The notes under the pieces were generated by a model that worked only from the letters and a program-made list of their open reading frames with translations, was not told the origin of the DNA and did no database searches. From positions 72,199 through 130,017 of IMG/VR virus record IMGVR_UViG_3300008110_010000: DNA of 57,819 nt; one strand, given 5' to 3'. Positions 1-57,819 of the stretch are shown here, one piece after another; the stretch's first letter is position 1; each line of letters starts with the position of its first letter. Both the position numbers and the translations under genes were made by a program. The stretch comes from a virus.

Positions 1-31
1 CAAGAGAATTAAGGAGGACCTAAGATTCACT

Positions 32-682
32 ATGATTGAAATTCTCAATCATTCTTTCTCCTGCACAATGGTGGAGGATTTAGATGAATTGGTTAGCCAA
101 ATAAAGCCAAATCTCCCTTGGGCTGATGATCATTTTCTAGAAAGAGTCGGGGGTAAACCCTTAAATCCTCCTCCTTCTCATAACTGGTGGCCTTTCGCAC
201 AGAAGAACAATCAAGAATTCGGGGGAACCACTAAATTTTCCCATACATATCCTGAAAGAATATGGCCTAGATACGCTAAGGATGATCCCAATCATTTAAT
301 GGAGGGAATTAGATTCGAGTATGGTGATTTTAATATGGTAGTGGATCTTTTAGAAAAGGAGCCATCAACTAGACAGGCCTTTCTTCCAATTTGGTTCCCA
401 GAGGATACTGGGGGTGCAAACGGAGAAAGAGTTCCTTGTACTATTGGATATCACTTTATCATGAGGCATGGATACATGCATGTTGTTTACTATATAAGAT
501 CCTGTGATTTCTTCAGACACTTTAGAGATGACATTTATCTGTGTTGCAGAAAAGTACTTTGGCTTCTTGAAAGACTAAGGGAAAGGGATTCTTTCTGGAA
601 AGATGTTAAACCTGGTATGTTTACCATGCATATCACCTCCTTGCACGCATTCAAAAGTGAAAAATACCTACTTTCCAAGTAG
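32..682 (+). CDS. Thymidylate synthase-family enzyme, probable dCMP hydroxymethylase
   Basis: The C-terminal half aligns without gaps to the ThyA core. VPC (Cys136, the position of the catalytic Cys) is followed 19 residues later by RSCD (156-159, phosphate-binding Arg). A later PGMFTMHITSLHAF matches the GDF...DTHLY region and keeps the His. The dUMP-specifying Asn of the FNI motif (E. coli Asn177) is Asp167 here (DDI). In known enzymes Asp at this position goes with dCMP, as in T4 gp42, so the likely reaction is hydroxymethylation (or methylation) of dCMP. At 216 residues it is shorter than T4 gp42. The frame is open upstream to the window edge, so the true start may lie outside; an AGGAGG stands about 14 bases before this ATG. 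Family assignment is firm; substrate is inferred. Confidence 0.75.
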   Translation: MIEILNHSFSCTMVEDLDELVSQIKPNLPWADDHFLERVGGKPLNPPPSHNWWPFAQKNNQEFGGTTKFSHTYPERIWPRYAKDDPNHLMEGIRFEYGDFNMVVDLLEKEPSTRQAFLPIWFPEDTGGANGERVPCTIGYHFIMRHGYMHVVYYIRSCDFFRHFRDDIYLCCRKVLWLLERLRERDSFWKDVKPGMFTMHITSLHAFKSEKYLLSK

Positions 683-687
683 GAATT

Positions 688-730
688 GCATTTTTATTTC
701 CTGAAATTTCCTGTTAGATTTACACTAATA
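688..730 (+). promoter_or_regulatory. Putative early/middle promoter
   Basis: CATTTTTAT followed by TAGATTTA (715-722), close to the Bacteroidota -7 box TAnnTTTG. It resembles the elements at 3357, 41808 and 51638 but lacks their GGGG. The distance to the ATG at 768 is 45 bases. Confidence 0.4.
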
Positions 731-767
731 ATTAGACAACTTTTATTTTTTACTAAAAAATCAGGAA

Positions 768-1265
768 ATGACAGAGGAAAATAATAAAAAACCCCCTAGC
801 TATCTAAGGGCTTCTTTAAAAACAGGAAAGCCTGTTCTTTATATTGATATGGACGGGGTTCTCTGTGATTTCGATAAAAGACAGGAAGAGCTATCAGCCA
901 GAGGAATCAAGCAATATCAAGCTTTCAACCATACCCTTGCTTTTAAAGATTTGGATCCAATCCCTGGGGCAATAGAAGCATGGCACGCTTTGCAAGAAAA
1001 ATATGATGCATACATTCTTTCTACTGCTATGTGGTCAAATGTGGAAGCCTGGACAGATAAAAGGGTTTGGGTTCAGAAATATCTAGGAAAAAGTGCCAAT
1101 AAAAAATTAATACTTTCTCATAATAAGGGATTGCTAAGAGGTGAATATTTGATAGATGACCGTGTAGCTAATGGTGTTGCAGATTTTGAAGGAGAGCATA
1201 TCCACTTTAGAACCGAAAAATTCCCAACGTGGAATGAAGTTTTACAATACTTGCTAACCAAATAA
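768..1265 (+). CDS. 5'(3')-deoxyribonucleotidase, HAD family (NT5C type)
   Basis: HAD motif I is DMDGV (residues 27-31), with nucleophile Asp27 and general acid Asp29. The central ILSTAMW carries the motif II Thr/Ser. KKLILSHNKGLLRGEYLIDDR supplies the motif III Lys and the motif IV acidic pair. This is the layout of small cytosolic NT5C deoxyribonucleotidases, which dephosphorylate dNMPs; the length (165 aa) fits. In a phage it would tune dNMP pools and sits next to the ThyA-family enzyme. It begins after a 5' gap of about 85 bases with a promoter-like element and is followed after 3 bases by another gene. Function at family level is secure; preferred nucleotide unknown. Confidence 0.85.
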   Translation: MTEENNKKPPSYLRASLKTGKPVLYIDMDGVLCDFDKRQEELSARGIKQYQAFNHTLAFKDLDPIPGAIEAWHALQEKYDAYILSTAMWSNVEAWTDKRVWVQKYLGKSANKKLILSHNKGLLRGEYLIDDRVANGVADFEGEHIHFRTEKFPTWNEVLQYLLTK

Positions 1266-1268
1266 AAC

Positions 1269-1691
1269 ATGTTTACCAAATTGAAAGGCAGGATCTGGTT
1301 CAAGATCAAAAGATATATTTCTAAAAGAAGAAGTAAGGACCTCAAATCTGCTTTTAAAACTCTTTATAGCAATCAATCTAAAATAATTGAGATTGCAAAT
1401 TATATAATGTCACACCCAGACACAAAATTTATTTATTCTGCTCTTTCACATTCCATGTACATGGAATTGCGAGATGTTACATGTAAAATAGAAAAAGAAA
1501 GCATCGTGATAACAAATGGGCTTTATTCTTATAACATCAGTGTTAACGAAGTCATACTTTTTGACTTTTCTAAAAAATATTTAAACCATCTTGAGTCTAG
1601 AAAAAGATCTGCTGACAAAAAAATGGTAGATAAGCTAACATCTTCTCTCGGAAAGGTTCACGAGCAATTGATACAAAAGGATAAGCTCTAG
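1269..1691 (+). CDS. Hypothetical protein, basic N-terminus
   Basis: 140-residue protein not recognised. The N-terminus is strongly basic (KLKGRIWFKIKRYISKRRSK). The middle has alternating helix- and strand-like segments, and the C-terminal 35 residues are charged and helical. It starts 3 bases after the nucleotidase stop, so it is probably co-transcribed and translationally coupled. No signal peptide, membrane segment or metal motif is visible. Confidence 0.6.
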   Translation: MFTKLKGRIWFKIKRYISKRRSKDLKSAFKTLYSNQSKIIEIANYIMSHPDTKFIYSALSHSMYMELRDVTCKIEKESIVITNGLYSYNISVNEVILFDFSKKYLNHLESRKRSADKKMVDKLTSSLGKVHEQLIQKDKL

Positions 1692-1711
1692 AAACTTCCT
1701 TAATTTACTTT

Positions 1712-1719
1712 CATATATA
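1712..1719 (+). promoter_or_regulatory. Late-promoter-like box (CATATATA)
   Basis: Matches the GATATATA element seen upstream of structural genes in this window, 7 of 8. It overlaps a TACATTTG at 1718-1725, a perfect TAnnTTTG. It lies about 105 bases before the preferred ATG of the next gene. Confidence 0.35.
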
Positions 1720-1750
1720 CATTTGATTTAGAGACTTAACTCTAAGTTGC

Positions 1751-1797
1751 TTCCGGGTCTACCAGCCTTGGAGTGTCTTCACGAGGGACACAAAGGA
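1751..1797 (+). promoter_or_regulatory. Structured leader of the zinc-ribbon protein gene
   Basis: GTGTC (1773-1777) pairs with GACAC (1787-1791), extended inward by two T-G pairs around a CACGA loop. CTTCC (1750-1754) can pair with GGAAG (1795-1799) as an outer stem. There is no tRNA-like T arm or anticodon arm. This suggests a folded 5' leader, assuming translation starts at the ATG at 1824. Confidence 0.3.
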
Positions 1798-1823
1798 AGT
1801 TGCTAAATATAAGTGAACAAATC

Positions 1824-2615
1824 ATGTATATCACTTCAACAAGTGGGTACTGCGCTATTAAGCCGTGTGTTGCCCAAATTACAAAAAAGAAAAACCGACT
1901 AAAGGTTTATCCATCTTCAAAAGATCAAGTTTATCTGAATGATGGCGAAGAATTCGAGATTGAACTTTTCAATCCGAAAACAAATCCAGTTTTAGCTAAG
2001 ATTAGTATCAACGGAAAAAGAATCTCGGAAAGAGGTATTATTCTTAATCCAGGACAAAGGGTCTTCCTAGAGAGATTCTTAGATTCCCCAGAGAAATTCA
2101 AATTCTCAACTTACAAGGTAAATAATTCTCAAGAGGTTAAAGAAGCCATTGCCAATAATGGCTTAATTAAAATTGAGTTTTATGATGAATACACCACGTT
2201 CTCTACCTCTGGTGGAAATACATGGATAACAAATCCACGTTTTAATGGAACCGGAACAACTACAGGAGGGTGGGTAAATACCACAACCAGCACTTTTTAT
2301 AATGCAAACGTTTCCTACACCTCAAGTGTTGCTGGAAGCTTAAATATACCAACCAATGAGGTTTTTAGAAATGTTAATAAAAGGGCAGATTCCATAGAAA
2401 CAGGGAGGGTGGAAGCTGGATCTAAATCGGATCAGGACTTTAAAGATGCCAACGGTAGTTTTAATTCTTGGACGTGCAACGTTGTAGAATATCAAATTCT
2501 TCCAACTGCACAAAAGAATATAGAGGCTAAAGAGATTCGAACCTACTGCACAGAATGTGGAACAAGAAACAGACAGGACTGGAAATTTTGTCCAACCTGT
2601 GGTAATAAATTTTAA
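1824..2615 (+). CDS. Phage protein with C-terminal zinc ribbon
   Basis: The C-terminus has two CxxC pairs (CTECG and CPTCG, 12-residue spacing), a double-zinc-ribbon type metal site. Before it lies a strand-rich domain with NPGQRVFLERF at about residue 85-95 and a Gly/Thr-rich stretch. The frame opens with a GTG at 1773 that would add 17 hydrophilic residues. ATG 1824 (MYITSTSGYC) is preferred because the first segment overlaps a hairpin-forming leader. A rho-independent terminator follows. It is probably a virion or nucleic-acid-contact protein, but no specific function is recognised. Confidence 0.6.
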   Translation: MYITSTSGYCAIKPCVAQITKKKNRLKVYPSSKDQVYLNDGEEFEIELFNPKTNPVLAKISINGKRISERGIILNPGQRVFLERFLDSPEKFKFSTYKVNNSQEVKEAIANNGLIKIEFYDEYTTFSTSGGNTWITNPRFNGTGTTTGGWVNTTTSTFYNANVSYTSSVAGSLNIPTNEVFRNVNKRADSIETGRVEAGSKSDQDFKDANGSFNSWTCNVVEYQILPTAQKNIEAKEIRTYCTECGTRNRQDWKFCPTCGNKF

Positions 2616-2640
2616 TTAATGATTTAACTCGTGATAGAAG

Positions 2641-2663
2641 ATCCGCTGAAAGGCGGATTTTTT
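2641..2663 (+). terminator. Rho-independent terminator
   Basis: ATCCGC/GCGGAT stem (2641-2646 and 2653-2658) with a TGAAAG loop, followed by a T run to 2663. It ends + strand transcription after the zinc-ribbon gene and touches the stop of the convergent reverse-strand gene. Confidence 0.85.
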
Positions 2664-3336
2664 ATGATGTCTGGATTGGAACCGCCTTTATAAACTGCTC
2701 CCAGTTTTCTTCTGCGGTAGAAGCTATTCTCGGATCTGTACCGGAAACTGCTTCAGATCCCTTTCCTCCGGGTACTAGCCACTGACCCCATTTGGTTAAA
2801 GCTTTACCCTCAGTTCTTGCGGTAAATATCTTCCCCATCATACCGACCTTTTTACCTGCAGAAAGATCCTTCAAAGCTAGTATCATGTTATCAGTGTACT
2901 TTCCTATTCCCTTAAACTTAGATGTAAATTCTGCGCTCTTAAGAAACCTAGTAATCTTAGGGAAAAATTTGGAAACTAACGAGGCTACAGGAGCAAGCAT
3001 TTTTGATCCTATTTTTCCTGTTCCCCTTAAGGTTTTTATTAGGAGTGAACCCCCTGCCCCGATATATTGTCCAAAAATTGGAATTAATCCTATCGCGCAA
3101 AGTCCAGCTAAAAGATATTCCCCCTGCTTAGCATAAGATACTAAATTTATCCCCTCGAAAAAAGATCCAATTCCTGGTATCAGTGCCGCAAAGTCAAACA
3201 CTGTATTATACCAATATTCAAAAAGCTCATCACTAGATTCTAGCATAATAAGGCTTTCTGTTATTTGATCCTCAGTAAAAACAAACTCTTTTACTAGAGA
3301 ACTGCGATAATCACTATATCTGGCCAAAAATTCCAT
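2662..3336 (-). CDS. Hydrophobic reverse-strand protein, possible moron
   Basis: Of the genes called here, only this and 12667-12954 are on the - strand. The preferred start is ATG at 3336 (MEFLARYSDY); a TTG five codons upstream also opens the frame. The centre is rich in Gly/Ala and hydrophobics (FAALIPGIGSFF, then GLIPIFGQYIGAGGSLL), followed by basic Gly/Lys-rich helices. This pattern recalls pre-toxin or pore-like hydrophobic modules and the Gly/Ala-rich C-terminal half of the 851-residue protein at 54014, but no homology is claimed. A GATATATA box lies 5 bases upstream of ATG 3336, giving an almost leaderless mRNA if it is the promoter. It could be a virion membrane-active protein or an exclusion factor. 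Confidence 0.6.
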   Translation of the reverse strand: MEFLARYSDYRSSLVKEFVFTEDQITESLIMLESSDELFEYWYNTVFDFAALIPGIGSFFEGINLVSYAKQGEYLLAGLCAIGLIPIFGQYIGAGGSLLIKTLRGTGKIGSKMLAPVASLVSKFFPKITRFLKSAEFTSKFKGIGKYTDNMILALKDLSAGKKVGMMGKIFTARTEGKALTKWGQWLVPGGKGSEAVSGTDPRIASTAEENWEQFIKAVPIQTS

Positions 3337-3341
3337 ACCTT

Positions 3342-3349
3342 TATATATC
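3342..3349 (-). promoter_or_regulatory. Late-promoter-like box on the reverse strand
   Basis: GATATATA read on the - strand, directly upstream of the ATG at 3336. The spacing of 5 bases is much shorter than the 16-24 typical here. Confidence 0.4.
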
Positions 3350-3356
3350 AAAAGTT

Positions 3357-3391
3357 ACATTTTTATCTTCGGGGAAAAACTCTTATTTTTA
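3357..3391 (+). promoter_or_regulatory. Putative early/middle promoter with TCGGGG element
   Basis: ACATTTTTAT, then TCGGGG (3369-3374), then 9 bases, then TATTTTTA (3384-3391), a 7/8 match to TAnnTTTG. The same order and spacing recur at 41808 and 51638. The ATG follows 15 bases later. Confidence 0.6.
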
Positions 3392-3406
3392 CAACAAATT
3401 TAAAAG

Positions 3407-3637
3407 ATGGAAAATTTTGAAAAAATCCTGGGTGAAGAACAATTTGAGGTCGAGATCGATTCTCAAATAAATGTTGCATATAACAATATGTATAGCTGTT
3501 TTATGCTGGGGGATCCAGTTAGAATTGCTAGAAAGATAGGTACTAAAAGCGAGATAGGAGAAATGCTAGACTATTTTTCTTCTCGTGAAGAATATGAAAA
3601 GTGCCATTTTCTTTCTAAGATCCTGGAAAAAATTTAA
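3407..3637 (+). CDS. Small hypothetical protein
   Basis: 76 residues, acidic, with predominantly helical composition; no motif recognised. It follows one of the best TCGGGG-type promoters in the window and should therefore be an early or middle gene. The next start is about 70 bases downstream and has its own late-type box, so this gene probably forms a monocistronic early unit. Confidence 0.6.
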   Translation: MENFEKILGEEQFEVEIDSQINVAYNNMYSCFMLGDPVRIARKIGTKSEIGEMLDYFSSREEYEKCHFLSKILEKI

Positions 3638-3675
3638 AAATAGCCTCTTTTTTAGAGGAAATTTACCATGGGAAG

Positions 3676-3683
3676 AATATATA
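3676..3683 (+). promoter_or_regulatory. Late-promoter-like box (AATATATA)
   Basis: AATATATA followed by AAG, 24 bases upstream of the ATG at 3708, the spacing seen for other GATATATA boxes. Confidence 0.5.
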
Positions 3684-3707
3684 AAGACAGAAATATAACA
3701 TATTACT

Positions 3708-4073
3708 ATGCAGAACCTAAAACAAATGGAAGATTATAAAAAGGAAAGAATGTCTAAATCCCCTGTTGATGAAGCTCCTGTTGCTGATGATAATCTAGGC
3801 ATGGAAGACACTGAGGACGGAGAAGATATGGATATGGACTTTGCGGAAGAGCCAACTTTCTCACAAGAGGTTCCTGGACAAATAGAAATAGAGCCGAGTG
3901 AAGCTAAGCCCTATATGGTATTAGCAAATTTGAAGAAAATATGCGACCAGGCTAATCAACTAGTTTCTATGGTTCAAAGTTCTGGTAAAGTTGAGCAATG
4001 GGCAGTTGACCACATTACTACTTCGGCAGACGATATTGAGGAGGTTTATAACTATTACAAATACAGAGATTAA
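3708..4073 (+). CDS. Acidic protein, probable virion-associated
   Basis: The first 65 residues are low-complexity and acidic (runs of Glu/Asp/Met). The C-terminal 55 residues form a compact helical domain (VLANLKKICDQANQLVSMV, then VEQWAVDHITTSADDIEEVY). Short phage proteins ending in a W...ITTSADDI-VY-Y pattern are common in T4-like genomes, usually unnamed. The upstream late-type box and downstream terminator make this a single-gene late unit, hence probably structural. The specific role is unknown. Confidence 0.6.
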   Translation: MQNLKQMEDYKKERMSKSPVDEAPVADDNLGMEDTEDGEDMDMDFAEEPTFSQEVPGQIEIEPSEAKPYMVLANLKKICDQANQLVSMVQSSGKVEQWAVDHITTSADDIEEVYNYYKYRD

Positions 4074-4097
4074 AAATATCTTACCTAATAATTAGAA

Positions 4098-4122
4098 GCC
4101 TCGGAAACCCCGGGGCTTTTTT
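4098..4122 (+). terminator. Rho-independent terminator
   Basis: GCCTCGG pairs with CCGGGGC (one G-T pair) around an AAACC loop, followed by six T. Confidence 0.85.
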
Positions 4123-4148
4123 ATTGTATAATAAATTAAAAATAAACC

Positions 4149-4418
4149 ATGGCTGACAAGAATTTTAGGAGAGTTAAGGACATTAGCCCAGATCTAGAAA
4201 TTTACTACAGAAAGTATTTTGAAAGAAACGCTACCAAGTTTATCTGGAAATGGAATCTTAAGATGGCTGATCTCGAAGATACCTGGATTAGCGAGGATAT
4301 TGAATACTCAATAATCGGACAGGTCAGCGAGCACACATTCATATTAAAAAGACTAGATGAAAATTCTAGATGGTTCGTTTCAGGAGAAAAGTTCGTAAGG
4401 GATTTCTCTAAAAAATAA
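4149..4418 (+). CDS. Small hypothetical protein
   Basis: 89 residues, rich in Trp and charged residues (KFIWKWNLKMADLEDTWIS). The end resembles a small beta-barrel: strand-like IIGQVSEHTFILKRL, then RWFVSGEKFVRDF. No family recognised. It is the first gene after a terminator and is followed 8 bases later by the RNase H-like gene, so the two are likely one unit. The leader is A-rich with no Shine-Dalgarno. Confidence 0.6.
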   Translation: MADKNFRRVKDISPDLEIYYRKYFERNATKFIWKWNLKMADLEDTWISEDIEYSIIGQVSEHTFILKRLDENSRWFVSGEKFVRDFSKK

Positions 4419-4426
4419 AGGGGAAT

Positions 4427-4885
4427 ATGACAAGAGAATTTAAAAAGATCGGTGGGGAAAATGTAGCTGATCTATTATTATATGCAAAGGAAATTCTGGC
4501 AAAAAACCCAGATTCTAAAATACATGTGGGTTGTGATAGCCAGTCATATGCAACAAAAACAGTTTATGTTACAACAGTTGTCTTTAGGTACGAAAACAGA
4601 GGAGCTCATGTAATTTATCAAAGAGAGGTAATCCCAAGGGTAAAGGATCTTTGGTCTAAACTCTGGGGCGAACTTAACAGAGCTATTGATGTTGCGGGAT
4701 ATTTGAAATTCGAGGGAAAAATTGATATTCACCAGATAGATCTGGATTATAACACAAGCCCGAAATATAAGTCTAACATCGTTTTAAAAGCTGCAGTCGG
4801 ATATGTTGAAAGCATGGGATATAATTACGCTGTAAAACCCGAAACCCTTATCGCAATCAGTGCAGCAAACGAGCTTTGCCGCTGA
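4427..4885 (+). CDS. RNase H-like YkuK/DUF458 family protein
   Basis: IHVGCDSQS (about residues 32-40) gives the first strand and Asp of an RNase H-like fold. YVTTVVFRY, then a conserved Trp-rich helix, then IHQIDLDYN and KPETLIAISAANELC follow. This order matches the DUF458/YkuK family of predicted RNase H-like proteins, 150-170 residues long. The biochemical role is not established for the family. It sits downstream of the 89-residue gene and overlaps nothing. Confidence 0.75.
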   Translation: MTREFKKIGGENVADLLLYAKEILAKNPDSKIHVGCDSQSYATKTVYVTTVVFRYENRGAHVIYQREVIPRVKDLWSKLWGELNRAIDVAGYLKFEGKIDIHQIDLDYNTSPKYKSNIVLKAAVGYVESMGYNYAVKPETLIAISAANELCR

Positions 4886-4902
4886 AACCAAAGAACATTT
4901 TA

Positions 4903-4910
4903 GATATATA
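4903..4910 (+). promoter_or_regulatory. Late-promoter-like box (GATATATA)
   Basis: Exact GATATATA followed by AGACTT, 21 bases upstream of the lipoprotein ATG. Confidence 0.55.
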
Positions 4911-4931
4911 AGACTTAAATTAATCAAAAAC

Positions 4932-5126
4932 ATGAAAAAAATCTTAGGAATTTTCGCATTATCTTTTGCTTTAGTTTCTTGTGGTTCTGGATCTTCTAAT
5001 TCAGAATCTACAGTAGATTCTACCGCAGTGCAAGTTGATTCTTTAGCAGTAACTGCAAATGACTCAACAACGGCTCAAATCCCAACTGAAGAAGCACCAG
5101 CTGAACCAGTAGAACAAGTGAAATAA
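4932..5126 (+). CDS. Small phage lipoprotein
   Basis: 64 residues. The start MKKILGIFALSFALVSC is a classic lipoprotein signal peptide with lipobox LVSC (Cys17), followed by GSGSSNSES and a Ser/Thr/Pro/Glu-rich unstructured tail. The frame also extends upstream to 4860, but ATG 4932 is clearly the start given the signal peptide and the GATATATA box 21 bases before it. The product should be lipidated and anchored in the host envelope. Phage lipoproteins of this kind are often superinfection-exclusion or lysis-accessory factors, but the role is not shown here. A terminator follows, making this a single-gene unit. Confidence 0.8.
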   Translation: MKKILGIFALSFALVSCGSGSSNSESTVDSTAVQVDSLAVTANDSTTAQIPTEEAPAEPVEQVK

Positions 5127-5149
5127 CTTGAAAGAATTTGAATAGAAGA

Positions 5150-5173
5150 AGCAGACGAGAGTCTGCTTTTTTT
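5150..5173 (+). terminator. Rho-independent terminator
   Basis: AGCAGAC/GTCTGCT perfect 7-bp stem with a GAGA loop and a T run to 5173. Confidence 0.9.
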
Positions 5174-5196
5174 ATTGTCCATCAAAAAATATCAAA

Positions 5197-5502
5197 ATGA
5201 AAGACGTTTTTTATTCAAAAGGTTTTATTCCGGGGAGGATGATCAGCGGATCAAAATCCAGATACAGAGACTTGTATCCTGACAACGAGGTTTATTTTAA
5301 TGCGAACGTGTTTGTTTTAGGAGAGGGGAAGATTTGGCACGGGGATTTAGACTTAACAAGGGATAAGGATTCTCTTAGGGAAATAGCTAGGGAAATCGGG
5401 AAAAATCTTTTTATTCTTAGTGAAATGGACGGGAGATTCGAAAATGAGAACAGAACAGATTCCGATATCATAAAATTTGCAGTCCATAAGGTGGAAATCT
5501 AA
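5197..5502 (+). CDS. Hypothetical protein preceding uvsX
   Basis: 101 residues, no family recognised. It starts FYSKGFIPGRMISGSKSRYR and has strand-like FNANVFVLGEGKIWHGDLDL, then a helical segment, possibly a small alpha/beta fold. It follows a terminator and precedes uvsX by 39 bases, so it probably leads the replication operon. Confidence 0.55.
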   Translation: MKDVFYSKGFIPGRMISGSKSRYRDLYPDNEVYFNANVFVLGEGKIWHGDLDLTRDKDSLREIAREIGKNLFILSEMDGRFENENRTDSDIIKFAVHKVEI

Positions 5503-5541
5503 TATGGTTTCAGGTCTATAATATTAAATTAATTAGAAAAT

Positions 5542-6723
5542 ATGGCTAAAGAAAAATCAACATCCAAGAAAGAATTTTCATTCCTAGAACTCGATAAACA
5601 ACTTTCAAAAATAGAAGGGTTTGAAGCTGGTTCAATTTTAGAAGAAAATGAATTTTCCGAAGTTACTGAGTGGATAGGAACGGGAAATTACGTTTTAAAT
5701 GCACAGCTTTCCGGAAGTCTTTTTGGCGGAGTAGCTAATAACAGATCGATGGGAATAGCAGGCGATCCACAAACTGGAAAAAGCTTTCTTTGTATGAATA
5801 TAGTAAGAGAATCACAAAAGCAAGGATATAATGTAATCTATTGTGATACAGAGGGAGCCATCGATAGATCAATGGCAAAGAAATTTGGAATTGACACCAA
5901 CACTGTAAGATATCAGCCAATTAAATCAATTTCAGATTTTAAAGTATTTGTTGCCAATCTGGTAGATCAGATTAAAAAACTTAGAAAAGATGGAGCAGAT
6001 CCTAAAATTTTATTGGTTTTGGATTCTCTGGGGATGCTTACAACAATGAAAGAATCAGCAGATGCTTTAAAAGGTAAAACTGCAATGGATATGGGTATCA
6101 GATCCAAAGAAATGAGAGGGCTATTCAGAGAGATCACATTAGATCTAACCGGAGTTAGAATTCCTTTAATTTGTACCAACCACACAACAACTGCTGGTAT
6201 TGGAAGTTTTATGACGACCAAAGAAGCTTCCGGAGGTGACGGACCGATTTTCTCTATGAGTAATGTTATCATGCTATCGAAAGCACAGCTTAAGGATAGC
6301 AACGATAAGAAAACCGGTATCATCGTTACATCGACTCCCAAGAAAACAAGATTTACAAGACCATATCCAACAAAATTCCACATTTCTTTTATCAATGGTA
6401 TGAATCCGTATGTTGGTTTGGAAGAGTTTGTTTCTTGGGACATTTGTGGAATCGAAAGAGGAAAATTGGAGGTAGATAAAAAAACAGGCGAATTAGAATT
6501 CACCGCTAGTGCATCTTCCACAAAATGGGCAATTGCTCATTTGGGTAAATCTATATTCTCTTCACAATTATTCACGCCTGAAGTCTTTACAGAAGAGGTT
6601 TTAAGAAAAATAGACGAAAAAGCAATTAAACCTCATTTCTTGTTGCCTGATTTATTCGACATGAATGAACTGGATGCTATAGTTAACGGTGAAGAATCAG
6701 ACGAAGAAGATGGACAAGAATAA
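5542..6723 (+). CDS. uvsX: UvsX-type RecA recombinase
   Basis: RecA-fold ATPase. Walker A is GDPQTGKS (74-81), Walker B is ILLVLD (156-161), and a strand ends in CTNHTTT (about 211-217) as in UvsX. The length, 393 aa, equals T4 UvsX. The acidic tail (EESDEEDGQE) also resembles UvsX. It would form filaments on ssDNA and drive recombination-dependent replication. It overlaps or abuts the next small gene and leads into the helicase and nuclease genes. The A-rich leader lacks a Shine-Dalgarno sequence. Confidence 0.95.
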   Translation: MAKEKSTSKKEFSFLELDKQLSKIEGFEAGSILEENEFSEVTEWIGTGNYVLNAQLSGSLFGGVANNRSMGIAGDPQTGKSFLCMNIVRESQKQGYNVIYCDTEGAIDRSMAKKFGIDTNTVRYQPIKSISDFKVFVANLVDQIKKLRKDGADPKILLVLDSLGMLTTMKESADALKGKTAMDMGIRSKEMRGLFREITLDLTGVRIPLICTNHTTTAGIGSFMTTKEASGGDGPIFSMSNVIMLSKAQLKDSNDKKTGIIVTSTPKKTRFTRPYPTKFHISFINGMNPYVGLEEFVSWDICGIERGKLEVDKKTGELEFTASASSTKWAIAHLGKSIFSSQLFTPEVFTEEVLRKIDEKAIKPHFLLPDLFDMNELDAIVNGEESDEEDGQE

Positions 6724-7000
6724 ATTAAAGATGAAATATCACATGGGTATCTGGAAAGAACTTCCAGATTATCCACGTGAGGAAGATGTGATTTTTGAAT
6801 TAAATTCTTATCTAGTTAGAGATGGTCGACCACAGGGAGAATTTTCAGAACAGACCTTCAATTCTTTTTTACCCAATGATTGGGAATCTAAAAAACACGG
6901 AGAAATAATAAAATCTTTGATCGAAAAGGGAATTTTTGAGCGACAGAAGTCTAAAGGAAATAAGACCGTTTATAAGATTAAAGATAACCCTCACTATTAA
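6710..7000 (+). CDS. Small winged-helix-like protein between uvsX and 41
   Basis: Starting from ATG 6710 (overlapping the uvsX stop) it has 96 residues; ATG 6731 is an alternative, and a GTG at 6689 also opens the frame. The sequence (FSEQTFNSFLPNDWESKKHG, then IIKSLIEKGIFERQKSKGNKTVYKI) has helix-turn-helix followed by two strands, as in winged helices. Its position between recombinase and helicase suggests a replication accessory role (loader or mediator), but there is no recognisable similarity to UvsY or gp59. Confidence 0.55.
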   Translation: MDKNKLKMKYHMGIWKELPDYPREEDVIFELNSYLVRDGRPQGEFSEQTFNSFLPNDWESKKHGEIIKSLIEKGIFERQKSKGNKTVYKIKDNPHY

Positions 7001-7005
7001 TAATT

Positions 7006-8310
7006 ATGGTTAATTCACATTTAGAGAACGTATGGTTTTGTAGCATAATTTCTGATCCAATTTACGTGGAAGCTGCTAAACCTTCTTTCTTTAAGGATGT
7101 CAGATATCAGGAATGTTTTAAAATAGTCAAGTCATTTTGGAAAAAATATTCACAACTTCCTTCTACCCAGCAGGTTAAGGAAATTGTTAAGATGTTAAAG
7201 CTGAACGACAAACTTCCAGAATCACAGATTGATGTTATCTTCGACATTAAGCTTAATGACTATGATTCCGAATGGCTAAAAGAAAACACAGAAGCCTGGA
7301 TAGAATGGAAGAATCTAGAGCAAAGTGCGATGGATTCTATTTCATACATTAAATCAACTGAGGTTTCCCCCGAAAATATCAAGGATGTAGTTAACACTTT
7401 TAAAACCATTATTAACGAAAGAAACAGCCTTGACTTTTCTTTTGATCTTGGATTGGATTTCACTGATCCCGAAAATCACAAACAACCCAAATCTAATACA
7501 TTCTCTTCCGGGTATGATTTTATTGATATTTGTCTTGGCGGTGGATTTTCTGCCAAAAACCTTTATGTTTTTCTAGGTCAACCTAAGGTAGGAAAAACTC
7601 TATGGCTAGGAAATATAGCAGCACAAGCAATCAGGGCTTCAAATAATGTTGCGATTATAACATTGGAACTTAACGATCGCAAGTATATGAAAAGGGTAGG
7701 AGCTAATCTTCTTGGCATCAAAATGTCAGAATATAATAATGCGACAGAGGACGGGGAACTGATCAAGAAGAAAATTAGAAATCTAACTTTTGATAACCTG
7801 TCAGTTCCAGGCCAGCTTTACGTAAAGGAATTTGGTACTAGCCAGGCATCAGTTCTAGATGTTGAAAAATGGCTCAGAAAGGTTGAAGAAGTCAAAGGTA
7901 TTAAGTTTAAGATAGTAGTCATAGACTACATTAATATCATGAAGAACTGGAGAAATCCAAACACAGAGAACACCTACATGAAGATTAAGCAAATAGCGGA
8001 GGATCTAAGAGCGATGGCACAGAGAAATAATTGGTCCGTTATTACAGCAACACAAACCAAGCAATCTGAATTCGATGCTACAGATCTTTCCATGAATTCG
8101 GCTTCAGAATCATCTGGACTTGTTGCAACAGTCGATGGTATGTTTGGTATTATTCAAGATCCACTGATGTACTCCAATAATGAATATAAATTAAAGGTAC
8201 TAGCTAATAGAGATGAAGGATATAAAAATTCTTATAAAAAATTCCTCGTTGATTATAGCTTTATGAGGATCTCCGAAGATCCCAACTCCCAAATAATGAA
8301 TGAGTCTTAA
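7006..8310 (+). CDS. 41: Replicative DNA helicase, gp41/DnaB type
   Basis: The C-terminal RecA-like domain begins with GYDFIDICLGGGFSAKNLYV. Walker A is GQPKVGKT (191-198), followed by VAIITLELNDRKYMKRV (motif 1a), Walker B IVVIDYINIM and ITATQTKQSEFDATDL (motif H3). Length (434) is close to T4 gp41 (475). It should form the hexameric 5'-3' helicase at the fork. ATG begins 5 bases after the preceding gene, and the stop overlaps the next ATG (TAATG), implying translational coupling. Confidence 0.93.
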   Translation: MVNSHLENVWFCSIISDPIYVEAAKPSFFKDVRYQECFKIVKSFWKKYSQLPSTQQVKEIVKMLKLNDKLPESQIDVIFDIKLNDYDSEWLKENTEAWIEWKNLEQSAMDSISYIKSTEVSPENIKDVVNTFKTIINERNSLDFSFDLGLDFTDPENHKQPKSNTFSSGYDFIDICLGGGFSAKNLYVFLGQPKVGKTLWLGNIAAQAIRASNNVAIITLELNDRKYMKRVGANLLGIKMSEYNNATEDGELIKKKIRNLTFDNLSVPGQLYVKEFGTSQASVLDVEKWLRKVEEVKGIKFKIVVIDYINIMKNWRNPNTENTYMKIKQIAEDLRAMAQRNNWSVITATQTKQSEFDATDLSMNSASESSGLVATVDGMFGIIQDPLMYSNNEYKLKVLANRDEGYKNSYKKFLVDYSFMRISEDPNSQIMNES

Positions 8311-8768
8311 TGAAACAGAAAAAACTAATTGAAGAGGAAGAGAAGAAAGAAATAGAATTACCCGCTCAGGATTCAACGTTTGAAGAATACCTACATATAG
8401 ATGATGGAAGTAGAGATTATCATTCATTTAAAACTAGCAAGGATAATGACGATGAAAATTACAGGCATCTATCAGCATTAAACACTTTAGTTTATGAAAT
8501 TTTTCACAGATCTAGATGGTGTGCTTTGGGACCGAATAAAAAAATACCTAAGGACTTGATCCCATTTTTATTTCAAGATCTATTAGAAGAAATGGAAGGT
8601 ACCGAATTTAGTATGGTAGAAAAATTTGTTACTATATGTGATTTCATGAACGTGGGATATCAGAAAGCTTACGAGCTAATACACATGAAATACAAAGAAA
8701 TTATTGTTAACGAAATGGATCAAAAATTTGGAATTGTTTCCAAAAAGAAGATCAAGAAAATATTCTAA
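8310..8768 (+). CDS. Hypothetical replication-block protein
   Basis: 152 residues with a very charged N-terminus (LIEEEEKKEIELPAQ). A helical region (HLSALNTLVYEIFHRSRW, then LIPFLFQDLLEEMEGTEFS) and a basic C-terminus (SKKKIKKIF) follow. It is sandwiched with one-base overlap or zero spacing between 41 and 47, so a replication or recombination role is likely, but no family is recognised. Confidence 0.55.
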   Translation: MKQKKLIEEEEKKEIELPAQDSTFEEYLHIDDGSRDYHSFKTSKDNDDENYRHLSALNTLVYEIFHRSRWCALGPNKKIPKDLIPFLFQDLLEEMEGTEFSMVEKFVTICDFMNVGYQKAYELIHMKYKEIIVNEMDQKFGIVSKKKIKKIF

Positions 8769-9863
8769 ATGGATTCATCAAAGATTAAAAGGGTTTGGAT
8801 GATAACAGATACCCATCTGGGTGTCAGAAATAGCTCGGAAGAGTGGATCCAAATCATGAGAAAATATTTTTTTGAATGGTTTATACCTTTGGTTAAAAAA
8901 GAATATAAGCCTGGTGATGCTTTAGTTCACTTGGGTGATGTTTACGACTCCAGACAAAGTATTAATCTCAAGGTATTAAACTTGTGTGTTGAGATCTTTA
9001 GTGAACTCTCTAAGATTTTTCCCGATGGAGTATATGTAATTTTAGGAAATCATGACTGCTACTCCAAAGAATCTAATGACATTAATTCTCTTAGTTCTCT
9101 AAAATGGATTCCTAATGTGAAAATATACGAGGAGCCTGAAAGTATTAAATTGGGGACTAGAAAAGTTCTCATGATGCCGTGGAGAACTAGCGAAGAATCC
9201 GCGGTTGAGCTACTTTCTGAAGCGGAAGAACACGATTATCTTTTCTGCCACAGCGATATTAAAGGACTTAGCTTTAATAAATACACAAAAATAGAGGAAG
9301 GAATTGGCTATAATAAGCTGGAAAATTTCAATCGAGTTTATTCTGGGCACATCCATTACTCTCAAAATTTTGGTAAGGTTAGAATGCTAGGATCACCCTA
9401 TCAACTAACTAGATCCGATATGGATAACAAAAAGGCAATACTTTTACTTGATCTGTCAACAGAGGAAGAAAAGCTATTCGAAAACGATTTTTCTCCTAAA
9501 TTTATCCGAATGGGGTTTGATCGGGTTCTGGAAAAAACTCCTTCAGAACTTAGTGAGATTTTTAGAAACAATTTCGTTGATATTTTAATAGACCCAAAAC
9601 TAGCAGTAAAGGCTTCTCTTGGGATTTTAACTGAAATGGTGTCAACACAGTTAAAAACAAACTTCACACCAATAACAGAAAATCAGGCAGAACAAAATGT
9701 AGAGGAAACATTGTTCAACCTAGATGGTAAGAATTTTTCCATTATAGATTTTGCTGATCAATATATCGGTGCTTTGGATGAACCAGACGAAGTTAAGGAG
9801 AGAATGAAAAAAACAATAAAAGTTCTCTATAATAGAATAGCTCACAAAGAGGAAAAAGAATGA
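8769..9863 (+). CDS. 47: Recombination endonuclease subunit gp47 (SbcD/Mre11)
   Basis: Calcineurin-like phosphoesterase motifs in order: DTH (14-16), HLGDVYDSR (54-62), LGNHDCY (92-98), CHSD (160-163) and SGHIHYS (192-198). These bind two metal ions in the Mre11/SbcD nuclease. Length (364) fits T4 gp47 (339). It pairs with the SbcC-like product of the next gene, overlapping it by 4 bases (ATGA), to process ends for recombination-dependent replication. Confidence 0.95.
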   Translation: MDSSKIKRVWMITDTHLGVRNSSEEWIQIMRKYFFEWFIPLVKKEYKPGDALVHLGDVYDSRQSINLKVLNLCVEIFSELSKIFPDGVYVILGNHDCYSKESNDINSLSSLKWIPNVKIYEEPESIKLGTRKVLMMPWRTSEESAVELLSEAEEHDYLFCHSDIKGLSFNKYTKIEEGIGYNKLENFNRVYSGHIHYSQNFGKVRMLGSPYQLTRSDMDNKKAILLLDLSTEEEKLFENDFSPKFIRMGFDRVLEKTPSELSEIFRNNFVDILIDPKLAVKASLGILTEMVSTQLKTNFTPITENQAEQNVEETLFNLDGKNFSIIDFADQYIGALDEPDEVKERMKKTIKVLYNRIAHKEEKE

Positions 9864-11524
9864 GATTATCAAAAATAGAATGGAGAAATTTTGCTTCCTA
9901 TGGAAATAAAATACAATCTCTAACTTTCGGGGATAACCCTGGATTATATTTAGTAGTAGGAGAAAACGGAGCAGGTAAATCCACAATATCCGACGTTATA
10001 ACTTTCGGTCTTTATGGTAAACTCGACGGGAAAAAACTAAAGGATATTCCTAATAGAATTAACGGAAATGCTTGGGTGAAAATAACTTTCTTAGTAAATG
10101 GGGAGGAATATTCAGTTGAGAGAGGTTTAGATCCCTCAATTTTTAACCTATATGTTAATGGATCATTATATGATAAGGCTGGTTCTAGGTCAGTACAGGA
10201 CTATTTAACCGATGATATAATCCAAATTCCTAACTACGTTTTTAACAATACAATTTCTTTATCAATTAATGATTTTAAGAGCTTCCTTAAAATGTCTCCG
10301 TCGGATAAAAAATCCATCATTGATAAAATATTCGGATTTTATGTGATCAACGAAATGAGGGATCTTCTGAAGGAAGAAACTAAATCCATTCGAGAAAATT
10401 TGATCAGGATTTCGGGGGAAGTTGATTCTCTTTCTAAAACACTTAGCAGAACACAGGAAGAAATGGATGTTCTTTCTAAAAAGATTCTAGAGGTTTCTAA
10501 GGATAAGATAAGTGATTTGGAGGATAAAATTTCCAAATACAACCAGCTATTAGAAATACACAAAACAAAAACCTCTGAATTTTCGAGATTAGAATCAGAT
10601 CTCCAGGGGGAAACCAGAAAAGCATACAAGATATTAACAGAGTCTAAGGGATCGTTAAGAGGAGTGGAAGAAAAGATGAGACTTTATAATAACGATAAAT
10701 GCCCGACATGCGCTTCAGATCTTTCTAGTATTTTTCATCAGGGAATAAAAGATGGACTACTTAAACAGATCGATGATTTTAAAAAAGAAATTCTAGATGC
10801 TCAAAAAAATTATGATGATTGCTCTTCCAAAGAAGCAAATCTAAGAAAGGAAAGAGAGGAAATAAACACCAAAGGTAACAAGATTATAGTCAACATAAAC
10901 TCTGCAAAAGAAGAACTAAAAAAACTAAAATCCGGTGCTTCCTCGGATGGAATAGATTCTCTTAAAAAAATAGCAGAGGAGACAAGAAACAATATCCAGG
11001 GATTTACCGAAGAAAAATCTAAGGAGGATAAAAAAAGTGAGTGGCTTAAGAAGATAGAGGAAATCCTAGGGGAAAAAGGAATCAAGCAACTAGCGCTTAA
11101 AACCATTCTTCCTTCTTTAAATAACCATATAGCGGAATTAATGCAATCCCTGCATCTTTCATATACAGTTACCTTTGACGAGGATTTTAATGCTTCTATC
11201 ATCCATATGGGTGAGGATATATCAATTTCAACTTTAAGCACCGGAGAAATGAAGAAAGTTGATTTTGCTGTACTTCTTTCCGTTATAAAGCTGATGAAAA
11301 TAAGATTCAGTAGCATAAATCTTCTATTTTTGGATGAAATTTTTAGTTCTGTAGATCCGGACGGGGTTTACACGATTCTAAACACCCTCAGAAAAGTTTG
11401 TGATGACCACGGACTTAATGTTTTTGTGATCAATCACGCTCCAATGCCTACCGAAATTTTCGATTACAAGATAGAAATTCAGAAAAGAAACAACTTCTCT
11501 GATCTTTTAATAGAGAAGGTATAG
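9860..11524 (+). CDS. 46: Recombination endonuclease subunit gp46 (SbcC/Rad50)
   Basis: Walker A is GENGAGKS (34-41). A long coiled coil is interrupted by a zinc hook CPTC (281-284), followed by a second coiled coil. The ABC signature STGEMKK is near residue 460 and Walker B LLFLDEIFSSVDPDG near 488. Length 554 is like T4 gp46 (560). It is the ATPase partner of gp47. It ends the replication block; a late-type box follows immediately, so transcription class changes here. Confidence 0.95.
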   Translation: MRLSKIEWRNFASYGNKIQSLTFGDNPGLYLVVGENGAGKSTISDVITFGLYGKLDGKKLKDIPNRINGNAWVKITFLVNGEEYSVERGLDPSIFNLYVNGSLYDKAGSRSVQDYLTDDIIQIPNYVFNNTISLSINDFKSFLKMSPSDKKSIIDKIFGFYVINEMRDLLKEETKSIRENLIRISGEVDSLSKTLSRTQEEMDVLSKKILEVSKDKISDLEDKISKYNQLLEIHKTKTSEFSRLESDLQGETRKAYKILTESKGSLRGVEEKMRLYNNDKCPTCASDLSSIFHQGIKDGLLKQIDDFKKEILDAQKNYDDCSSKEANLRKEREEINTKGNKIIVNINSAKEELKKLKSGASSDGIDSLKKIAEETRNNIQGFTEEKSKEDKKSEWLKKIEEILGEKGIKQLALKTILPSLNNHIAELMQSLHLSYTVTFDEDFNASIIHMGEDISISTLSTGEMKKVDFAVLLSVIKLMKIRFSSINLLFLDEIFSSVDPDGVYTILNTLRKVCDDHGLNVFVINHAPMPTEIFDYKIEIQKRNNFSDLLIEKV

Positions 11525-11532
11525 TCCTTTCA

Positions 11533-11540
11533 AATATATA
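11533..11540 (+). promoter_or_regulatory. Late-promoter-like box (AATATATA)
   Basis: AATATATA only 5 bases before the ATG at 11546, at the junction from recombination to tail genes. If functional, the mRNA would be nearly leaderless. Confidence 0.4.
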
Positions 11541-11545
11541 GGAAC

Positions 11546-11872
11546 ATGGCTATCACATCAAGAAATGACCTTGAGAGGTTCACGTATTTCTTCGTTTCTA
11601 AAAGTGTCAAGAAATACCTATCTCCACTACCGATTATAGAGTTTCATGTCTATAAATTCGAAAATCCAGTTTCTGCTGAGAGAGGTAAAAAATATTTAAG
11701 AGACGAATTTACTTTAGACGTTTATCAAATAACGGATGAAGTATACAAAACAGAGTCTTTTGAACATCCCAAGTATAGAAACCAGAAAAACCAGTATATA
11801 AAGTTCAAATACATAGATATACCACTTAAAACTGTTCCTGTGGAGACCAGTAGAAATATAGAATTAGCATGA
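11546..11872 (+). CDS. Hypothetical late protein upstream of gp15-like
   Basis: 108 residues beginning MAITSRNDLERFTYFFVSKS; mixed alpha/beta with a Tyr/Lys-rich middle. It overlaps the gp15-like gene by 4 bases (ATGA), so the two are coupled and it is probably a neck or tail completion protein. No family recognised. Confidence 0.6.
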   Translation: MAITSRNDLERFTYFFVSKSVKKYLSPLPIIEFHVYKFENPVSAERGKKYLRDEFTLDVYQITDEVYKTESFEHPKYRNQKNQYIKFKYIDIPLKTVPVETSRNIELA

Positions 11873-12666
11873 ATTTTTTAGATAAATTTAATAGCGATGA
11901 CGTTTTTTTCAGAGGATTAATTATTGGGATGCTAAAATCCCTAAATGAAAAAATTACGTTTTATCAGACAACTAGTTCCGGAAAAATCCAAGAGATCTAT
12001 ATCCCCTTCTTTTATTCTTTAGCAGGAGATGAATCATTTTTACAAGATTTTTATTTGAATTATGGTGACTGTGACGGAAATCCTCTATTTGCAGAGGGTA
12101 ACTATGATGTTATTCCAAGGGGAATTTTAGAATATCAAAGTTCTAGGATCACAACATCATCATCAACAAATAAGTATGTGAGGGGTACATATGAGAAAGA
12201 AATCGTTCAGGAATCTGGAGGATCTGAGATAAAAGCTTATTCTGCTTATCTGTCACCAATACCAATTGATGCAACATTTTCACTTAAAATTAAGGTTGAT
12301 ACTACGACGGATGCTCTAAAAATTCAGGCTAGAACTATAGAGGTTCTATTCAAAAACTTTATTTATTATTTTGAATATAACGGATTTAGAGTTCCAGTTC
12401 AAGCATCATTGGCTGATCAATTGCCAGATAAAGCTCCAAACGTTTTTAATTTTAGCTATGGAAGTACTGGAGGAGAAGGAATTACCTTATCGATCAACGT
12501 TAATGCTGAGACATATTTACCACAACTAGATCTCTCGACAGAAAGGTTTAGAGGAAATCTAATGCAGGGAGGGATCAAATTAAAAACCGAATTAGGAGTA
12601 GTCCCACCTGATAATTCAGCCATTCTAAAAGGGTTTACAACTCTTTCCCAAACCACAATTAAATAA
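11869..12666 (+). CDS. 15: gp15-like tail sheath stabiliser / tail completion protein
   Basis: 265 residues (T4 gp15 is 272). Shared layout: an N-terminal helical segment with F-RGLIIGMLKSL, a VIPRGILEYQS strand where T4 gp15 has LPRINLHLVDF, PIPIDATFSLKI matching PIKMIYELSI, a helix ending in YYFEYNGFRVP, and NVNAETYLPQLDL matching FEVNGWMYPPV. Recognised by pattern only; identity is low. It would cap the tail tube and sheath and join it to the head. It converges with the small reverse-strand gene, whose stop is adjacent. Confidence 0.6.
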   Translation: MNFLDKFNSDDVFFRGLIIGMLKSLNEKITFYQTTSSGKIQEIYIPFFYSLAGDESFLQDFYLNYGDCDGNPLFAEGNYDVIPRGILEYQSSRITTSSSTNKYVRGTYEKEIVQESGGSEIKAYSAYLSPIPIDATFSLKIKVDTTTDALKIQARTIEVLFKNFIYYFEYNGFRVPVQASLADQLPDKAPNVFNFSYGSTGGEGITLSINVNAETYLPQLDLSTERFRGNLMQGGIKLKTELGVVPPDNSAILKGFTTLSQTTIK

Positions 12667-12954
12667 TTAGGAATTTAGAGGCTGATCCTGTACAATATCT
12701 GTGATCTCTGTTCCTTTGGATGGATCCTGAGACTTTCTATATCCAAGAAGTCCTGCACCAATTCCAGTAAAAACAACAGACTGAAGTAAAATGTCAGTGT
12801 CCTTTATTAATGAACCATAAAGGAAAGATATGCTACCGATGGTACATATTAGCACACCCATAGTCCCGCTAGCAGAAGTTTTCCCGTTCGAATTAGAGGT
12901 CATCTGAGCAAAACTGAATTTATTAATCATTTCTTTAAGATCTTTTAATCCCAT
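12667..12954 (-). CDS. Small two-helix membrane protein, reverse strand
   Basis: 95 residues. Two hydrophobic helices (GTMGVLICTIGSISFLYGSL and LLQSVVFTGIGAGLLGYRK) are joined by a short KDTD loop. The N-terminus is polar and Asn/Ser-rich, and the tail is charged. Size and topology would suit a holin-like or other phage membrane protein, but no lysis gene is adjacent and the family is not recognised. A CATATATA box on the - strand lies 20 bases upstream of its ATG, the normal late spacing. It is one of only two reverse genes. Confidence 0.65.
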   Translation of the reverse strand: MGLKDLKEMINKFSFAQMTSNSNGKTSASGTMGVLICTIGSISFLYGSLIKDTDILLQSVVFTGIGAGLLGYRKSQDPSKGTEITDIVQDQPLNS

Positions 12955-12972
12955 ACCTAGATTTTATTCACC

Positions 12973-12982
12973 GATATATATG
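12973..12982. promoter_or_regulatory. Palindromic late-promoter-like box, divergent
   Basis: The ATATATAT core reads as GATATATA on + (6 bases from the ATG at 12987) and CATATATA on - (20 bases from the ATG at 12954). It could serve both divergent genes; spacing favours the - strand gene. Confidence 0.45.
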
Positions 12983-12986
12983 AGAA

Positions 12987-15158
12987 ATGACAGACCCGAT
13001 TATTTTTTCCAGCATTGGAAACTACAGAATTATTAACTACAGCGAAGCATTTAGCGACGTTAAAAAGTTTAAGGGATGGATTATAGAGGCCACCGGGGAA
13101 TCGGGCGCTTCTAGGTATCTTAAAAAAGAATTTAGATGGAGCTTAAATAATAGCAATTGGTCTCTATGGATAGAATTAACCGAAGAAAATACCAATGCTT
13201 TGGATTTAAACCCAGATAATAAATTATATTTAGAATTCAAGTTTACCGCATTTTCTGACGAAGATGCAAGCCCACACCTTTCGGAAGGATCCCAATTAAA
13301 TCCTGTAATTGAAATAGAAAATTTTGATCTGGATTTAGAGTATTTTGTACCTGATTATAGAGATCTAATAGTAAAACCTGCAGTTCTCTGTTCCAAGGAA
13401 ATGTACACAAGATCTATCATTTTTAATGATGATTGCGATCCAGATAAAGTATTTAAGCCTTATGATGTAAATCGTGGAATAAATGTTTATCAGGATTTAA
13501 GTAAAACAGTAAATGTTCTTTTTGGGCACGAGGTAAATTATTACTCAGTACAACCAAACGGAAGGGGAAAGGATGTAGTTCTCCGAGAATACAGTCTCTT
13601 CGATGTTGTTGATGAAAAGTGTGTTAAAGTAATGGTTCCGGGTAACAATTTTCCGGACAATAAACCAATTTATGACACTTTTGGAATTCAATTTGTACAG
13701 CCTTTAGAAGTTCATATTGACAGAAAATATTTTGAGGGGATTTTTGGAAAGGGTGCACAGCCAAGAAAAAGGGATATTATATTTTTCCCATTAACAAACA
13801 GAATCTATCAAATTGAGTCAACTTATTTGCACAGGGATTTTAATTTATATCCAGTTTTCTTCAAATGCCAATTGATGAAATATGAGGTAAAGAAAAATAC
13901 CCAATTTATTAACAAGGAAGCAGAAAAAGAGCTCCTAGATTACACCGTAAACACACAGGATCTTTTTGGGGAGGAAACTCAGGAGGAAATAGAAAAAACA
14001 GTAAAACCCCAACAATATTTTGTTTCGTCACAAAGAAGAAACGAAGACCCAACTAGAGCATACATAGATCAGTATCTTCCAATTATAGAATATGATCTAA
14101 ATAATAACTGGACAATAGTATTCAATAGTTATTACGATCTAGAAAGATTTTTATACGAAGATCCAACATCTACAGCTAAAACTGATGAGCAAAGACAAGC
14201 TATTAGATATAAATCATTACCTGTTTTGGAAGAGAATGAAGAAATATCATTCACCTGCTGGTTTAAAATGAAAAACTATATAGATAAAACAAAACTTGTT
14301 AATAAACCCGCTTCCAAAATATCTATAACTTCATACACACAGGAAGATGGATTAATCACATATTCAACATATCCTATAGCACACAAATTGAGTATGGGGA
14401 GTAATCCAGAAGGATATGTTTCTGTGATTGCGGATGGATCTAGAAGCGGAGGGTTCAAAATAGTAGGTATTCCAGATGTATACAGATTTACAGTAAAAGA
14501 TAATGGAGCTGCTATAACTTCGTCAATTTCCACATGGAAAATGCAAAAAGCACAAGCCAGAACATTGATTCATGGAAGGAAGAACAATCAAGGAATTTGG
14601 ATACAAATGATCTGGTCTGGATCCAATGAAACAGAAACAAGCACTAGTTACATACAAACAGGTTCTTTTAGAATTCTGATTAATGATTTAGAGATACTTT
14701 CACCTTTTGGTGCTGGAACAACATCTTCATTAGGACAATTAATACCATCGCTCGAAGATTGGTATGGATTTGTATTTAACTTTTCGAATATATTTAAACA
14801 ATACTCCATAAACGTTTGGAAAATGCTTTATGACCCAGAAAATCCAGAAGCTCAAACTTCTGATCTTGGATTAATTCATAATAAAGAGGGTGTAATCACT
14901 GAAAAATACACTTATAATATACCTTCAGATATTGAATTAGATAACCAGAAAGAAACTTGGAAAACTGATAATAATGCATACAAAGTATTAGGGAGTCCGC
15001 TTTTATTAACCAATTTGAGAATTTTCCAAAACATGATCGAAAAAGAAAAGCAATCTGCAATCTTGAATCAGAATGTTGTAGGGGATTCTCAGTTAGCAGT
15101 TATTATAGATAATGCTAAACCGGTATTGAAGCTACCTAAAATTGCTAAAAACAGATAA
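12987..15158 (+). CDS. gp14-like neck protein with lectin-like C-terminal extension
   Basis: 723 residues. The segment at about 225-310 (FVQPLEVHIDRKYF, GAQPRKRDIIFFPLTNRIYQ, then YPVFFKCQLMKYEV) has the layout of the core of T4-like gp14 neck proteins (HIDR...P..GD.IYFPL...YE). The C-terminal region (about 405-690), with EEISFTCWFKMKNYID near its start and many beta strands, looks like a concanavalin A/LamG-type sandwich absent from T4 gp14. Gene order (gp15-like, this, putative small terminase, terminase) supports a neck role. The neck call is by pattern and synteny; the lectin-like call is weaker. Confidence 0.5.
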   Translation: MTDPIIFSSIGNYRIINYSEAFSDVKKFKGWIIEATGESGASRYLKKEFRWSLNNSNWSLWIELTEENTNALDLNPDNKLYLEFKFTAFSDEDASPHLSEGSQLNPVIEIENFDLDLEYFVPDYRDLIVKPAVLCSKEMYTRSIIFNDDCDPDKVFKPYDVNRGINVYQDLSKTVNVLFGHEVNYYSVQPNGRGKDVVLREYSLFDVVDEKCVKVMVPGNNFPDNKPIYDTFGIQFVQPLEVHIDRKYFEGIFGKGAQPRKRDIIFFPLTNRIYQIESTYLHRDFNLYPVFFKCQLMKYEVKKNTQFINKEAEKELLDYTVNTQDLFGEETQEEIEKTVKPQQYFVSSQRRNEDPTRAYIDQYLPIIEYDLNNNWTIVFNSYYDLERFLYEDPTSTAKTDEQRQAIRYKSLPVLEENEEISFTCWFKMKNYIDKTKLVNKPASKISITSYTQEDGLITYSTYPIAHKLSMGSNPEGYVSVIADGSRSGGFKIVGIPDVYRFTVKDNGAAITSSISTWKMQKAQARTLIHGRKNNQGIWIQMIWSGSNETETSTSYIQTGSFRILINDLEILSPFGAGTTSSLGQLIPSLEDWYGFVFNFSNIFKQYSINVWKMLYDPENPEAQTSDLGLIHNKEGVITEKYTYNIPSDIELDNQKETWKTDNNAYKVLGSPLLLTNLRIFQNMIEKEKQSAILNQNVVGDSQLAVIIDNAKPVLKLPKIAKNR

Positions 15159-15160
15159 CT

Positions 15161-15958
15161 ATGCCAAGAAGACCGCCTAAAAACAAGGAAGGATCACCTA
15201 TTACCAAGGAACAAGCTCTCAAGAAAAAGCAGGAATTAGAGGATCTAATCTTTAACAACGAAACCCTTGATGGTTTAACTGCTCCTGATATTCCACCAAT
15301 GAAGCCATCAAGAGTTATGAATTTTGACTCTTTGAAAACTGAGGTTGAAACTGAAGCAAAAAGTATTCTAAACTCGTTAATTAAATTTTATATGGATAGC
15401 GATATAATCGATGAGAAAGATTATATTTCATTCAGAGCAAAAGTTGATGCACTGAGTATTTCCACTATGGCTTTTCAGATCAGAACCGCTCAACATGCAG
15501 TGACTAAAATGTTAGACGAGATAGACGCAGGGGGTCAATATCAAGCAAGAAACTTTGAGGTGTTAGCTCAAATGCAAAACCAATTGATGCAAATGCCTGC
15601 AAAATTTCAGGCTTATCTGGCAGACATGGAAAAAACATATAAGAATTTGAACAATGAAGCTAAGCTTCAGGATAACACCAAACAACCTGTCATGTTTGAT
15701 GGTGATGGGAATGAAGTAATCATTCCTGGATTGGGGGGTGAAGGAGGAACAGTAAAGGTTAGGGGTAATAAAGGATTTATGGAAGGACTTCAAAGCGTGA
15801 TTAAAACCGAGGTAATAGTTAAAAAAGCTCAGGTTGTGGAAGAAGTTGAAAGCAATTTGATAGACCCGAAGATGAAGGATTTAATTACCCCAGAAAACGA
15901 ATTAAAGAAACAGATCGAAGATGAAACTAAAATAGAATTAGATGAAGATCTATTTTAA
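15161..15958 (+). CDS. Putative small terminase subunit (gp16 position)
   Basis: 265 residues, helical throughout. The basic Pro/Lys N-terminus (PRRPPKNKEGS) precedes a long helical middle with Gln/Met-rich coiled coil (QMQNQLMQMPAKFQAYL). A Gly-rich loop and an acidic tail follow. It sits directly before the large terminase (2-base gap) where T4 has gene 16. T4 gp16 is 164 aa and also mainly coiled coil. Assignment rests on synteny and composition, not on sequence similarity. Confidence 0.45.
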   Translation: MPRRPPKNKEGSPITKEQALKKKQELEDLIFNNETLDGLTAPDIPPMKPSRVMNFDSLKTEVETEAKSILNSLIKFYMDSDIIDEKDYISFRAKVDALSISTMAFQIRTAQHAVTKMLDEIDAGGQYQARNFEVLAQMQNQLMQMPAKFQAYLADMEKTYKNLNNEAKLQDNTKQPVMFDGDGNEVIIPGLGGEGGTVKVRGNKGFMEGLQSVIKTEVIVKKAQVVEEVESNLIDPKMKDLITPENELKKQIEDETKIELDEDLF

Positions 15959-15960
15959 TT

Positions 15961-17772
15961 ATGGCAGCTGAAGAAAAAATACAAAGTAATTATTGGACGT
16001 CTGCAAGAGTTGAAGAAATTATCAAAAACGCAGACGAAAAGGGCATAGATTTTAAAGACGTTGATAATCCATTCCATGAAAATGACCCGGAGCTCAGAAG
16101 AGGAGGGGTTCTTTATGAATATACTGAATGGGAGGTAGCAGAAATGAAGAGGTGTGCTTCTGATGTTATTTATTTTGCTAACACTTATTGTAACGCGATG
16201 ACGGACGAGGGTATTCGAAAGATAACACTTCGTGATTATCAAGAACAAATTCTTAGTCAATATCAAAAACACAGATTTAATATCTTCCTAAGCCCCAGAC
16301 AAAGCGGTAAAACTGTTACGTCATCTATATTCTTGCTGTGGTATTTGCTTTTTAATTATGACAAAAACGCCATGATTTTGGCAAACATTGGAGACACTGC
16401 AACAGAATTGATGGATAAGATTAAGATCATTATGAAGGGTCTCCCGTTCTTTTTAAAGCCTGGAATTTTAGTTTATAACGTTATGACCATGAAATTTGAT
16501 AATGGTTGTAGGATTATGGCAAAAACAACAACCAAGCAATCATCTATCGGTTTTACGGTTCACTTTTTATATATGGACGAGTTTGCCCATATCAATCCTA
16601 ATTTCATAGGTCAGTTCTTTAAATCTGTATATCCTACCATATCTTCTTCAAAGATTTCCAGAATTATTATCACTTCCACCCCTAACGGAATGAACAAATT
16701 TTATGAAATCTATAAGTCTGCTATTGACGGGGAGAATGAATTCAATCCTATAAGAGTTGATTGGTGGCAGGTTCCTGGAAGGGACGAAGAGTGGAGAAAG
16801 AAAGAAATTGCTAACCTCGGATCGGAAGAAGATTTTAACCAGGAGTATGGAAATCAATTTCTAAGCTCTTCTAAGTTGCTTTTAGATTCATACACATTGA
16901 AAAAGCTCAAAAAAACAGAGGTTAAATTTGTGCACAAGGAGCTGTTGCCGTTTCAAAATTCAATTATAGATTATCAAAATTTAACTTGGCATCCAAATTT
17001 TGACCCAACAAATCTTTGGGAAGAGGGAGAAAATAAGAGATTTGTAATTTCTGTAGACACCGCAGCGGGAGGTGGTGGGGATTACAGTGTTGTTAATATT
17101 CTTAAGGTTTCTCCTAAACCTCTTGTCTTAATAGAGGAAAAGAAATTTTTTGAAGACGAATCTGACTTTTTTTCGTTGCTACAGGTCGGGATATTCAGAT
17201 CAAATACTATTCAAATAGAGGAACTTAAGGTTTTTTTAGAAATATTATGCGCTGATGTTTTTAATCCGGAACAAATAAAATTGGTTGTTGAAGTTGACTA
17301 CAGGGGAGAATATTTAATTGAAAAATTGCTTACGGGAGAGAAGCTTTTTTCTGAAATGTTTGTCTATACCAAGCATACAGAAAGCTCCAAGCAACTTAAA
17401 ACCGGAGTTAAAGTAACACCTAAAACCAAAGAAAAATACTGTGAGGACTTAAAAATTAATACAAGAAACTCAAAAATTATCCCCACAGAGATCACTACAA
17501 TTCTAGAATTAAGCAATTTTGGGGAAACTAGCAAGGGAATTTATCAGAGTCAAATTGGAAATGATGATATAGCCATGACATTGGTAAATGCCAATTCTGT
17601 ATTTGAATATCAAGATTTTATGTATTTAGTAATGGATGTTTTCGATTCAATTTCGGAAAAATACAAAATTGCGATAAATAAAAAACTAGCAGAAACCGGA
17701 GAAACTGGAATTCAAGGTGACGCTGCTAGTAGAGAAATGGAAACATACAATGTTTTCAAGGACTTCTTTTAG
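15961..17772 (+). CDS. 17: Large terminase subunit gp17
   Basis: The ATPase domain has Walker A-like SPRQSGKT (111-118) and Walker B FLYMDE (202-207, with catalytic Glu207), followed by ITSTPNG (coupling motif III). The C-terminal nuclease has SVDTAAGGGGDYS (Asp366) and VVEVDYRGEYL as later acidic strands. Length 603 matches T4 gp17 (610). It is the packaging motor that binds the portal and cuts concatemers. It is followed by two tandem late boxes before the sheath gene. Confidence 0.95.
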   Translation: MAAEEKIQSNYWTSARVEEIIKNADEKGIDFKDVDNPFHENDPELRRGGVLYEYTEWEVAEMKRCASDVIYFANTYCNAMTDEGIRKITLRDYQEQILSQYQKHRFNIFLSPRQSGKTVTSSIFLLWYLLFNYDKNAMILANIGDTATELMDKIKIIMKGLPFFLKPGILVYNVMTMKFDNGCRIMAKTTTKQSSIGFTVHFLYMDEFAHINPNFIGQFFKSVYPTISSSKISRIIITSTPNGMNKFYEIYKSAIDGENEFNPIRVDWWQVPGRDEEWRKKEIANLGSEEDFNQEYGNQFLSSSKLLLDSYTLKKLKKTEVKFVHKELLPFQNSIIDYQNLTWHPNFDPTNLWEEGENKRFVISVDTAAGGGGDYSVVNILKVSPKPLVLIEEKKFFEDESDFFSLLQVGIFRSNTIQIEELKVFLEILCADVFNPEQIKLVVEVDYRGEYLIEKLLTGEKLFSEMFVYTKHTESSKQLKTGVKVTPKTKEKYCEDLKINTRNSKIIPTEITTILELSNFGETSKGIYQSQIGNDDIAMTLVNANSVFEYQDFMYLVMDVFDSISEKYKIAINKKLAETGETGIQGDAASREMETYNVFKDFF

Positions 17773-17782
17773 GTATTTTTTT

Positions 17783-17790
17783 GATATATA
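17783..17790 (+). promoter_or_regulatory. Late-promoter-like box 1 upstream of sheath
   Basis: Exact GATATATA, 63 bases before the sheath ATG and 46 bases before a second copy. Confidence 0.55.
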
Positions 17791-17800
17791 GATTAAGAGC

Positions 17801-17817
17801 AGGACTCCCGAAGTTCT
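17801..17817 (+). promoter_or_regulatory. Small hairpin in sheath leader
   Basis: AGGACT pairs with AGTTCT (one G-T) around a CCCGA loop, between the two late boxes. It would be in the leader of transcripts from the first box only. Confidence 0.3.
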
Positions 17818-17828
17818 CACCTCGAAAA

Positions 17829-17836
17829 GATATATA
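17829..17836 (+). promoter_or_regulatory. Late-promoter-like box 2 upstream of sheath
   Basis: Exact GATATATA, 17 bases before the ATG at 17854; the leader is A-rich without Shine-Dalgarno. Confidence 0.6.
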
Positions 17837-17853
17837 CAAGTAAAAAATACAAA

Positions 17854-20800
17854 ATGGCAAAGAAGTTAACTCTGGATCTATCCGTTTTTAAAAGTTCTGG
17901 TGTCTATACCTTAGAATTTGATGCTTCTGAAAATATTGTAGTAAATCCACAGACAGTAAGATTAGTGGTTGGATTTTCAAACAAGGGCCCATTCAACACT
18001 CCAGTTTATGTGCCAGACGTTCAGACAGCTATTAAAGTTTTCGGTGATATCGATAGAGCTTTAGAAAAAAAGGGATCGTTCTTCCATCGATCAATATTCA
18101 CATGCTTAAACAGCGGACCTGTTTTTGCCCTTAATCTTTTAAAGTTGAACAATTCAGTCACAACAAGTGACGATCCAGATGTTGCTAACGGAGCTGATGT
18201 AGCTAGATATAGAACTTTTTCTGTTGACACTGCAGAATCTAACGGAACTAACTCAACTGATGAGTACACGAAGGTAAATGCAAATCTTCCTAAGCAGGAT
18301 AAATTGGTTTCTTCTTATTATAACAAAGAAAAGTTTTGGTTCCCAGATCCAAACATGCTTCTTGCCACAATAGATGTAACTGAGCAATCTAAATTGTTCA
18401 GTCTGGTTAACTTAAGCCAAAACCCAGTAAGTGTTATTGTAAAGAAATCTTTGGATGCTAGACTTCCTATTAAAGGATTTGATATCACAGCTCAAGAATA
18501 TTTTGGAGCTAGCAATGTTCCAAACTTCATGAATCCTTATGATTACATTTCAGATTACTTTGTAGATGTTATCGTAGTAAGCGGAAATTGGACTAAATAT
18601 CAAGAACTTTCTTTAGATCCTATTTACTCCTCATATTTCACATCAAAGGGATTCGTAAAAGCTCAGATTGACAATTTCTTGGCTCTGAAAGAAGTAAACG
18701 TGGTTCTAACTGTAACTGGATGCTTGATTCCAGATTTTGTTGATCAAAACGGAATCACACAATACATTAAGACATTAATTAACAATCAAGTAGGACAAAC
18801 AGGAGTACTTTGTGCAGTAAATGAAGAGGCTTTAGATGATTTATCATCAGGAGATTACTCTTATATAGATTTAGTTGGCCATCACCTAACGGGTGCTTTA
18901 AATCCAGCTAATCCTGAAATCAACGAAATAGATTTCTTAAGTTATAGTTCTCCGCTAACTGCAGATTTTACATACACTCAAAATTCTAACACCATAACAG
19001 ATCTTGATAGCCCTTATTCAGATCTTATTGAAATCGGAACAACATTTGTTGATGCCTTCGGCTCACCTAGTGTTGATGGAGTATTTGAAGAAGATTTTGC
19101 AGCATATAGCTCTACAAATCTTGATTCTGGATTACCATATTTGCAAACAAATTTCTTAGGTGCAGATGCAACTAGCAGAAAAAACGCACTAAAAAATTTC
19201 TTGGCAGTTACTGCAACATCTCCAGCATCTAAATTCATTATTGGTAAAGTTACTGGAAATATTTCAGGGAATGTTGAAGCTAAAAAAGCTTTCTCTGCCA
19301 ATGACATAGTTAAATTAAAGGTTGAGGAAGTAAAAGAGGTAACAGTTTCTCCTGGAAACGTACAACTTAGAATTAAATGGTCACATCCTTTATTTAAAGC
19401 TGCTTCTCCTTTAGTTTCTCCTTATTATAGAACAAACATAGGAGGAAGCCACTATCAATTCTGTAAAGCAGATTACTTTGATAGATTTGATCCAATTGAA
19501 ACAAGTCCTGGACCTCTTGGAAGTCCAACTCCTATTAATCCACAGACATTAGGAAACTACACATACTTCGGTTATGCTGAATCTAAACTTTTCTTAGATC
19601 ATAAAAATGGATTAATTAGCGACGGAGACGTAATTTACAAAGCATATGACGGATCATCAGTTCAATATCTTAAATTTGAAAACTCTGTAGACAGAGACGG
19701 ATTTGAAACAGTTGAAATGAAATCCTACGTTGATGCTGATTTCACAACAGAAGAAGCAGCGGTTTCATTGGGTGTAAGTTATAAAACTTCCTCAACAGGA
19801 TCATCAGATACTGTAGACTCTGATGAAGTAAACATCGTATCAATTGCAGGAAACCTAAATCAATTTGTTAATGTAATCTCGGTTATTTCAACAAACCAGG
19901 TGGAAGTATCAGTTACTGAAGTAGCTGCAACATCTCTTAAAGTAGGTGATCTCCTAGTATCACAGGACGTTGATCAATTTGAAAACGCAGTTGGTAATAA
20001 ACTTAACAGATTAACAAGAATTATAGAATCTAAGAAAGTAGCAGTTCCTGGATCACCTGGAAACTACACAATTTACGTGAAAACGGATAGACCTATTCTT
20101 CTTTACTCCGGAGCTAACGCAAGAGTGAATAAGTTTAGACCGATACATCAATTCGTGGAAACCTACAAGATTTCATATCTTCCCGGCTTCCAGCTTAAAA
20201 CCTCTCACAAGCCTAACGGATCTGATGACAGATTAGACGAAATCTTGGACGTTTTAACCACAACCAATATTTCTAAAACACTTGCTGATAGAAATATTAT
20301 CACTTTCAGATATGTTGTTGATACGTTTGATGGACAAATTCAAACTAACTCCAAACATCAACTAGCTAAATTAGCTAAAGATAGACAGAAATGTCTTGCA
20401 ATTATTAATGCTCCTTCAATGGAGAAATTTAAGGATTCAATAGATCCAAGATTTACTGACGCACCTTCAGCAACAGAACCAGCTCCTTTACTAAGAGCAA
20501 AGTATATTGCAGAGGGCGGAAACTTAGAACTAAATCCTTCATTCAGATTCACTTTACCTGATGAAGATAGTGGAGCTAAATTCTGCGGTGTGTTTGGACC
20601 TTTCTTAACTATAAGAGAAAATGGTAAAAACTTTAATATTCCTCCAGCTGCACACGTAAGTAATAATTTCATTAGAAAATTTGTTACTGGAGAACCTTAT
20701 TCTATCGTAGCTGGTCAAAAAAGAGGGGTACTTTCAGGATCTAACTTAGTTGGACTTGAATATGATTTCTCTCAGGATGATAGAGATTTCTTAGAACCCT

Positions 20801-21225
20801 TTGGATTCAACCCAATCATCAGAAAGAGAAATATTGGATTGGTAATATTTGGTAACCAAACAGGATATCAAAGAACTAACTCAGCATTTAATAACTTGCA
20901 CGTTAGAGATCTTCTAATTACTCTTGAAGAAAGTGTTGAGGATATTCTTTCGAATTACGTATTTGATTTTAACGAAGATTCAATCAGACTTGAAATTAAA
21001 ACTATCGTAGACAATTACTTAAGCGGCGTTAAAAACGTTGGAGGTATCTATAACTACTTAACTATTATGGATTCTTCTAATAATACTCCTGCTATCATAG
21101 ATCAAAACTTAGGAATTATCGATATCATTCTCGAACCTGCTAGAGGTATTCATAAGTTTATCAACAGAGTAACTGTTACAAGAACTGGTGGTATTGCTTC
21201 TGGAGGTTTCATCCAATTCAGTTAA
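17854..21225 (+). CDS. 18: Tail sheath protein gp18, enlarged
   Basis: The N-terminus (SGVYTLEFDASE, then PQTVRLVVGFSNKGPFNTPVYV) and a VFALNLLKL strand are typical of contractile sheaths. The C-terminal domain has FCGVFGPFLTIREN, GPF-like and ANR-like helices, then LLITLEESVEDIL and a final beta strand used in the sheath handshake. At 1123 residues it is much longer than T4 gp18 (659). The extra material lies in the middle (about 330-780) and probably forms surface domains. Two tandem late boxes precede it, fitting a very abundant product. It is followed by the two tube genes. Confidence 0.9.
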   Translation: MAKKLTLDLSVFKSSGVYTLEFDASENIVVNPQTVRLVVGFSNKGPFNTPVYVPDVQTAIKVFGDIDRALEKKGSFFHRSIFTCLNSGPVFALNLLKLNNSVTTSDDPDVANGADVARYRTFSVDTAESNGTNSTDEYTKVNANLPKQDKLVSSYYNKEKFWFPDPNMLLATIDVTEQSKLFSLVNLSQNPVSVIVKKSLDARLPIKGFDITAQEYFGASNVPNFMNPYDYISDYFVDVIVVSGNWTKYQELSLDPIYSSYFTSKGFVKAQIDNFLALKEVNVVLTVTGCLIPDFVDQNGITQYIKTLINNQVGQTGVLCAVNEEALDDLSSGDYSYIDLVGHHLTGALNPANPEINEIDFLSYSSPLTADFTYTQNSNTITDLDSPYSDLIEIGTTFVDAFGSPSVDGVFEEDFAAYSSTNLDSGLPYLQTNFLGADATSRKNALKNFLAVTATSPASKFIIGKVTGNISGNVEAKKAFSANDIVKLKVEEVKEVTVSPGNVQLRIKWSHPLFKAASPLVSPYYRTNIGGSHYQFCKADYFDRFDPIETSPGPLGSPTPINPQTLGNYTYFGYAESKLFLDHKNGLISDGDVIYKAYDGSSVQYLKFENSVDRDGFETVEMKSYVDADFTTEEAAVSLGVSYKTSSTGSSDTVDSDEVNIVSIAGNLNQFVNVISVISTNQVEVSVTEVAATSLKVGDLLVSQDVDQFENAVGNKLNRLTRIIESKKVAVPGSPGNYTIYVKTDRPILLYSGANARVNKFRPIHQFVETYKISYLPGFQLKTSHKPNGSDDRLDEILDVLTTTNISKTLADRNIITFRYVVDTFDGQIQTNSKHQLAKLAKDRQKCLAIINAPSMEKFKDSIDPRFTDAPSATEPAPLLRAKYIAEGGNLELNPSFRFTLPDEDSGAKFCGVFGPFLTIRENGKNFNIPPAAHVSNNFIRKFVTGEPYSIVAGQKRGVLSGSNLVGLEYDFSQDDRDFLEPFGFNPIIRKRNIGLVIFGNQTGYQRTNSAFNNLHVRDLLITLEESVEDILSNYVFDFNEDSIRLEIKTIVDNYLSGVKNVGGIYNYLTIMDSSNNTPAIIDQNLGIIDIILEPARGIHKFINRVTVTRTGGIASGGFIQFS

Positions 21226-21248
21226 TTTGATGAATACAGAAAAGAGGA

Positions 21249-21256
21249 AATATATA
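21249..21256 (+). promoter_or_regulatory. Late-promoter-like box (AATATATA)
   Basis: AATATATA 9 bases upstream of the first tube gene ATG, merging with an A-rich leader. Confidence 0.45.
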
Positions 21257-21265
21257 AAATAAAAA

Positions 21266-21838
21266 ATGGCAGGATTACCACATTATACGTCTTCGAAAGC
21301 AGCAGTAAACAAATTTGAACCGATCTATACGAATCAGTTTGAAGTTGTTATTACTCCACCTGCTTCCGTAGTTCCCCCTCAGGGAAATCCTAATAATGGC
21401 AACATTCTTTTAGAGCACGTAAAAAGTGTAGAAGGATTGGGTGTTGATCAGAATCCAGGAGAAATAGCTCAGCAATATAAAAATGCTAAGAGATATTACT
21501 CCGGGGCAAAACCTAGCCAAACTGGATTTGATCTAACGATCAACTTTGAGGTAAACCTAGACGAAAATAATTCAATGTACGTTTTTAAAACAATGAGACA
21601 GTGGGCGGATTTAATTTACAATCCACTTACGGGAGCTCAGGGTTTGAAAAGAGATTATACTGGTACCATAGTAATTAGTGCATTTAATAAGGCAGGTGAC
21701 GTTTTTAGAAGAATCACATGTAAAGACTGCTTTCTTATGGCAAGTTTAACACCTATGGATCTTAACTACACTAACACTCAGATATTTAGTTTGAGAGCTC
21801 AGTGGGCAGTAGATTACTTTGATGACGTATTTTTATAA
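21266..21838 (+). CDS. 19: Tail tube protein gp19, copy 1
   Basis: 190 residues (T4 gp19 is 163). The FEPIYTNQFEVVITPP start, the central DLTINFEVNLDENNSMYVFK, MRQWADLIYNPLTGAQG and a C-terminal DVFRRITCKDCF are the tube-fold pattern seen in gp19-like proteins. It is clearly paralogous to the next gene, sharing the MAGLPH-TSSKAAV start and the DENNS...W-DL-YNPLTGA core. It lies directly after the sheath gene as in T4. It would stack as hexameric rings inside the sheath. Confidence 0.9.
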   Translation: MAGLPHYTSSKAAVNKFEPIYTNQFEVVITPPASVVPPQGNPNNGNILLEHVKSVEGLGVDQNPGEIAQQYKNAKRYYSGAKPSQTGFDLTINFEVNLDENNSMYVFKTMRQWADLIYNPLTGAQGLKRDYTGTIVISAFNKAGDVFRRITCKDCFLMASLTPMDLNYTNTQIFSLRAQWAVDYFDDVFL

Positions 21839-21852
21839 TAATTAAATAAAAA

Positions 21853-22434
21853 ATGGCAGGACTACCACATTTTACGAGTTCAAAAGCAGCAGTAAGCCTA
21901 TATGAACCGGTTTATTTAAACCAGTTTGAGGTTATAATCCAACCCCCTGCAGCAGTTTCAAACCCTGTGGGAAATGCAGGTAGATCACTTTTGGTTGAAA
22001 ATATCATCTCTATCACAGGATTGGAGGTAGATAAAACACCAAGACCTGTAGAACAAAACTACAAATTTGCAAGAAGAAGATATGCAGGTGGAGCAGTAGA
22101 GGATACTGGTGCTAGAATTAGATTACAATTCCACACAAATCTAGATGACAATAATTCTAACTATGTTCACAAGACATTGAGAGAATGGTCAGATTTAGTT
22201 TATAATCCTCTAACAGGTGCTATGGGAATTAAAAGTACTTATGCAGCTAACACATACGTTTTAGTAAGTATGTTCAATAAACAAGGAGATGTTTTTAGAA
22301 GAGTTAAATTTTTAAATTGCTTCCCGATAGAAGCGATTACAGCTATTCCTCTACAATATGAGGGAGGTGGAAATAGACTTTATGATATAAACATATCATT
22401 CAGAGCTGACTACTTCGAAGACACATTCAATTAA
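21853..22434 (+). CDS. 19: Tail tube protein gp19 paralogue, copy 2
   Basis: 193 residues, colinear with copy 1 over its whole length. Both have MAGLPH, a YEP-Y-NQFEV-I-PPA segment, LDDNNSNYVHK, REWSDLVYNPLTGAMG and DVFRRVKFLNCF. It has drifted most in the loops between residues 40-75 and at the C-terminus. It starts 14 bases after copy 1 with the same A-rich leader and ends in a terminator. It may form part of the tube, a distal or terminal ring, or a separate hub-proximal tube; the sequence does not decide. Confidence 0.85.
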   Translation: MAGLPHFTSSKAAVSLYEPVYLNQFEVIIQPPAAVSNPVGNAGRSLLVENIISITGLEVDKTPRPVEQNYKFARRRYAGGAVEDTGARIRLQFHTNLDDNNSNYVHKTLREWSDLVYNPLTGAMGIKSTYAANTYVLVSMFNKQGDVFRRVKFLNCFPIEAITAIPLQYEGGGNRLYDINISFRADYFEDTFN

Positions 22435-22448
22435 AAACTTTACGTTCG

Positions 22449-22456
22449 AATATATA
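22449..22456 (+). promoter_or_regulatory. Late-promoter-like box abutting a terminator
   Basis: AATATATA immediately upstream of, and touching, the terminator stem at 22457. Transcripts starting here would begin inside the terminator hairpin. Confidence 0.4.
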
Positions 22457-22486
22457 AAAGGCTTATCTACCAATAAGCCTTTTTTA
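22457..22486 (+). terminator. Rho-independent terminator after the tube genes
   Basis: AAAGGCTTAT pairs with ATAAGCCTTT (10 bp) around a CTACCA loop, followed by a T run. Confidence 0.9.
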
Positions 22487-22574
22487 TTGATTTTTTGTAA
22501 AGAAGGAGAACATTATCCAAGCATGGACGAAGGTGATAAAGAATCTAGAGAAATACAAGAAGAAGGAGAAAAGG

Positions 22575-22772
22575 ATGATCCTTTTCAGAGATACGTCTCT
22601 AATGTTAGCGATGTTCTTTCTCCCATTTGGTTACGACGCTTTATTCAAGTTAATCATGGATTTAACTGGTTCATATTGGGTTGCAGATATCGTTTTTTAT
22701 TCAATTTCAGGATGTTTTTGGTTATCATATATCTTACTTACGAGACATTTAAATAAAGCCAAAAAATCTTAG
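22575..22772 (+). CDS. Small membrane protein
   Basis: 65 residues from ATG 22575, which is preceded by AAGGAGAAAAGG, one of the better Shine-Dalgarno-like sequences here. A GTG at 22533 would add a Lys-rich tail. Two hydrophobic helices (LMLAMFFLPFGYDALFKLIM and VFYSISGCFWLSYILL) are separated by DLTGSYWVAD. An overlapping frame starting at ATG 22523 gives an acidic protein that becomes implausible after 35 residues. The membrane frame is preferred. Function unknown; position is between tube and baseplate-hub genes. Confidence 0.55.
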   Translation: MILFRDTSLMLAMFFLPFGYDALFKLIMDLTGSYWVADIVFYSISGCFWLSYILLTRHLNKAKKS

Positions 22773-22840
22773 ACTCTCACCCCGAATTTTATTTTAAACC
22801 TCCTACTACAAGTAAGGATAGATAAAATAGAATTGTTTTT

Positions 22841-23824
22841 ATGGAAAATACTTTTGAAAACGAAATGCTTTCAAAGCTCTCTGAAAGAGAGAAAGAAAGC
22901 GGATTAAACTATGAGGAATTAACCCCTCCCCAACAGGAAATTCCAAAATCACTAGGAAAGGCGTCCTTTGTCGAAGAGAGTCTTTCTGAACTGGCCATGG
23001 AATCCCCCTGGAAAAAATTACCTCTAGAAAATTTACCCTCTCAGGGTTTTGGATATCCGGAAGAAACAGAGCTTTCTATTAGATCAGCGGAGGTTTCAGA
23101 AATTCGTCATTTCTCAACAATAGATGAAAATGATCCCATAGATATAGACGATAAAATAAATCATATAATTTCTAAATGCTCTTCTTTTAGATGGAAAGGA
23201 GGGGTCTTGAATTTCCAAGATATTTATCAGGAAGATAGATTTTATATTTTTATGGCAATTCGTGATTTGACTTTTGTTAAAGGGGAAAACAGAATATTTA
23301 TTCCTATTCAAAATAAATGCACTAAAGAAGATTGCCCGATTCCTTCAGAGATTGAATTGACGTCAGGAGTTCTTTCTAATTTTTCATTAGATCCAAAACT
23401 TAAAACATATTATGACCATGAAAATGGTTATTTTCAATTAACACCCAAAAATGGTGATCCTGCAATTCAACTTTTCATTCCTACTATTGGGGTATCTCAA
23501 AAAATCAGGAAAATTCTAAGAGATAAAACTAGGGCAGGTAAAAAATACGACTCATCATTTGCCACGGTATCTCCTTTCCTAATACCTAACTGGAGAGATC
23601 TTGATGAAAAATCTTACGACTCTTATGAAATGAACTCCAAAAACTGGACATATACCCAGTTTGTTTTATCTGATAATATTTCTAAACAGATAACATTTGC
23701 TACAAAAAATAATTTGTCTGTAATTTGTAATAAATGCGGTGCCGAGGTCACTGCTCCTATCCGATTTCGCGGGGGAATCAGATCCCTTTTCATTGTTTCA
23801 GATATCTTTGGACAACTACTTTGA
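22841..23824 (+). CDS. 26: gp26-like baseplate hub / tail assembly protein
   Basis: 327 residues. After a 55-residue charged leader come WKKLPLENLPSQGFGYPEET, SIRSAEVSEIRHFSTIDEND and FQDIYQEDRFYIFMAIRDLT. This is the layout of the T4_baseplate (gp26) family in large T4-like phages (LPS-G, target helix, then L-D--Y-FLQ-R). Cysteines CTKEDC and CNKCG could form a zinc site. The end, RFRGGIRSLFIVSDIFGQLL, matches the ...I-GL-SFF end of the family. The last sense codon and stop are CTT TGA, and the gp51-like frame overlaps the last 86 bases; see finding. Family call moderate. Confidence 0.6.
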   Translation: MENTFENEMLSKLSEREKESGLNYEELTPPQQEIPKSLGKASFVEESLSELAMESPWKKLPLENLPSQGFGYPEETELSIRSAEVSEIRHFSTIDENDPIDIDDKINHIISKCSSFRWKGGVLNFQDIYQEDRFYIFMAIRDLTFVKGENRIFIPIQNKCTKEDCPIPSEIELTSGVLSNFSLDPKLKTYYDHENGYFQLTPKNGDPAIQLFIPTIGVSQKIRKILRDKTRAGKKYDSSFATVSPFLIPNWRDLDEKSYDSYEMNSKNWTYTQFVLSDNISKQITFATKNNLSVICNKCGAEVTAPIRFRGGIRSLFIVSDIFGQLL

Positions 23825-24002
23825 AATCAAAAGAAAGCTAGCAAAAGATCATAATATTTCTTTTTCAGAGCTGGAAAAACTTCCATATTTTGAATTTCAA
23901 ATCATCCTTGAAAAAATAAACAGGGAAATAGAAGAGAGAAACAAGAAAATTATCAAAGAGAAAGACGGATTGGTACCCATTTTTAATTTAACCAAGCAAT
24001 AA
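23739..24002 (+). CDS. 51: gp51-like baseplate hub assembly segment, no ATG start
   Basis: The frame overlaps the end of the gp26-like gene in +1. Recognisable sequence begins DNYFEIKRKLAKDHNIS, FSELEKLPYFEFQIILEKIN and a charged helix. This is the pattern (short helix, Y-L-ELE-MP-WE) found in gp51-like proteins after gp26 in T4-like phages and resembles tail chaperone extensions. No ATG exists in this frame before the conserved part. Only GTG 23739 (inside the gp26 zinc-binding region) or TTG 23805 could initiate. It may be made as a gp26-gp51 fusion by +1 frameshifting at 23819, as a TTG-initiated 65-residue protein, or both. Confidence 0.5.
   Translation: MPRSLLLSDFAGESDPFSLFQISLDNYFEIKRKLAKDHNISFSELEKLPYFEFQIILEKINREIEERNKKIIKEKDGLVPIFNLTKQ
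23819..23825 (+). promoter_or_regulatory. Candidate +1 ribosomal frameshift site CTTTGAA
   Basis: Frame of the gp26-like gene reads CTT TGA (stop 23822-23824). Slipping one base forward reads CTT then GAA, entering the gp51-like frame. CUU UGA is the same codon pair used in the bacterial prfB +1 frameshift. No strong Shine-Dalgarno-like stimulator is seen just upstream. Confidence 0.4.
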
Positions 24003-24008
24003 ACCTTT

Positions 24009-24016
24009 AATATATA
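24009..24016 (+). promoter_or_regulatory. Late-promoter-like box (AATATATA)
   Basis: AATATATA 16 bases upstream of a TTG start, with GAGGAAAAGG between. Confidence 0.5.
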
Positions 24017-24032
24017 GAGGAAAAGGTAGAAT

Positions 24033-25523
24033 TTGGCAATAATTAATTCCGAACAGGTAGATGTTTTTAACAAACAGCTCTCAGATAAAAAATCTGCAGA
24101 TCCTTTATTGGGTAATGCTTCACAAGAAGCTCTTGATATTGCTATAGGGCAGGCAAGGGGTGAAGTTCTTCCTGGGAGTTTTGGAGCTGCTATGTTTGAA
24201 ATTCCGGAAGGGAAGGATCCGAGTCAATATATTAATTCTATCACGGATAATATCGTTAGTACAGCAGTTGAAAACTTCAAGGGTCTTTCATATCAAAATC
24301 CAAAATATTTAAGCGGGTGGGTCCAAAATAGACCTTCATTTAAGGATTCTAACGCGTATAACGAACTTAGAACAATAACTAAAACTGAATTCAATACCAT
24401 AGAAAACGGAATTGATGATCTGGAAATGGGGGAAAGTCCGGACTTCAATAACAAAGAGCTGAACAAAATTTCAAGTAATAATTTACAGCACATTTTAGAT
24501 TCTACTGTTCTTAATTTTCTAAAAGAGATTGGGATACAAAGACAATCCGGGGCTGCTCCTAGCGATGAATATGTCATGAATAGCGCTAAAGAGGTTTTCG
24601 ATTTTCTGGCTAAATCGTTAATTCCTCCTGCTCCTAAACCTGAACCGATACTCCCGCCTCCTCCCCCAGCTCCTACAGAACCAGCTCAATCCCCAGCAGC
24701 AGAAATCCCTGCCTCTGTTATCACCACACAACAAGAGATAGCCAAACCTGCTGAACCCACACAGGAAATAACCCCCGCTACTGCAAATCCGCCGGTAACA
24801 CAGACCCCTCCTGCTGCAAATCCCCCAGCGGAACCAACATCCACGGTAGTTCAACAAACACAGACGAATGTTACTAATGTTACAAATCAGGCTGCTGTGG
24901 AAGGTCCTAAAACATTTGATGCTGCTACTACCAAAGAATTCACTAAGGAAGAATCCCCTCTACTTAGTATGTTAGGGGATCAATTAGGAATGAGTGCAGG
25001 AGAGATTGCTAACATGTTTGCCGGAGCAGATATTGCAACATTTGATCAAGCAATTGCTCAGAGCTTTGGAGGTGAATCCGATGCTATAAATCAAGCGACA
25101 GGAGAAATCCTTCAAAACCCCGATTTAGCAGCTAAAGCAAGTACCGTGGTTCAAAATTTAACACAAAATGAATCCGTTCCAACAGAAGCAAAAGAGCAAG
25201 TTGCAAATGTAGTGTCCCAGGCAACCCCAATGGTGGAACAAACCCCTGTTCCTCCAGTTGAACAACAACCTGCCACCCCTCCCCCACCATCTCCACAAAC
25301 ACCTGCACCCTCCCCACAGGAAGAACCTGAAAAAACCTCAGAAACTAAAGCTCAAGAGGAAAAACAAAAATCTGCCGCTGAAGCTGAAACAAAAGCTGCA
25401 GATGAATCTAGGAAAGATGAAGACCAAAGAATCAATGGAGAATTACTCAAGACAATGAGAGAAATTTTAAAGGTTCTTCAAGGTCCACTAATCGTTACAG
25501 ACAACACTCACAAATTTTCATAA
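24033..25523 (+). CDS. Large Pro/Ala/Glu-rich late protein, TTG start
   Basis: The start is TTG (MAIINSEQVDVFNKQL), supported by the late box and purine-rich stretch. Residues 1-195 are folded-looking and helical. About 195-295 is a Pro/Ala/Thr/Gln-rich linker. Residues 300-390 (LLSMLGDQLGMSAGEIANMF) are a second helical domain. A second Pro-rich linker and a Lys/Glu helix end near KTMREILKVLQGP. The modular layout and its place after the hub genes suggest a baseplate-hub or tail-interior protein; it is not recognised beyond that. Confidence 0.6.
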   Translation: MAIINSEQVDVFNKQLSDKKSADPLLGNASQEALDIAIGQARGEVLPGSFGAAMFEIPEGKDPSQYINSITDNIVSTAVENFKGLSYQNPKYLSGWVQNRPSFKDSNAYNELRTITKTEFNTIENGIDDLEMGESPDFNNKELNKISSNNLQHILDSTVLNFLKEIGIQRQSGAAPSDEYVMNSAKEVFDFLAKSLIPPAPKPEPILPPPPPAPTEPAQSPAAEIPASVITTQQEIAKPAEPTQEITPATANPPVTQTPPAANPPAEPTSTVVQQTQTNVTNVTNQAAVEGPKTFDAATTKEFTKEESPLLSMLGDQLGMSAGEIANMFAGADIATFDQAIAQSFGGESDAINQATGEILQNPDLAAKASTVVQNLTQNESVPTEAKEQVANVVSQATPMVEQTPVPPVEQQPATPPPPSPQTPAPSPQEEPEKTSETKAQEEKQKSAAEAETKAADESRKDEDQRINGELLKTMREILKVLQGPLIVTDNTHKFS

Positions 25524-25553
25524 GGTTCAGTTTTTTTTGTGAAACTTTCTTTC

Positions 25554-25561
25554 TATATTTG
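25554..25561 (+). promoter_or_regulatory. Putative promoter -7 box (TATATTTG)
   Basis: Perfect TAnnTTTG 19 bases before the ATG at 25581, preceded by a T8 run. It heads the dCMP deaminase/sigma/nuclease group. No TCGGGG element is present. Confidence 0.5.
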
Positions 25562-25580
25562 TATAGGATAATAAAAAGCT

Positions 25581-25823
25581 ATGTCGGTTACTGAAAAAAA
25601 ATATATTATGGAGGAAAATTTAAGAGAATCCCTAGCGGATTTTCTAAAAAATCCCTTCGATAACTATCAGGAATTGATTGGTTTGATTGAAAGCAAAAGC
25701 TCCTTCACAGAATCTGAAATCAACAAGATAGTTTCTCTGCTCGGTAAGTTTCCTGCTTATTCTGTTTATCCAGTAATAGATTTATTTAAAGGAAACTTAA
25801 AAGAGGAAAATATTGGAGAATAA
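25581..25823 (+). CDS. Small hypothetical protein
   Basis: 80 residues, helical and acidic (ENLRESLADFLKNPFDNYQE). No motif recognised. It leads a probable operon with the dCMP deaminase, whose TTG start overlaps its last 11 bases. Confidence 0.55.
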   Translation: MSVTEKKYIMEENLRESLADFLKNPFDNYQELIGLIESKSSFTESEINKIVSLLGKFPAYSVYPVIDLFKGNLKEENIGE

Positions 25824-26325
25824 TTTTTTTACTGAGCAAGATTCAAATAACTGTTTAGATAAAAAGCAGTTTAAGTTAGATCTTGTTTATCTCAGAATGG
25901 CAAAAGAATGGTCAACTAATTCTCATTGCAAAAGAAGTCAGGTTGGATGTTTAGTAGTCAAAGACAAAACCATAATTTCAGACGGATATAACGGAACTCC
26001 AACAGGATTTCCAAACATTTGCGAAAATGAAATAAATGAAACCTTGCCTTATGTTTTGCACGCAGAAGCAAATGCTATAACAAAGCTTGCAAAAAATACG
26101 GTGAGTTCACACGGGAGCACGATGTATGTAACGCTTTCCCCGTGTTATGATTGCTCAAAATTAATTATTCAATCCGGGATTAAAAGAATCGTTTTCTGTG
26201 AGATTTACAGAAAGACTGATTCTCTCCAACTGCTAAACCAAGCTGGGATTGAAATTGTTTATATTAACTTACATAACCCTTTAAACCAAGAACCAGATGG
26301 CAAAGAGCATTCAAGAATTAGCTGA
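25813..26325 (+). CDS. dCMP deaminase
   Basis: Zinc-dependent cytidine/deoxycytidylate deaminase. HAEANA (83-88) supplies the His ligand and catalytic Glu85, and PCYDC (110-114) the two Cys ligands. The upstream VGCLVVKD and SDGYNGTPTGFPN are typical of dCMP deaminases. Length 170 is close to T4 Cd (193). It converts dCMP to dUMP for dTTP supply. Start is TTG at 25813, since the next ATG would remove the first strand. Overlaps the sigma gene by 29 bases. Confidence 0.9.
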   Translation: MENNFFTEQDSNNCLDKKQFKLDLVYLRMAKEWSTNSHCKRSQVGCLVVKDKTIISDGYNGTPTGFPNICENEINETLPYVLHAEANAITKLAKNTVSSHGSTMYVTLSPCYDCSKLIIQSGIKRIVFCEIYRKTDSLQLLNQAGIEIVYINLHNPLNQEPDGKEHSRIS

Positions 26326-26920
26326 AAAATTTTTAATGACATCCCAAGAGAAAGATTTTAAGTCTCTCTATGATAGGATTAAACCAGGTTTACTTAATCA
26401 CTGTAAATCAATCCTAATTGATGAAGAGGTTGCGCAAGATGCAGTGTCAAAAACTTTTGAAAAGATCTGGGTAAAAGTTGCCCAATATGATCCTTCTAGG
26501 GGAAATTTTTCCACATGGGCATATAACATAGCAAGAAACGAATCTCTGCTAATCAAAAAAAATTCGAAGAAATTTACTCCATTAGTTTATGAATCGATAG
26601 AATTAGATGGTAGAGATCATGATGAATTCATTCCTCTCTCTGATATAACCCCAGAGGATATTTTTGCTGAACCAGAATGGGAAATAAATAATCAGGAAGG
26701 AGGCTTTGATGATCTATATGATACAGTCTTAGAAAAGATGAAACAGCTTCCTGCGATTTATAAGGATATTCTTATGGATCGGGAACTACATAAGATGAAG
26801 TATCAAGATATTGCTGATAAATACGGAATGAAAAAGAGAGCAGTTGCAACACGTATTAGAAGAGCTAGAATAAAGATCAGGGAGATGTTTCCTGGAATAA
26901 AATTAAATTTTATCGATTGA
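26297..26920 (+). CDS. ECF-like sigma-70 family factor
   Basis: 207 residues. Region 2 (about 20-88) has LYDRIKPGLLNHCKSIL, QDAVSKTFEKIWVKV and GNFSTWAYNIARN, the core-binding and -10 recognition pattern. Region 4 (about 145-200) has LPAIYKDILM, YQDIADKYGMKKRAVATRI as helix-turn-helix, and RARIKIREMF. This is the two-domain ECF layout. It should redirect host polymerase to phage promoters. It is distinct from the shorter gp55-like protein at 37022; which promoter class each serves is unknown. Lies in an operon with DNA metabolism genes. Confidence 0.85.
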   Translation: MAKSIQELAEKFLMTSQEKDFKSLYDRIKPGLLNHCKSILIDEEVAQDAVSKTFEKIWVKVAQYDPSRGNFSTWAYNIARNESLLIKKNSKKFTPLVYESIELDGRDHDEFIPLSDITPEDIFAEPEWEINNQEGGFDDLYDTVLEKMKQLPAIYKDILMDRELHKMKYQDIADKYGMKKRAVATRIRRARIKIREMFPGIKLNFID

Positions 26921-26921
26921 T

Positions 26922-27392
26922 ATGATAGATTTTTTAAAGGGATTAATCAGAATTTTTGGAGTTATTAGAGACATTAGAAATTATCTATTTCTCCGTAGGG
27001 TAATTAAAAAGGAGCTGATGAATTCTCCGATATGGTCAAAAAACAATTTGAGGGTAGACTGGATTGGCAGAATTTACACAGTTATGAATTTACCACCCGA
27101 AGTGACAATGTCCCCAGATTTACCACGGGAGCTTTGGCCAGCTTATTTAATAGAACAATCGAAGGGATTAAATGAATATCTCACTTCTCTTAATCTTCAT
27201 GAGATAATCATTCCTGAATATAAGGAGATTCCAGAAAGCAATTCATATCTTTTAGTTTATTATCCTTATTTCAGAGATCTAACAACCTGGTGGATTGCAA
27301 GTAGAACTATTTTTTGGACCACTGCTATCATCATTGAAAGCAAAACACAGTGGCTATCCCAAGCTTGGACTTGGACAATATCATTATTTTAA
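26922..27392 (+). CDS. Conserved T4-like hypothetical protein
   Basis: 156 residues. A basic amphipathic N-terminus (FLRRVIKKELMNS) precedes KNNLRVDWIGRIYTVMNLPPEV, a segment resembling unnamed proteins common in large T4-like phages. The C-terminal 40 residues are rich in Trp, Thr and Ile (TTWWIASRTIFWTTAIII) and may contact membrane. It starts 1 base after the sigma stop. No function assigned. Confidence 0.55.
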   Translation: MIDFLKGLIRIFGVIRDIRNYLFLRRVIKKELMNSPIWSKNNLRVDWIGRIYTVMNLPPEVTMSPDLPRELWPAYLIEQSKGLNEYLTSLNLHEIIIPEYKEIPESNSYLLVYYPYFRDLTTWWIASRTIFWTTAIIIESKTQWLSQAWTWTISLF

Positions 27393-27395
27393 AAA

Positions 27396-28142
27396 TTGAC
27401 AAATCCTAATATTCAGAGAAAAAGCTATCCCTGGGGAAGAGCTTATGAGGTTATCACGGATCACCAGACTAAGCTGGTTCTTCCTTCCGTTACAACAGTT
27501 TTAAAGCTCCTTACTGAGCCTAAATTCCAACACTTGAGAGAAAAGTTCGGTAACGAGAAATGGCAGCAGATACTGGATAAAGCATCATTCAGAGGAACAG
27601 TTATGCACTCGATGCTTGAACATTTCCTATTGGAGTATGCAGAATCAAAATCAGTGGATAAGAGTCTTCTATCAGCTCAAAATATTGCTAAGGAAGAAGA
27701 AAAAAATTCACCAGACAAGTTGGATTTGATTGTGAGAGGTAGAGATCTTTTTTGGAATTTTTATCATGAAAAATTTTGGTCAGATATTAAATGTGTTCTT
27801 CATAACGAACTTTTTCTGTGGACAGATTTTAGAGGCGGATGGGCAGGAGCAACAGATTTTATTTTTCAAGACTTTAATGACGAGCACGTGGTAATAGATT
27901 TCAAGTCTGCTAGCTCACCTAAAGATGAAGACGATATTGATTCCTATAAATGCCAAATTTCCGCATATATGTTTGCTTATGCTGAGAGGTATGGAGTAAT
28001 TCCTCACCGTGGGGAAATTTGGATTTCTAACGAAAAAAACTCTTCAATCCAAAGATTCATCGTTACAAGAGACGAGTTTAAAGAACATCTAAGAAAATTT
28101 CTGGATCTCTTGAAACAATTCAGGGAAATCCACTCTATTTGA
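27396..28142 (+). CDS. PD-(D/E)XK exonuclease, RecB/Cas4-like
   Basis: RecB-family nuclease motifs in order: GTVMHSMLEHFL (67-78, with His71 and Glu75), Glu138 in HNELFLW, GATDFIF (Asp154), VVIDFKSAS (Asp168, Lys170) and QISAYMFAY (Gln187, Tyr191). The motif set indicates an active DNA exonuclease or nickase. It starts at TTG, 3 bases after the preceding gene, with no earlier ATG. It may process recombination or replication intermediates; an iron-sulphur cluster is not apparent. Confidence 0.85.
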   Translation: MTNPNIQRKSYPWGRAYEVITDHQTKLVLPSVTTVLKLLTEPKFQHLREKFGNEKWQQILDKASFRGTVMHSMLEHFLLEYAESKSVDKSLLSAQNIAKEEEKNSPDKLDLIVRGRDLFWNFYHEKFWSDIKCVLHNELFLWTDFRGGWAGATDFIFQDFNDEHVVIDFKSASSPKDEDDIDSYKCQISAYMFAYAERYGVIPHRGEIWISNEKNSSIQRFIVTRDEFKEHLRKFLDLLKQFREIHSI

Positions 28143-28191
28143 TGAAACATTAGGTTTAAGAGGATCTAAAAATGAATATAAAAAATAAAAA

Positions 28192-28644
28192 ATGGCAGAA
28201 GAATTAATCACCGAAGTGGAAGTAGATCAAAAAAGAGTCGAAGAGCTACAATCAGCTCTTGACAAAAAACAAAAAGAACTGAGTAATAAGGTCTATGGAG
28301 TATCTATGAATTCAAAAGATCTAGAGGTGTATAATGATATTGTTTCCTCTCTAGAATGGAGGGGAAAGGAAGCTTTAGGAATTTTAGAGATCACAAAAAA
28401 GCTCGACCAAATCAAAGAAGAAGGCATAAAAAGTGGAGTGATCTATATGAATGCTCTAGAAATCGAAGCATCACATTATTTTCTAAATAAATTTTCAGGG
28501 AAGGGAAAAAGCCTAGCAAATGATTTTATCCGCATTTTTAAGGCATTCGAACAATCTTTGACCAATATTAGCCTAGATAATAAAGAGTTTGACGATCTAA
28601 AAAAGGATCTAGCAGCAGCTCAACAGGGCTTAGAATCTGAATAA
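28192..28644 (+). CDS. Coiled-coil hypothetical protein
   Basis: 150 residues, almost entirely helical. The N-terminus is a heptad coil (VEELQSALDKKQKELSNKV), and a C-terminal coil ends LKKDLAAAQQGLESE. Between them is a compact domain (WRGKEALGILEITKKLDQI). The A-rich leader is like those of the tube genes. A terminator follows 20 bases after the stop. Function unknown. Confidence 0.6.
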   Translation: MAEELITEVEVDQKRVEELQSALDKKQKELSNKVYGVSMNSKDLEVYNDIVSSLEWRGKEALGILEITKKLDQIKEEGIKSGVIYMNALEIEASHYFLNKFSGKGKSLANDFIRIFKAFEQSLTNISLDNKEFDDLKKDLAAAQQGLESE

Positions 28645-28664
28645 ATTCCGGGTTTTTAATCTTT

Positions 28665-28695
28665 TAGGGCTCACTTTATCAAGTGGGCCTTTTTT
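28665..28695 (+). terminator. Rho-independent terminator
   Basis: AGGGCTCACT pairs with AGTGGGCCTT (G-T pairs included) around TTATCA, then a T run. The next late box follows within 6 bases. Confidence 0.85.
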
Positions 28696-28700
28696 CTGTG

Positions 28701-28708
28701 GATATATA
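28701..28708 (+). promoter_or_regulatory. Late-promoter-like box (GATATATA)
   Basis: Exact GATATATA, 21 bases upstream of ATG 28730. The flanks TTCTGTG-box-A are shared with the box at 46157. Confidence 0.6.
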
Positions 28709-28729
28709 ATACTTAAAGAAATAACTTAG

Positions 28730-30100
28730 ATGAAAGAAAACAAGTATTTCCCATATATTGTAGCTATTTCTGCAATCAGCATCTCGTTTTCTGCTGCATT
28801 TTATTCGATCTTTGGTATCGGTAAAATGTTTGCAGGTGCTTCTACCAACGTGATGGTGATGGCAGCTAGTTTAGAATTTGCTAAACTAGTCATAGCTTCT
28901 CTGTTGTACAGATTCTGGGACGAAATAAACAAGGCACTTAAGGTTTACCTCACTATAGCATGTTTTGTACTAATAGTAATAACCTCGGCGGGGATCTATG
29001 GGTTCTTGTCCTCAGCTTATCAGGAAACCGCAAATAAGGTAGAAAACGTAGATAAAAATACTGCTGTCATTGAGAAAAGAAAGCAAATGATTCAAAGGCA
29101 GCTGGATCAGGCAGAAAAACAGTTGGAGCTTAAAAGTACCAGACAGAACACACTCTCTGATATGAGAAATAGACAGCAGAGCAATGCTGATAATCTCATA
29201 GCTCAAAACAAATCAACTTCCTCTGTTAGATCACAGATGAACCAATTGAGTAAAGAGAGCAAATCTTTGGATGATGATATAAAAGTTTTACAGGACACGA
29301 TAGCTTCAAAAACTCAGCAAATCAACGATTTAGATCTGGAGATTCTAAACGTCTCTTCCAATAATGATATAGCTAACGAAATCGGACCTTTAAAATTTAT
29401 CGCTAAGATCACTGGTAAATCTTTAGATCAAGTTGTAAACTGGTTTATTATAGCTTTAATGCTGGTATTTGACCCACTTGCGATTGCACTAGTTGTTGCC
29501 GCTAACTTCGTATTCTCCTATGTCAGCGAGAAGAAAAAAACAGAAGAATCCCCAAAAAATCCAGAACCGGAAAAAATTGAGGAAAAAATTATAGAGACTA
29601 TAGAGCCAGAAAAGGAAGAAGAAATCAAATTGCCGGATCTAAAAATCGTAGATGAATACAAAACAGAGATAGAGGGAATTCCACTTACCTTAAAAGGATT
29701 TATTGTAGGAGATACCCCGATAGCAGAGATCAATAATGATATAATAAATGAAAATGAGCAGGAAGACATTTCCGAGAAAATCGAAGAAACAATTGAAAAA
29801 GAAGAAAGAGAAATCATTCTTCCAGAAGATGCGGGAGATAATGAGAAGAGCAAAGAAGATGATGATGTAGTTTATTCTCCAGATCTCTCCAGTATCGACC
29901 CAGATTTAACCCCTGATGAGGATTCAGAAATAATAGAAGAACACGAGGATCTGCCAGAAAATACGGAAGACGGTGAATTTGGTGGATACAGGCTAGGTAA
30001 CGTTTACGGAAAAGAGAGAAGGAGTATCAAAGATTACAAGAATAAAAAGGAAATTCCGATCGACTTATTAGTCAGAAAGGAAGATCCTACCAGATTATAA
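28730..30100 (+). CDS. Membrane-anchored coiled-coil protein
   Basis: 456 residues. Predicted transmembrane helices are at about 7-30, 40-60 and 72-94. A long coiled coil (about 97-208, rich in Gln/Lys/Asp) follows, then a fourth hydrophobic helix at about 236-264 (WFIIALMLVFDPLAIALVVA). A long acidic Pro/Glu tail ends with a basic patch (ERRSIKDYKNKKEI). It is driven by a strong late-type box just upstream of the fibre cassette. Possibly a host-membrane protein acting late in infection, or a virion membrane-puncturing protein. Not assigned to a family. Confidence 0.6.
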   Translation: MKENKYFPYIVAISAISISFSAAFYSIFGIGKMFAGASTNVMVMAASLEFAKLVIASLLYRFWDEINKALKVYLTIACFVLIVITSAGIYGFLSSAYQETANKVENVDKNTAVIEKRKQMIQRQLDQAEKQLELKSTRQNTLSDMRNRQQSNADNLIAQNKSTSSVRSQMNQLSKESKSLDDDIKVLQDTIASKTQQINDLDLEILNVSSNNDIANEIGPLKFIAKITGKSLDQVVNWFIIALMLVFDPLAIALVVAANFVFSYVSEKKKTEESPKNPEPEKIEEKIIETIEPEKEEEIKLPDLKIVDEYKTEIEGIPLTLKGFIVGDTPIAEINNDIINENEQEDISEKIEETIEKEEREIILPEDAGDNEKSKEDDDVVYSPDLSSIDPDLTPDEDSEIIEEHEDLPENTEDGEFGGYRLGNVYGKERRSIKDYKNKKEIPIDLLVRKEDPTRL

Positions 30101-30101
30101 G

Positions 30102-30686
30102 ATGCCAAACGTATTAAAAACAGATTCAAGATATGTCAAGTACATTGATTGTAATCCAGAAAAACAGAAAAAAATAGTTTTTGAAGGATCCATTCTTAAA
30201 ATCATAGAGGGATCTAAAGTTTTGCATTCTGTGGATATGTCTGGATTTTTTCACCCTGCATCAATTACCGGGGGAAGCTTCAAAAAGAGAATCTTTATAG
30301 ATCCCGAAACGTCTTGGAATTTATACGGAGGAAACATAGCTCAAGATCAGGGAGAGGTTTCTTTAATCATAGTTAAAGTGAAATATGATAAATCTTTAAC
30401 AGAAGATGAGAAGTTAATTTTCTGGGAATATAAAGGAAGGACGTTTCCTCTAAAAAACGTCTTATTCCTAACAGGGAAAACTTTAGATCATGTTAAACAT
30501 CACGGATGGGATTTAGAGCCATATAATGTGTATGGTGATCCCACTAATGTTTCTCCTGTGGTAGATCCAGAATTTAGTCCGGTTTTAAGTCCTCAACCAA
30601 CCTCGCCAGATTTTAGTTTGGGTGGAATTAAAATTATGAATACAACCCGGAAAGAGGTTGAGGTAGAAATATTAGTTATGAATTAA
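30102..30686 (+). CDS. Fibre-cassette structural protein A
   Basis: 194 residues, strand-rich. It aligns with the next gene: VLHSVDMSGFF versus VLNSFDLCDFS, GEVSLIIVKVKY versus GEVKALIVSVKY, and a final GGIKIMNTTRKEVEVEILV versus GGIVIHNPHSNDVEITIIV. It is thus one of two tandem paralogues at the head of the fibre cassette. It overlaps the next gene by one base (TAATG). Probably a fibre-attachment or accessory tail protein. Function inferred from context. Confidence 0.55.
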   Translation: MPNVLKTDSRYVKYIDCNPEKQKKIVFEGSILKIIEGSKVLHSVDMSGFFHPASITGGSFKKRIFIDPETSWNLYGGNIAQDQGEVSLIIVKVKYDKSLTEDEKLIFWEYKGRTFPLKNVLFLTGKTLDHVKHHGWDLEPYNVYGDPTNVSPVVDPEFSPVLSPQPTSPDFSLGGIKIMNTTRKEVEVEILVMN

Positions 30687-31330
30687 TGGCAACAGCACCC
30701 CTTATATGTAAAGCAGATTTAGCTAATACCTTAATTGAAGGAGGTCAATTTAATCGTTGCACCTTTCAAGTAACCAAAGATTCGTCTGTTCTAAATTCTT
30801 TTGATTTATGTGATTTCTCCCTCGATATAGACGATTTTTTTGCACAAACACTAAAGTTAAAGGGTGGCAGTGCATTTCTTTTGGATGATTCCGGTTTATC
30901 TAATACATTCGGGGAGGTAAAAGCACTTATAGTTAGCGTAAAATATCCAGCATCATTTACAACAGATTCGAGTAAATATATTAACCTTATTTACGAAGAG
31001 AAAATCTATCCAATTGGAGGTTTCCATATCTGGACTGGAGAACCAGGAGCTGATCCCGGAAGAGGGATTTCAATATATCCGAGCAATTTTCTATCTAGTC
31101 CTCTTTATAATGAGGGAGGGATAGTGATACACAATCCACATTCTAATGATGTTGAGATCACTATTATAGTTGCTTCTGGTGGTGCTCTAGGAACAGGCAT
31201 CAGCGGAACAAGCGGAACGAGTGCTAGCCCAACTACCAGCGGAAGCAGTGGAACTAGTGGATCTTCTGGAAGTTCCGGATCAACATCAACTTATTTTGGA
31301 ATAAGTACAACATCAATAACCCTACCATAA
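30686..31330 (+). CDS. Fibre-cassette structural protein B with short collagen-like tail
   Basis: 214 residues, paralogous to the preceding protein over about 170 residues. It ends in a Gly/Ser/Thr-rich collagen-like tail (SGTSGTSASPTTSGSSG type) and a short C-terminus. The same repeat type appears in the two long fibres, so this is probably part of the same fibre assembly. Start and stop overlap both neighbours by one base. Confidence 0.6.
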   Translation: MATAPLICKADLANTLIEGGQFNRCTFQVTKDSSVLNSFDLCDFSLDIDDFFAQTLKLKGGSAFLLDDSGLSNTFGEVKALIVSVKYPASFTTDSSKYINLIYEEKIYPIGGFHIWTGEPGADPGRGISIYPSNFLSSPLYNEGGIVIHNPHSNDVEITIIVASGGALGTGISGTSGTSASPTTSGSSGTSGSSGSSGSTSTYFGISTTSITLP

Positions 31331-33102
31331 TGCCATACTCAAATATAACTATAACGACAAATTCGGGGCTTTCATTCAGACAGTATGACTTTATACAAGT
31401 AACCCATGATTCCGATAATTACATCATCGGTAGAGTTGTTAGCTATAATTCTTCAACAGGCCAATTAACTTTTACCCCATTAGTAGTTAGGGGGTCGGGG
31501 AGTTTTAGCACCTGGGAAGTAACATTAACAGGTGATCCCGGGGATGATGGAAGTAGCGGAAGTAGTGGAACTGCAGGATCTGCAACATCAGGAACTTCAG
31601 GAGGATCGGGAACTGCAGGAACTTCGGGTACTACCCCCTCGGTATTAGATTCAGGTAATCCATATTCAGTTCTCAGATATAACGGGTCGGGTACTGGAGT
31701 TACTGGTGATGCCAATCTTACTTTTGATGGAGCAACACTCTCGATAGATCCATTAGAATATAGCTCTGGGGGAGATCCAATCTATCGGATAATTTATCAC
31801 AATGACGGAACTGCGGGAACCGCGGGCATAGTGGTTCGAGGTCCAATTTTTGGACAACCTTATACTGGGATAATTGAGAATAGGATACCACACGATTATC
31901 AGCAACAATTTGTCATCGGGGGTAACAATATAGCTCATATAGATTCTCAAGGATTCCACGTCCAGCAAGCTTTAATAGCAGATAATGGTGTCTATTTAGA
32001 AAGTCTAGAATTAGACCCATCACAAACAAGATTTTTAGTATGGGATCCTTCAACTAGTGGGGGTCTTCAGGGAAAAATTAAATGGAGAACTTCGGGTGCA
32101 GAAGGTGCTCAGGGACCAGCGGGAGCACCAGGTTCCTCAGGAAGTTCTGGAACATCAGGAACATCCGGTACATCTGGAGAAACCGGAGCATCTGGTTCTT
32201 CTGGGACATCAGGAACATCCGGTACATCTGGAGAAACCGGAGAATCTGGTTCTTCTGGGACATCTGGAGAAAATGGAACATCCGGTTCTTCTGGATCAAC
32301 TGGTACTTCTGGTACTTCCGGTACATCCGGAAATGGAACATCCGGTACTTCAGGAGCTGGATTTGTTTGGAGAGGGGAGTGGCAACCAATTCCAACAGTT
32401 TATGTAGGTGGCCAAGACGTAGTTTCATATACCGGAGGTTCATACATAAAAATCGGGGACGGTAACTCTGGCAGTGCTCCTCCAGACGATCCAGTAAGAT
32501 GGGGTTTAGTTGCTGACAAAGGCTCATCAGGAACTTCTGGGTTAGCTGGAACATCAGGACAATCTGGTACTTCAGGTACATCCGGAAATGGAACATCAGG
32601 AACATCAGGTGAAACTGGAACATCTGGATCAACCGGTACTTCAGGAAGCTCTGGATCTACAGGAACATCAGGATCTTCGGGGCAATCTGGTGCTGCGGGG
32701 ACATCAGGGACTTCAAGCAACGGAACATCTGGTACTTCTTTCAGCTCACCATATTCAGGTAACTTAAATGTAACATCTGGACAAGCTTGGGTTAGCGCAG
32801 ATGCTAATGGTAATACTACTTCATCAACCACGGTAAACTGGAACGATAGTAATGTTCAAACTTTTACTCTAAATGCAGCAACAACTACATTTACATTTAG
32901 TAACGGTCAAGCAGGTGCTACATATATTTTAATAATAAGACAAAATGCATCAGGTTCTCAAGTTATAACATGGCCTGGAACAGTTGCATGGACAGGCGCA
33001 GCTACTCCAACGATGACCTCGACTGCTAGCCGATATGATGTTTTCACTTTCATTTTTGATGGTAGCAAGTATTTTGGTTCCTATATACAAAACTTCATAT
33101 AA
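31330..33102 (+). CDS. Collagen-like tail fibre protein
   Basis: 590 residues. The N-terminal strand-rich domain has IIGRVVSYNSSTGQLTF and GSGSFSTWEVTLTGDPG, typical of phage fibre N-termini. Three blocks of GTSG/GSSG triplet repeats (about 72-105, 262-345 and 395-475) are separated by a globular domain with LDPSQTRFLVWDPS and a Trp-containing domain (GEWQPIPTVYVGG). The C-terminal beta domain ends near residue 590. It should form a trimeric triple-helical shaft. Overlaps neighbours by one base on both sides. Long frames on the other strand here are artefacts of the repeats. Confidence 0.8.
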   Translation: MPYSNITITTNSGLSFRQYDFIQVTHDSDNYIIGRVVSYNSSTGQLTFTPLVVRGSGSFSTWEVTLTGDPGDDGSSGSSGTAGSATSGTSGGSGTAGTSGTTPSVLDSGNPYSVLRYNGSGTGVTGDANLTFDGATLSIDPLEYSSGGDPIYRIIYHNDGTAGTAGIVVRGPIFGQPYTGIIENRIPHDYQQQFVIGGNNIAHIDSQGFHVQQALIADNGVYLESLELDPSQTRFLVWDPSTSGGLQGKIKWRTSGAEGAQGPAGAPGSSGSSGTSGTSGTSGETGASGSSGTSGTSGTSGETGESGSSGTSGENGTSGSSGSTGTSGTSGTSGNGTSGTSGAGFVWRGEWQPIPTVYVGGQDVVSYTGGSYIKIGDGNSGSAPPDDPVRWGLVADKGSSGTSGLAGTSGQSGTSGTSGNGTSGTSGETGTSGSTGTSGSSGSTGTSGSSGQSGAAGTSGTSSNGTSGTSFSSPYSGNLNVTSGQAWVSADANGNTTSSTTVNWNDSNVQTFTLNAATTTFTFSNGQAGATYILIIRQNASGSQVITWPGTVAWTGAATPTMTSTASRYDVFTFIFDGSKYFGSYIQNFI

Positions 33103-34232
33103 TGATAGTATTTCCGTTTTCTTTTAAGAAAATGCCAGCATCAGCATCTTTTCTTGAGATTTTTACTACAGTTGGCACTACCACATGGACTGCACCGGCT
33201 AACGTTAATTCTGTCGAATATTTAGTAGTCGGCGGTGGTGGAGGTGGCGGTAACGGCTATGATAATGCTGGTGGTGGAGGAGGTGGAGGAGGTATGGTAT
33301 TAACAGGAACCCTATCGGTAGTACCTGGAGCTTCATATGTGGTAACAGTAGGCGACGGCGGTCTTGGTGGAGCTAATGCTAGAGCCAATAATGCAGGCCT
33401 TCCGGGAGATAATAGCGTATTTAGCTCAATAACAGCCCTTGGCGGGGGTAATGGCTTAGGATCAAGAACTGGAGGTGTAGCCGGGGTTGCGCAGATCAGT
33501 AATACTTCTTCCGCTACAGGTGGTAGTGGTTCAGGTGGAGGTAACGGTGGAAAGGGAGGTGGAGGAGCAGGGGGAGCTGGTTCTGCCAACTCAGTAGCAA
33601 CAGGTGGAGCGGGTGGTTCAGGAATCAGTTCTTCTCTCAGTGGTTCAGAGGTTATTTATGGTGTAGGTGGTGCAGGAGGAAATGCTGGCACTCAAAATGG
33701 TGGTGCATCCGGATCGACCAACACAGGTAATGGTGGGCAAGCTGGTGGCGCTGCATCTAGTAACTCAGTAGGTGGTGGTAAAGGAGGATCTGGAATAGTT
33801 GTTATTAAACTTATATCTGTAACATTTTCTCAAGCATTCGTACAAGGAGTAGCCCCCACGACAACAGTAGAAACTGCATGGAATACCTTTAGGGCTTCTT
33901 TAACCGGATCATATACAACATTTACTATGTCTAGCACGAACGGTACTTCGATTACAGTTACAGATCCTACTAAAGTACAAACACTTGCAAATAATCTAAG
34001 AACTGGAACATCGGGGAGCGTTACCATCGGATCTACCTTATGGTTAGTCGGAGTAGGATGTGGCACACCTAAGATAGGCGGTACAGCTGTTGAATTTTCT
34101 AATATAGGAAGTTGTTCAGGCTCTAGTACAGTTGCACTTAGACCGATGATCAATAACTTAAACTGGGGTGGTATAGGAACAGGATCTACTGTCAATCAAG
34201 CTTCACAAACTATAACACTAATATTCTTTTAA
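33102..34232 (+). CDS. Glycine-rich receptor-binding adhesin
   Basis: 376 residues. After TWTAPANVNSVEYLVV come dense Gly blocks (residues about 46-235) of GGGGGGG and GGAGG type. These resemble the glycine-rich domain of phage tail-tip proteins and the polyglycine-II sandwich of gp38-type adhesins. The C-terminal 130 residues (VTFSQAFVQGVAPTTTVETA onward) lack Gly runs and may be a fold for receptor recognition or attachment. It follows the collagen fibre with a one-base overlap, so it probably sits at the fibre tip. Confidence 0.7.
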   Translation: MIVFPFSFKKMPASASFLEIFTTVGTTTWTAPANVNSVEYLVVGGGGGGGNGYDNAGGGGGGGGMVLTGTLSVVPGASYVVTVGDGGLGGANARANNAGLPGDNSVFSSITALGGGNGLGSRTGGVAGVAQISNTSSATGGSGSGGGNGGKGGGGAGGAGSANSVATGGAGGSGISSSLSGSEVIYGVGGAGGNAGTQNGGASGSTNTGNGGQAGGAASSNSVGGGKGGSGIVVIKLISVTFSQAFVQGVAPTTTVETAWNTFRASLTGSYTTFTMSSTNGTSITVTDPTKVQTLANNLRTGTSGSVTIGSTLWLVGVGCGTPKIGGTAVEFSNIGSCSGSSTVALRPMINNLNWGGIGTGSTVNQASQTITLIFF

Positions 34233-34233
34233 T

Positions 34234-34371
34234 ATGTACTATATAGCTTACGTAACTGATTTAAAATCACCAGTTTCTCCTGAACTTGATAATTTAACAC
34301 AGGAAGAAGCTATGTCATGGATGATAAATTTTGGTAATATCGTCGATTATACTATTGTCCAGAAAATGTAA
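34234..34371 (+). CDS. Small protein at the end of the fibre cassette
   Basis: 45 residues (MYYIAYVTDLKSPVSPELDN start), one base after the adhesin stop in the same tightly spaced style. Composition is normal for a folded small protein (LTQEEAMSWMINFGNIVDYT). Not recognised; probably a real short gene because of spacing and codon content. Confidence 0.5.
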   Translation: MYYIAYVTDLKSPVSPELDNLTQEEAMSWMINFGNIVDYTIVQKM

Positions 34372-34415
34372 ATTAGGAAGTATCAATAATTGATTGAATA
34401 CCTTCTAAAATTTTC

Positions 34416-34423
34416 GATATATA
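34416..34423 (+). promoter_or_regulatory. Late-promoter-like box 1 upstream of the core protein
   Basis: Exact GATATATA, 83 bases before the ATG at 34507. An 18-codon open frame (34424-34477) begins directly after it; not called as a gene. Confidence 0.5.
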
Positions 34424-34476
34424 ATGAATATGCTGACTTTAAAGACTAAAAGCTTAAAGAATGGTTTTAAATCGTA

Positions 34477-34484
34477 GATATATA
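34477..34484 (+). promoter_or_regulatory. Late-promoter-like box 2 upstream of the core protein
   Basis: Exact GATATATA, 22 bases before the ATG at 34507. The tandem pair resembles that before the sheath gene. Confidence 0.6.
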
Positions 34485-34506
34485 GAATAAAAATAAATCC
34501 CTCAAA

Positions 34507-36783
34507 ATGGATAGAATTAACTTTGACAATAATCTAGACCAAATTAAAATGGAAAAGGCTAAGGCTGCTGCAAACAGTTTAAATGAAAGTTGGGCAGGAA
34601 CCAAGGCATTTGGACCAGGCACAGCTGGATCCTACGTTGATGGTCTACAAAAAGAGATTGCTCAAGCATCTGCTCAAGGAACTAAGATATCTAAACCAAC
34701 TTTCTCTGTTGGTGTTTTAGAAACTGCAATGGCTTTGAATAATACATCTTTCGTTGAATTACATGAAGCTAAGATTTTGGTTGAAAAATACATTCATCAT
34801 GCATCAATTAAAGGAGTTTCTGAAGCTTTCTTAATTGAATCTATGATTTCAGAATTGGAAAATTTTAGCTGGGAAAAACACGCTAAAAGCTCTTTAGTTA
34901 ATCTAAAGAAGATTTACGAAAAAAACAGAAAAGAAATCGAAGTTGCTAAGGCAATCGAAGATATTAATAGATCAGGAGGCAGAGACCTTTTCTCTTCTAT
35001 TGTTGAATCAATGAGAACTTGGTTAGACACAGAGAACAGGGTTTCTGAGAAACTGGTTAATGACCTTAAAAAATGGTCCTTCAATCCAACAGTTAGAAGC
35101 TTGGTTGAGAAGTTTACACAGCTTGAGGGAAGCAATGGTAAATTCTCTATCAATGTTAATTCTGAAAATTGCGAGGTAAAATCTATCATAGCGCCAAGTT
35201 TAGTTTTTGAGAACCATTCGGTTTTTGTTACTTCAGATAGATTCTTCAAGGCAACTCAAAGAGGCGTATCTGTTATGGAAAGAGCAGAAGCTTCTAAACT
35301 CCCTGGAAAATTCTTAAAAGCAGCTTTATCACTTAGCAATCCTGCTGTAAGAATTAACGAGAATGGTTTAGATATGTTCATCGGGAAAAATAAGCTTTCT
35401 GTAGTTTTTGAAAGTGACACCGAAACAAAGGCAGTATTCCTTAACGGAAAAAGAATTCCAGAAGACAGATTAGGATTTATCCTTTCTATGGAATTGAGAA
35501 ATTCGTTCCAATCTTCTGCAAGTATAGTAGAACAAGCTACTGAAGTAGTAAAAGCTGCTAATTTCCTTTCTGAAATTGATTTTGGTAAAAAAATCGTTTC
35601 TAAAATATACGAAGGGGTAGAAGCTAACGTATTTAGATTCGGACAAAAAGTTTATGTTCACAAAGTTAACCCAGCTATGAAGAAGAATGATTTATTCGAG
35701 GGTAACGGAACACAGGCAGTTAATATAGTTAAAGAATTTTTAGGATTTGATATTTCTGAATCAATGTCAGATATTCTAGAAAACGAAGATAGAGCTTTAG
35801 CTATCATGAGAAACGATAAGCAAGCTATTAAGAACAACATGTCTATTGTTGAAAGTGAAATGGCAAAAATTGCAAAAGCAATTCAGGATAATCCATCTCT
35901 TACTGGATCTCAAGAGATTAAAGAAGCTCAAGCAATGCTTCAAAAAGAATCTGAATCTCTAAAAGATAAATGGAACCAAATCAATGTTGAAATCGAGAGA
36001 TTTGAAAAGTATGCTAAAAAGGTTTCTTCAGTTAACGAAAGTGACGGATATCAAATAAACACAGACGTTAAGATCAGAAGAAACGGAGAAAAAGGTAAGG
36101 TTGTAGGGGTTAACGGTAATTCTAAAACATACACTGTTATGTTTGAAAACGGTAGAACGGGAGAATACTTCTTTAATGATGTAGTTGATATTTCAGACGA
36201 AATTGAAAACATTGAACTTAAACCAGTAAATGATCTAGGCGAAGAATCAATCGAAAACATAGAAATAGAAGGATCAGAAGCAAACGAAGGCCTAGATGCT
36301 GATATGAATTTAGCTGAGGCACCTTCTAAATCTGCTGGGGGATCTGCTAAAGATATTGATAATTTAGGAAATCATAACCTATCTGAAGCCCCTAATAAGC
36401 AAGCTAAATCTGCTAAAGATCCTAGAGGAGTAACTGGAAATCATGAATTAGCTTCCGCTCCAGAGGGAAAATCTGGAAAAGATAAAAAATTCATCGATAA
36501 AGAAGGTAATATGAACCTGGCAGAAGCTCCTGGCACAAGTGCAGGCGCAGCTCCTAAATTTATTGACAATTTGAAAAATCACAAACTTTCTGAATCACAA
36601 AAGAATTCGCATGTTGAAAAAGCACCTAAAGGAAAATCTGAAAAACCTAAAAAATTTGTAGAAGATTTAGATGATGCTGAATTAGCAGAAGCACCAGGTA
36701 ATCACAAGAAAAATGGCAAGAAAGATCATGAACCTCTTAACAGAGCAACCCTTGCAAAAGCACCTGCTTCAAAAAAAAAGTAA
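34507..36783 (+). CDS. Large putative prohead core / internal protein with LAEAP repeats
   Basis: 758 residues. The N-terminal two-thirds are helical, with a domain at 215-330 of strands (IIAPSLVFENHSVFVTS). A coiled coil lies at about 445-515 and a small barrel at 520-560 (KIRRNGEKGKVVGVN). The last 160 residues repeat a Lys-rich linker plus (N/H/A)-x-LAEAP or LSEAP about every 25-30 residues. L-x-E|A/S fits the T4 gp21 protease consensus, as do LNE|S near residue 25 and LIE|S near 105. Two tandem late boxes imply high expression. A processed scaffold or internal head protein is inferred. The stop lies beside an A9 slippery run (see next features). Confidence 0.55.
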   Translation: MDRINFDNNLDQIKMEKAKAAANSLNESWAGTKAFGPGTAGSYVDGLQKEIAQASAQGTKISKPTFSVGVLETAMALNNTSFVELHEAKILVEKYIHHASIKGVSEAFLIESMISELENFSWEKHAKSSLVNLKKIYEKNRKEIEVAKAIEDINRSGGRDLFSSIVESMRTWLDTENRVSEKLVNDLKKWSFNPTVRSLVEKFTQLEGSNGKFSINVNSENCEVKSIIAPSLVFENHSVFVTSDRFFKATQRGVSVMERAEASKLPGKFLKAALSLSNPAVRINENGLDMFIGKNKLSVVFESDTETKAVFLNGKRIPEDRLGFILSMELRNSFQSSASIVEQATEVVKAANFLSEIDFGKKIVSKIYEGVEANVFRFGQKVYVHKVNPAMKKNDLFEGNGTQAVNIVKEFLGFDISESMSDILENEDRALAIMRNDKQAIKNNMSIVESEMAKIAKAIQDNPSLTGSQEIKEAQAMLQKESESLKDKWNQINVEIERFEKYAKKVSSVNESDGYQINTDVKIRRNGEKGKVVGVNGNSKTYTVMFENGRTGEYFFNDVVDISDEIENIELKPVNDLGEESIENIEIEGSEANEGLDADMNLAEAPSKSAGGSAKDIDNLGNHNLSEAPNKQAKSAKDPRGVTGNHELASAPEGKSGKDKKFIDKEGNMNLAEAPGTSAGAAPKFIDNLKNHKLSESQKNSHVEKAPKGKSEKPKKFVEDLDDAELAEAPGNHKKNGKKDHEPLNRATLAKAPASKKK
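36771..36780 (+). promoter_or_regulatory. Candidate -1 frameshift site (A9 then G)
   Basis: The 0 frame reads TCA AAA AAA AAG TAA. A AAA AAG is the classical slippery heptamer used in dnaX. A -1 slip continues AAA GTA AAT into an 80-codon open frame. A 13-bp hairpin starts 25 bases downstream. A homopolymer miscount (A10 instead of A9) would have the same effect. Confidence 0.5.
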
Positions 36784-37022
36784 ATAGTATTTCTGAAAAT
36801 TACGAAAAGTTCGTTTCTGAGGGTATCGGAAACGAACTTTTTCTTTTCCAGGAAGACCTACAAGACATTTTAGGTAAATTAAAAGAATTGGAAACAACTA
36901 GTCATGCTAGTAGTAAGATAGGATTGAGTACTATTGAAGACTCAATAAAAAACCTAGAAGCCCTAAAAAAAGATGTTGAAGGCCAGATAGGCAAACTAGA
37001 AAATAATTTCCCACAAAACTAA
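36780..37022 (+). CDS. Hidden C-terminal extension frame, coiled coil, no start codon
   Basis: 80 sense codons in the -1 frame after the core protein, ending in TAA at 37020-37022, which overlaps the ATG of the next gene (TAATG). Sequence is protein-like: NYEKFVSEGIGNELFLFQED, then helical LQDILGKLKELE and NLEALKKDVEGQIGKLENN. There is no ATG or GTG; ATT at 36789 is the only weak option near its beginning. Best explained as an extension of the 758-residue protein by frameshifting at 36771 (giving about 837 residues) or by a one-base sequencing error in the A run. Confidence 0.6.
   Translation, partial: VNSISENYEKFVSEGIGNELFLFQEDLQDILGKLKELETTSHASSKIGLSTIEDSIKNLEALKKDVEGQIGKLENNFPQN
36805..36841 (+). 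promoter_or_regulatory. 13-bp hairpin downstream of the slippery run
   Basis: AAAAGTTCGTTTC (36805-36817) pairs perfectly with GAAACGAACTTTT (36829-36841), with an 11-base loop. It could stimulate frameshifting, or act as a terminator since T-rich sequence follows. It lies inside the -1 frame coding segment. Confidence 0.6.
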
Positions 37023-37378
37023 TGGAGTATGTTAAAAACAAAGAGCTTAAAAGGGCATTGCTAGAATCCAAAGAAAAAGGAAGATTGACAGCAGAAACGG
37101 TAAAGATGTTTACACTTATTGTTAATGGTCTTTCTAAAACTAAATCTTATCGAGATATCGAAGATAAAGAGGATTGTATTGCTTTCGGAATGGAGGATCT
37201 AATTAAATATTGGGACAGATTCGATCCCAATAAATCAGACAACCCGTTCGCATTTATCTCACAGATAGCTAAAAATGGTATGCAAAAAGGATGGAAAAAA
37301 ATACATTCTACAAGATCTATAAAAACAATATCTTTTTCTAGGTTAACTAGAGATGATAATCAGAACTTCAATGTCTAA
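37022..37378 (+). CDS. 55: Late sigma factor, gp55 type
   Basis: 118 residues (T4 gp55 is 185). The segment DLIKYWDRFDPNKSDNPFAFISQIAKNGMQ (about 59-88) matches the sigma region 2 pattern W-K-DP-KS-NPFAYF-QI of gp55-like late sigma factors. It is followed by a basic helix (KGWKKIHSTRSIK). It should recognise the TATATA late box with host core polymerase. Overlaps the upstream frame by TAATG and the next gene's start (ATG 37371). Confidence 0.8.
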   Translation: MEYVKNKELKRALLESKEKGRLTAETVKMFTLIVNGLSKTKSYRDIEDKEDCIAFGMEDLIKYWDRFDPNKSDNPFAFISQIAKNGMQKGWKKIHSTRSIKTISFSRLTRDDNQNFNV

Positions 37379-37865
37379 AATTAATATCAAAAATATTAAG
37401 CCCAATGGTAAATTTAAATCAGGAAAGTTTGTACCAACTAATCCGGAAAAGTATATTGGGGATATTCATGATATAATTTATAGATCCTCTTGGGAAGGAA
37501 GATTTTGTCAATACTGTGACCAAAATCCAAATATTTTAAAATGGGCATCAGAAGCTGTTCAAATAGAATATTGGAATCCCATCGATAAAAAAACACACAC
37601 ATATCATCCCGATTATTATATAAAGGTAAAAAAAGCTGACGGATCAACAGAGGACTGGATTCTTGAAATTAAGCCATCTGCTCAGTACAAATTGGAAAAA
37701 AAACCAACAATCTCCGGAAACTTAACTGAGAAGAAGGTTAGATCTTATAATCAAGCCATGGAAATATGGATTGTTAACAGAGCTAAATTTGATGCTGCGA
37801 CTCGTTTTGCTAAGCACAATGGCTATAGATTTGGTGCCGTTGATGAAAATTTTATCTTTAGATAA
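37371..37865 (+). CDS. 4: Head completion protein gp4
   Basis: From ATG 37371 (overlapping the sigma stop) it has 164 residues; an upstream in-frame ATG at 37353 would add six. IIYRSSWEGRFCQYCDQNP, ILKWASEAVQIEYWNPIDKK and HTYHPDYYIKV are the conserved gp4 (gp50/gp4) head-completion pattern, with an endonuclease-like fold (E...PDY...EIKP). T4 gp4 is about 150 residues. It acts after packaging, before tail joining. Overlaps the next ATG by one base. Confidence 0.88.
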   Translation: MSKINIKNIKPNGKFKSGKFVPTNPEKYIGDIHDIIYRSSWEGRFCQYCDQNPNILKWASEAVQIEYWNPIDKKTHTYHPDYYIKVKKADGSTEDWILEIKPSAQYKLEKKPTISGNLTEKKVRSYNQAMEIWIVNRAKFDAATRFAKHNGYRFGAVDENFIFR

Positions 37866-38437
37866 TGGATTTTAAAAGGGAAATTAGAGAGGCAATAGAA
37901 AAGGCTGGATCTCCTGGAAAATTGACAGAGGAGAGTTTTTTACATTATACCAATAATTATTCAGTTTTAAAAAAATCTGAATCTATAAAGAATTTAATTC
38001 AGGGGAAAATATTTACTTTTTACTACGATTCCCCAAAGAGAAAGGACCAGGAATTTGTTAATAAAAGACCCGTCATATTTTATGAAGGATCTGAGATTAG
38101 CCCAGAAAGATCCATTATTAAAGGAGTAGATTTGGTCCTATTAACACCAAGAGACCGAACTAATTTTTTTATTAGGCTCTATACTATATTTGGTAAAATC
38201 ATGGAGCAAAATGAAAAGAGAGAGATTTCATCCCAAATGCCTCTCAGATTCGATTCTGAGATTTTAGAAACTTTAATGGGAGGAGTTAAGTATAATCATG
38301 CATACCGTGGTTACAAGTTGGAAAAGATAAAGGGTCTTTCCGAAATACCAAGCGATGAATGGAAGTATTTAGTGTATCTAGATACTAAGTCTTTAGAGGG
38401 GGCTATTTTGAATGATATATACAATAAATTCGGATAA
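37865..38437 (+). CDS. Conserved virion-type protein between gp4 and portal
   Basis: 190 residues. The middle, IFTFYYDSPKRKDQEFVNKRPVIFYEG then GVDLVLLTPRDRTNFFIRLY, has the F-Y-P-K...P-V...G-L-L-P-R layout of unnamed proteins near gp4 or the portal in large T4-like phages. T4 has gene 53 next to gene 4, but similarity to gp53 is not evident. Overlaps the portal ATG by one base. Probably a head or connector component. Confidence 0.55.
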   Translation: MDFKREIREAIEKAGSPGKLTEESFLHYTNNYSVLKKSESIKNLIQGKIFTFYYDSPKRKDQEFVNKRPVIFYEGSEISPERSIIKGVDLVLLTPRDRTNFFIRLYTIFGKIMEQNEKREISSQMPLRFDSEILETLMGGVKYNHAYRGYKLEKIKGLSEIPSDEWKYLVYLDTKSLEGAILNDIYNKFG

Positions 38438-40080
38438 TGGCAGGATTTTTAGAAAACAACAGAAATAATCCATTTTTTAGCAACGTTCTAAGTGCTCTTA
38501 GAAAAATAGGGTCATTTGGGATGAGCTATGGGGATATGGTTGTTAAAAACTCCCAGGCCGTTGGTACTACTGAAGCGATTTTCACGCAAAAGGGTGGAAT
38601 TCTGGACGAAAATTTCCTTTATACCCTCAGAAAAGCTGACACTACTGCGAAACAGTATATTGCTTATTTCGATAAAGATTACAAGAACAAAAAGACCTAT
38701 TTAAGAAATTTTGCTCTTAACCCCGAAATTGAATTTATTCTCGATACAGTTTGTGACGAAGCGATAGTTTATGATGATAAAAACTTTTTCTCCTATTTTG
38801 TTAGTACAGACATTCATGGGATTGGGGAGAAAAAAGAAGCTAAAATTCAAGAAAGGTATAAAGAGATCTATAATTTATTTGGATTTAATCAGGACATTTC
38901 AGGATGGCATTTTTTTAGAAACTTCCTCATTGATGGTATTCTGGCATTTGAAATTATTTTTGACACAAAGGGAAAAAATATTATTGGGTTTAAGGAATTA
39001 GACCCAGCATCTCTTCTTCCGTCTGTCGAAAAACAGATGGATGGATCTTTTGTTGAGTGCTGGATACAATATCCAGATAACCCTGCTCTAACCAGAAAAT
39101 TATATGATTCTCAGATCATTTATATTTCCTATGCAAAGGGAAATACAATGACGAGGGTAAGCTATATCGAAAGATTAATTAGATCGTTTAATCTTTTGAG
39201 AATCATGGAACACACCAGGGTGATCTGGAATGTAATGAATTCTTCCTATAGAATGACCATGACAGTTCCGATCGGAACTAAATCACCACAAAAGGCCAAG
39301 CAAAGTCTTGCAGAATTAATGAGTATCTATAAAGAAGATATCAGATTAGATTCGGATTCTGGTGAACTTTTCGTAAACGGTAGACCTAACATTCAGTTCT
39401 TCAAGAATTATTTAATGCCTTCAACCCCGAACGGAACACCAGACATTGCTCCATTAGCAGGATCCGGGGACGCAACACCTTTTAGCGATCTTAAAGCTTT
39501 AGCTTATTTTGCTGATAAATTAAAACTTGATTCTAAAATTCCATATTCGAGATTTGATCGTGAAGATAGAGGAACACAAGGAACTTTTAGTGGTAACGCA
39601 GAAGGATTGGATCAAGAAGAAATAAGATTCTTTAAATTTATAACCAGATTAAGATCTATTTTCCAGGACATTCTTGTAAAACCCCTTTGGATCCAATTTT
39701 GTTTGGATTATCCGGAGCATAAGAAGGATTTTATGGTTAAGAGCCAATTTGGTTTGGATTATGTGAAAGATAATTCTTTTGCTGAAATAAGATACATGGA
39801 GATTCTAAATGCTAGAAAAGATCAGGTAACAAAAATTTCAGGATTGACTGATTCTGAAGGTAAACCTTATTTTTCATTAAGATATGTGCTCGACAAGTAC
39901 TTAGGTATGACTGACGATGACAGGGTAGCTAACGAGAAAGCCAAGGAAAGAGATGCTGAGAAAAAGAAGAAAGCCGCTGAAGAGGAAGCTAAAAAAGCAG
40001 CAGAGACGGCTCCAGCGGCAGAAGAAGGAGCAGGAACAGAAGGAGCAGGAACAGAAGGAGGAGACGAATTTAAACTTTAA
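38437..40080 (+). CDS. 20: Portal protein gp20, copy 1
   Basis: 547 residues (T4 gp20 is 524). Portal-type landmarks: YIAYFDKDYKNK, EIEFILDTVCDEAIVYDDKN, GFKELDPASLLP, MEHTRVIWNVMNSSYRM, and SPQKAKQSL with MSIYKEDIRLDSDSGEL. This is the gp20 order (clip, crown, wing and stem region). The tail is a Lys/Ala/Glu-rich helix. It is followed after 3 bases by a full-length paralogue. It would form the dodecameric vertex used for packaging and tail attachment. Confidence 0.93.
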   Translation: MAGFLENNRNNPFFSNVLSALRKIGSFGMSYGDMVVKNSQAVGTTEAIFTQKGGILDENFLYTLRKADTTAKQYIAYFDKDYKNKKTYLRNFALNPEIEFILDTVCDEAIVYDDKNFFSYFVSTDIHGIGEKKEAKIQERYKEIYNLFGFNQDISGWHFFRNFLIDGILAFEIIFDTKGKNIIGFKELDPASLLPSVEKQMDGSFVECWIQYPDNPALTRKLYDSQIIYISYAKGNTMTRVSYIERLIRSFNLLRIMEHTRVIWNVMNSSYRMTMTVPIGTKSPQKAKQSLAELMSIYKEDIRLDSDSGELFVNGRPNIQFFKNYLMPSTPNGTPDIAPLAGSGDATPFSDLKALAYFADKLKLDSKIPYSRFDREDRGTQGTFSGNAEGLDQEEIRFFKFITRLRSIFQDILVKPLWIQFCLDYPEHKKDFMVKSQFGLDYVKDNSFAEIRYMEILNARKDQVTKISGLTDSEGKPYFSLRYVLDKYLGMTDDDRVANEKAKERDAEKKKKAAEEEAKKAAETAPAAEEGAGTEGAGTEGGDEFKL

Positions 40081-40083
40081 TAA

Positions 40084-41796
40084 ATGGCAGGATTTATAGA
40101 TGATTTTTCACAAAGGAATCCTAATATAGGAAAGATCCTTAAGAGTGTGAGCAAGATAGGAAGCTTCGGAATGGAGTATAAGGATCTTGTTGTGAAAAAT
40201 TCACAGGCCATTGGTGTTTCCGAAGCAATGATGAGGGAAAGAATGGGTCTTACCGATTCAGATGAAGATTTCATTTTTAGTTTGGCTTCTCAAGACACTA
40301 GTAACAGAAAGTATATTGCTTACTTTGATAAAGACTATCCTTTTAAGAGAGAGTTTTTACGCAGGTTTGCTTTAAATGCAGAAATAGAATGGATCCTTGA
40401 TATTCTTGCTGATGAAGCTATAGTTTACGATGATAGAAATTTTTGTTGTAGTCTATCTCTTGTTAATATGGATCTCAAAGAAGATGTTGTTGATTCATTA
40501 AGAGATAACTTTAGAAAAATGTATATCTCCCATGGATTTAATAATGGGATATCCGCTTGGCAATATTTTAGACAGTTTTTAATTGACGGATTTTTATCTT
40601 TCGAAATTGTTTATTCTGATGATGGAAGGCAAATTGTAGGATTTAAAGAATTGGATCCAACATCATTGACCCCGACAACAGAAAGAAACCAGTCGGGGGA
40701 GACGATTCCTATCTGGATTCAATATTATGGAGATAGTACTAGAGAAAGAAGGCTTTACGATTCTCAAGTCATTTATATTTCATTTGCCAAAGGAAATAGC
40801 GCTAGTAGAACTAGTTACTGTGAAAGATTGATACGTTCACATAATCTTTTAAAGATTATGGAGCATACCAGAATTATCTGGAATGTGATGAATGCCTCTT
40901 TCAGAATTAAGATGACAATTCCAGTTGGATCTAGATCTCCACAAAAAGCAAAAGAGACTTTAGGTGAATTGATGACCATGTATAAAGAGGATATCAAATT
41001 AAACACAGAATCAGGCGAACTGAGTGTTAACGGAAGACCCAATTTACAGTTTTATAAAAACTATCTTTTCCCAGTTCAAGGTGGGGAATCTCCTAAGATT
41101 GAGACCATCAATTCTGCTGGACCAAATCTTAATATCATAGATGCTGTTGTATACTTTTTCAATAAGCTTAAGGCAGACTCTAAAATACCTTTTAACAGAT
41201 TTGCTGCTAGATCAGGCGGAACAGTTGGAACTTACAAGATAGGTGCTGAATCTGCTGAAAGAGATGAAATCAGATACAATAAGTTCATTAATAGAATCAG
41301 ATCGATCTATCAAGAGATCATGCTTAAACCTCTTTGGATCCAAATGACGTTAGATCATCCAGAATTGAAAAATGACGCAGTTTTCAGATCTCAGCTAGGT
41401 ATCAAATGGAACTCTGATAATCAATTTGGAGAATCCAAAGAGATTGAACAGCTGATTAAAAAAATAGATTTTATAGCAGGACTTTCAGAAATTAAGGAAA
41501 AGAAAGGCGAGGAAGAAAATCCTTATTTTAGTCAAGACTTCTTAATAGATAAATTCCTCGGATTAACCAACGAGGATCGTAGGGTAAATGAAATCTATAA
41601 GAAGAAAGACGAAGAAGAAAATGCTGAAATTAAGGTTGAAGGGGACGGCGGAGCAGGAGGGGGAGCCTCTATAGAACCTCCTGCAGCAGATACCACAGAA
41701 TCAACTCCGGCGGATGAACCAGAAGCACCCGCAGCAGAGGAGCCGGCAGCTACCCCTGAACCCCCAGCAGAGCCAGCAGCAGCTGAAGCTCCATAA
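40084..41796 (+). CDS. 20: Portal protein gp20 paralogue, copy 2
   Basis: 570 residues, colinear with copy 1: KIGSFGMEYKDLVVKNSQA, YIAYFDKDYPFKREF, DEAIVYDDRNF, GFKELDPTSLTP, MEHTRIIWNVMNASFRI, SPQKAKETL and the matching SGEL-VNGRPN segment. Divergence concentrates in loops (for example after NYLFPV) and in the C-terminal tail, which is Glu/Pro/Ala-rich rather than Lys-rich. Both copies look intact, with no frameshift or lost motif. Two full portals side by side are not typical of T4-like genomes. Confidence 0.93.
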   Translation: MAGFIDDFSQRNPNIGKILKSVSKIGSFGMEYKDLVVKNSQAIGVSEAMMRERMGLTDSDEDFIFSLASQDTSNRKYIAYFDKDYPFKREFLRRFALNAEIEWILDILADEAIVYDDRNFCCSLSLVNMDLKEDVVDSLRDNFRKMYISHGFNNGISAWQYFRQFLIDGFLSFEIVYSDDGRQIVGFKELDPTSLTPTTERNQSGETIPIWIQYYGDSTRERRLYDSQVIYISFAKGNSASRTSYCERLIRSHNLLKIMEHTRIIWNVMNASFRIKMTIPVGSRSPQKAKETLGELMTMYKEDIKLNTESGELSVNGRPNLQFYKNYLFPVQGGESPKIETINSAGPNLNIIDAVVYFFNKLKADSKIPFNRFAARSGGTVGTYKIGAESAERDEIRYNKFINRIRSIYQEIMLKPLWIQMTLDHPELKNDAVFRSQLGIKWNSDNQFGESKEIEQLIKKIDFIAGLSEIKEKKGEEENPYFSQDFLIDKFLGLTNEDRRVNEIYKKKDEEENAEIKVEGDGGAGGGASIEPPAADTTESTPADEPEAPAAEEPAATPEPPAEPAAAEAP

Positions 41797-41807
41797 TACC
41801 TCTTGAA

Positions 41808-41842
41808 ACATTTTTATTAATCGGGGATTTCATGTAAATTTG
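41808..41842 (+). promoter_or_regulatory. Putative early/middle promoter with TCGGGG element
   Basis: ACATTTTTAT, TCGGGG (41821-41826), 8 bases, then TAAATTTG (41835-41842), a perfect TAnnTTTG. The ligase ATG is 20 bases downstream. It marks the switch from late head genes to DNA metabolism. Confidence 0.65.
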
Positions 41843-41862
41843 GTGTTATAAAAAAACATCAA

Positions 41863-43182
41863 ATGAAGAAAGAACTGGAACTCCTTTTAGAAATTGAAAA
41901 CTGCACTGGGGAGGGATCTCAGAAGAAAAAGCAGGAATTAATTTCAAAAAATCTTACACCCGAATTAGAGTATATCCTCTCTATTTGTTTTGATCCTTTT
42001 GTCACTACAAAACTTCACAAGTTAAATTACGAGGATAAGGATTGCAAGGAAAACCCTCAATTATTTCAGGAATTCGTGGATCTTTGTGAGACACTTAAAA
42101 AAGCACCTGCTATAAACGATCATTTAAGGGGCGTAGCTGAACGCTTGGTAGAATCTACTGGTTATCATATAGAACTGAAAAAGGTCTTTGCTAAGGTGCT
42201 TACGAAGCGTATGAACATAGGTATAGGAGCCAAGATGATCAATAAAGCGGTCGGAAAGGAATTAATTCCAGACCCTAGTCTTATGCTTGCGGAGGATGAT
42301 CATAAAGTCCTCGATAAATGGGGGTCTATAGTTTGTGAGGAAAAGTATGACGGAGTTAGAGTTATCTGTGTGGTAGAAAATAAAAATCCAAAATTTTATA
42401 CCAGAGCGTTTAACGAATTAGATTCTAGATTTCTTTCCCGTATAGCAAATCAAATACTAGAACTTTCCCATGGTATAGACGGAATTTTCTTCGACGGGGA
42501 ATTAACTGATTTAGATAGAAAAAGTGTTAGTGGTAAGGTTACCCAGATGATGAAGGGTTCACCAAAGGAGAGCATTGGTGACGATCTACTATTTAATATC
42601 TTTGATGTTGAGCCCACAAAAACTATTAAAGATGGTAAGGGTATCACTGTTTACACTCAAAGAAGGGAACTTCTAGAACAATTTTTTAAGAACAAATCTT
42701 TCGAAAATATTAAGATCGCTCAGAAGTGGGAGGCAAAAACCAAAGACGAATTAATGCCTATCTACGAGCAAATCGTTGCTAATGGGGGAGAGGGTGTGAT
42801 TATGAAAGATCCTACACACTTTTACGAATGCAAAAGATCTAAAAGCTGGATCAAATTCAAGGAGGTTCAAGACTGCGATTTGGTAGTTACTGGTTGGTAT
42901 CCAGGAGAAGGAAAAAGAGAAGGATTTATCGGGGGTTTTATGTGTAAGGATTTATCAGGAGAATATGAAGTTAAGGTTGGATCTGGATTCACGGAACAAG
43001 ATTTGATTGAACTTTCTCGCAACCCTGATGATATAATTGGTAAGGTCGTTGCCATTCAGTATAACGTTCCTATCGAGGATAAGAACGGCAATAAATCTCT
43101 TTTTCTACCCAGATTCATCGAGGTAAGAAACGATAAGAGTGAACCTGAATCATTAGTAGAAAAATTTAGCAAGAAGAAATGA
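41863..43182 (+). CDS. 30: ATP-dependent DNA ligase
   Basis: Nucleotidyltransferase motifs in order: motif I EEKYDGVR (Lys161 as the AMP acceptor), motif III FFDGEL, motif IV GGEGVIMKD and motif V SKSWIKFK. These are followed by an OB-fold with GEGKREGFIGGF. The helical N-terminal DNA-binding domain (about 1-140) is as in T4 gp30. Length 439 vs 487 in T4. It seals nicks during replication and repair. It overlaps the clamp-loader gene by 4 bases and heads a four-gene replication operon. Confidence 0.93.
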   Translation: MKKELELLLEIENCTGEGSQKKKQELISKNLTPELEYILSICFDPFVTTKLHKLNYEDKDCKENPQLFQEFVDLCETLKKAPAINDHLRGVAERLVESTGYHIELKKVFAKVLTKRMNIGIGAKMINKAVGKELIPDPSLMLAEDDHKVLDKWGSIVCEEKYDGVRVICVVENKNPKFYTRAFNELDSRFLSRIANQILELSHGIDGIFFDGELTDLDRKSVSGKVTQMMKGSPKESIGDDLLFNIFDVEPTKTIKDGKGITVYTQRRELLEQFFKNKSFENIKIAQKWEAKTKDELMPIYEQIVANGGEGVIMKDPTHFYECKRSKSWIKFKEVQDCDLVVTGWYPGEGKREGFIGGFMCKDLSGEYEVKVGSGFTEQDLIELSRNPDDIIGKVVAIQYNVPIEDKNGNKSLFLPRFIEVRNDKSEPESLVEKFSKKK

Positions 43183-44123
43183 TAAACATGCTTTTAACAG
43201 AAAAGCTTAGGCCTAAAGAGCTTAAGCACATGATTTTACCAGAGAGGATCAAGGATGCTTTCAAGAACGGTTTACAACAAAACGTATTACTGACTGGATC
43301 TCCAGGATCTGGTAAAACTTCTCTTGCAAAGATTTTGTCTGAAAATTCACCAAGGCTTTTTATCAATGTTTCCGATGAAAGTTCTGTTGATACCGTACGA
43401 GAAAAAATTACAGGATTTTGTTCGACTGTGTCAATCATGAACGACGAAAATCCAACAAAGATCGTGGTTCTTGACGAGTTTGACGGGGCTTCTGATCAAT
43501 TCTACAAAGCACTTAGAGGTGTTATCGAAAAATTTGCCAAGAATACTAGATTCGTAGCAACCTGCAATTGGATCAATAAGGTACCAGATCCGATGAAGAG
43601 TAGATTTGAGGTTTTTGTCTTTGATCCTGTTAACAAGGAAGAAGAGCAGGATCTCAAGGATCAGTGGGAAAAAAGAATAGTACTCATTCTAGGAAAGTTA
43701 GGAATTTCTATCGAGGATAAAGCATTACAATCTTTCGTCAAGAAGTATTATCCTGATATGAGATCAGCTCTGAATTGCATTCAAAGGTGGCAAATTCAAG
43801 GCACAGAAAAAATAACAGATCAGAAGGTATCTGAAACAGCTTGGGACTATGAAGAACTTTATGAAATGCTTTTTCAAAAATTAGACCCTCTTAAAAGTTA
43901 TCAAACAATAGTCGGACAATATTCTAATTCTGTTGGTGAGGTAATGGAATCACTTGGACGAGATTTTATAGAATGGATCAGGGAAAGAAAACCCGAAAAA
44001 ATCTCTATAATTCCTGCTGTTATTATTTTAGTTGCACAACACCAATCCCAAAGACATCAGGTCATCGATCCCGTAGTGAGTCTATTATCACTTTTTTATT
44101 CGATTCAAAAATTAACTCAATAA
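43179..44123 (+). CDS. 44: Sliding-clamp loader large subunit gp44
   Basis: AAA+ ATPase with Walker A GSPGSGKT (40-47), Walker B IVVLDEFDG, sensor 1 ATCNWINK and arginine-finger MKSRFEVF. A C-terminal helical collar follows. Length 314 equals T4 gp44 (319). It would load the phage clamp (gene 45 is not in this window). Starts ATG shortly after ATGATAAAC; overlaps the ligase by 4 bases and the kinase by one (TAATG). T4 also needs gp62; a small candidate lies at 45738. Confidence 0.92.
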   Translation: MINMLLTEKLRPKELKHMILPERIKDAFKNGLQQNVLLTGSPGSGKTSLAKILSENSPRLFINVSDESSVDTVREKITGFCSTVSIMNDENPTKIVVLDEFDGASDQFYKALRGVIEKFAKNTRFVATCNWINKVPDPMKSRFEVFVFDPVNKEEEQDLKDQWEKRIVLILGKLGISIEDKALQSFVKKYYPDMRSALNCIQRWQIQGTEKITDQKVSETAWDYEELYEMLFQKLDPLKSYQTIVGQYSNSVGEVMESLGRDFIEWIRERKPEKISIIPAVIILVAQHQSQRHQVIDPVVSLLSLFYSIQKLTQ

Positions 44124-44602
44124 TGGCTTTTAAGGATAGTAAAATAATTTTAGTTGGTAGAGGAGGATCCGGGAAGGATTTCATGAGAAAAAAGCTCGAA
44201 CAAAGAGGATTTAAATACTGTGTTTCCTATACTAGTCGCCCAAAAAGGGAAACTGAAAAGGAGGGGAGGGATTACTACTTTAGAGACGATACCTTCTTCA
44301 ATAATAACGTTCACAAGTTTTATGAAATAGATGATTTCAATGGATGGAAGTATGGAAGAACTATAGAGGACTTTGAAAAATCCAGTCTTTTGATTATGAC
44401 ACCAAGAGGTGTTGCAAGCATAAAACCAGAGCACAGAAAAAAGTGTTTTATTATTTTCATAGATCCTGACAGAGAAATCCTAAGAAAAAGATTAGCAGAA
44501 AGAAATGATGCAGATAGTGCAGAACGTAGATTAGAGGCTGATGACAGGGATTTTATGGATTTTAAAGACTATGATATTAGAATTAAAAACGAAGACTTTT
44601 AA
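44123..44602 (+). CDS. Guanylate kinase-like (deoxy)nucleoside monophosphate kinase
   Basis: 159 residues. P-loop GRGGSGKD (12-19), SYTSRPKR (35-42, GMP-binding type) and GRDYYF are guanylate kinase signatures. KWGRTIE-like FNGWKYGRTIEDFEK and a C-terminal LID-type RLAERNDADSAERR follow. The frame is open upstream to 43973 but ATG 44123 gives the correct N-terminus. In T4 a dNMP kinase (gene 1) phosphorylates dGMP, dTMP and hm-dCMP; this enzyme could fill that role. Lies in the ligase/clamp-loader operon. Confidence 0.85.
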   Translation: MAFKDSKIILVGRGGSGKDFMRKKLEQRGFKYCVSYTSRPKRETEKEGRDYYFRDDTFFNNNVHKFYEIDDFNGWKYGRTIEDFEKSSLLIMTPRGVASIKPEHRKKCFIIFIDPDREILRKRLAERNDADSAERRLEADDRDFMDFKDYDIRIKNEDF

Positions 44603-44604
44603 TT

Positions 44605-45738
44605 ATGATAAGTGTTATAATAGACGGTAATTACCTATTCCACAAGACGTTTGCTATATTTTCCGATTTTGGATCCAAGCAACCTGGAGAGGTACTTTCT
44701 AGCCCTGCTGAACAGGGAATGTTTATGAGAAAGATCATTACAGATCTTTGCTATTCTTTAAACCAGCTTCCGATTACGGGACATGTTATTTTTTGTAAGG
44801 ACTCTAGATCCTGGAGAAAAGACCTCAAAATAGAAAGGGTTGATTACAAAGGTTCTAGAATTAAGGACGAGAAGGTAGATTGGGGTTCTTTCTTCGATCT
44901 TATGGACGAATTTGGGAAATTTCTAGAAATGAATGGATACGTTTACTCCAAATCCCCAGGAGCAGAGGGTGACGATCTTCTCTGGTTTTGGAACGAAAAA
45001 CTCAAAGAAATAGGTCACAATGTTGTGGTTTTTTCTGGTGATAAAGACAGTCACCAGTTAGTAGAATCAACAGATAATAGATGGACGATATGCTGGAATG
45101 CAAATTCTAAGAACAATAAGATATTTTGTGGCAATGGATGGAAAAATAATTTCATTGATAAGGAAGAGGAAGCTTCTATTTTCAATCTGGATTTTGTAAA
45201 AGACACAGAAAAAGAGAAAATGATTAAAATTTGCTCTTCCGCAACTTTAGAAGAAATTGACACAAAAAAATTAACATTTGAAAAAATCCTTACAGGAGAT
45301 GCTAAGGATGATGTACCAAGTGTATTTTCTTATGAAAAAACCCCAGGTAAGATTTTTAAGCTAACTAAGACTAAGGCGGAATCAATCTATGAGCATTATA
45401 AGAAATCCGGATGGGGAAATTCAAATCTGGAAGATGTGTGGAAGGATGAAGAATTTTTGGATTGGATATCCGGATATGTTTTAAGGAGCATGGCATATAC
45501 TGATACTGCATCTAACAGAAAAGAGGTAGCAAAAAACTACTCTGAGAATGCACAATTGGTTTGGTTATCAGATCAGGTTATACCAGAAAAGGTTTTGGCT
45601 GATATGGAATTTTCTTTTGTTTCCAATAAGCCAGAAATTAAGTCAGTGTTGACTGATAAGAAAAATATGATCGGGAGATCCAGATGGGATTCTTATGAAG
45701 CACCTTCTGCTTTTAACCCATTTAAGAGCTTTAGATAA
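44605..45738 (+). CDS. rnh: T4-type RNase H / 5' nuclease (FEN-like)
   Basis: 377 residues. VIIDGNYLFHK gives the first Asp, the acidic helix GAEGDDLLWFWNEKL and the strand VVVFSGDKDSHQLV are the FEN metal site. TGDAKDDVPSVF (about 232-243) is the helix-hairpin-helix region with further acidic ligands. T4 RNase H is 305 aa. It removes RNA primers and flaps during lagging-strand synthesis together with the ligase and clamp system encoded next to it. Confidence 0.9.
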   Translation: MISVIIDGNYLFHKTFAIFSDFGSKQPGEVLSSPAEQGMFMRKIITDLCYSLNQLPITGHVIFCKDSRSWRKDLKIERVDYKGSRIKDEKVDWGSFFDLMDEFGKFLEMNGYVYSKSPGAEGDDLLWFWNEKLKEIGHNVVVFSGDKDSHQLVESTDNRWTICWNANSKNNKIFCGNGWKNNFIDKEEEASIFNLDFVKDTEKEKMIKICSSATLEEIDTKKLTFEKILTGDAKDDVPSVFSYEKTPGKIFKLTKTKAESIYEHYKKSGWGNSNLEDVWKDEEFLDWISGYVLRSMAYTDTASNRKEVAKNYSENAQLVWLSDQVIPEKVLADMEFSFVSNKPEIKSVLTDKKNMIGRSRWDSYEAPSAFNPFKSFR

Positions 45739-46136
45739 TGGAACTTTTTGACATTTTAAAATCATTTTTCTCGGAAAAGGACTGGGAGGAAGTCTCTAAA
45801 CATGATAAGTCTAGAAATTTTTTCATGATAAATCGGATCATGTCAATATCCTTTCCCCTACAGGCAAATGCTTTTAACAATACCAAAGTAGATCCAGTTC
45901 CTGTTATAGATTTTTGGAAAGCAACTTTGAATCAAAAATATAAAGCTACGCCAGGATGGTTCTTCACATCAACCAAGAAAAAAGATAAAAAGGAGATATT
46001 TAACCCCTCAGATGAGGTCTCTTCCTTTATAAAGCACAAATACGAAATATCGGATAGAGAAATCAAAGAGCTTAGTCAATACTATCCGCAGGAATTTAAA
46101 TCCTTCTGCAAGTCAATAGAAGAACTGCTTTCTTAA
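45738..46136 (+). CDS. Hypothetical replication-operon protein, possible gp62-like
   Basis: 132 residues. FMINRIMSISFPLQANAFNN, VPVIDFWKATLNQKY and TPGWFFTSTKKKDKKEI give a helical N-terminal half and a basic loop. Overlaps RNase H by one base at the end of the ligase/clamp-loader operon. T4 gp62 (small clamp-loader subunit) would be expected near gp44, so this is a positional candidate only. No convincing similarity. Confidence 0.45.
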   Translation: MELFDILKSFFSEKDWEEVSKHDKSRNFFMINRIMSISFPLQANAFNNTKVDPVPVIDFWKATLNQKYKATPGWFFTSTKKKDKKEIFNPSDEVSSFIKHKYEISDREIKELSQYYPQEFKSFCKSIEELLS

Positions 46137-46156
46137 ATATGCTTATTCTTTCTGTG

Positions 46157-46164
46157 GATATATA
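46157..46164 (+). promoter_or_regulatory. Late-promoter-like box (GATATATA)
   Basis: Exact GATATATA within TTCTGTG-box-A, the same flank as at 28701; 19 bases before the ATG at 46184. Confidence 0.6.
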
Positions 46165-46183
46165 AGAAAAGTATCCACCAAGA

Positions 46184-48700
46184 ATGAAAGAATTAAGGCA
46201 ATATACCAGTGCTATTCAGTCAGTTTCATCCTCTCAGCAAAAGGATTTAACCACAGATCAAAATTTCCAGCAACTGTCTGGTGCAATAAACGATCTGCAA
46301 GAAGCATTCGGGATAAAAATAGCTGACCCCTATCCAGAGTTCAATAACTCTACGCAGGGACAATTTTTTCTTAAACTTGTAAAATCTGACCTCATCCAAC
46401 TTCCAGCTACCGGTCCAGTTAAAATAGGATTGGATGGAAATAACGGCGGAATTACAGGAGCTTCTATAGCAGTTACAAATAACGTTTTTGTTGGCGGAGA
46501 TATAGAACTTTACAACAAGAATGGTACAGGTGGAGCAGTTAGATTTAGGGTTGACAGAAATAGTGCAATCACAAAACCTCCTGTCCCAGGAGAGGTTAGA
46601 TTCGTCGGAAATAATTTCCAAGGATATATTTTCCAGGGGGAGGTTGCTTCTTCGTTTACATTTGAAATACTTTCAGGATCAACGGGTGGAACCATAACAG
46701 TAGCTTTAGATGCAGTAAATATAGCAACTGCTACATGGCAAGGTACACCATATCAAACTGCACAAAAGATAGTTTCTGAAATACTTTCCCTCCAGGGAAC
46801 ACTTAGTGATCCAAACGTAAAAGCATCTTCACATATAGGGAACGTGACTATAGAATCTGTTCCGGGTTATGCTAGTTCTTTTAATGGATCAGATATCACA
46901 ATAACAGTTTCTAATATTGTAACAGACGTAACATCTGGTGAAATGTTAGGTGGTATAGATGGATCTACTGAGTGGGTAAATTTTTCAGGATATGTTGGAT
47001 CAACAGGTCCAACTGGTCCTACAGGAGCAACAGGATCTGTTGGTGCTACTGGACCAGCAGGAGGATCTTCAGGAACAGCGGGATCTTCCGGAAGTTCGGG
47101 GAGTTCTGGATCTATGGGAACATCAGGATCTTCAGGGACATCTGGACAAAATGGGTCATCTGGAACATCCGGACAATCTGGATCCTCTGGCACTTCAGGC
47201 GGCGATGGCCCTTCTGGACCTCCTGGTGCTAATGGAACATCTGGGGTTAACGGATCATCAGGAACCTCCGGATCTTCGGGAAGATCTGGAATGGATGGTT
47301 CACATGGAACTTCCGGGTCTACTGGTACATCTGGATCTACCGGAACTTCAGGGGTAAACGGATCCTCAGGATCGACGGGAACCTCTGGATCATCAGGAAC
47401 CTCCGGATCATCAGGAGCTTCTGGAACATCAGGGTCGACGGGAACTTCTGGATCTTCTGGATCTATGGGAACTTCAGGAACTGCGGGACTTAATGGGGAC
47501 AGATATGCAACAGGAGCATCTAGTTATGATGTAACGCACAATACCGCTTCTGCCATAACTCTTAGCCAATCTTTAGTAGGAACTTCAGTATATTTTAATA
47601 CGGAAGAATTTGATCTTTCATATACAGTAGCACAAAATGTTGTCGTTGCGGTAGATGAGGATAATTGGATAGCAGGTATTATCCAATCTTTCGATGGACC
47701 AAATGGATATGCTGACATTTTAGTAAATGATGTTGAGGGAACCTCAACATACGGTACTTCACAGGAATGGTTCATGAACTTGGATGGGTCAGTAGGACCC
47801 GCGGGATCTGCAGGTAGTTCAGGATCATCAGGAACTTCGGGTTCTTCAGGAAGATCTGGATCTTCTGGATCTACTGGTACATCAGGTTCTTCAGGAACAT
47901 CTGGATCATCAGGAACCTCTGGATCATCAGGAACCTCTGGATCTACTGGTACATCAGGTTCTTCAGGAACATCTGGATCATCAGGAACCTCCGGATCTAC
48001 TGGTACATCAGGTTCTTCGGGAACATCTGGATCATCGGGGGAAAATGGATCATCAGGAACCTCTGGATCATCAGGAACCTCCGGATCCTCTGGGGCAAAC
48101 GGAGCACCAGGTTCTTCTGGGACATCTGGATCCTCTGGGGCAAACGGAGCACCAGGTTCTTCTGGGACATCTGGATCCTCTGGGGCAAACGGAGCACCAG
48201 GTTCTTCTGGGACATCTGGAGTAGGTGGAGCTTCTGGGACAGCAACAGAGGTTGCATTCTTTACAGCTGGAACCACATTAGGGTCCGATTCTGGTCTATA
48301 CTGGGATAACACAAATAAAAGATTAAGTATAGGTGCAGGAACCAATCCAACACATCCTTTAGAGGTAGACGGAAACGTTTCTAATATTTCAATCTATGCT
48401 AGCCATGATGTTGCAGCTTTCTCAGATATTTCGGTTAAAGAGGATGTTCAGGTTATCGGAAATGCAATAGAAAAAATAAAGCAAATCAGAGGAGTAACTT
48501 TCATAAGAAAAGATTCTGAAGATAAAAGTAGAAGAGCGGGTGTTATCGCTCAAGAGGTAGAAAAGGTTATGCCAGAGGTTGTTTCAACTAAAGAAGACGG
48601 AACACTAATGGTAGCATATGGTAACCTTGTTTCGTTGCTTATTGAGGCAATAAAAGAGCAGCAAGAAGAGATTGAAATCCTTAAGGCAAAATTAAAATAA
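46184..48700 (+). CDS. Collagen-like tail fibre with S74 intramolecular chaperone
   Basis: 838 residues. The N-terminal 265 residues are strand-rich (VFVGGDIELYNKNGTGGAV, then PGEVRFVGNNFQGYIF). Two blocks of Gly-x-y repeats, mainly GTSG/GSSG/GSTG, lie at about 272-437 and 540-688 around a central beta domain. After LYWDNTNKRLSIG comes an endosialidase-type chaperone (about 744-838), beginning FSDISVKEDV, with AGVIAQEVEKVMPEVV, then a coiled coil. In the S74 family the chaperone trimerises and cleaves itself off at the Ser of S-D-x-x-K. Probably a side or long tail fibre. Confidence 0.88.
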   Translation: MKELRQYTSAIQSVSSSQQKDLTTDQNFQQLSGAINDLQEAFGIKIADPYPEFNNSTQGQFFLKLVKSDLIQLPATGPVKIGLDGNNGGITGASIAVTNNVFVGGDIELYNKNGTGGAVRFRVDRNSAITKPPVPGEVRFVGNNFQGYIFQGEVASSFTFEILSGSTGGTITVALDAVNIATATWQGTPYQTAQKIVSEILSLQGTLSDPNVKASSHIGNVTIESVPGYASSFNGSDITITVSNIVTDVTSGEMLGGIDGSTEWVNFSGYVGSTGPTGPTGATGSVGATGPAGGSSGTAGSSGSSGSSGSMGTSGSSGTSGQNGSSGTSGQSGSSGTSGGDGPSGPPGANGTSGVNGSSGTSGSSGRSGMDGSHGTSGSTGTSGSTGTSGVNGSSGSTGTSGSSGTSGSSGASGTSGSTGTSGSSGSMGTSGTAGLNGDRYATGASSYDVTHNTASAITLSQSLVGTSVYFNTEEFDLSYTVAQNVVVAVDEDNWIAGIIQSFDGPNGYADILVNDVEGTSTYGTSQEWFMNLDGSVGPAGSAGSSGSSGTSGSSGRSGSSGSTGTSGSSGTSGSSGTSGSSGTSGSTGTSGSSGTSGSSGTSGSTGTSGSSGTSGSSGENGSSGTSGSSGTSGSSGANGAPGSSGTSGSSGANGAPGSSGTSGSSGANGAPGSSGTSGVGGASGTATEVAFFTAGTTLGSDSGLYWDNTNKRLSIGAGTNPTHPLEVDGNVSNISIYASHDVAAFSDISVKEDVQVIGNAIEKIKQIRGVTFIRKDSEDKSRRAGVIAQEVEKVMPEVVSTKEDGTLMVAYGNLVSLLIEAIKEQQEEIEILKAKLK
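48083..48217 (+). repeat. Three perfect tandem 45-bp copies
   Basis: The unit begins GGATCCTCTGGGGCAAACGG and ends GGGACATCT, copied at 48083, 48128 and 48173 without a mismatch. In frame it encodes GSSGANGAPGSSGTS-type triplets, so copy number can change without breaking the fibre frame. Identity indicates recent duplication. Confidence 0.95.
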
Positions 48701-48701
48701 G

Positions 48702-49247
48702 ATGATTAAAAATATGCCTAAATTGAGCGAAGTTGACAAGAGACTAGTACAGAGTGTTATTAACTCAATTGATTGGGATCAAATAGCAAAATTCTATAGG
48801 ATTCTAAACAAAAAAATAGGATATGAACAGGTTAAAATAAAAGGTATTTCCAGAGACGAAAAAGTAACTCCAGAATCTGTAAAGGAAGAGCTCAATAAAG
48901 TTTTGGAATATATTATAGAAAACGATTTACCCGAAATGACTTATGGAAATTGGGTAATAGTATGGACTAACGGTGAATGGGAGATCTCACAGACTATAGA
49001 TTCATCGGATATGGAAGGAGAAAAAGAAGAAATTGACATTCCTATAATGGAATCTACCTTACACGTGCATTTTGTCCCTCAAAGTGTTACTGTGAAGGAG
49101 GAAATAGATATTCCTGAAAACTTTTTTGAGATAGACGATTCAGTTCTACTAGAGGGTAGACTAAAACAGTGCATAGAGCAGGAAGATTATATTTTAGCTG
49201 GAAAAATTAGAGACGTAATAGAGGAATTAAATAAGAGAAAGAAATGA
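48702..49247 (+). CDS. Protein with C-terminal UVR-type motif
   Basis: 181 residues. The last 35 residues (LLEGRLKQCIEQEDYILAGK IRDVIEEL) match the UVR motif of UvrB/UvrC (L--L--AIE-EDYE-AA-LRD-I), which mediates protein contact. The remainder is a helical N-terminus and a Trp-containing strand pair (NWVIVWTNGEWEIS). Not a UvrB or UvrC; many phage proteins carry this motif alone. Starts 1 base after the fibre stop and overlaps the next gene by 4 bases. Confidence 0.6.
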   Translation: MIKNMPKLSEVDKRLVQSVINSIDWDQIAKFYRILNKKIGYEQVKIKGISRDEKVTPESVKEELNKVLEYIIENDLPEMTYGNWVIVWTNGEWEISQTIDSSDMEGEKEEIDIPIMESTLHVHFVPQSVTVKEEIDIPENFFEIDDSVLLEGRLKQCIEQEDYILAGKIRDVIEELNKRKK

Positions 49248-50140
49248 TTAAAAGACTAAATGAGCAATTTGCTCAGACATTTGCTGGCGATGGATTTAAT
49301 AGCTCAAATGGCGTATTTAAAGTTAAGTATAAATCCTTTGACGACCTTTCTCAAGCTAGGGGAAGGGAAGATCATCCATATGATTACGTAAAGGGAAGTG
49401 AATTTCAAGCGGGTGATGTTGTAATGGCTAAAATTAAAAATTTAGGAAATAAAATAAAAGCCGAGATAATTTCAAGTGCTAGAACATCTGACGGTAAAAG
49501 AACTGTTTTCAAAATAAAAAGTCTAGCAGACAATAAGATTTATACTGTTCCGGTTTATGCTCTAGAACTATCTAACGATCAAGGAAATATAGCTAAGAAA
49601 AATATGGGAGCTTCTACCATTTCAAACAGACAAAAATTTTTAACAGGGTTAAAATATAATAACGGGAATTTTATTTGGGGTTCTTTAGAATCCAAATTAA
49701 ATTCTAAAACTGATATTCTTCTTCAGGAGGGAACCTCAAAAATGGAAAGACCCGGAATCATTGATCCGTCTATGAAGATCGTTTTAATAGACACAAATAT
49801 TCCAGATTATGAACAGCATATAGAAAATTTTAAAAAACTTGGAATAGTTTATTTGGTCCCTGAAAATAAAACTCTTTTTATTCACAAGTCGGATCCTAAT
49901 TTCTTAAAATTAACTGACAATCATTTAATTGTAATAGAAGCGGTAGAAGTTGCAAAAAATCTTTCCAAAAATCATAGAGATGGGAGGGTACAAGATATTT
50001 TAGCAGCACAAATCCTAAGAAACAAGGGACTTAAAGAAGCGTATAAAATTATAGCATCAAATTTTGAAAAAAAGCACGGCGTTTCTTATGGAGAATCCTT
50101 AGATGAGCTATTCTCAGAAATTGAAGGTTACCTTTTATAA
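49244..50140 (+). CDS. Unknown protein with degenerate metallopeptidase-like end
   Basis: 298 residues. Residues 50-115 resemble a small beta-barrel (AGDVVMAKIKNLGNKIKAEI). The C-terminal third, HLIVIEAVEVAKNL, then DILAAQILRNKGLKEAYKII and FEKKHGVSYGE, has the layout of zinc peptidases (IEAHEIAH ... EAD--A---L--G---A). The HExxH is here VEVAK, so catalysis is not expected. This parallel is weak and by eye. Overlaps the preceding gene by 4 bases; the next start is 3 bases on. Confidence 0.45.
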   Translation: MIKRLNEQFAQTFAGDGFNSSNGVFKVKYKSFDDLSQARGREDHPYDYVKGSEFQAGDVVMAKIKNLGNKIKAEIISSARTSDGKRTVFKIKSLADNKIYTVPVYALELSNDQGNIAKKNMGASTISNRQKFLTGLKYNNGNFIWGSLESKLNSKTDILLQEGTSKMERPGIIDPSMKIVLIDTNIPDYEQHIENFKKLGIVYLVPENKTLFIHKSDPNFLKLTDNHLIVIEAVEVAKNLSKNHRDGRVQDILAAQILRNKGLKEAYKIIASNFEKKHGVSYGESLDELFSEIEGYLL

Positions 50141-50143
50141 AAT

Positions 50144-50851
50144 ATGTCGATAGAAAGAATCAGAAGAAAGATTCCGTTTCCGGAGCAGTCCAATTTAAAA
50201 AAACCAGAAAATCTAAATTCAGATTATCCGACAGGAGATCCTGGTGAATTTCAAAAATTTATAAATCTTCACAAAGAAGAATCATTTGTTATTTGTGGAT
50301 GTGGTGTTTCGCTGAATGATTACGGGTTTGACAGTTTCAATAAGCATGTAACTATTGGTGTTAATGATGCAGGTCAAAAAATAAACTGTAAATATTTGGT
50401 CGTTGTAAATGAGCCACACACGTTTAAATGGGGCAGGTGGGAATCAGTTAAAAACAATGATTCGGAATACACCTTTACACACATAAAGAATCTCCCTATT
50501 GAAAAAAGAGAGAGAACAGTTCTAGTTAAACTTGGAAAATATGAGGGATTGAATCTCTATAACCATGGATTCATAGACTACACCACAAATTCTCCTTATA
50601 TGGCAATCGTAATTGCTTGCCAGATGGGTGCAAGAAAAATAGCTTTAATTGGTGTAGACTTTACTATGAATCACTTTTTCGGAGAAACGGGAAAGCATCA
50701 AATCATGAGGGAAATTGAAAAGGTAAAGGAGCAATATTCAAATCTAGGAAAGCATTTAAGTTCTAGCGGAATTAAAATAGCAAATCTTTCATCAGAGAGT
50801 TTAATTGAGTCCTGGCCTAAAATGACCCTGGAAGAATTTGAAACAATCTAA
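50144..50851 (+). CDS. DUF115/sialyltransferase-like protein
   Basis: 235 residues. SFVICGCGVSLNDYGFDSF near residue 48 is the GxGxSL nucleotide-binding start typical of DUF115 and sialyltransferase-like (GT42-type) folds. It is followed by TIGVNDAG, YLVVVNEP and TNSPYMAIVIACQMGARKIA LIGVDFTM, the second half of the fold. Members transfer or handle sugar nucleotides. In a phage this could modify DNA bases, surface sugars or virion protein; the target is not shown. Lies among repair genes. Confidence 0.6.
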   Translation: MSIERIRRKIPFPEQSNLKKPENLNSDYPTGDPGEFQKFINLHKEESFVICGCGVSLNDYGFDSFNKHVTIGVNDAGQKINCKYLVVVNEPHTFKWGRWESVKNNDSEYTFTHIKNLPIEKRERTVLVKLGKYEGLNLYNHGFIDYTTNSPYMAIVIACQMGARKIALIGVDFTMNHFFGETGKHQIMREIEKVKEQYSNLGKHLSSSGIKIANLSSESLIESWPKMTLEEFETI

Positions 50852-50872
50852 ATTCTTTTCGTTATAATTTAG

Positions 50873-51637
50873 ATGAACGCTCACAAAACAGGGATATTAA
50901 TTAGATTCCCTCTTATTCACAAAAAAGGGAAAAAACACGCATATAAAGTCACATTTAGCGACTTTATACTTAGGAAGATCCAAGAAGGATTAAATCTGGG
51001 ATATAAGTGCTTGATATTTGAGATATCGGATGATGATTTTGATTGTTTGGATTTTTCGGTGGGGAGTGGAGATAAAGAATCCATTTTGGATTATTTAAAA
51101 TCCGGAACCAGATTATCTTTTTATATAAAAGGTAAAAAACATTTAACTTCCGACTCTGAAGATGAAACAGAGCAAGCTAAATCACAAATATCCCACTGTT
51201 TAGATTTTATTAAGGAATTTGATCTCGAGGGACAGGAATTTCCCCTTATACTTCATGTTGGTGGAGCAAAGGGAGACAGAAAAGGAACTATGGAAGATTT
51301 CTGTAAAAAACTAGAATCCTTTTTGTCCACAGAAAACATTCAAAGAATTGCAGTAATTAATGACGAGAAGCCGAGTCTTTTTTCTGTCAAGGATCTATTG
51401 CCGGGTGTTTTTTACAAGATTAAAATTCCTATAGTTTTTAGATCTACCTCTTATCCAACAAATCAGGGAAATCTAACACTCAATGAATCCCTATTCCTAG
51501 CAGCTTCTACCTGGAAAAGAAACATCAATCCTATTTTTATTTACCTTCCGGGAAACACTAAGCTTTCAGACGATCAAACAAGACCATTTGGCTTAGAGCT
51601 AGATTTTGTTTTTGATAACAGATTACCTGAGCCTTAA
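50873..51637 (+). CDS. UvdE/UvsE-like TIM-barrel protein, active site altered
   Basis: 254 residues. ILHVGGAKGDRKGTMEDFCKKL corresponds to the HPGGxKGDK helix of UV damage endonucleases. RIAVINDEK PSLFSVKDLLP and IPIVFRSTSYPTNQGNLTLNE with TWKRNINP correspond to LENDDKSYSLEDLL and PLVFDYHHH...L-EAL...TW. The LEND Glu is Ile and the DYHH residues are RSTS, so metal ligands of the known enzyme are missing. It may bind DNA without cutting or use other residues. Confidence 0.6.
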   Translation: MNAHKTGILIRFPLIHKKGKKHAYKVTFSDFILRKIQEGLNLGYKCLIFEISDDDFDCLDFSVGSGDKESILDYLKSGTRLSFYIKGKKHLTSDSEDETEQAKSQISHCLDFIKEFDLEGQEFPLILHVGGAKGDRKGTMEDFCKKLESFLSTENIQRIAVINDEKPSLFSVKDLLPGVFYKIKIPIVFRSTSYPTNQGNLTLNESLFLAASTWKRNINPIFIYLPGNTKLSDDQTRPFGLELDFVFDNRLPEP

Positions 51638-51672
51638 ACATTTTTTATTTTCGGGGTGTTTTATTATTTTTA
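51638..51672 (+). promoter_or_regulatory. Putative early/middle promoter with TCGGGG element
   Basis: ACATTTTTTAT, TCGGGG (51651-51656), 8 bases, then TATTTTTA (51665-51672). ATG follows 18 bases later. Nearly the same as the element at 3357. Confidence 0.65.
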
Positions 51673-51690
51673 CCAATAAACTTTAATGTT

Positions 51691-52509
51691 ATGCCCGAAA
51701 TCAGTGAGGTTAGAATAATGTCCGAATTTATCAACAGGAGAGCGGGAGAAGTTGATTATTTCCACAGCATTTCCAAAAATCCAGAGCATAAGAGCAAAAC
51801 GAACTTGATCCTTCCCTTTTCTAGATTTCAGCTAAGAGCTGATTCCCGGGGTAAGGAATTAAGATTGAGATTTATTGATCTTGATTTTAAATATGAGGAA
51901 ACATCAAGTAGGGATATGGTTTTTACTATGGGAATGAGCGGAAATTGGAATTATTCCAACGATGTTTTCTCCATTCCAAACCACACACATCTAAGAATTG
52001 TTGATTCCAAGTATGGCATTCTTGGATTACATGACGTTAGAAGATTTGCCAGATGGGACTGGAGAGGATGGAATCCGGAAAGAGGTCCGGACCCAGATAC
52101 TGAATTTGATTCTTTCGTTGACAACATTTACAAGAATATTCAAACGGACAGGGTTTTTAATAAACCCGTGTATGAAGTATTAATGAACCAAAAATATTTT
52201 AACGGCGTAGGAAATTACTTAAGAGCGGAGATTCTAGGAAGAATCGATTCAGATCCCACAGCTTCTGCCAGAGAATATATTCTTCTTAATGGACCTGAAT
52301 TTTTTGCTATTCTTTCTAAGGTTATTAAGGAATCCTATATCCTAGGAGGAGGACAATTTAAAGATTGGTACAATCAGGCAGATTTGGAAAAGAAAAAAAG
52401 TAAAGAATTTCAAGCATGGATGAAATTCTATTTACATAAAGAAAGGTGTATTGCAATTAAAGATTCGTCTAAAAGAACTTTTTGGATGGATAAAAAATGG
52501 ATAAAATGA
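51691..52509 (+). CDS. Fpg/Nei-family DNA glycosylase-like protein
   Basis: 272 residues. It begins MPEISEV; after Met removal Pro is N-terminal (the catalytic amine of Fpg/Nei) and Glu3 follows. A beta-sandwich is followed by the H2TH region with NGVGNYLRAEILGRI (about 171-185), the DNA-binding GVGN(I/Y)-EIL motif. GGGQFKDWY and a C-terminal stretch lack the Cys4 zinc finger. It should excise oxidised bases and nick by beta/delta elimination. Promoter of TCGGGG type. Overlaps the exonuclease gene by 13 bases. Confidence 0.8.
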   Translation: MPEISEVRIMSEFINRRAGEVDYFHSISKNPEHKSKTNLILPFSRFQLRADSRGKELRLRFIDLDFKYEETSSRDMVFTMGMSGNWNYSNDVFSIPNHTHLRIVDSKYGILGLHDVRRFARWDWRGWNPERGPDPDTEFDSFVDNIYKNIQTDRVFNKPVYEVLMNQKYFNGVGNYLRAEILGRIDSDPTASAREYILLNGPEFFAILSKVIKESYILGGGQFKDWYNQADLEKKKSKEFQAWMKFYLHKERCIAIKDSSKRTFWMDKKWIK

Positions 52510-53201
52510 TAAGTAAAGAAGACCTTAAAAAAATTCTATATTTCGACATCGAAACTGCTGGGATAACGAATACTTTCGAAGAGCTTGAAATTGAAAATCC
52601 TAGACTTGCTAAATTGTGGGAAAAAAGATCATCCTGGCTCTTGAAAAATTCAGGTGAAGAGATGAAAGATTATTCTCCAGCAGATTTTTGGAAGGTTAAA
52701 TCTTCGTTGCACCCGGAGTTCTCCAAAATCGTTTGCATAACTTTTGGATGCTATGATGAAGATAAATCAATCAGGCTAGTTTCTTTTTCCGGTGAAGAGG
52801 ATCAAATTCTGATGGATTCCAACAAGATCTTTAATAACGCATTTACAAAAGGATGGAAACTTGCAGGACATACGATTAAAAATTTTGACATTCCCTTTGT
52901 TGGAAAGAGAATGATAATCAATAAAATTAAGCCTTCCCATTTGGTAGCATATCTGAATAGAAAACCCTGGGAATCTCCACACCTAGACATATCTGAGATT
53001 TTTGCTTTTGGAGGATGGGGACAAACTCACACTTCACTTGATTTAATGGCTTGCGTTCTGGGTATAGAATCCCCTAAAGACGATATGGACGGATCAATGG
53101 TCCATGAATACTTCTATGAGGGAAAGATTGAGAACATTAAAAAGTACTGCGAAATGGATGTGACTGTTCTGATGAAGTGCTTTGATGCTCTTTCTTTTTA
53201 A
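52497..53201 (+). CDS. 3'-5' exonuclease, DEDDy type, PolB-like
   Basis: 234 residues. ILYFDIETAG (Asp17, Glu19) is Exo I. KLAGHTIKNFDIPFVGKRM is Exo II (NFD), and KKYCEMDVTVLMKC is Exo III in the DEDDy arrangement. This is the pattern of predicted exonucleases related to DNA polymerase B (DUF-type PolB_exo2). ATG 52497 lies inside the glycosylase frame; ATG 52506 is an alternative. It probably works with the glycosylase in repair. Confidence 0.85.
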   Translation: MDKMISKEDLKKILYFDIETAGITNTFEELEIENPRLAKLWEKRSSWLLKNSGEEMKDYSPADFWKVKSSLHPEFSKIVCITFGCYDEDKSIRLVSFSGEEDQILMDSNKIFNNAFTKGWKLAGHTIKNFDIPFVGKRMIINKIKPSHLVAYLNRKPWESPHLDISEIFAFGGWGQTHTSLDLMACVLGIESPKDDMDGSMVHEYFYEGKIENIKKYCEMDVTVLMKCFDALSF

Positions 53202-53222
53202 TCTAATTACAACTATAGTACT

Positions 53223-53262
53223 ACACCCTAGGATATATACTTTTAAAATATTCCTAGGGTGT
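53223..53262. repeat. 11-bp inverted repeat enclosing a late box
   Basis: ACACCCTAGGA (53223-53233) and TCCTAGGGTGT (53252-53262) are perfect inverted copies. The GATATATA box begins in the left arm and fills the spacer, and the GTG start of the next gene lies in the right arm. Candidate operator or RNA hairpin. Confidence 0.7.
53232..53239 (+). promoter_or_regulatory. Late-promoter-like box (GATATATA)
   Basis: Exact GATATATA, 19 bases before the GTG at 53259. Confidence 0.55.
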
Positions 53263-54002
53263 TTCGTATACAAAATTTTAAAGACTGGTCGCTAAACGAG
53301 GATCGTTTCTATCAAAAGGAGCTAAATACTGTTTTTTGGAAGAATGGCTCGTTCGACTCTGGGGTAAGAGAAAAACTTCTAGATATAGCCCAGGATTTCT
53401 ACTCGATCTTTAAAATAGAACTGCCGATAGATGATATTCAATTAACCGGATCTCTGGCAAATTATAACTGGACCCCAAAATCAGATCTTGATGTTCACGT
53501 TTTAATCGATTTTTCACAGATAGATTCCAATAAAGAGCTTGTAAAAAAAGCTTTTGATGGACAAAGATTCATATGGAATCTAAGGCATAACATTGTTATC
53601 AGAGGGTATGATGTTGAACTTTACCTACAAGACATAAACGAACCCCATGTAGCATCCGGACTTTTTTCCCTTAAAAACAACGAATGGATTAGAATTCCTT
53701 CTTATAATCCTCCTCAGATAGACGAAAGAGATGTGGATTTGAAATATGATGGTATTATAAACGATATAGACAGTGTGGATATAGAACTTTCTAAAACAGA
53801 CTCCGAAATGGATGCCAGAGAGGTACATCAGCACGCAGAAAGGGTTAAATCCAAGATCATGAAAATGAGAAAGGAAGGCCTAGAAACCAGAGGAGAATTC
53901 TCAGTAGAGAACCTAGTCTTTAAAAAGTTGAGAAACGAAGGATATATACAGAAGTTAATCGATCTTATATCAAGATCGTACGAAAAAATTTATAGTGAAT
54001 AA
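53259..54002 (+). CDS. Nucleotidyltransferase-fold protein
   Basis: 247 residues, GTG start (MFRIQNFKDWSLNE). LTGSLANYNWTPKSDLDVHVLIDF (Gly64, Ser65, Asp76, Asp78) is the GS...DxD motif of pol-beta-type nucleotidyltransferases, with a third acidic residue likely at GYDVELYLQD. The C-terminal half is helical. Such proteins occur in many T4-like phages without proven function. Expression from the late box within the inverted repeat suggests virion association. Confidence 0.7.
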   Translation: MFRIQNFKDWSLNEDRFYQKELNTVFWKNGSFDSGVREKLLDIAQDFYSIFKIELPIDDIQLTGSLANYNWTPKSDLDVHVLIDFSQIDSNKELVKKAFDGQRFIWNLRHNIVIRGYDVELYLQDINEPHVASGLFSLKNNEWIRIPSYNPPQIDERDVDLKYDGIINDIDSVDIELSKTDSEMDAREVHQHAERVKSKIMKMRKEGLETRGEFSVENLVFKKLRNEGYIQKLIDLISRSYEKIYSE

Positions 54003-54013
54003 AAAACAATAAG

Positions 54014-56569
54014 ATGTCAGGAATTTACAAAGGATACAATCCAGTATACGAATCCCTAAAAAGAGAGATTTTTGAAGCAGAATCTAAAGTAGACCTAAGT
54101 GTCTTAGGAAGAACTATTTATGACACGTTCGTTAATGTTATCATGAATAGCTCAGATGAAGCAATTAAGACTCCGGATGGTTTCAAAGCTTTCATGGACA
54201 GAGTTTTACAATCTAGTTCTTTAGAAGGAATTAGAAGTGAATTTCAAAAGAAGCTAGATATGGTTGCAGCTAGTGACAAAGTTCAGGCACAATCAATCAA
54301 TGCATCCAAAACTTATCTGGATCAGCTTTTTGCTCAATTGACCGAATTAGTCGGTAAAGACGCAAAGGGGATGAAAGATGTATTAGGCATGATGGGTGGC
54401 TTTGTTGGATCCACGGTTTCTGGTTTACAAGGAGTACAAGCTCAATTAGCACAAAATGAAAGTTTAGTAACTAAATATATTGCTGAAGCAGATGAAGAAC
54501 TTACCGGTGAAGAATCTAGCTCCGAGGAAGGACTGGCAGATAAATGGTATACACAATTATCTAAGAACGTTTTAGACAGTGCAACATCTTTTGCTGGTGA
54601 AACATCCGCAGCAATGAGCAACAAAAATTTAGCAGGTGATGCTGGAATCGTTGCTTTTTCTGAGGCAGCACAAAAATACTTAGACCAAGCTAAAGATTTA
54701 TCTATTACTAGCGGTAGAAGAGGAATCCTAAAATTAGGAAAACTTCAAACTGCCTCAGGCACTATGAGAGGCAAAGATTATAGAGTTAAAGCTCAGAATT
54801 TAATAAATGAGATTATCAGACAAAGAGAGGAATTTCAGAAACTAAAATATAGACTTTCTAATGTTCCTGCTCCTCCCACTCCAGTGGTAATGTGTCCAGC
54901 AGGAATGGCGTTTGATAAGACTAAAAATGCTTGCGTTTTTGTAACCAAACCTCCTAGAATAGAAGGGGAAGGACCTACACCCTTACCTAAACCTCCGGTA
55001 CCAACTCCCCCAGTTCCCCCAACAGGATGTACTTTCCCTGTTGCAATAGGAGCTAAAAAGTGTTCAGAGGTAGCAAATCTACAAAGCAAGTTAATTTCAA
55101 TGGATTCCTGTATCGCTGATATTCTTAATAAAGCAGGAGGTGCTGATGGGAGATACGGAAGGGTAACTGCTAAACTTGCAAATATTACCTATGCTTACCT
55201 AAGGGGATCAAATACTTTTGACGCTTCAGGAAGTTTAACAAAGGAAATGTTTGACACCATTATGGCAGGAGGTTCAGTACCCCTACCTTATTACGATATT
55301 GCTACACCTAAAAAAGAATCAGTTGACATATCAAAAGTAATGGAAAACAAAATATTCGAGAGAGAATATCAGGTTGGACCAGTTATTTCTTTTGACGATT
55401 TTTCTGAAATAGTTTCTGAAGCAGCTTATGAGATAAGTGAGGATGGTGTCGCAACCAACGTTGCTTCACCTTCATTAGGTAGTTGTATATGTAAAACATA
55501 CGCCGACGGAGTAATCGACCCCGCATGCAAATTTTCTCCAGTTCCTGTTCCAATAACAGGCGGAACAGGGGGCACCGGTGCTACCGGTGCTACCGGTGCT
55601 ACAGGAGACCAAATACCAACCAGAGAAGATTGGAAGGGTCTTAAATATGTAAATAGCGGATCTTATCCAGTTTCATTTGACGAAAGTTTATTGAGTGCAT
55701 GGACCAAAGAAGTTGCTATGGCAGTGATAGGATACTTTTCGGGAGGATCTTCATATCTCATTAGAGCAGGAGGTACCGGTCTTAAAGCCCTAGGTATTAA
55801 AGCAGCTTCTAAAGTGGGTGCGACAAAACTAGCTCAAAGAATAGGAGCAACAGCAGTTGGTAAAGTCGCAGCTCAACAGACTGCCAGAACAGCTGCTAGA
55901 TTAAGTTCCCTATCTGCAGGATATTTTGCTAAATATGGAGCGATTCCTATTGCTAAAAGAGTAGCAGGGGGTTTCATCGGTGGAACTGTTGGTTCGGCGG
56001 CATTAGATTTTCTTGCAGGAAGAAACTCTTATGTAATCACAGTGACTGAAGGCTATATAGAAAGAACTAACCTTCTAGGTGCGATAAACGGTATGGTTGA
56101 TACTATTGATGGTTACGTTAGTGACGATGATTGGGCAACAATCACTACAGTTCTTGCAATTATTAAAGGAGCATGGACTACAGACGAATCAGATAAACCA
56201 GTTTCAGCCTGGGGAGAATTAAAAAAACTATATCAAGAAGCAGAAGGTGAGGATCTAACAGCAGACATCGATAGTGTTTCGGCTAAATTTGGAGACGTTG
56301 AAGGTTATCCTAAGATTAAATCTCTTTCCCCACTTTCTTCAGTTCAAGACCTTGATTGGGACATAGCCGCTTCAGAAACCAAAAGGTTTGCAGAACTATT
56401 GGACAGAAACGAATCTGCATTAGCAGAAAATCTAAGAAAACTCCCAGATAATTATGTTCAGGCCTTCGTAGAGCAAAATTTCGTAGAATATGATGAGGAA
56501 GGAAATATCGAAGGTGAAGAAAATACAGGAGCTCCTGCAGAAGATGCAACAAAGAAAAAGGGTCTATAA
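54014..56569 (+). CDS. Large virion protein with peptidoglycan-binding-like segment
   Basis: 851 residues. The N-terminal 290 residues are helical, with REIFE|AES near residue 20 matching the gp21 cleavage pattern. A Pro-rich linker (about 290-340) leads to CSEVANLQSKLISM and GADGRYGRVTAKLANITYAY (345-400), resembling PG_binding_1 (LQ-L...DG-YG--T). A GATGATGATG triplet run (about 517-526) precedes a Gly/Ala-rich hydrophobic half (575-680) with little charge. The acidic C-terminus ends GAPAEDATKKKGL. Could be an internal, injected or lysis-related virion protein. No family recognised for the whole. Confidence 0.55.
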   Translation: MSGIYKGYNPVYESLKREIFEAESKVDLSVLGRTIYDTFVNVIMNSSDEAIKTPDGFKAFMDRVLQSSSLEGIRSEFQKKLDMVAASDKVQAQSINASKTYLDQLFAQLTELVGKDAKGMKDVLGMMGGFVGSTVSGLQGVQAQLAQNESLVTKYIAEADEELTGEESSSEEGLADKWYTQLSKNVLDSATSFAGETSAAMSNKNLAGDAGIVAFSEAAQKYLDQAKDLSITSGRRGILKLGKLQTASGTMRGKDYRVKAQNLINEIIRQREEFQKLKYRLSNVPAPPTPVVMCPAGMAFDKTKNACVFVTKPPRIEGEGPTPLPKPPVPTPPVPPTGCTFPVAIGAKKCSEVANLQSKLISMDSCIADILNKAGGADGRYGRVTAKLANITYAYLRGSNTFDASGSLTKEMFDTIMAGGSVPLPYYDIATPKKESVDISKVMENKIFEREYQVGPVISFDDFSEIVSEAAYEISEDGVATNVASPSLGSCICKTYADGVIDPACKFSPVPVPITGGTGGTGATGATGATGDQIPTREDWKGLKYVNSGSYPVSFDESLLSAWTKEVAMAVIGYFSGGSSYLIRAGGTGLKALGIKAASKVGATKLAQRIGATAVGKVAAQQTARTAARLSSLSAGYFAKYGAIPIAKRVAGGFIGGTVGSAALDFLAGRNSYVITVTEGYIERTNLLGAINGMVDTIDGYVSDDDWATITTVLAIIKGAWTTDESDKPVSAWGELKKLYQEAEGEDLTADIDSVSAKFGDVEGYPKIKSLSPLSSVQDLDWDIAASETKRFAELLDRNESALAENLRKLPDNYVQAFVEQNFVEYDEEGNIEGEENTGAPAEDATKKKGL

Positions 56570-56574
56570 AAATA

Positions 56575-56582
56575 GATATATA
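56575..56582 (+). promoter_or_regulatory. Late-promoter-like box (GATATATA)
   Basis: Exact GATATATA, 20 bases upstream of the prohead protease ATG at 56603. Confidence 0.6.
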
Positions 56583-56602
56583 CAAAAATAAAATAACAAA
56601 GA

Positions 56603-57819
56603 ATGAGTCTTAATAACGAATTCGTTTTAGTCCTTGAAAAATCTTCACATAATATGAAGATGGAGAAAAACGGAAGCGATTATTTCCTAGAAGGAATCGC
56701 TGCTGTTTTTGGTAAGGAGAACTCAAATCAAAGAATCTATGAGGAAAGAGAATATCTCCCCCATCTTCAATATTTGAAAGAAAAAATAGACCAAAAAAGA
56801 TTAGTAGGTGAATTAGATCACCCTAAGGAATTTGATGTGTCTCTTAAAAACATTTCTCATATCATTGAGGGACTTAACTATAATCAGGACGACAGAACAC
56901 TTCGTATTAAGGTTAAACTTTTAGATACTCCAGCCGGTAAAATAGCTAAGTCTTTAGTTGATGCTGGTGTACCGGTTTCCATTTCTTCGAGAGCAGCTGG
57001 TAACGTTCTAGAAAACAAAAAAGTGCAAATTAAAAAGATCTTTACATATGATTTAGTGGCAGATCCTGGTTTTGAAAATGCACAGCTTGAGAGAGTTTAT
57101 GAAAGTCTTGGATATAACGCTGAGCAAAAAAGCATGGCAGAATCTATCATAAAAGGACTCCCTTTAGTTAACGAAAGTCTTGGATTAGAAAATGATTCAA
57201 ATTTTAAGATATATAGAATAAACGATCAGGAAAAAATAAAAAAGCTTCTAGATAAGGAGCCAAATAAGAGTTTAATCATGGAAAATAATTTCGTTACAGC
57301 GGAGGAAATGAACGGATACTCTAAACTAATTAAAAAGGAGATGGATACTATTAAAGGATCTATTGAATCTTTAAGAACTGTTAAGGGAGAGCCTGTTAAG
57401 GAATCGAATTCCTCTCTTGAAGAAAGAGTAGCAAAATTGGAAAAGTATGCTGATTATTTGGCAGAAAATCTTGAAGCCTCTATTAAATATGGTGAATACC
57501 TAGCTGAGAATCTAGAAGATTCTGTTTCTTATTCCAAATATTTAGCAGAGAATCTTGATAAATCTATTTCTTATGCTAAGTACCTTGCAGAACATTTGGA
57601 TAACAATATTTCTTACTCTGAATACATCGCAGAAAATGTTGACAATAACATGTCAGCAGTTAAATCTATATCTGAGAGATTAGATCAAGGTATTGCTTAC
57701 ACAGAATATGTAGCAGAAAGCGTAGATAAGAATATTAAGTACAGCGAGTATCTTGCTGAGAACTTAGATAAAAATATTTCTTATTCGGAATACCTTGCAG
57801 AGAACGTAGATAAGAACAT
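56603..57819 (+). CDS. 21: Prohead core protease gp21 with repeat tail, partial
   Basis: The frame runs off the window end (405 codons seen). LVGELDHPKEFDVSLKNISH (His73) and GVPVSISSRAAGNV (Ser128/Ser129) are the His and Ser motifs of the T4 gp21 (S80, herpesvirus-like) prohead protease. FTYDLVADPGFENAQ follows as in the family. T4 gp21 is only 212 residues; here a further stretch leads at about residue 282 into at least nine 14-residue repeats of Y-x-x-YLAEN-(L/V)-D-x-x-I-x type, coiled-coil-like. It may be a fused protease-scaffold. The end and copy number are unknown. Confidence 0.85.
   Translation, partial: MSLNNEFVLVLEKSSHNMKMEKNGSDYFLEGIAAVFGKENSNQRIYEEREYLPHLQYLKEKIDQKRLVGELDHPKEFDVSLKNISHIIEGLNYNQDDRTLRIKVKLLDTPAGKIAKSLVDAGVPVSISSRAAGNVLENKKVQIKKIFTYDLVADPGFENAQLERVYESLGYNAEQKSMAESIIKGLPLVNESLGLENDSNFKIYRINDQEKIKKLLDKEPNKSLIMENNFVTAEEMNGYSKLIKKEMDTIKGSIESLRTVKGEPVKESNSSLEERVAKLEKYADYLAENLEASIKYGEYLAENLEDSVSYSKYLAENLDKSISYAKYLAEHLDNNISYSEYIAENVDNNMSAVKSISERLDQGIAYTEYVAESVDKNIKYSEYLAENLDKNISYSEYLAENVDKN
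57446..57819 (+). repeat. Tandem 42-bp repeats encoding YLAENLD units
   Basis: At least nine diverged 42-bp units, in frame, each giving a 14-residue unit with consensus SYSEYLAENLDKNI. Two units (AVKSISERLDQG, TEYVAESVDK) are the most divergent. The array continues beyond the window. Confidence 0.85.

Follow-up and report, generated by a model that had tools for sequence, protein, structure and literature searches.

A conserved −1-frame extension behind an A9 run in a phage head gene, with a terminator-like hairpin inside it

The stretch of viral DNA analyzed here (57,819 nt, hereafter the window) belongs to a virus record of 219 kb and carries a gene for a 758-aa head/core protein (34507–36783, + strand), recognized from its open reading frame, neighbor genes, motifs, and fold relatives. 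It is followed by a T4 gp55-like late sigma factor gene (37022–37378, + strand; phrog_234, E 6e-17, and Sigma70_r2), and then by genes for a gp4-type head closure nuclease, a DNA end protector, and two portal proteins. Further downstream in the same genome lie a Peptidase_S77 prohead protease, with a score over the cut-off, and a gp23-type capsid gene. The portal genes (38437–40080 and 40084–41796) are an adjacent, diverged T4-type pair within one genome, both assigned to phrog_213. Elsewhere in the window, a very large tail sheath protein of 1123 aa is encoded at 17854–21225 (best stretch with phrog_34521, residues 731–1111), and 50144–50851 matches the alpha-2,3-sialyltransferase family (phrog_4603, E 1.7e-11).

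Neither the 758-aa protein nor the C-terminal extension described below matches a PHROGs or Pfam family at E 0.01; a PDB sequence search for a known family returned insignificant matches only, and GTDB genome contigs hold no relative of the 758-aa protein. Its predicted fold does match proteins of PTm1 and pT24, two Tenacibaculum phages, and phages of Prevotella, Chryseobacterium, and Tenacibaculum have genes resembling the sigma and portal genes; on these grounds, the hosts of this virus family are probably Bacteroidota.

Two features of the 758-aa protein bear on its possible processing. Motifs of the type [LI]xE[AGS] occur 14 times, where 2.4 are expected, and the C-terminal repeat region (36310–36780, + strand) carries LAEAP-like motifs at residues 602, 625, 648, 671, 694, 726, and 749, mostly 23 residues apart, as candidate prohead-protease sites. 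The motif variants there are LAEAP, LSEAP, LASAP, and LAKAP, and their count and spacing differ among relatives; in the structure model, the region is of low confidence and probably disordered. The repeats, together with LxE-type sites far above expectation, suggest that the protein is a candidate substrate of the prohead protease. Of the features of a T4 prohead core protein or prohead-protease substrate, the clustered motifs and a genome-encoded protease are both present, while homology to a T4 core protein family is not found in PHROGs or Pfam. The Peptidase_S77 prohead protease itself (L090 1302–2543; G000:C1 about 128801–130042) is extended beyond its protease domain by a long array of YLAEN-type repeats; these repeats contain masked bases and are possibly a fused scaffold.

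In the 0 frame, the gene ends TCA AAA AAA AAG TAA, so that an A9 run (36771–36779, + strand) has a stop codon directly behind the slippage site (36781–36783, + strand). The −1 frame continues for 80 codons and a TAA (36780–37022, + strand), and this TAA (37020–37022) overlaps the ATG of the sigma gene as TAATG. Within the window, the extension frame contains no ATG or GTG codon, with TTG found only internally; near-cognate ATT and GTA codons stand at its start, and an ORF search with standard start codons omits it from its listing. A preliminary description had drawn attention to this gene end, the open 80-codon frame, the missing ATG and GTG codons, and the TAATG overlap, all of which are borne out by the sequence. 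Such openness is rarely met by chance: when the 240 nt are shuffled at constant base composition, 0.05% of the shuffles stay open.

Relatives were sought in two viral-contig searches, which gave 21 and 65 loci, and in a search with the extension itself, which gave 75 contigs, 71 of them including the junction. The run is A9 in 67 of these 71 and A10 in the other 4; the remaining 4 of the 75 begin inside the extension or at its edge, where the junction is not visible. Among the aligned relatives, 40 distinct sequences show the A run together with the broken frame, the extension, and the hairpin. In these, the 0 frame ends with A9 followed by G (or C), or with A10, and then TAA or TAG, as in all relatives with the extension, while the −1 frame runs on without a stop for 80–86 codons. 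By this sequence comparison, the extension system is common to a large family of uncultured viruses.

Homopolymers are common sites of error, and the preliminary description had allowed that the assembly might lack one A, a true run of A10 making the protein a single longer ORF. Comparison of the 40 distinct homologous sequences leaves an artefact of this kind practically no chance. The A9 run and frame break are repeated in all of them, from many metagenomes, and the window and L002–L004 are four separate contigs with identical sequence here, each with A9. Where a G to A change does produce A10 (the L051 type), the frame relation is unchanged and the break persists, and the 0-frame stop is retained where the adjacent base has changed from G to C. 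Since every extension-bearing relative keeps A9, or A10 where G has become A, in the same frame relation, the missing-A alternative is refuted.

The extension also behaves as protein-coding sequence. In the alignment of 40 sequences, its product has 13 invariant columns; the median Ka/Ks is 0.32 and lower among the closest pairs, and the other frames contain at least six stops each. Judged by these measures, the extension is conserved coding sequence under purifying selection, always entered via the A9/A10 run. AlphaFold places helices at residues 16–44 and 49–75, with pLDDT mostly about 90 in the helices, and the extension is accordingly predicted to fold as a two-helix hairpin. A fold search with it yielded nothing significant, and a search of a phage collection left it unmatched.

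It is conceivable that the 80 codons form a separate small gene, translated from a nonstandard start or by re-initiation after the 0-frame stop: the −1 ORF starts right at that stop, where re-initiation is possible, and the near-cognate ATT and GTA codons are found there. We regard this as very improbable. No ATG, GTG, or TTG is conserved near the start of the extension, and any other arrangement of the junction is seen in 0 of 71 contigs. Nor would a separate gene account for the selection on all nine A's, described below, or for the joint absence of A9 and an intact extension in one relative, L049. The version with an ATG start, which the preliminary description had named as the outcome that would overturn its reading, occurs in none of the 75 extension-encoding contigs and is rejected; fusion in frame is equally absent from the 75. 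At the other end, most relatives join the extension to the sigma gene through an overlap of stop and start codons, either ATGA or TAATG.

How the −1 frame is entered is best approached through the run itself. In full-length genes, the base preceding AAA AAA AAG is invariably A, within the codons TCA, ACA, GCA, and one AGA, although the position is mostly degenerate, being free to vary in most of these codons. For comparison, across 35 sequences not one of the gene's 68 fourfold columns is invariant, and invariant Lys columns elsewhere in the gene have AAA in 51–86% of rows. The last 0-frame codon is AAG in most members, AAC in L035 and L041, and AAA in L051. Junction conservation is thus beyond chance, as expected of a slippery sequence, and on this evidence from alignment the whole A9 run is under selection, beyond the heptamer. 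A fixed A ahead of AAA AAA AAG favors a homopolymer of nine, because a ribosomal heptamer alone would not need that fixation. Within the window (1–57819), this A9 is the only run of at least nine A's or T's, where a first-order model expects about 8, as if slippage-prone runs were avoided elsewhere.

Transcriptional slippage calls for a homopolymer of about nine or more A's or T's, and A9 or A10 is found in every member. Bacterial RNA polymerase slips efficiently at nine A's or T's (PMC5009743), and frameshifting in reporters reached 63% at A11, 40% at A9, and 10% at A7 (PMC3711429). The main rival to slippage by RNA polymerase is programmed −1 ribosomal frameshifting at A_AAA_AAA or A_AAA_AAG, helped by the stop behind the site, with the mRNA itself remaining A9. 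A perfect slippery heptamer is present in all members, mostly with AAG as the last codon, and the 0-frame stop follows directly in 40 of 40, a stop that polymerase slippage would not require but that could help a ribosome to slip; some dnaX genes share this architecture (PMC5009743). Several observations weigh on the other side: the stem lies 18–29 nt away, at a distance varying by clade, when 5–9 nt is usual; an SD-like motif within 20 nt upstream occurs in 3 of 40 sequences only and is absent from the window; selection extends to all nine A's, more than the heptamer; and two sequence types, L035 and L041, replace AAG with AAC. Of the hallmarks of a dnaX-type site, the in-frame A_AAA_AAG is present in most members, a stimulator at 5–9 nt in none of the 40, and an upstream SD-like motif in few. 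A tRNA search of the window, made for a Lys tRNA set, found none. Ribosomal shifting is in our estimate a substantial possibility that stops short of being probable, and the balance favors RNA polymerase slippage.

The third element of the locus is a terminator-like RNA hairpin (36805–36841, + strand; dG −20.0) within the −1 ORF, with a main stem of 13 bp that starts 25 nt past the A run and 21 nt past the 0-frame stop. The preliminary description had placed a perfect 13-bp hairpin here and had remarked on its unusually long spacing. Both points hold: the stem starts 18–29 nt downstream of the run in all 40 sequences, and the distance differs between clades, whereas the usual stimulator spacing for −1 frameshifting is 5–9 nt (PMC5009743). 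Behind the stem comes a U-rich tail (36842–36849, + strand), which reads TCTTTTCC in the window and TTTTRTTTT in clade B. Across the family, dG ranges from −18 to −29 and the next 10 nt contain 4–8 U; all members of clade B have 7–8, and in part of clade A (L038) the tail is weak.

The paired positions of the hairpin covary across the family, at 0.432 against at most 0.10 in slid controls, with double changes in 8 of 14 pairs. Codon choice tells a similar story. In the clade B stem, a Leu codon is CTC in 25 of 25 sequences, though CTC makes up about 1% of Leu codons, and a Phe codon of the clade B U-tail is TTT in 25 of 25, against 0 of 19 invariant Phe columns of the gene that are all TTT. 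Read from these substitution patterns, the hairpin and U-rich tail are under RNA-level selection.

The family thus has the stable stem-loop and following U-rich tract that mark an intrinsic terminator; a simple consensus terminator scan of the window does not list this hairpin. Hairpins with T-rich tails also lie 21–22 nt past the stops of four other window genes. In relatives that lack both A9 and an intact extension (L039, L049, and L081), this site is occupied by an ordinary terminator, and Chryseobacterium phage MA9V-2, likewise without A9 or extension, has a plain terminator ahead of sigma, after the gene that occupies the corresponding position. Given the tail, the 21-nt offset shared with other gene ends, and the counterparts in relatives without A9, the hairpin looks like the gene's own intrinsic terminator, overprinted by the extension. 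That it might instead be an unusual long-range frameshift stimulator is improbable. Its conservation and covariation in all A9 members would suit such a role, and stimulators acting from a distance have precedents such as phage T7 gene 10 (PMC5009743); but a hairpin of the same kind sits at the same place in relatives without a frameshift site, the U-tail codons are fixed as TTT, and the offset from the stop matches that of other gene ends in the genome.

The frameshift reading of the preliminary description therefore survives in part. The comparison supports its conserved C-terminal extension in the −1 frame, with slippage on the A run as the way in, and since the conserved run is A9 and not merely A_AAA_AAG, that reading points at least equally to RNA polymerase slippage. 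The dnaX-like reading of the hairpin is not supported: the hairpin is real, but with a stem 18–29 nt away it is probably no dnaX-type stimulator, SD-like motifs are confined to 3 of 40 sequences, and the geometry, the tail, and the counterparts in A9-less relatives are those of a terminator.

Natural losses add a further line of evidence. In a tree of the upstream protein, the extension-less L039/L081 and L049 fall between two extension-bearing clades; the outgroup is the jumbo phage L023 on a very long branch, so we claim only this placement between the clades. Since the two clades carry homologous extensions, at least one loss must have occurred. In L049 (6302–6501), what is left of the extension is decayed and lies behind an intact terminator; A9 is lost too, making L049 a natural loss variant. 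The local alignment of this remnant scores 62, compared with a shuffled maximum of 57, and 0 of 200 dinucleotide shuffles score as high. No remnant is detectable in L039/L081, and a more distant jumbo-phage homologue, LR756500, is without A9 and without extension.

We can now outline how the locus may work. Through a frame change at A9, one head gene would yield two proteins: an abundant product of 758 aa and, as a minority component of the head, one of about 837 aa that ends in a helical hairpin of 80 residues. The slip would be made mainly by RNA polymerase, adding one A to some transcripts, as suggested by the retention of all nine A's and by a hairpin too distant to stimulate a ribosome in the customary manner. 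The hairpin would be the intrinsic terminator of the 758-aa gene, overprinted by the extension, and ribosomes in the −1 frame would cross this putative terminator and arrive at the overlapping late sigma start, a path that would link production of the extended protein to late-sigma expression. Finally, the 0-frame tail would serve as a prohead-protease substrate via its repeated LAEAP-type motifs, in which case the extension would act while the head is being assembled and might be released as it matures. As a whole, this is the explanation we consider likely.

Because the extension runs through the putative terminator, shifted translation could also suppress termination, and the sequence arrangement is such that the frame shift may gate late-sigma expression. 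In a stronger version, slipped transcripts (or ribosomes) would lead to translation through the hairpin, which could then not fold behind RNA polymerase, and would bring ribosomes onto the sigma start. We consider gated antitermination of this kind rather unlikely; were it true, the slip rate at A9 would determine what fraction of the head protein is extended as well as the output of late sigma and the downstream head genes.

Frameshift-added C-terminal domains are already known on phage coat and tail proteins. In the literature searched, there is no report of a C-terminal frame change on a T4-type head core gene, nor of such an extension overprinted on its gene's terminator or ending on a late sigma start. 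The family recurs across many metagenome contigs, and its dozens of homologues and natural loss variants provide a natural case for separating RNA polymerase slippage from ribosomal frameshifting, as well as a direct way to test slippage as a control on termination and on the expression of late genes.

Comparison with known systems helps to place these features. In E. coli dnaX, −1 ribosomal frameshifting at A_AAA_AAG truncates the protein. The phage gene has the A_AAA_AAG slippery sequence too; in contrast to E. coli dnaX, it lacks an SD-like motif in 37 of 40 sequences, its stem is 18–29 nt off, its run is A9, and the shift lengthens the protein. The dnaX genes of Thermus thermophilus and Chlorobi come closer, with frame-changing runs of A7–A10 that include two-ORF forms with A9 (PMC3711429; PMC5009743), although they encode a DNA polymerase subunit and no terminator is described in the extension, unlike the overprinted terminator-like hairpin found here. 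Among structural proteins, T7/T3 gene 10, Lactobacillus phage A2, and Listeria phage PSA produce a minority coat or tail protein with an extra C-terminal domain, through a −1 or +1 frame (PMC5009743). The likeness is a minority structural protein with an added C-terminal domain, predicted in our case; the differences are a core-type head protein, T4-like phages of probable Bacteroidota hosts, and a helical hairpin in place of an Ig-like domain, and no sequence relation was found. The T4 prohead core and internal proteins are similar in adjoining late sigma, head closure, and portal genes and in having many LxE-type candidate sites for a gp21-like protease, and they differ in that the 758-aa protein is without a PHROGs or Pfam family match. 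The nearest mechanistic parallel, drawn by analogy and with no homology claimed, is Shigella spa13/spa32, where a slippage run gives a C-terminal extension that overlaps the following gene at its start, with a strong effect of slippage on the expression of that following gene (PMC5009743). Here, too, an extension behind a putative slippage run ends on the start of the next gene; but spa13/spa32 is part of a secretion operon, whereas the present case is a phage head gene whose extension contains a terminator-like hairpin and whose downstream neighbor encodes a sigma factor.
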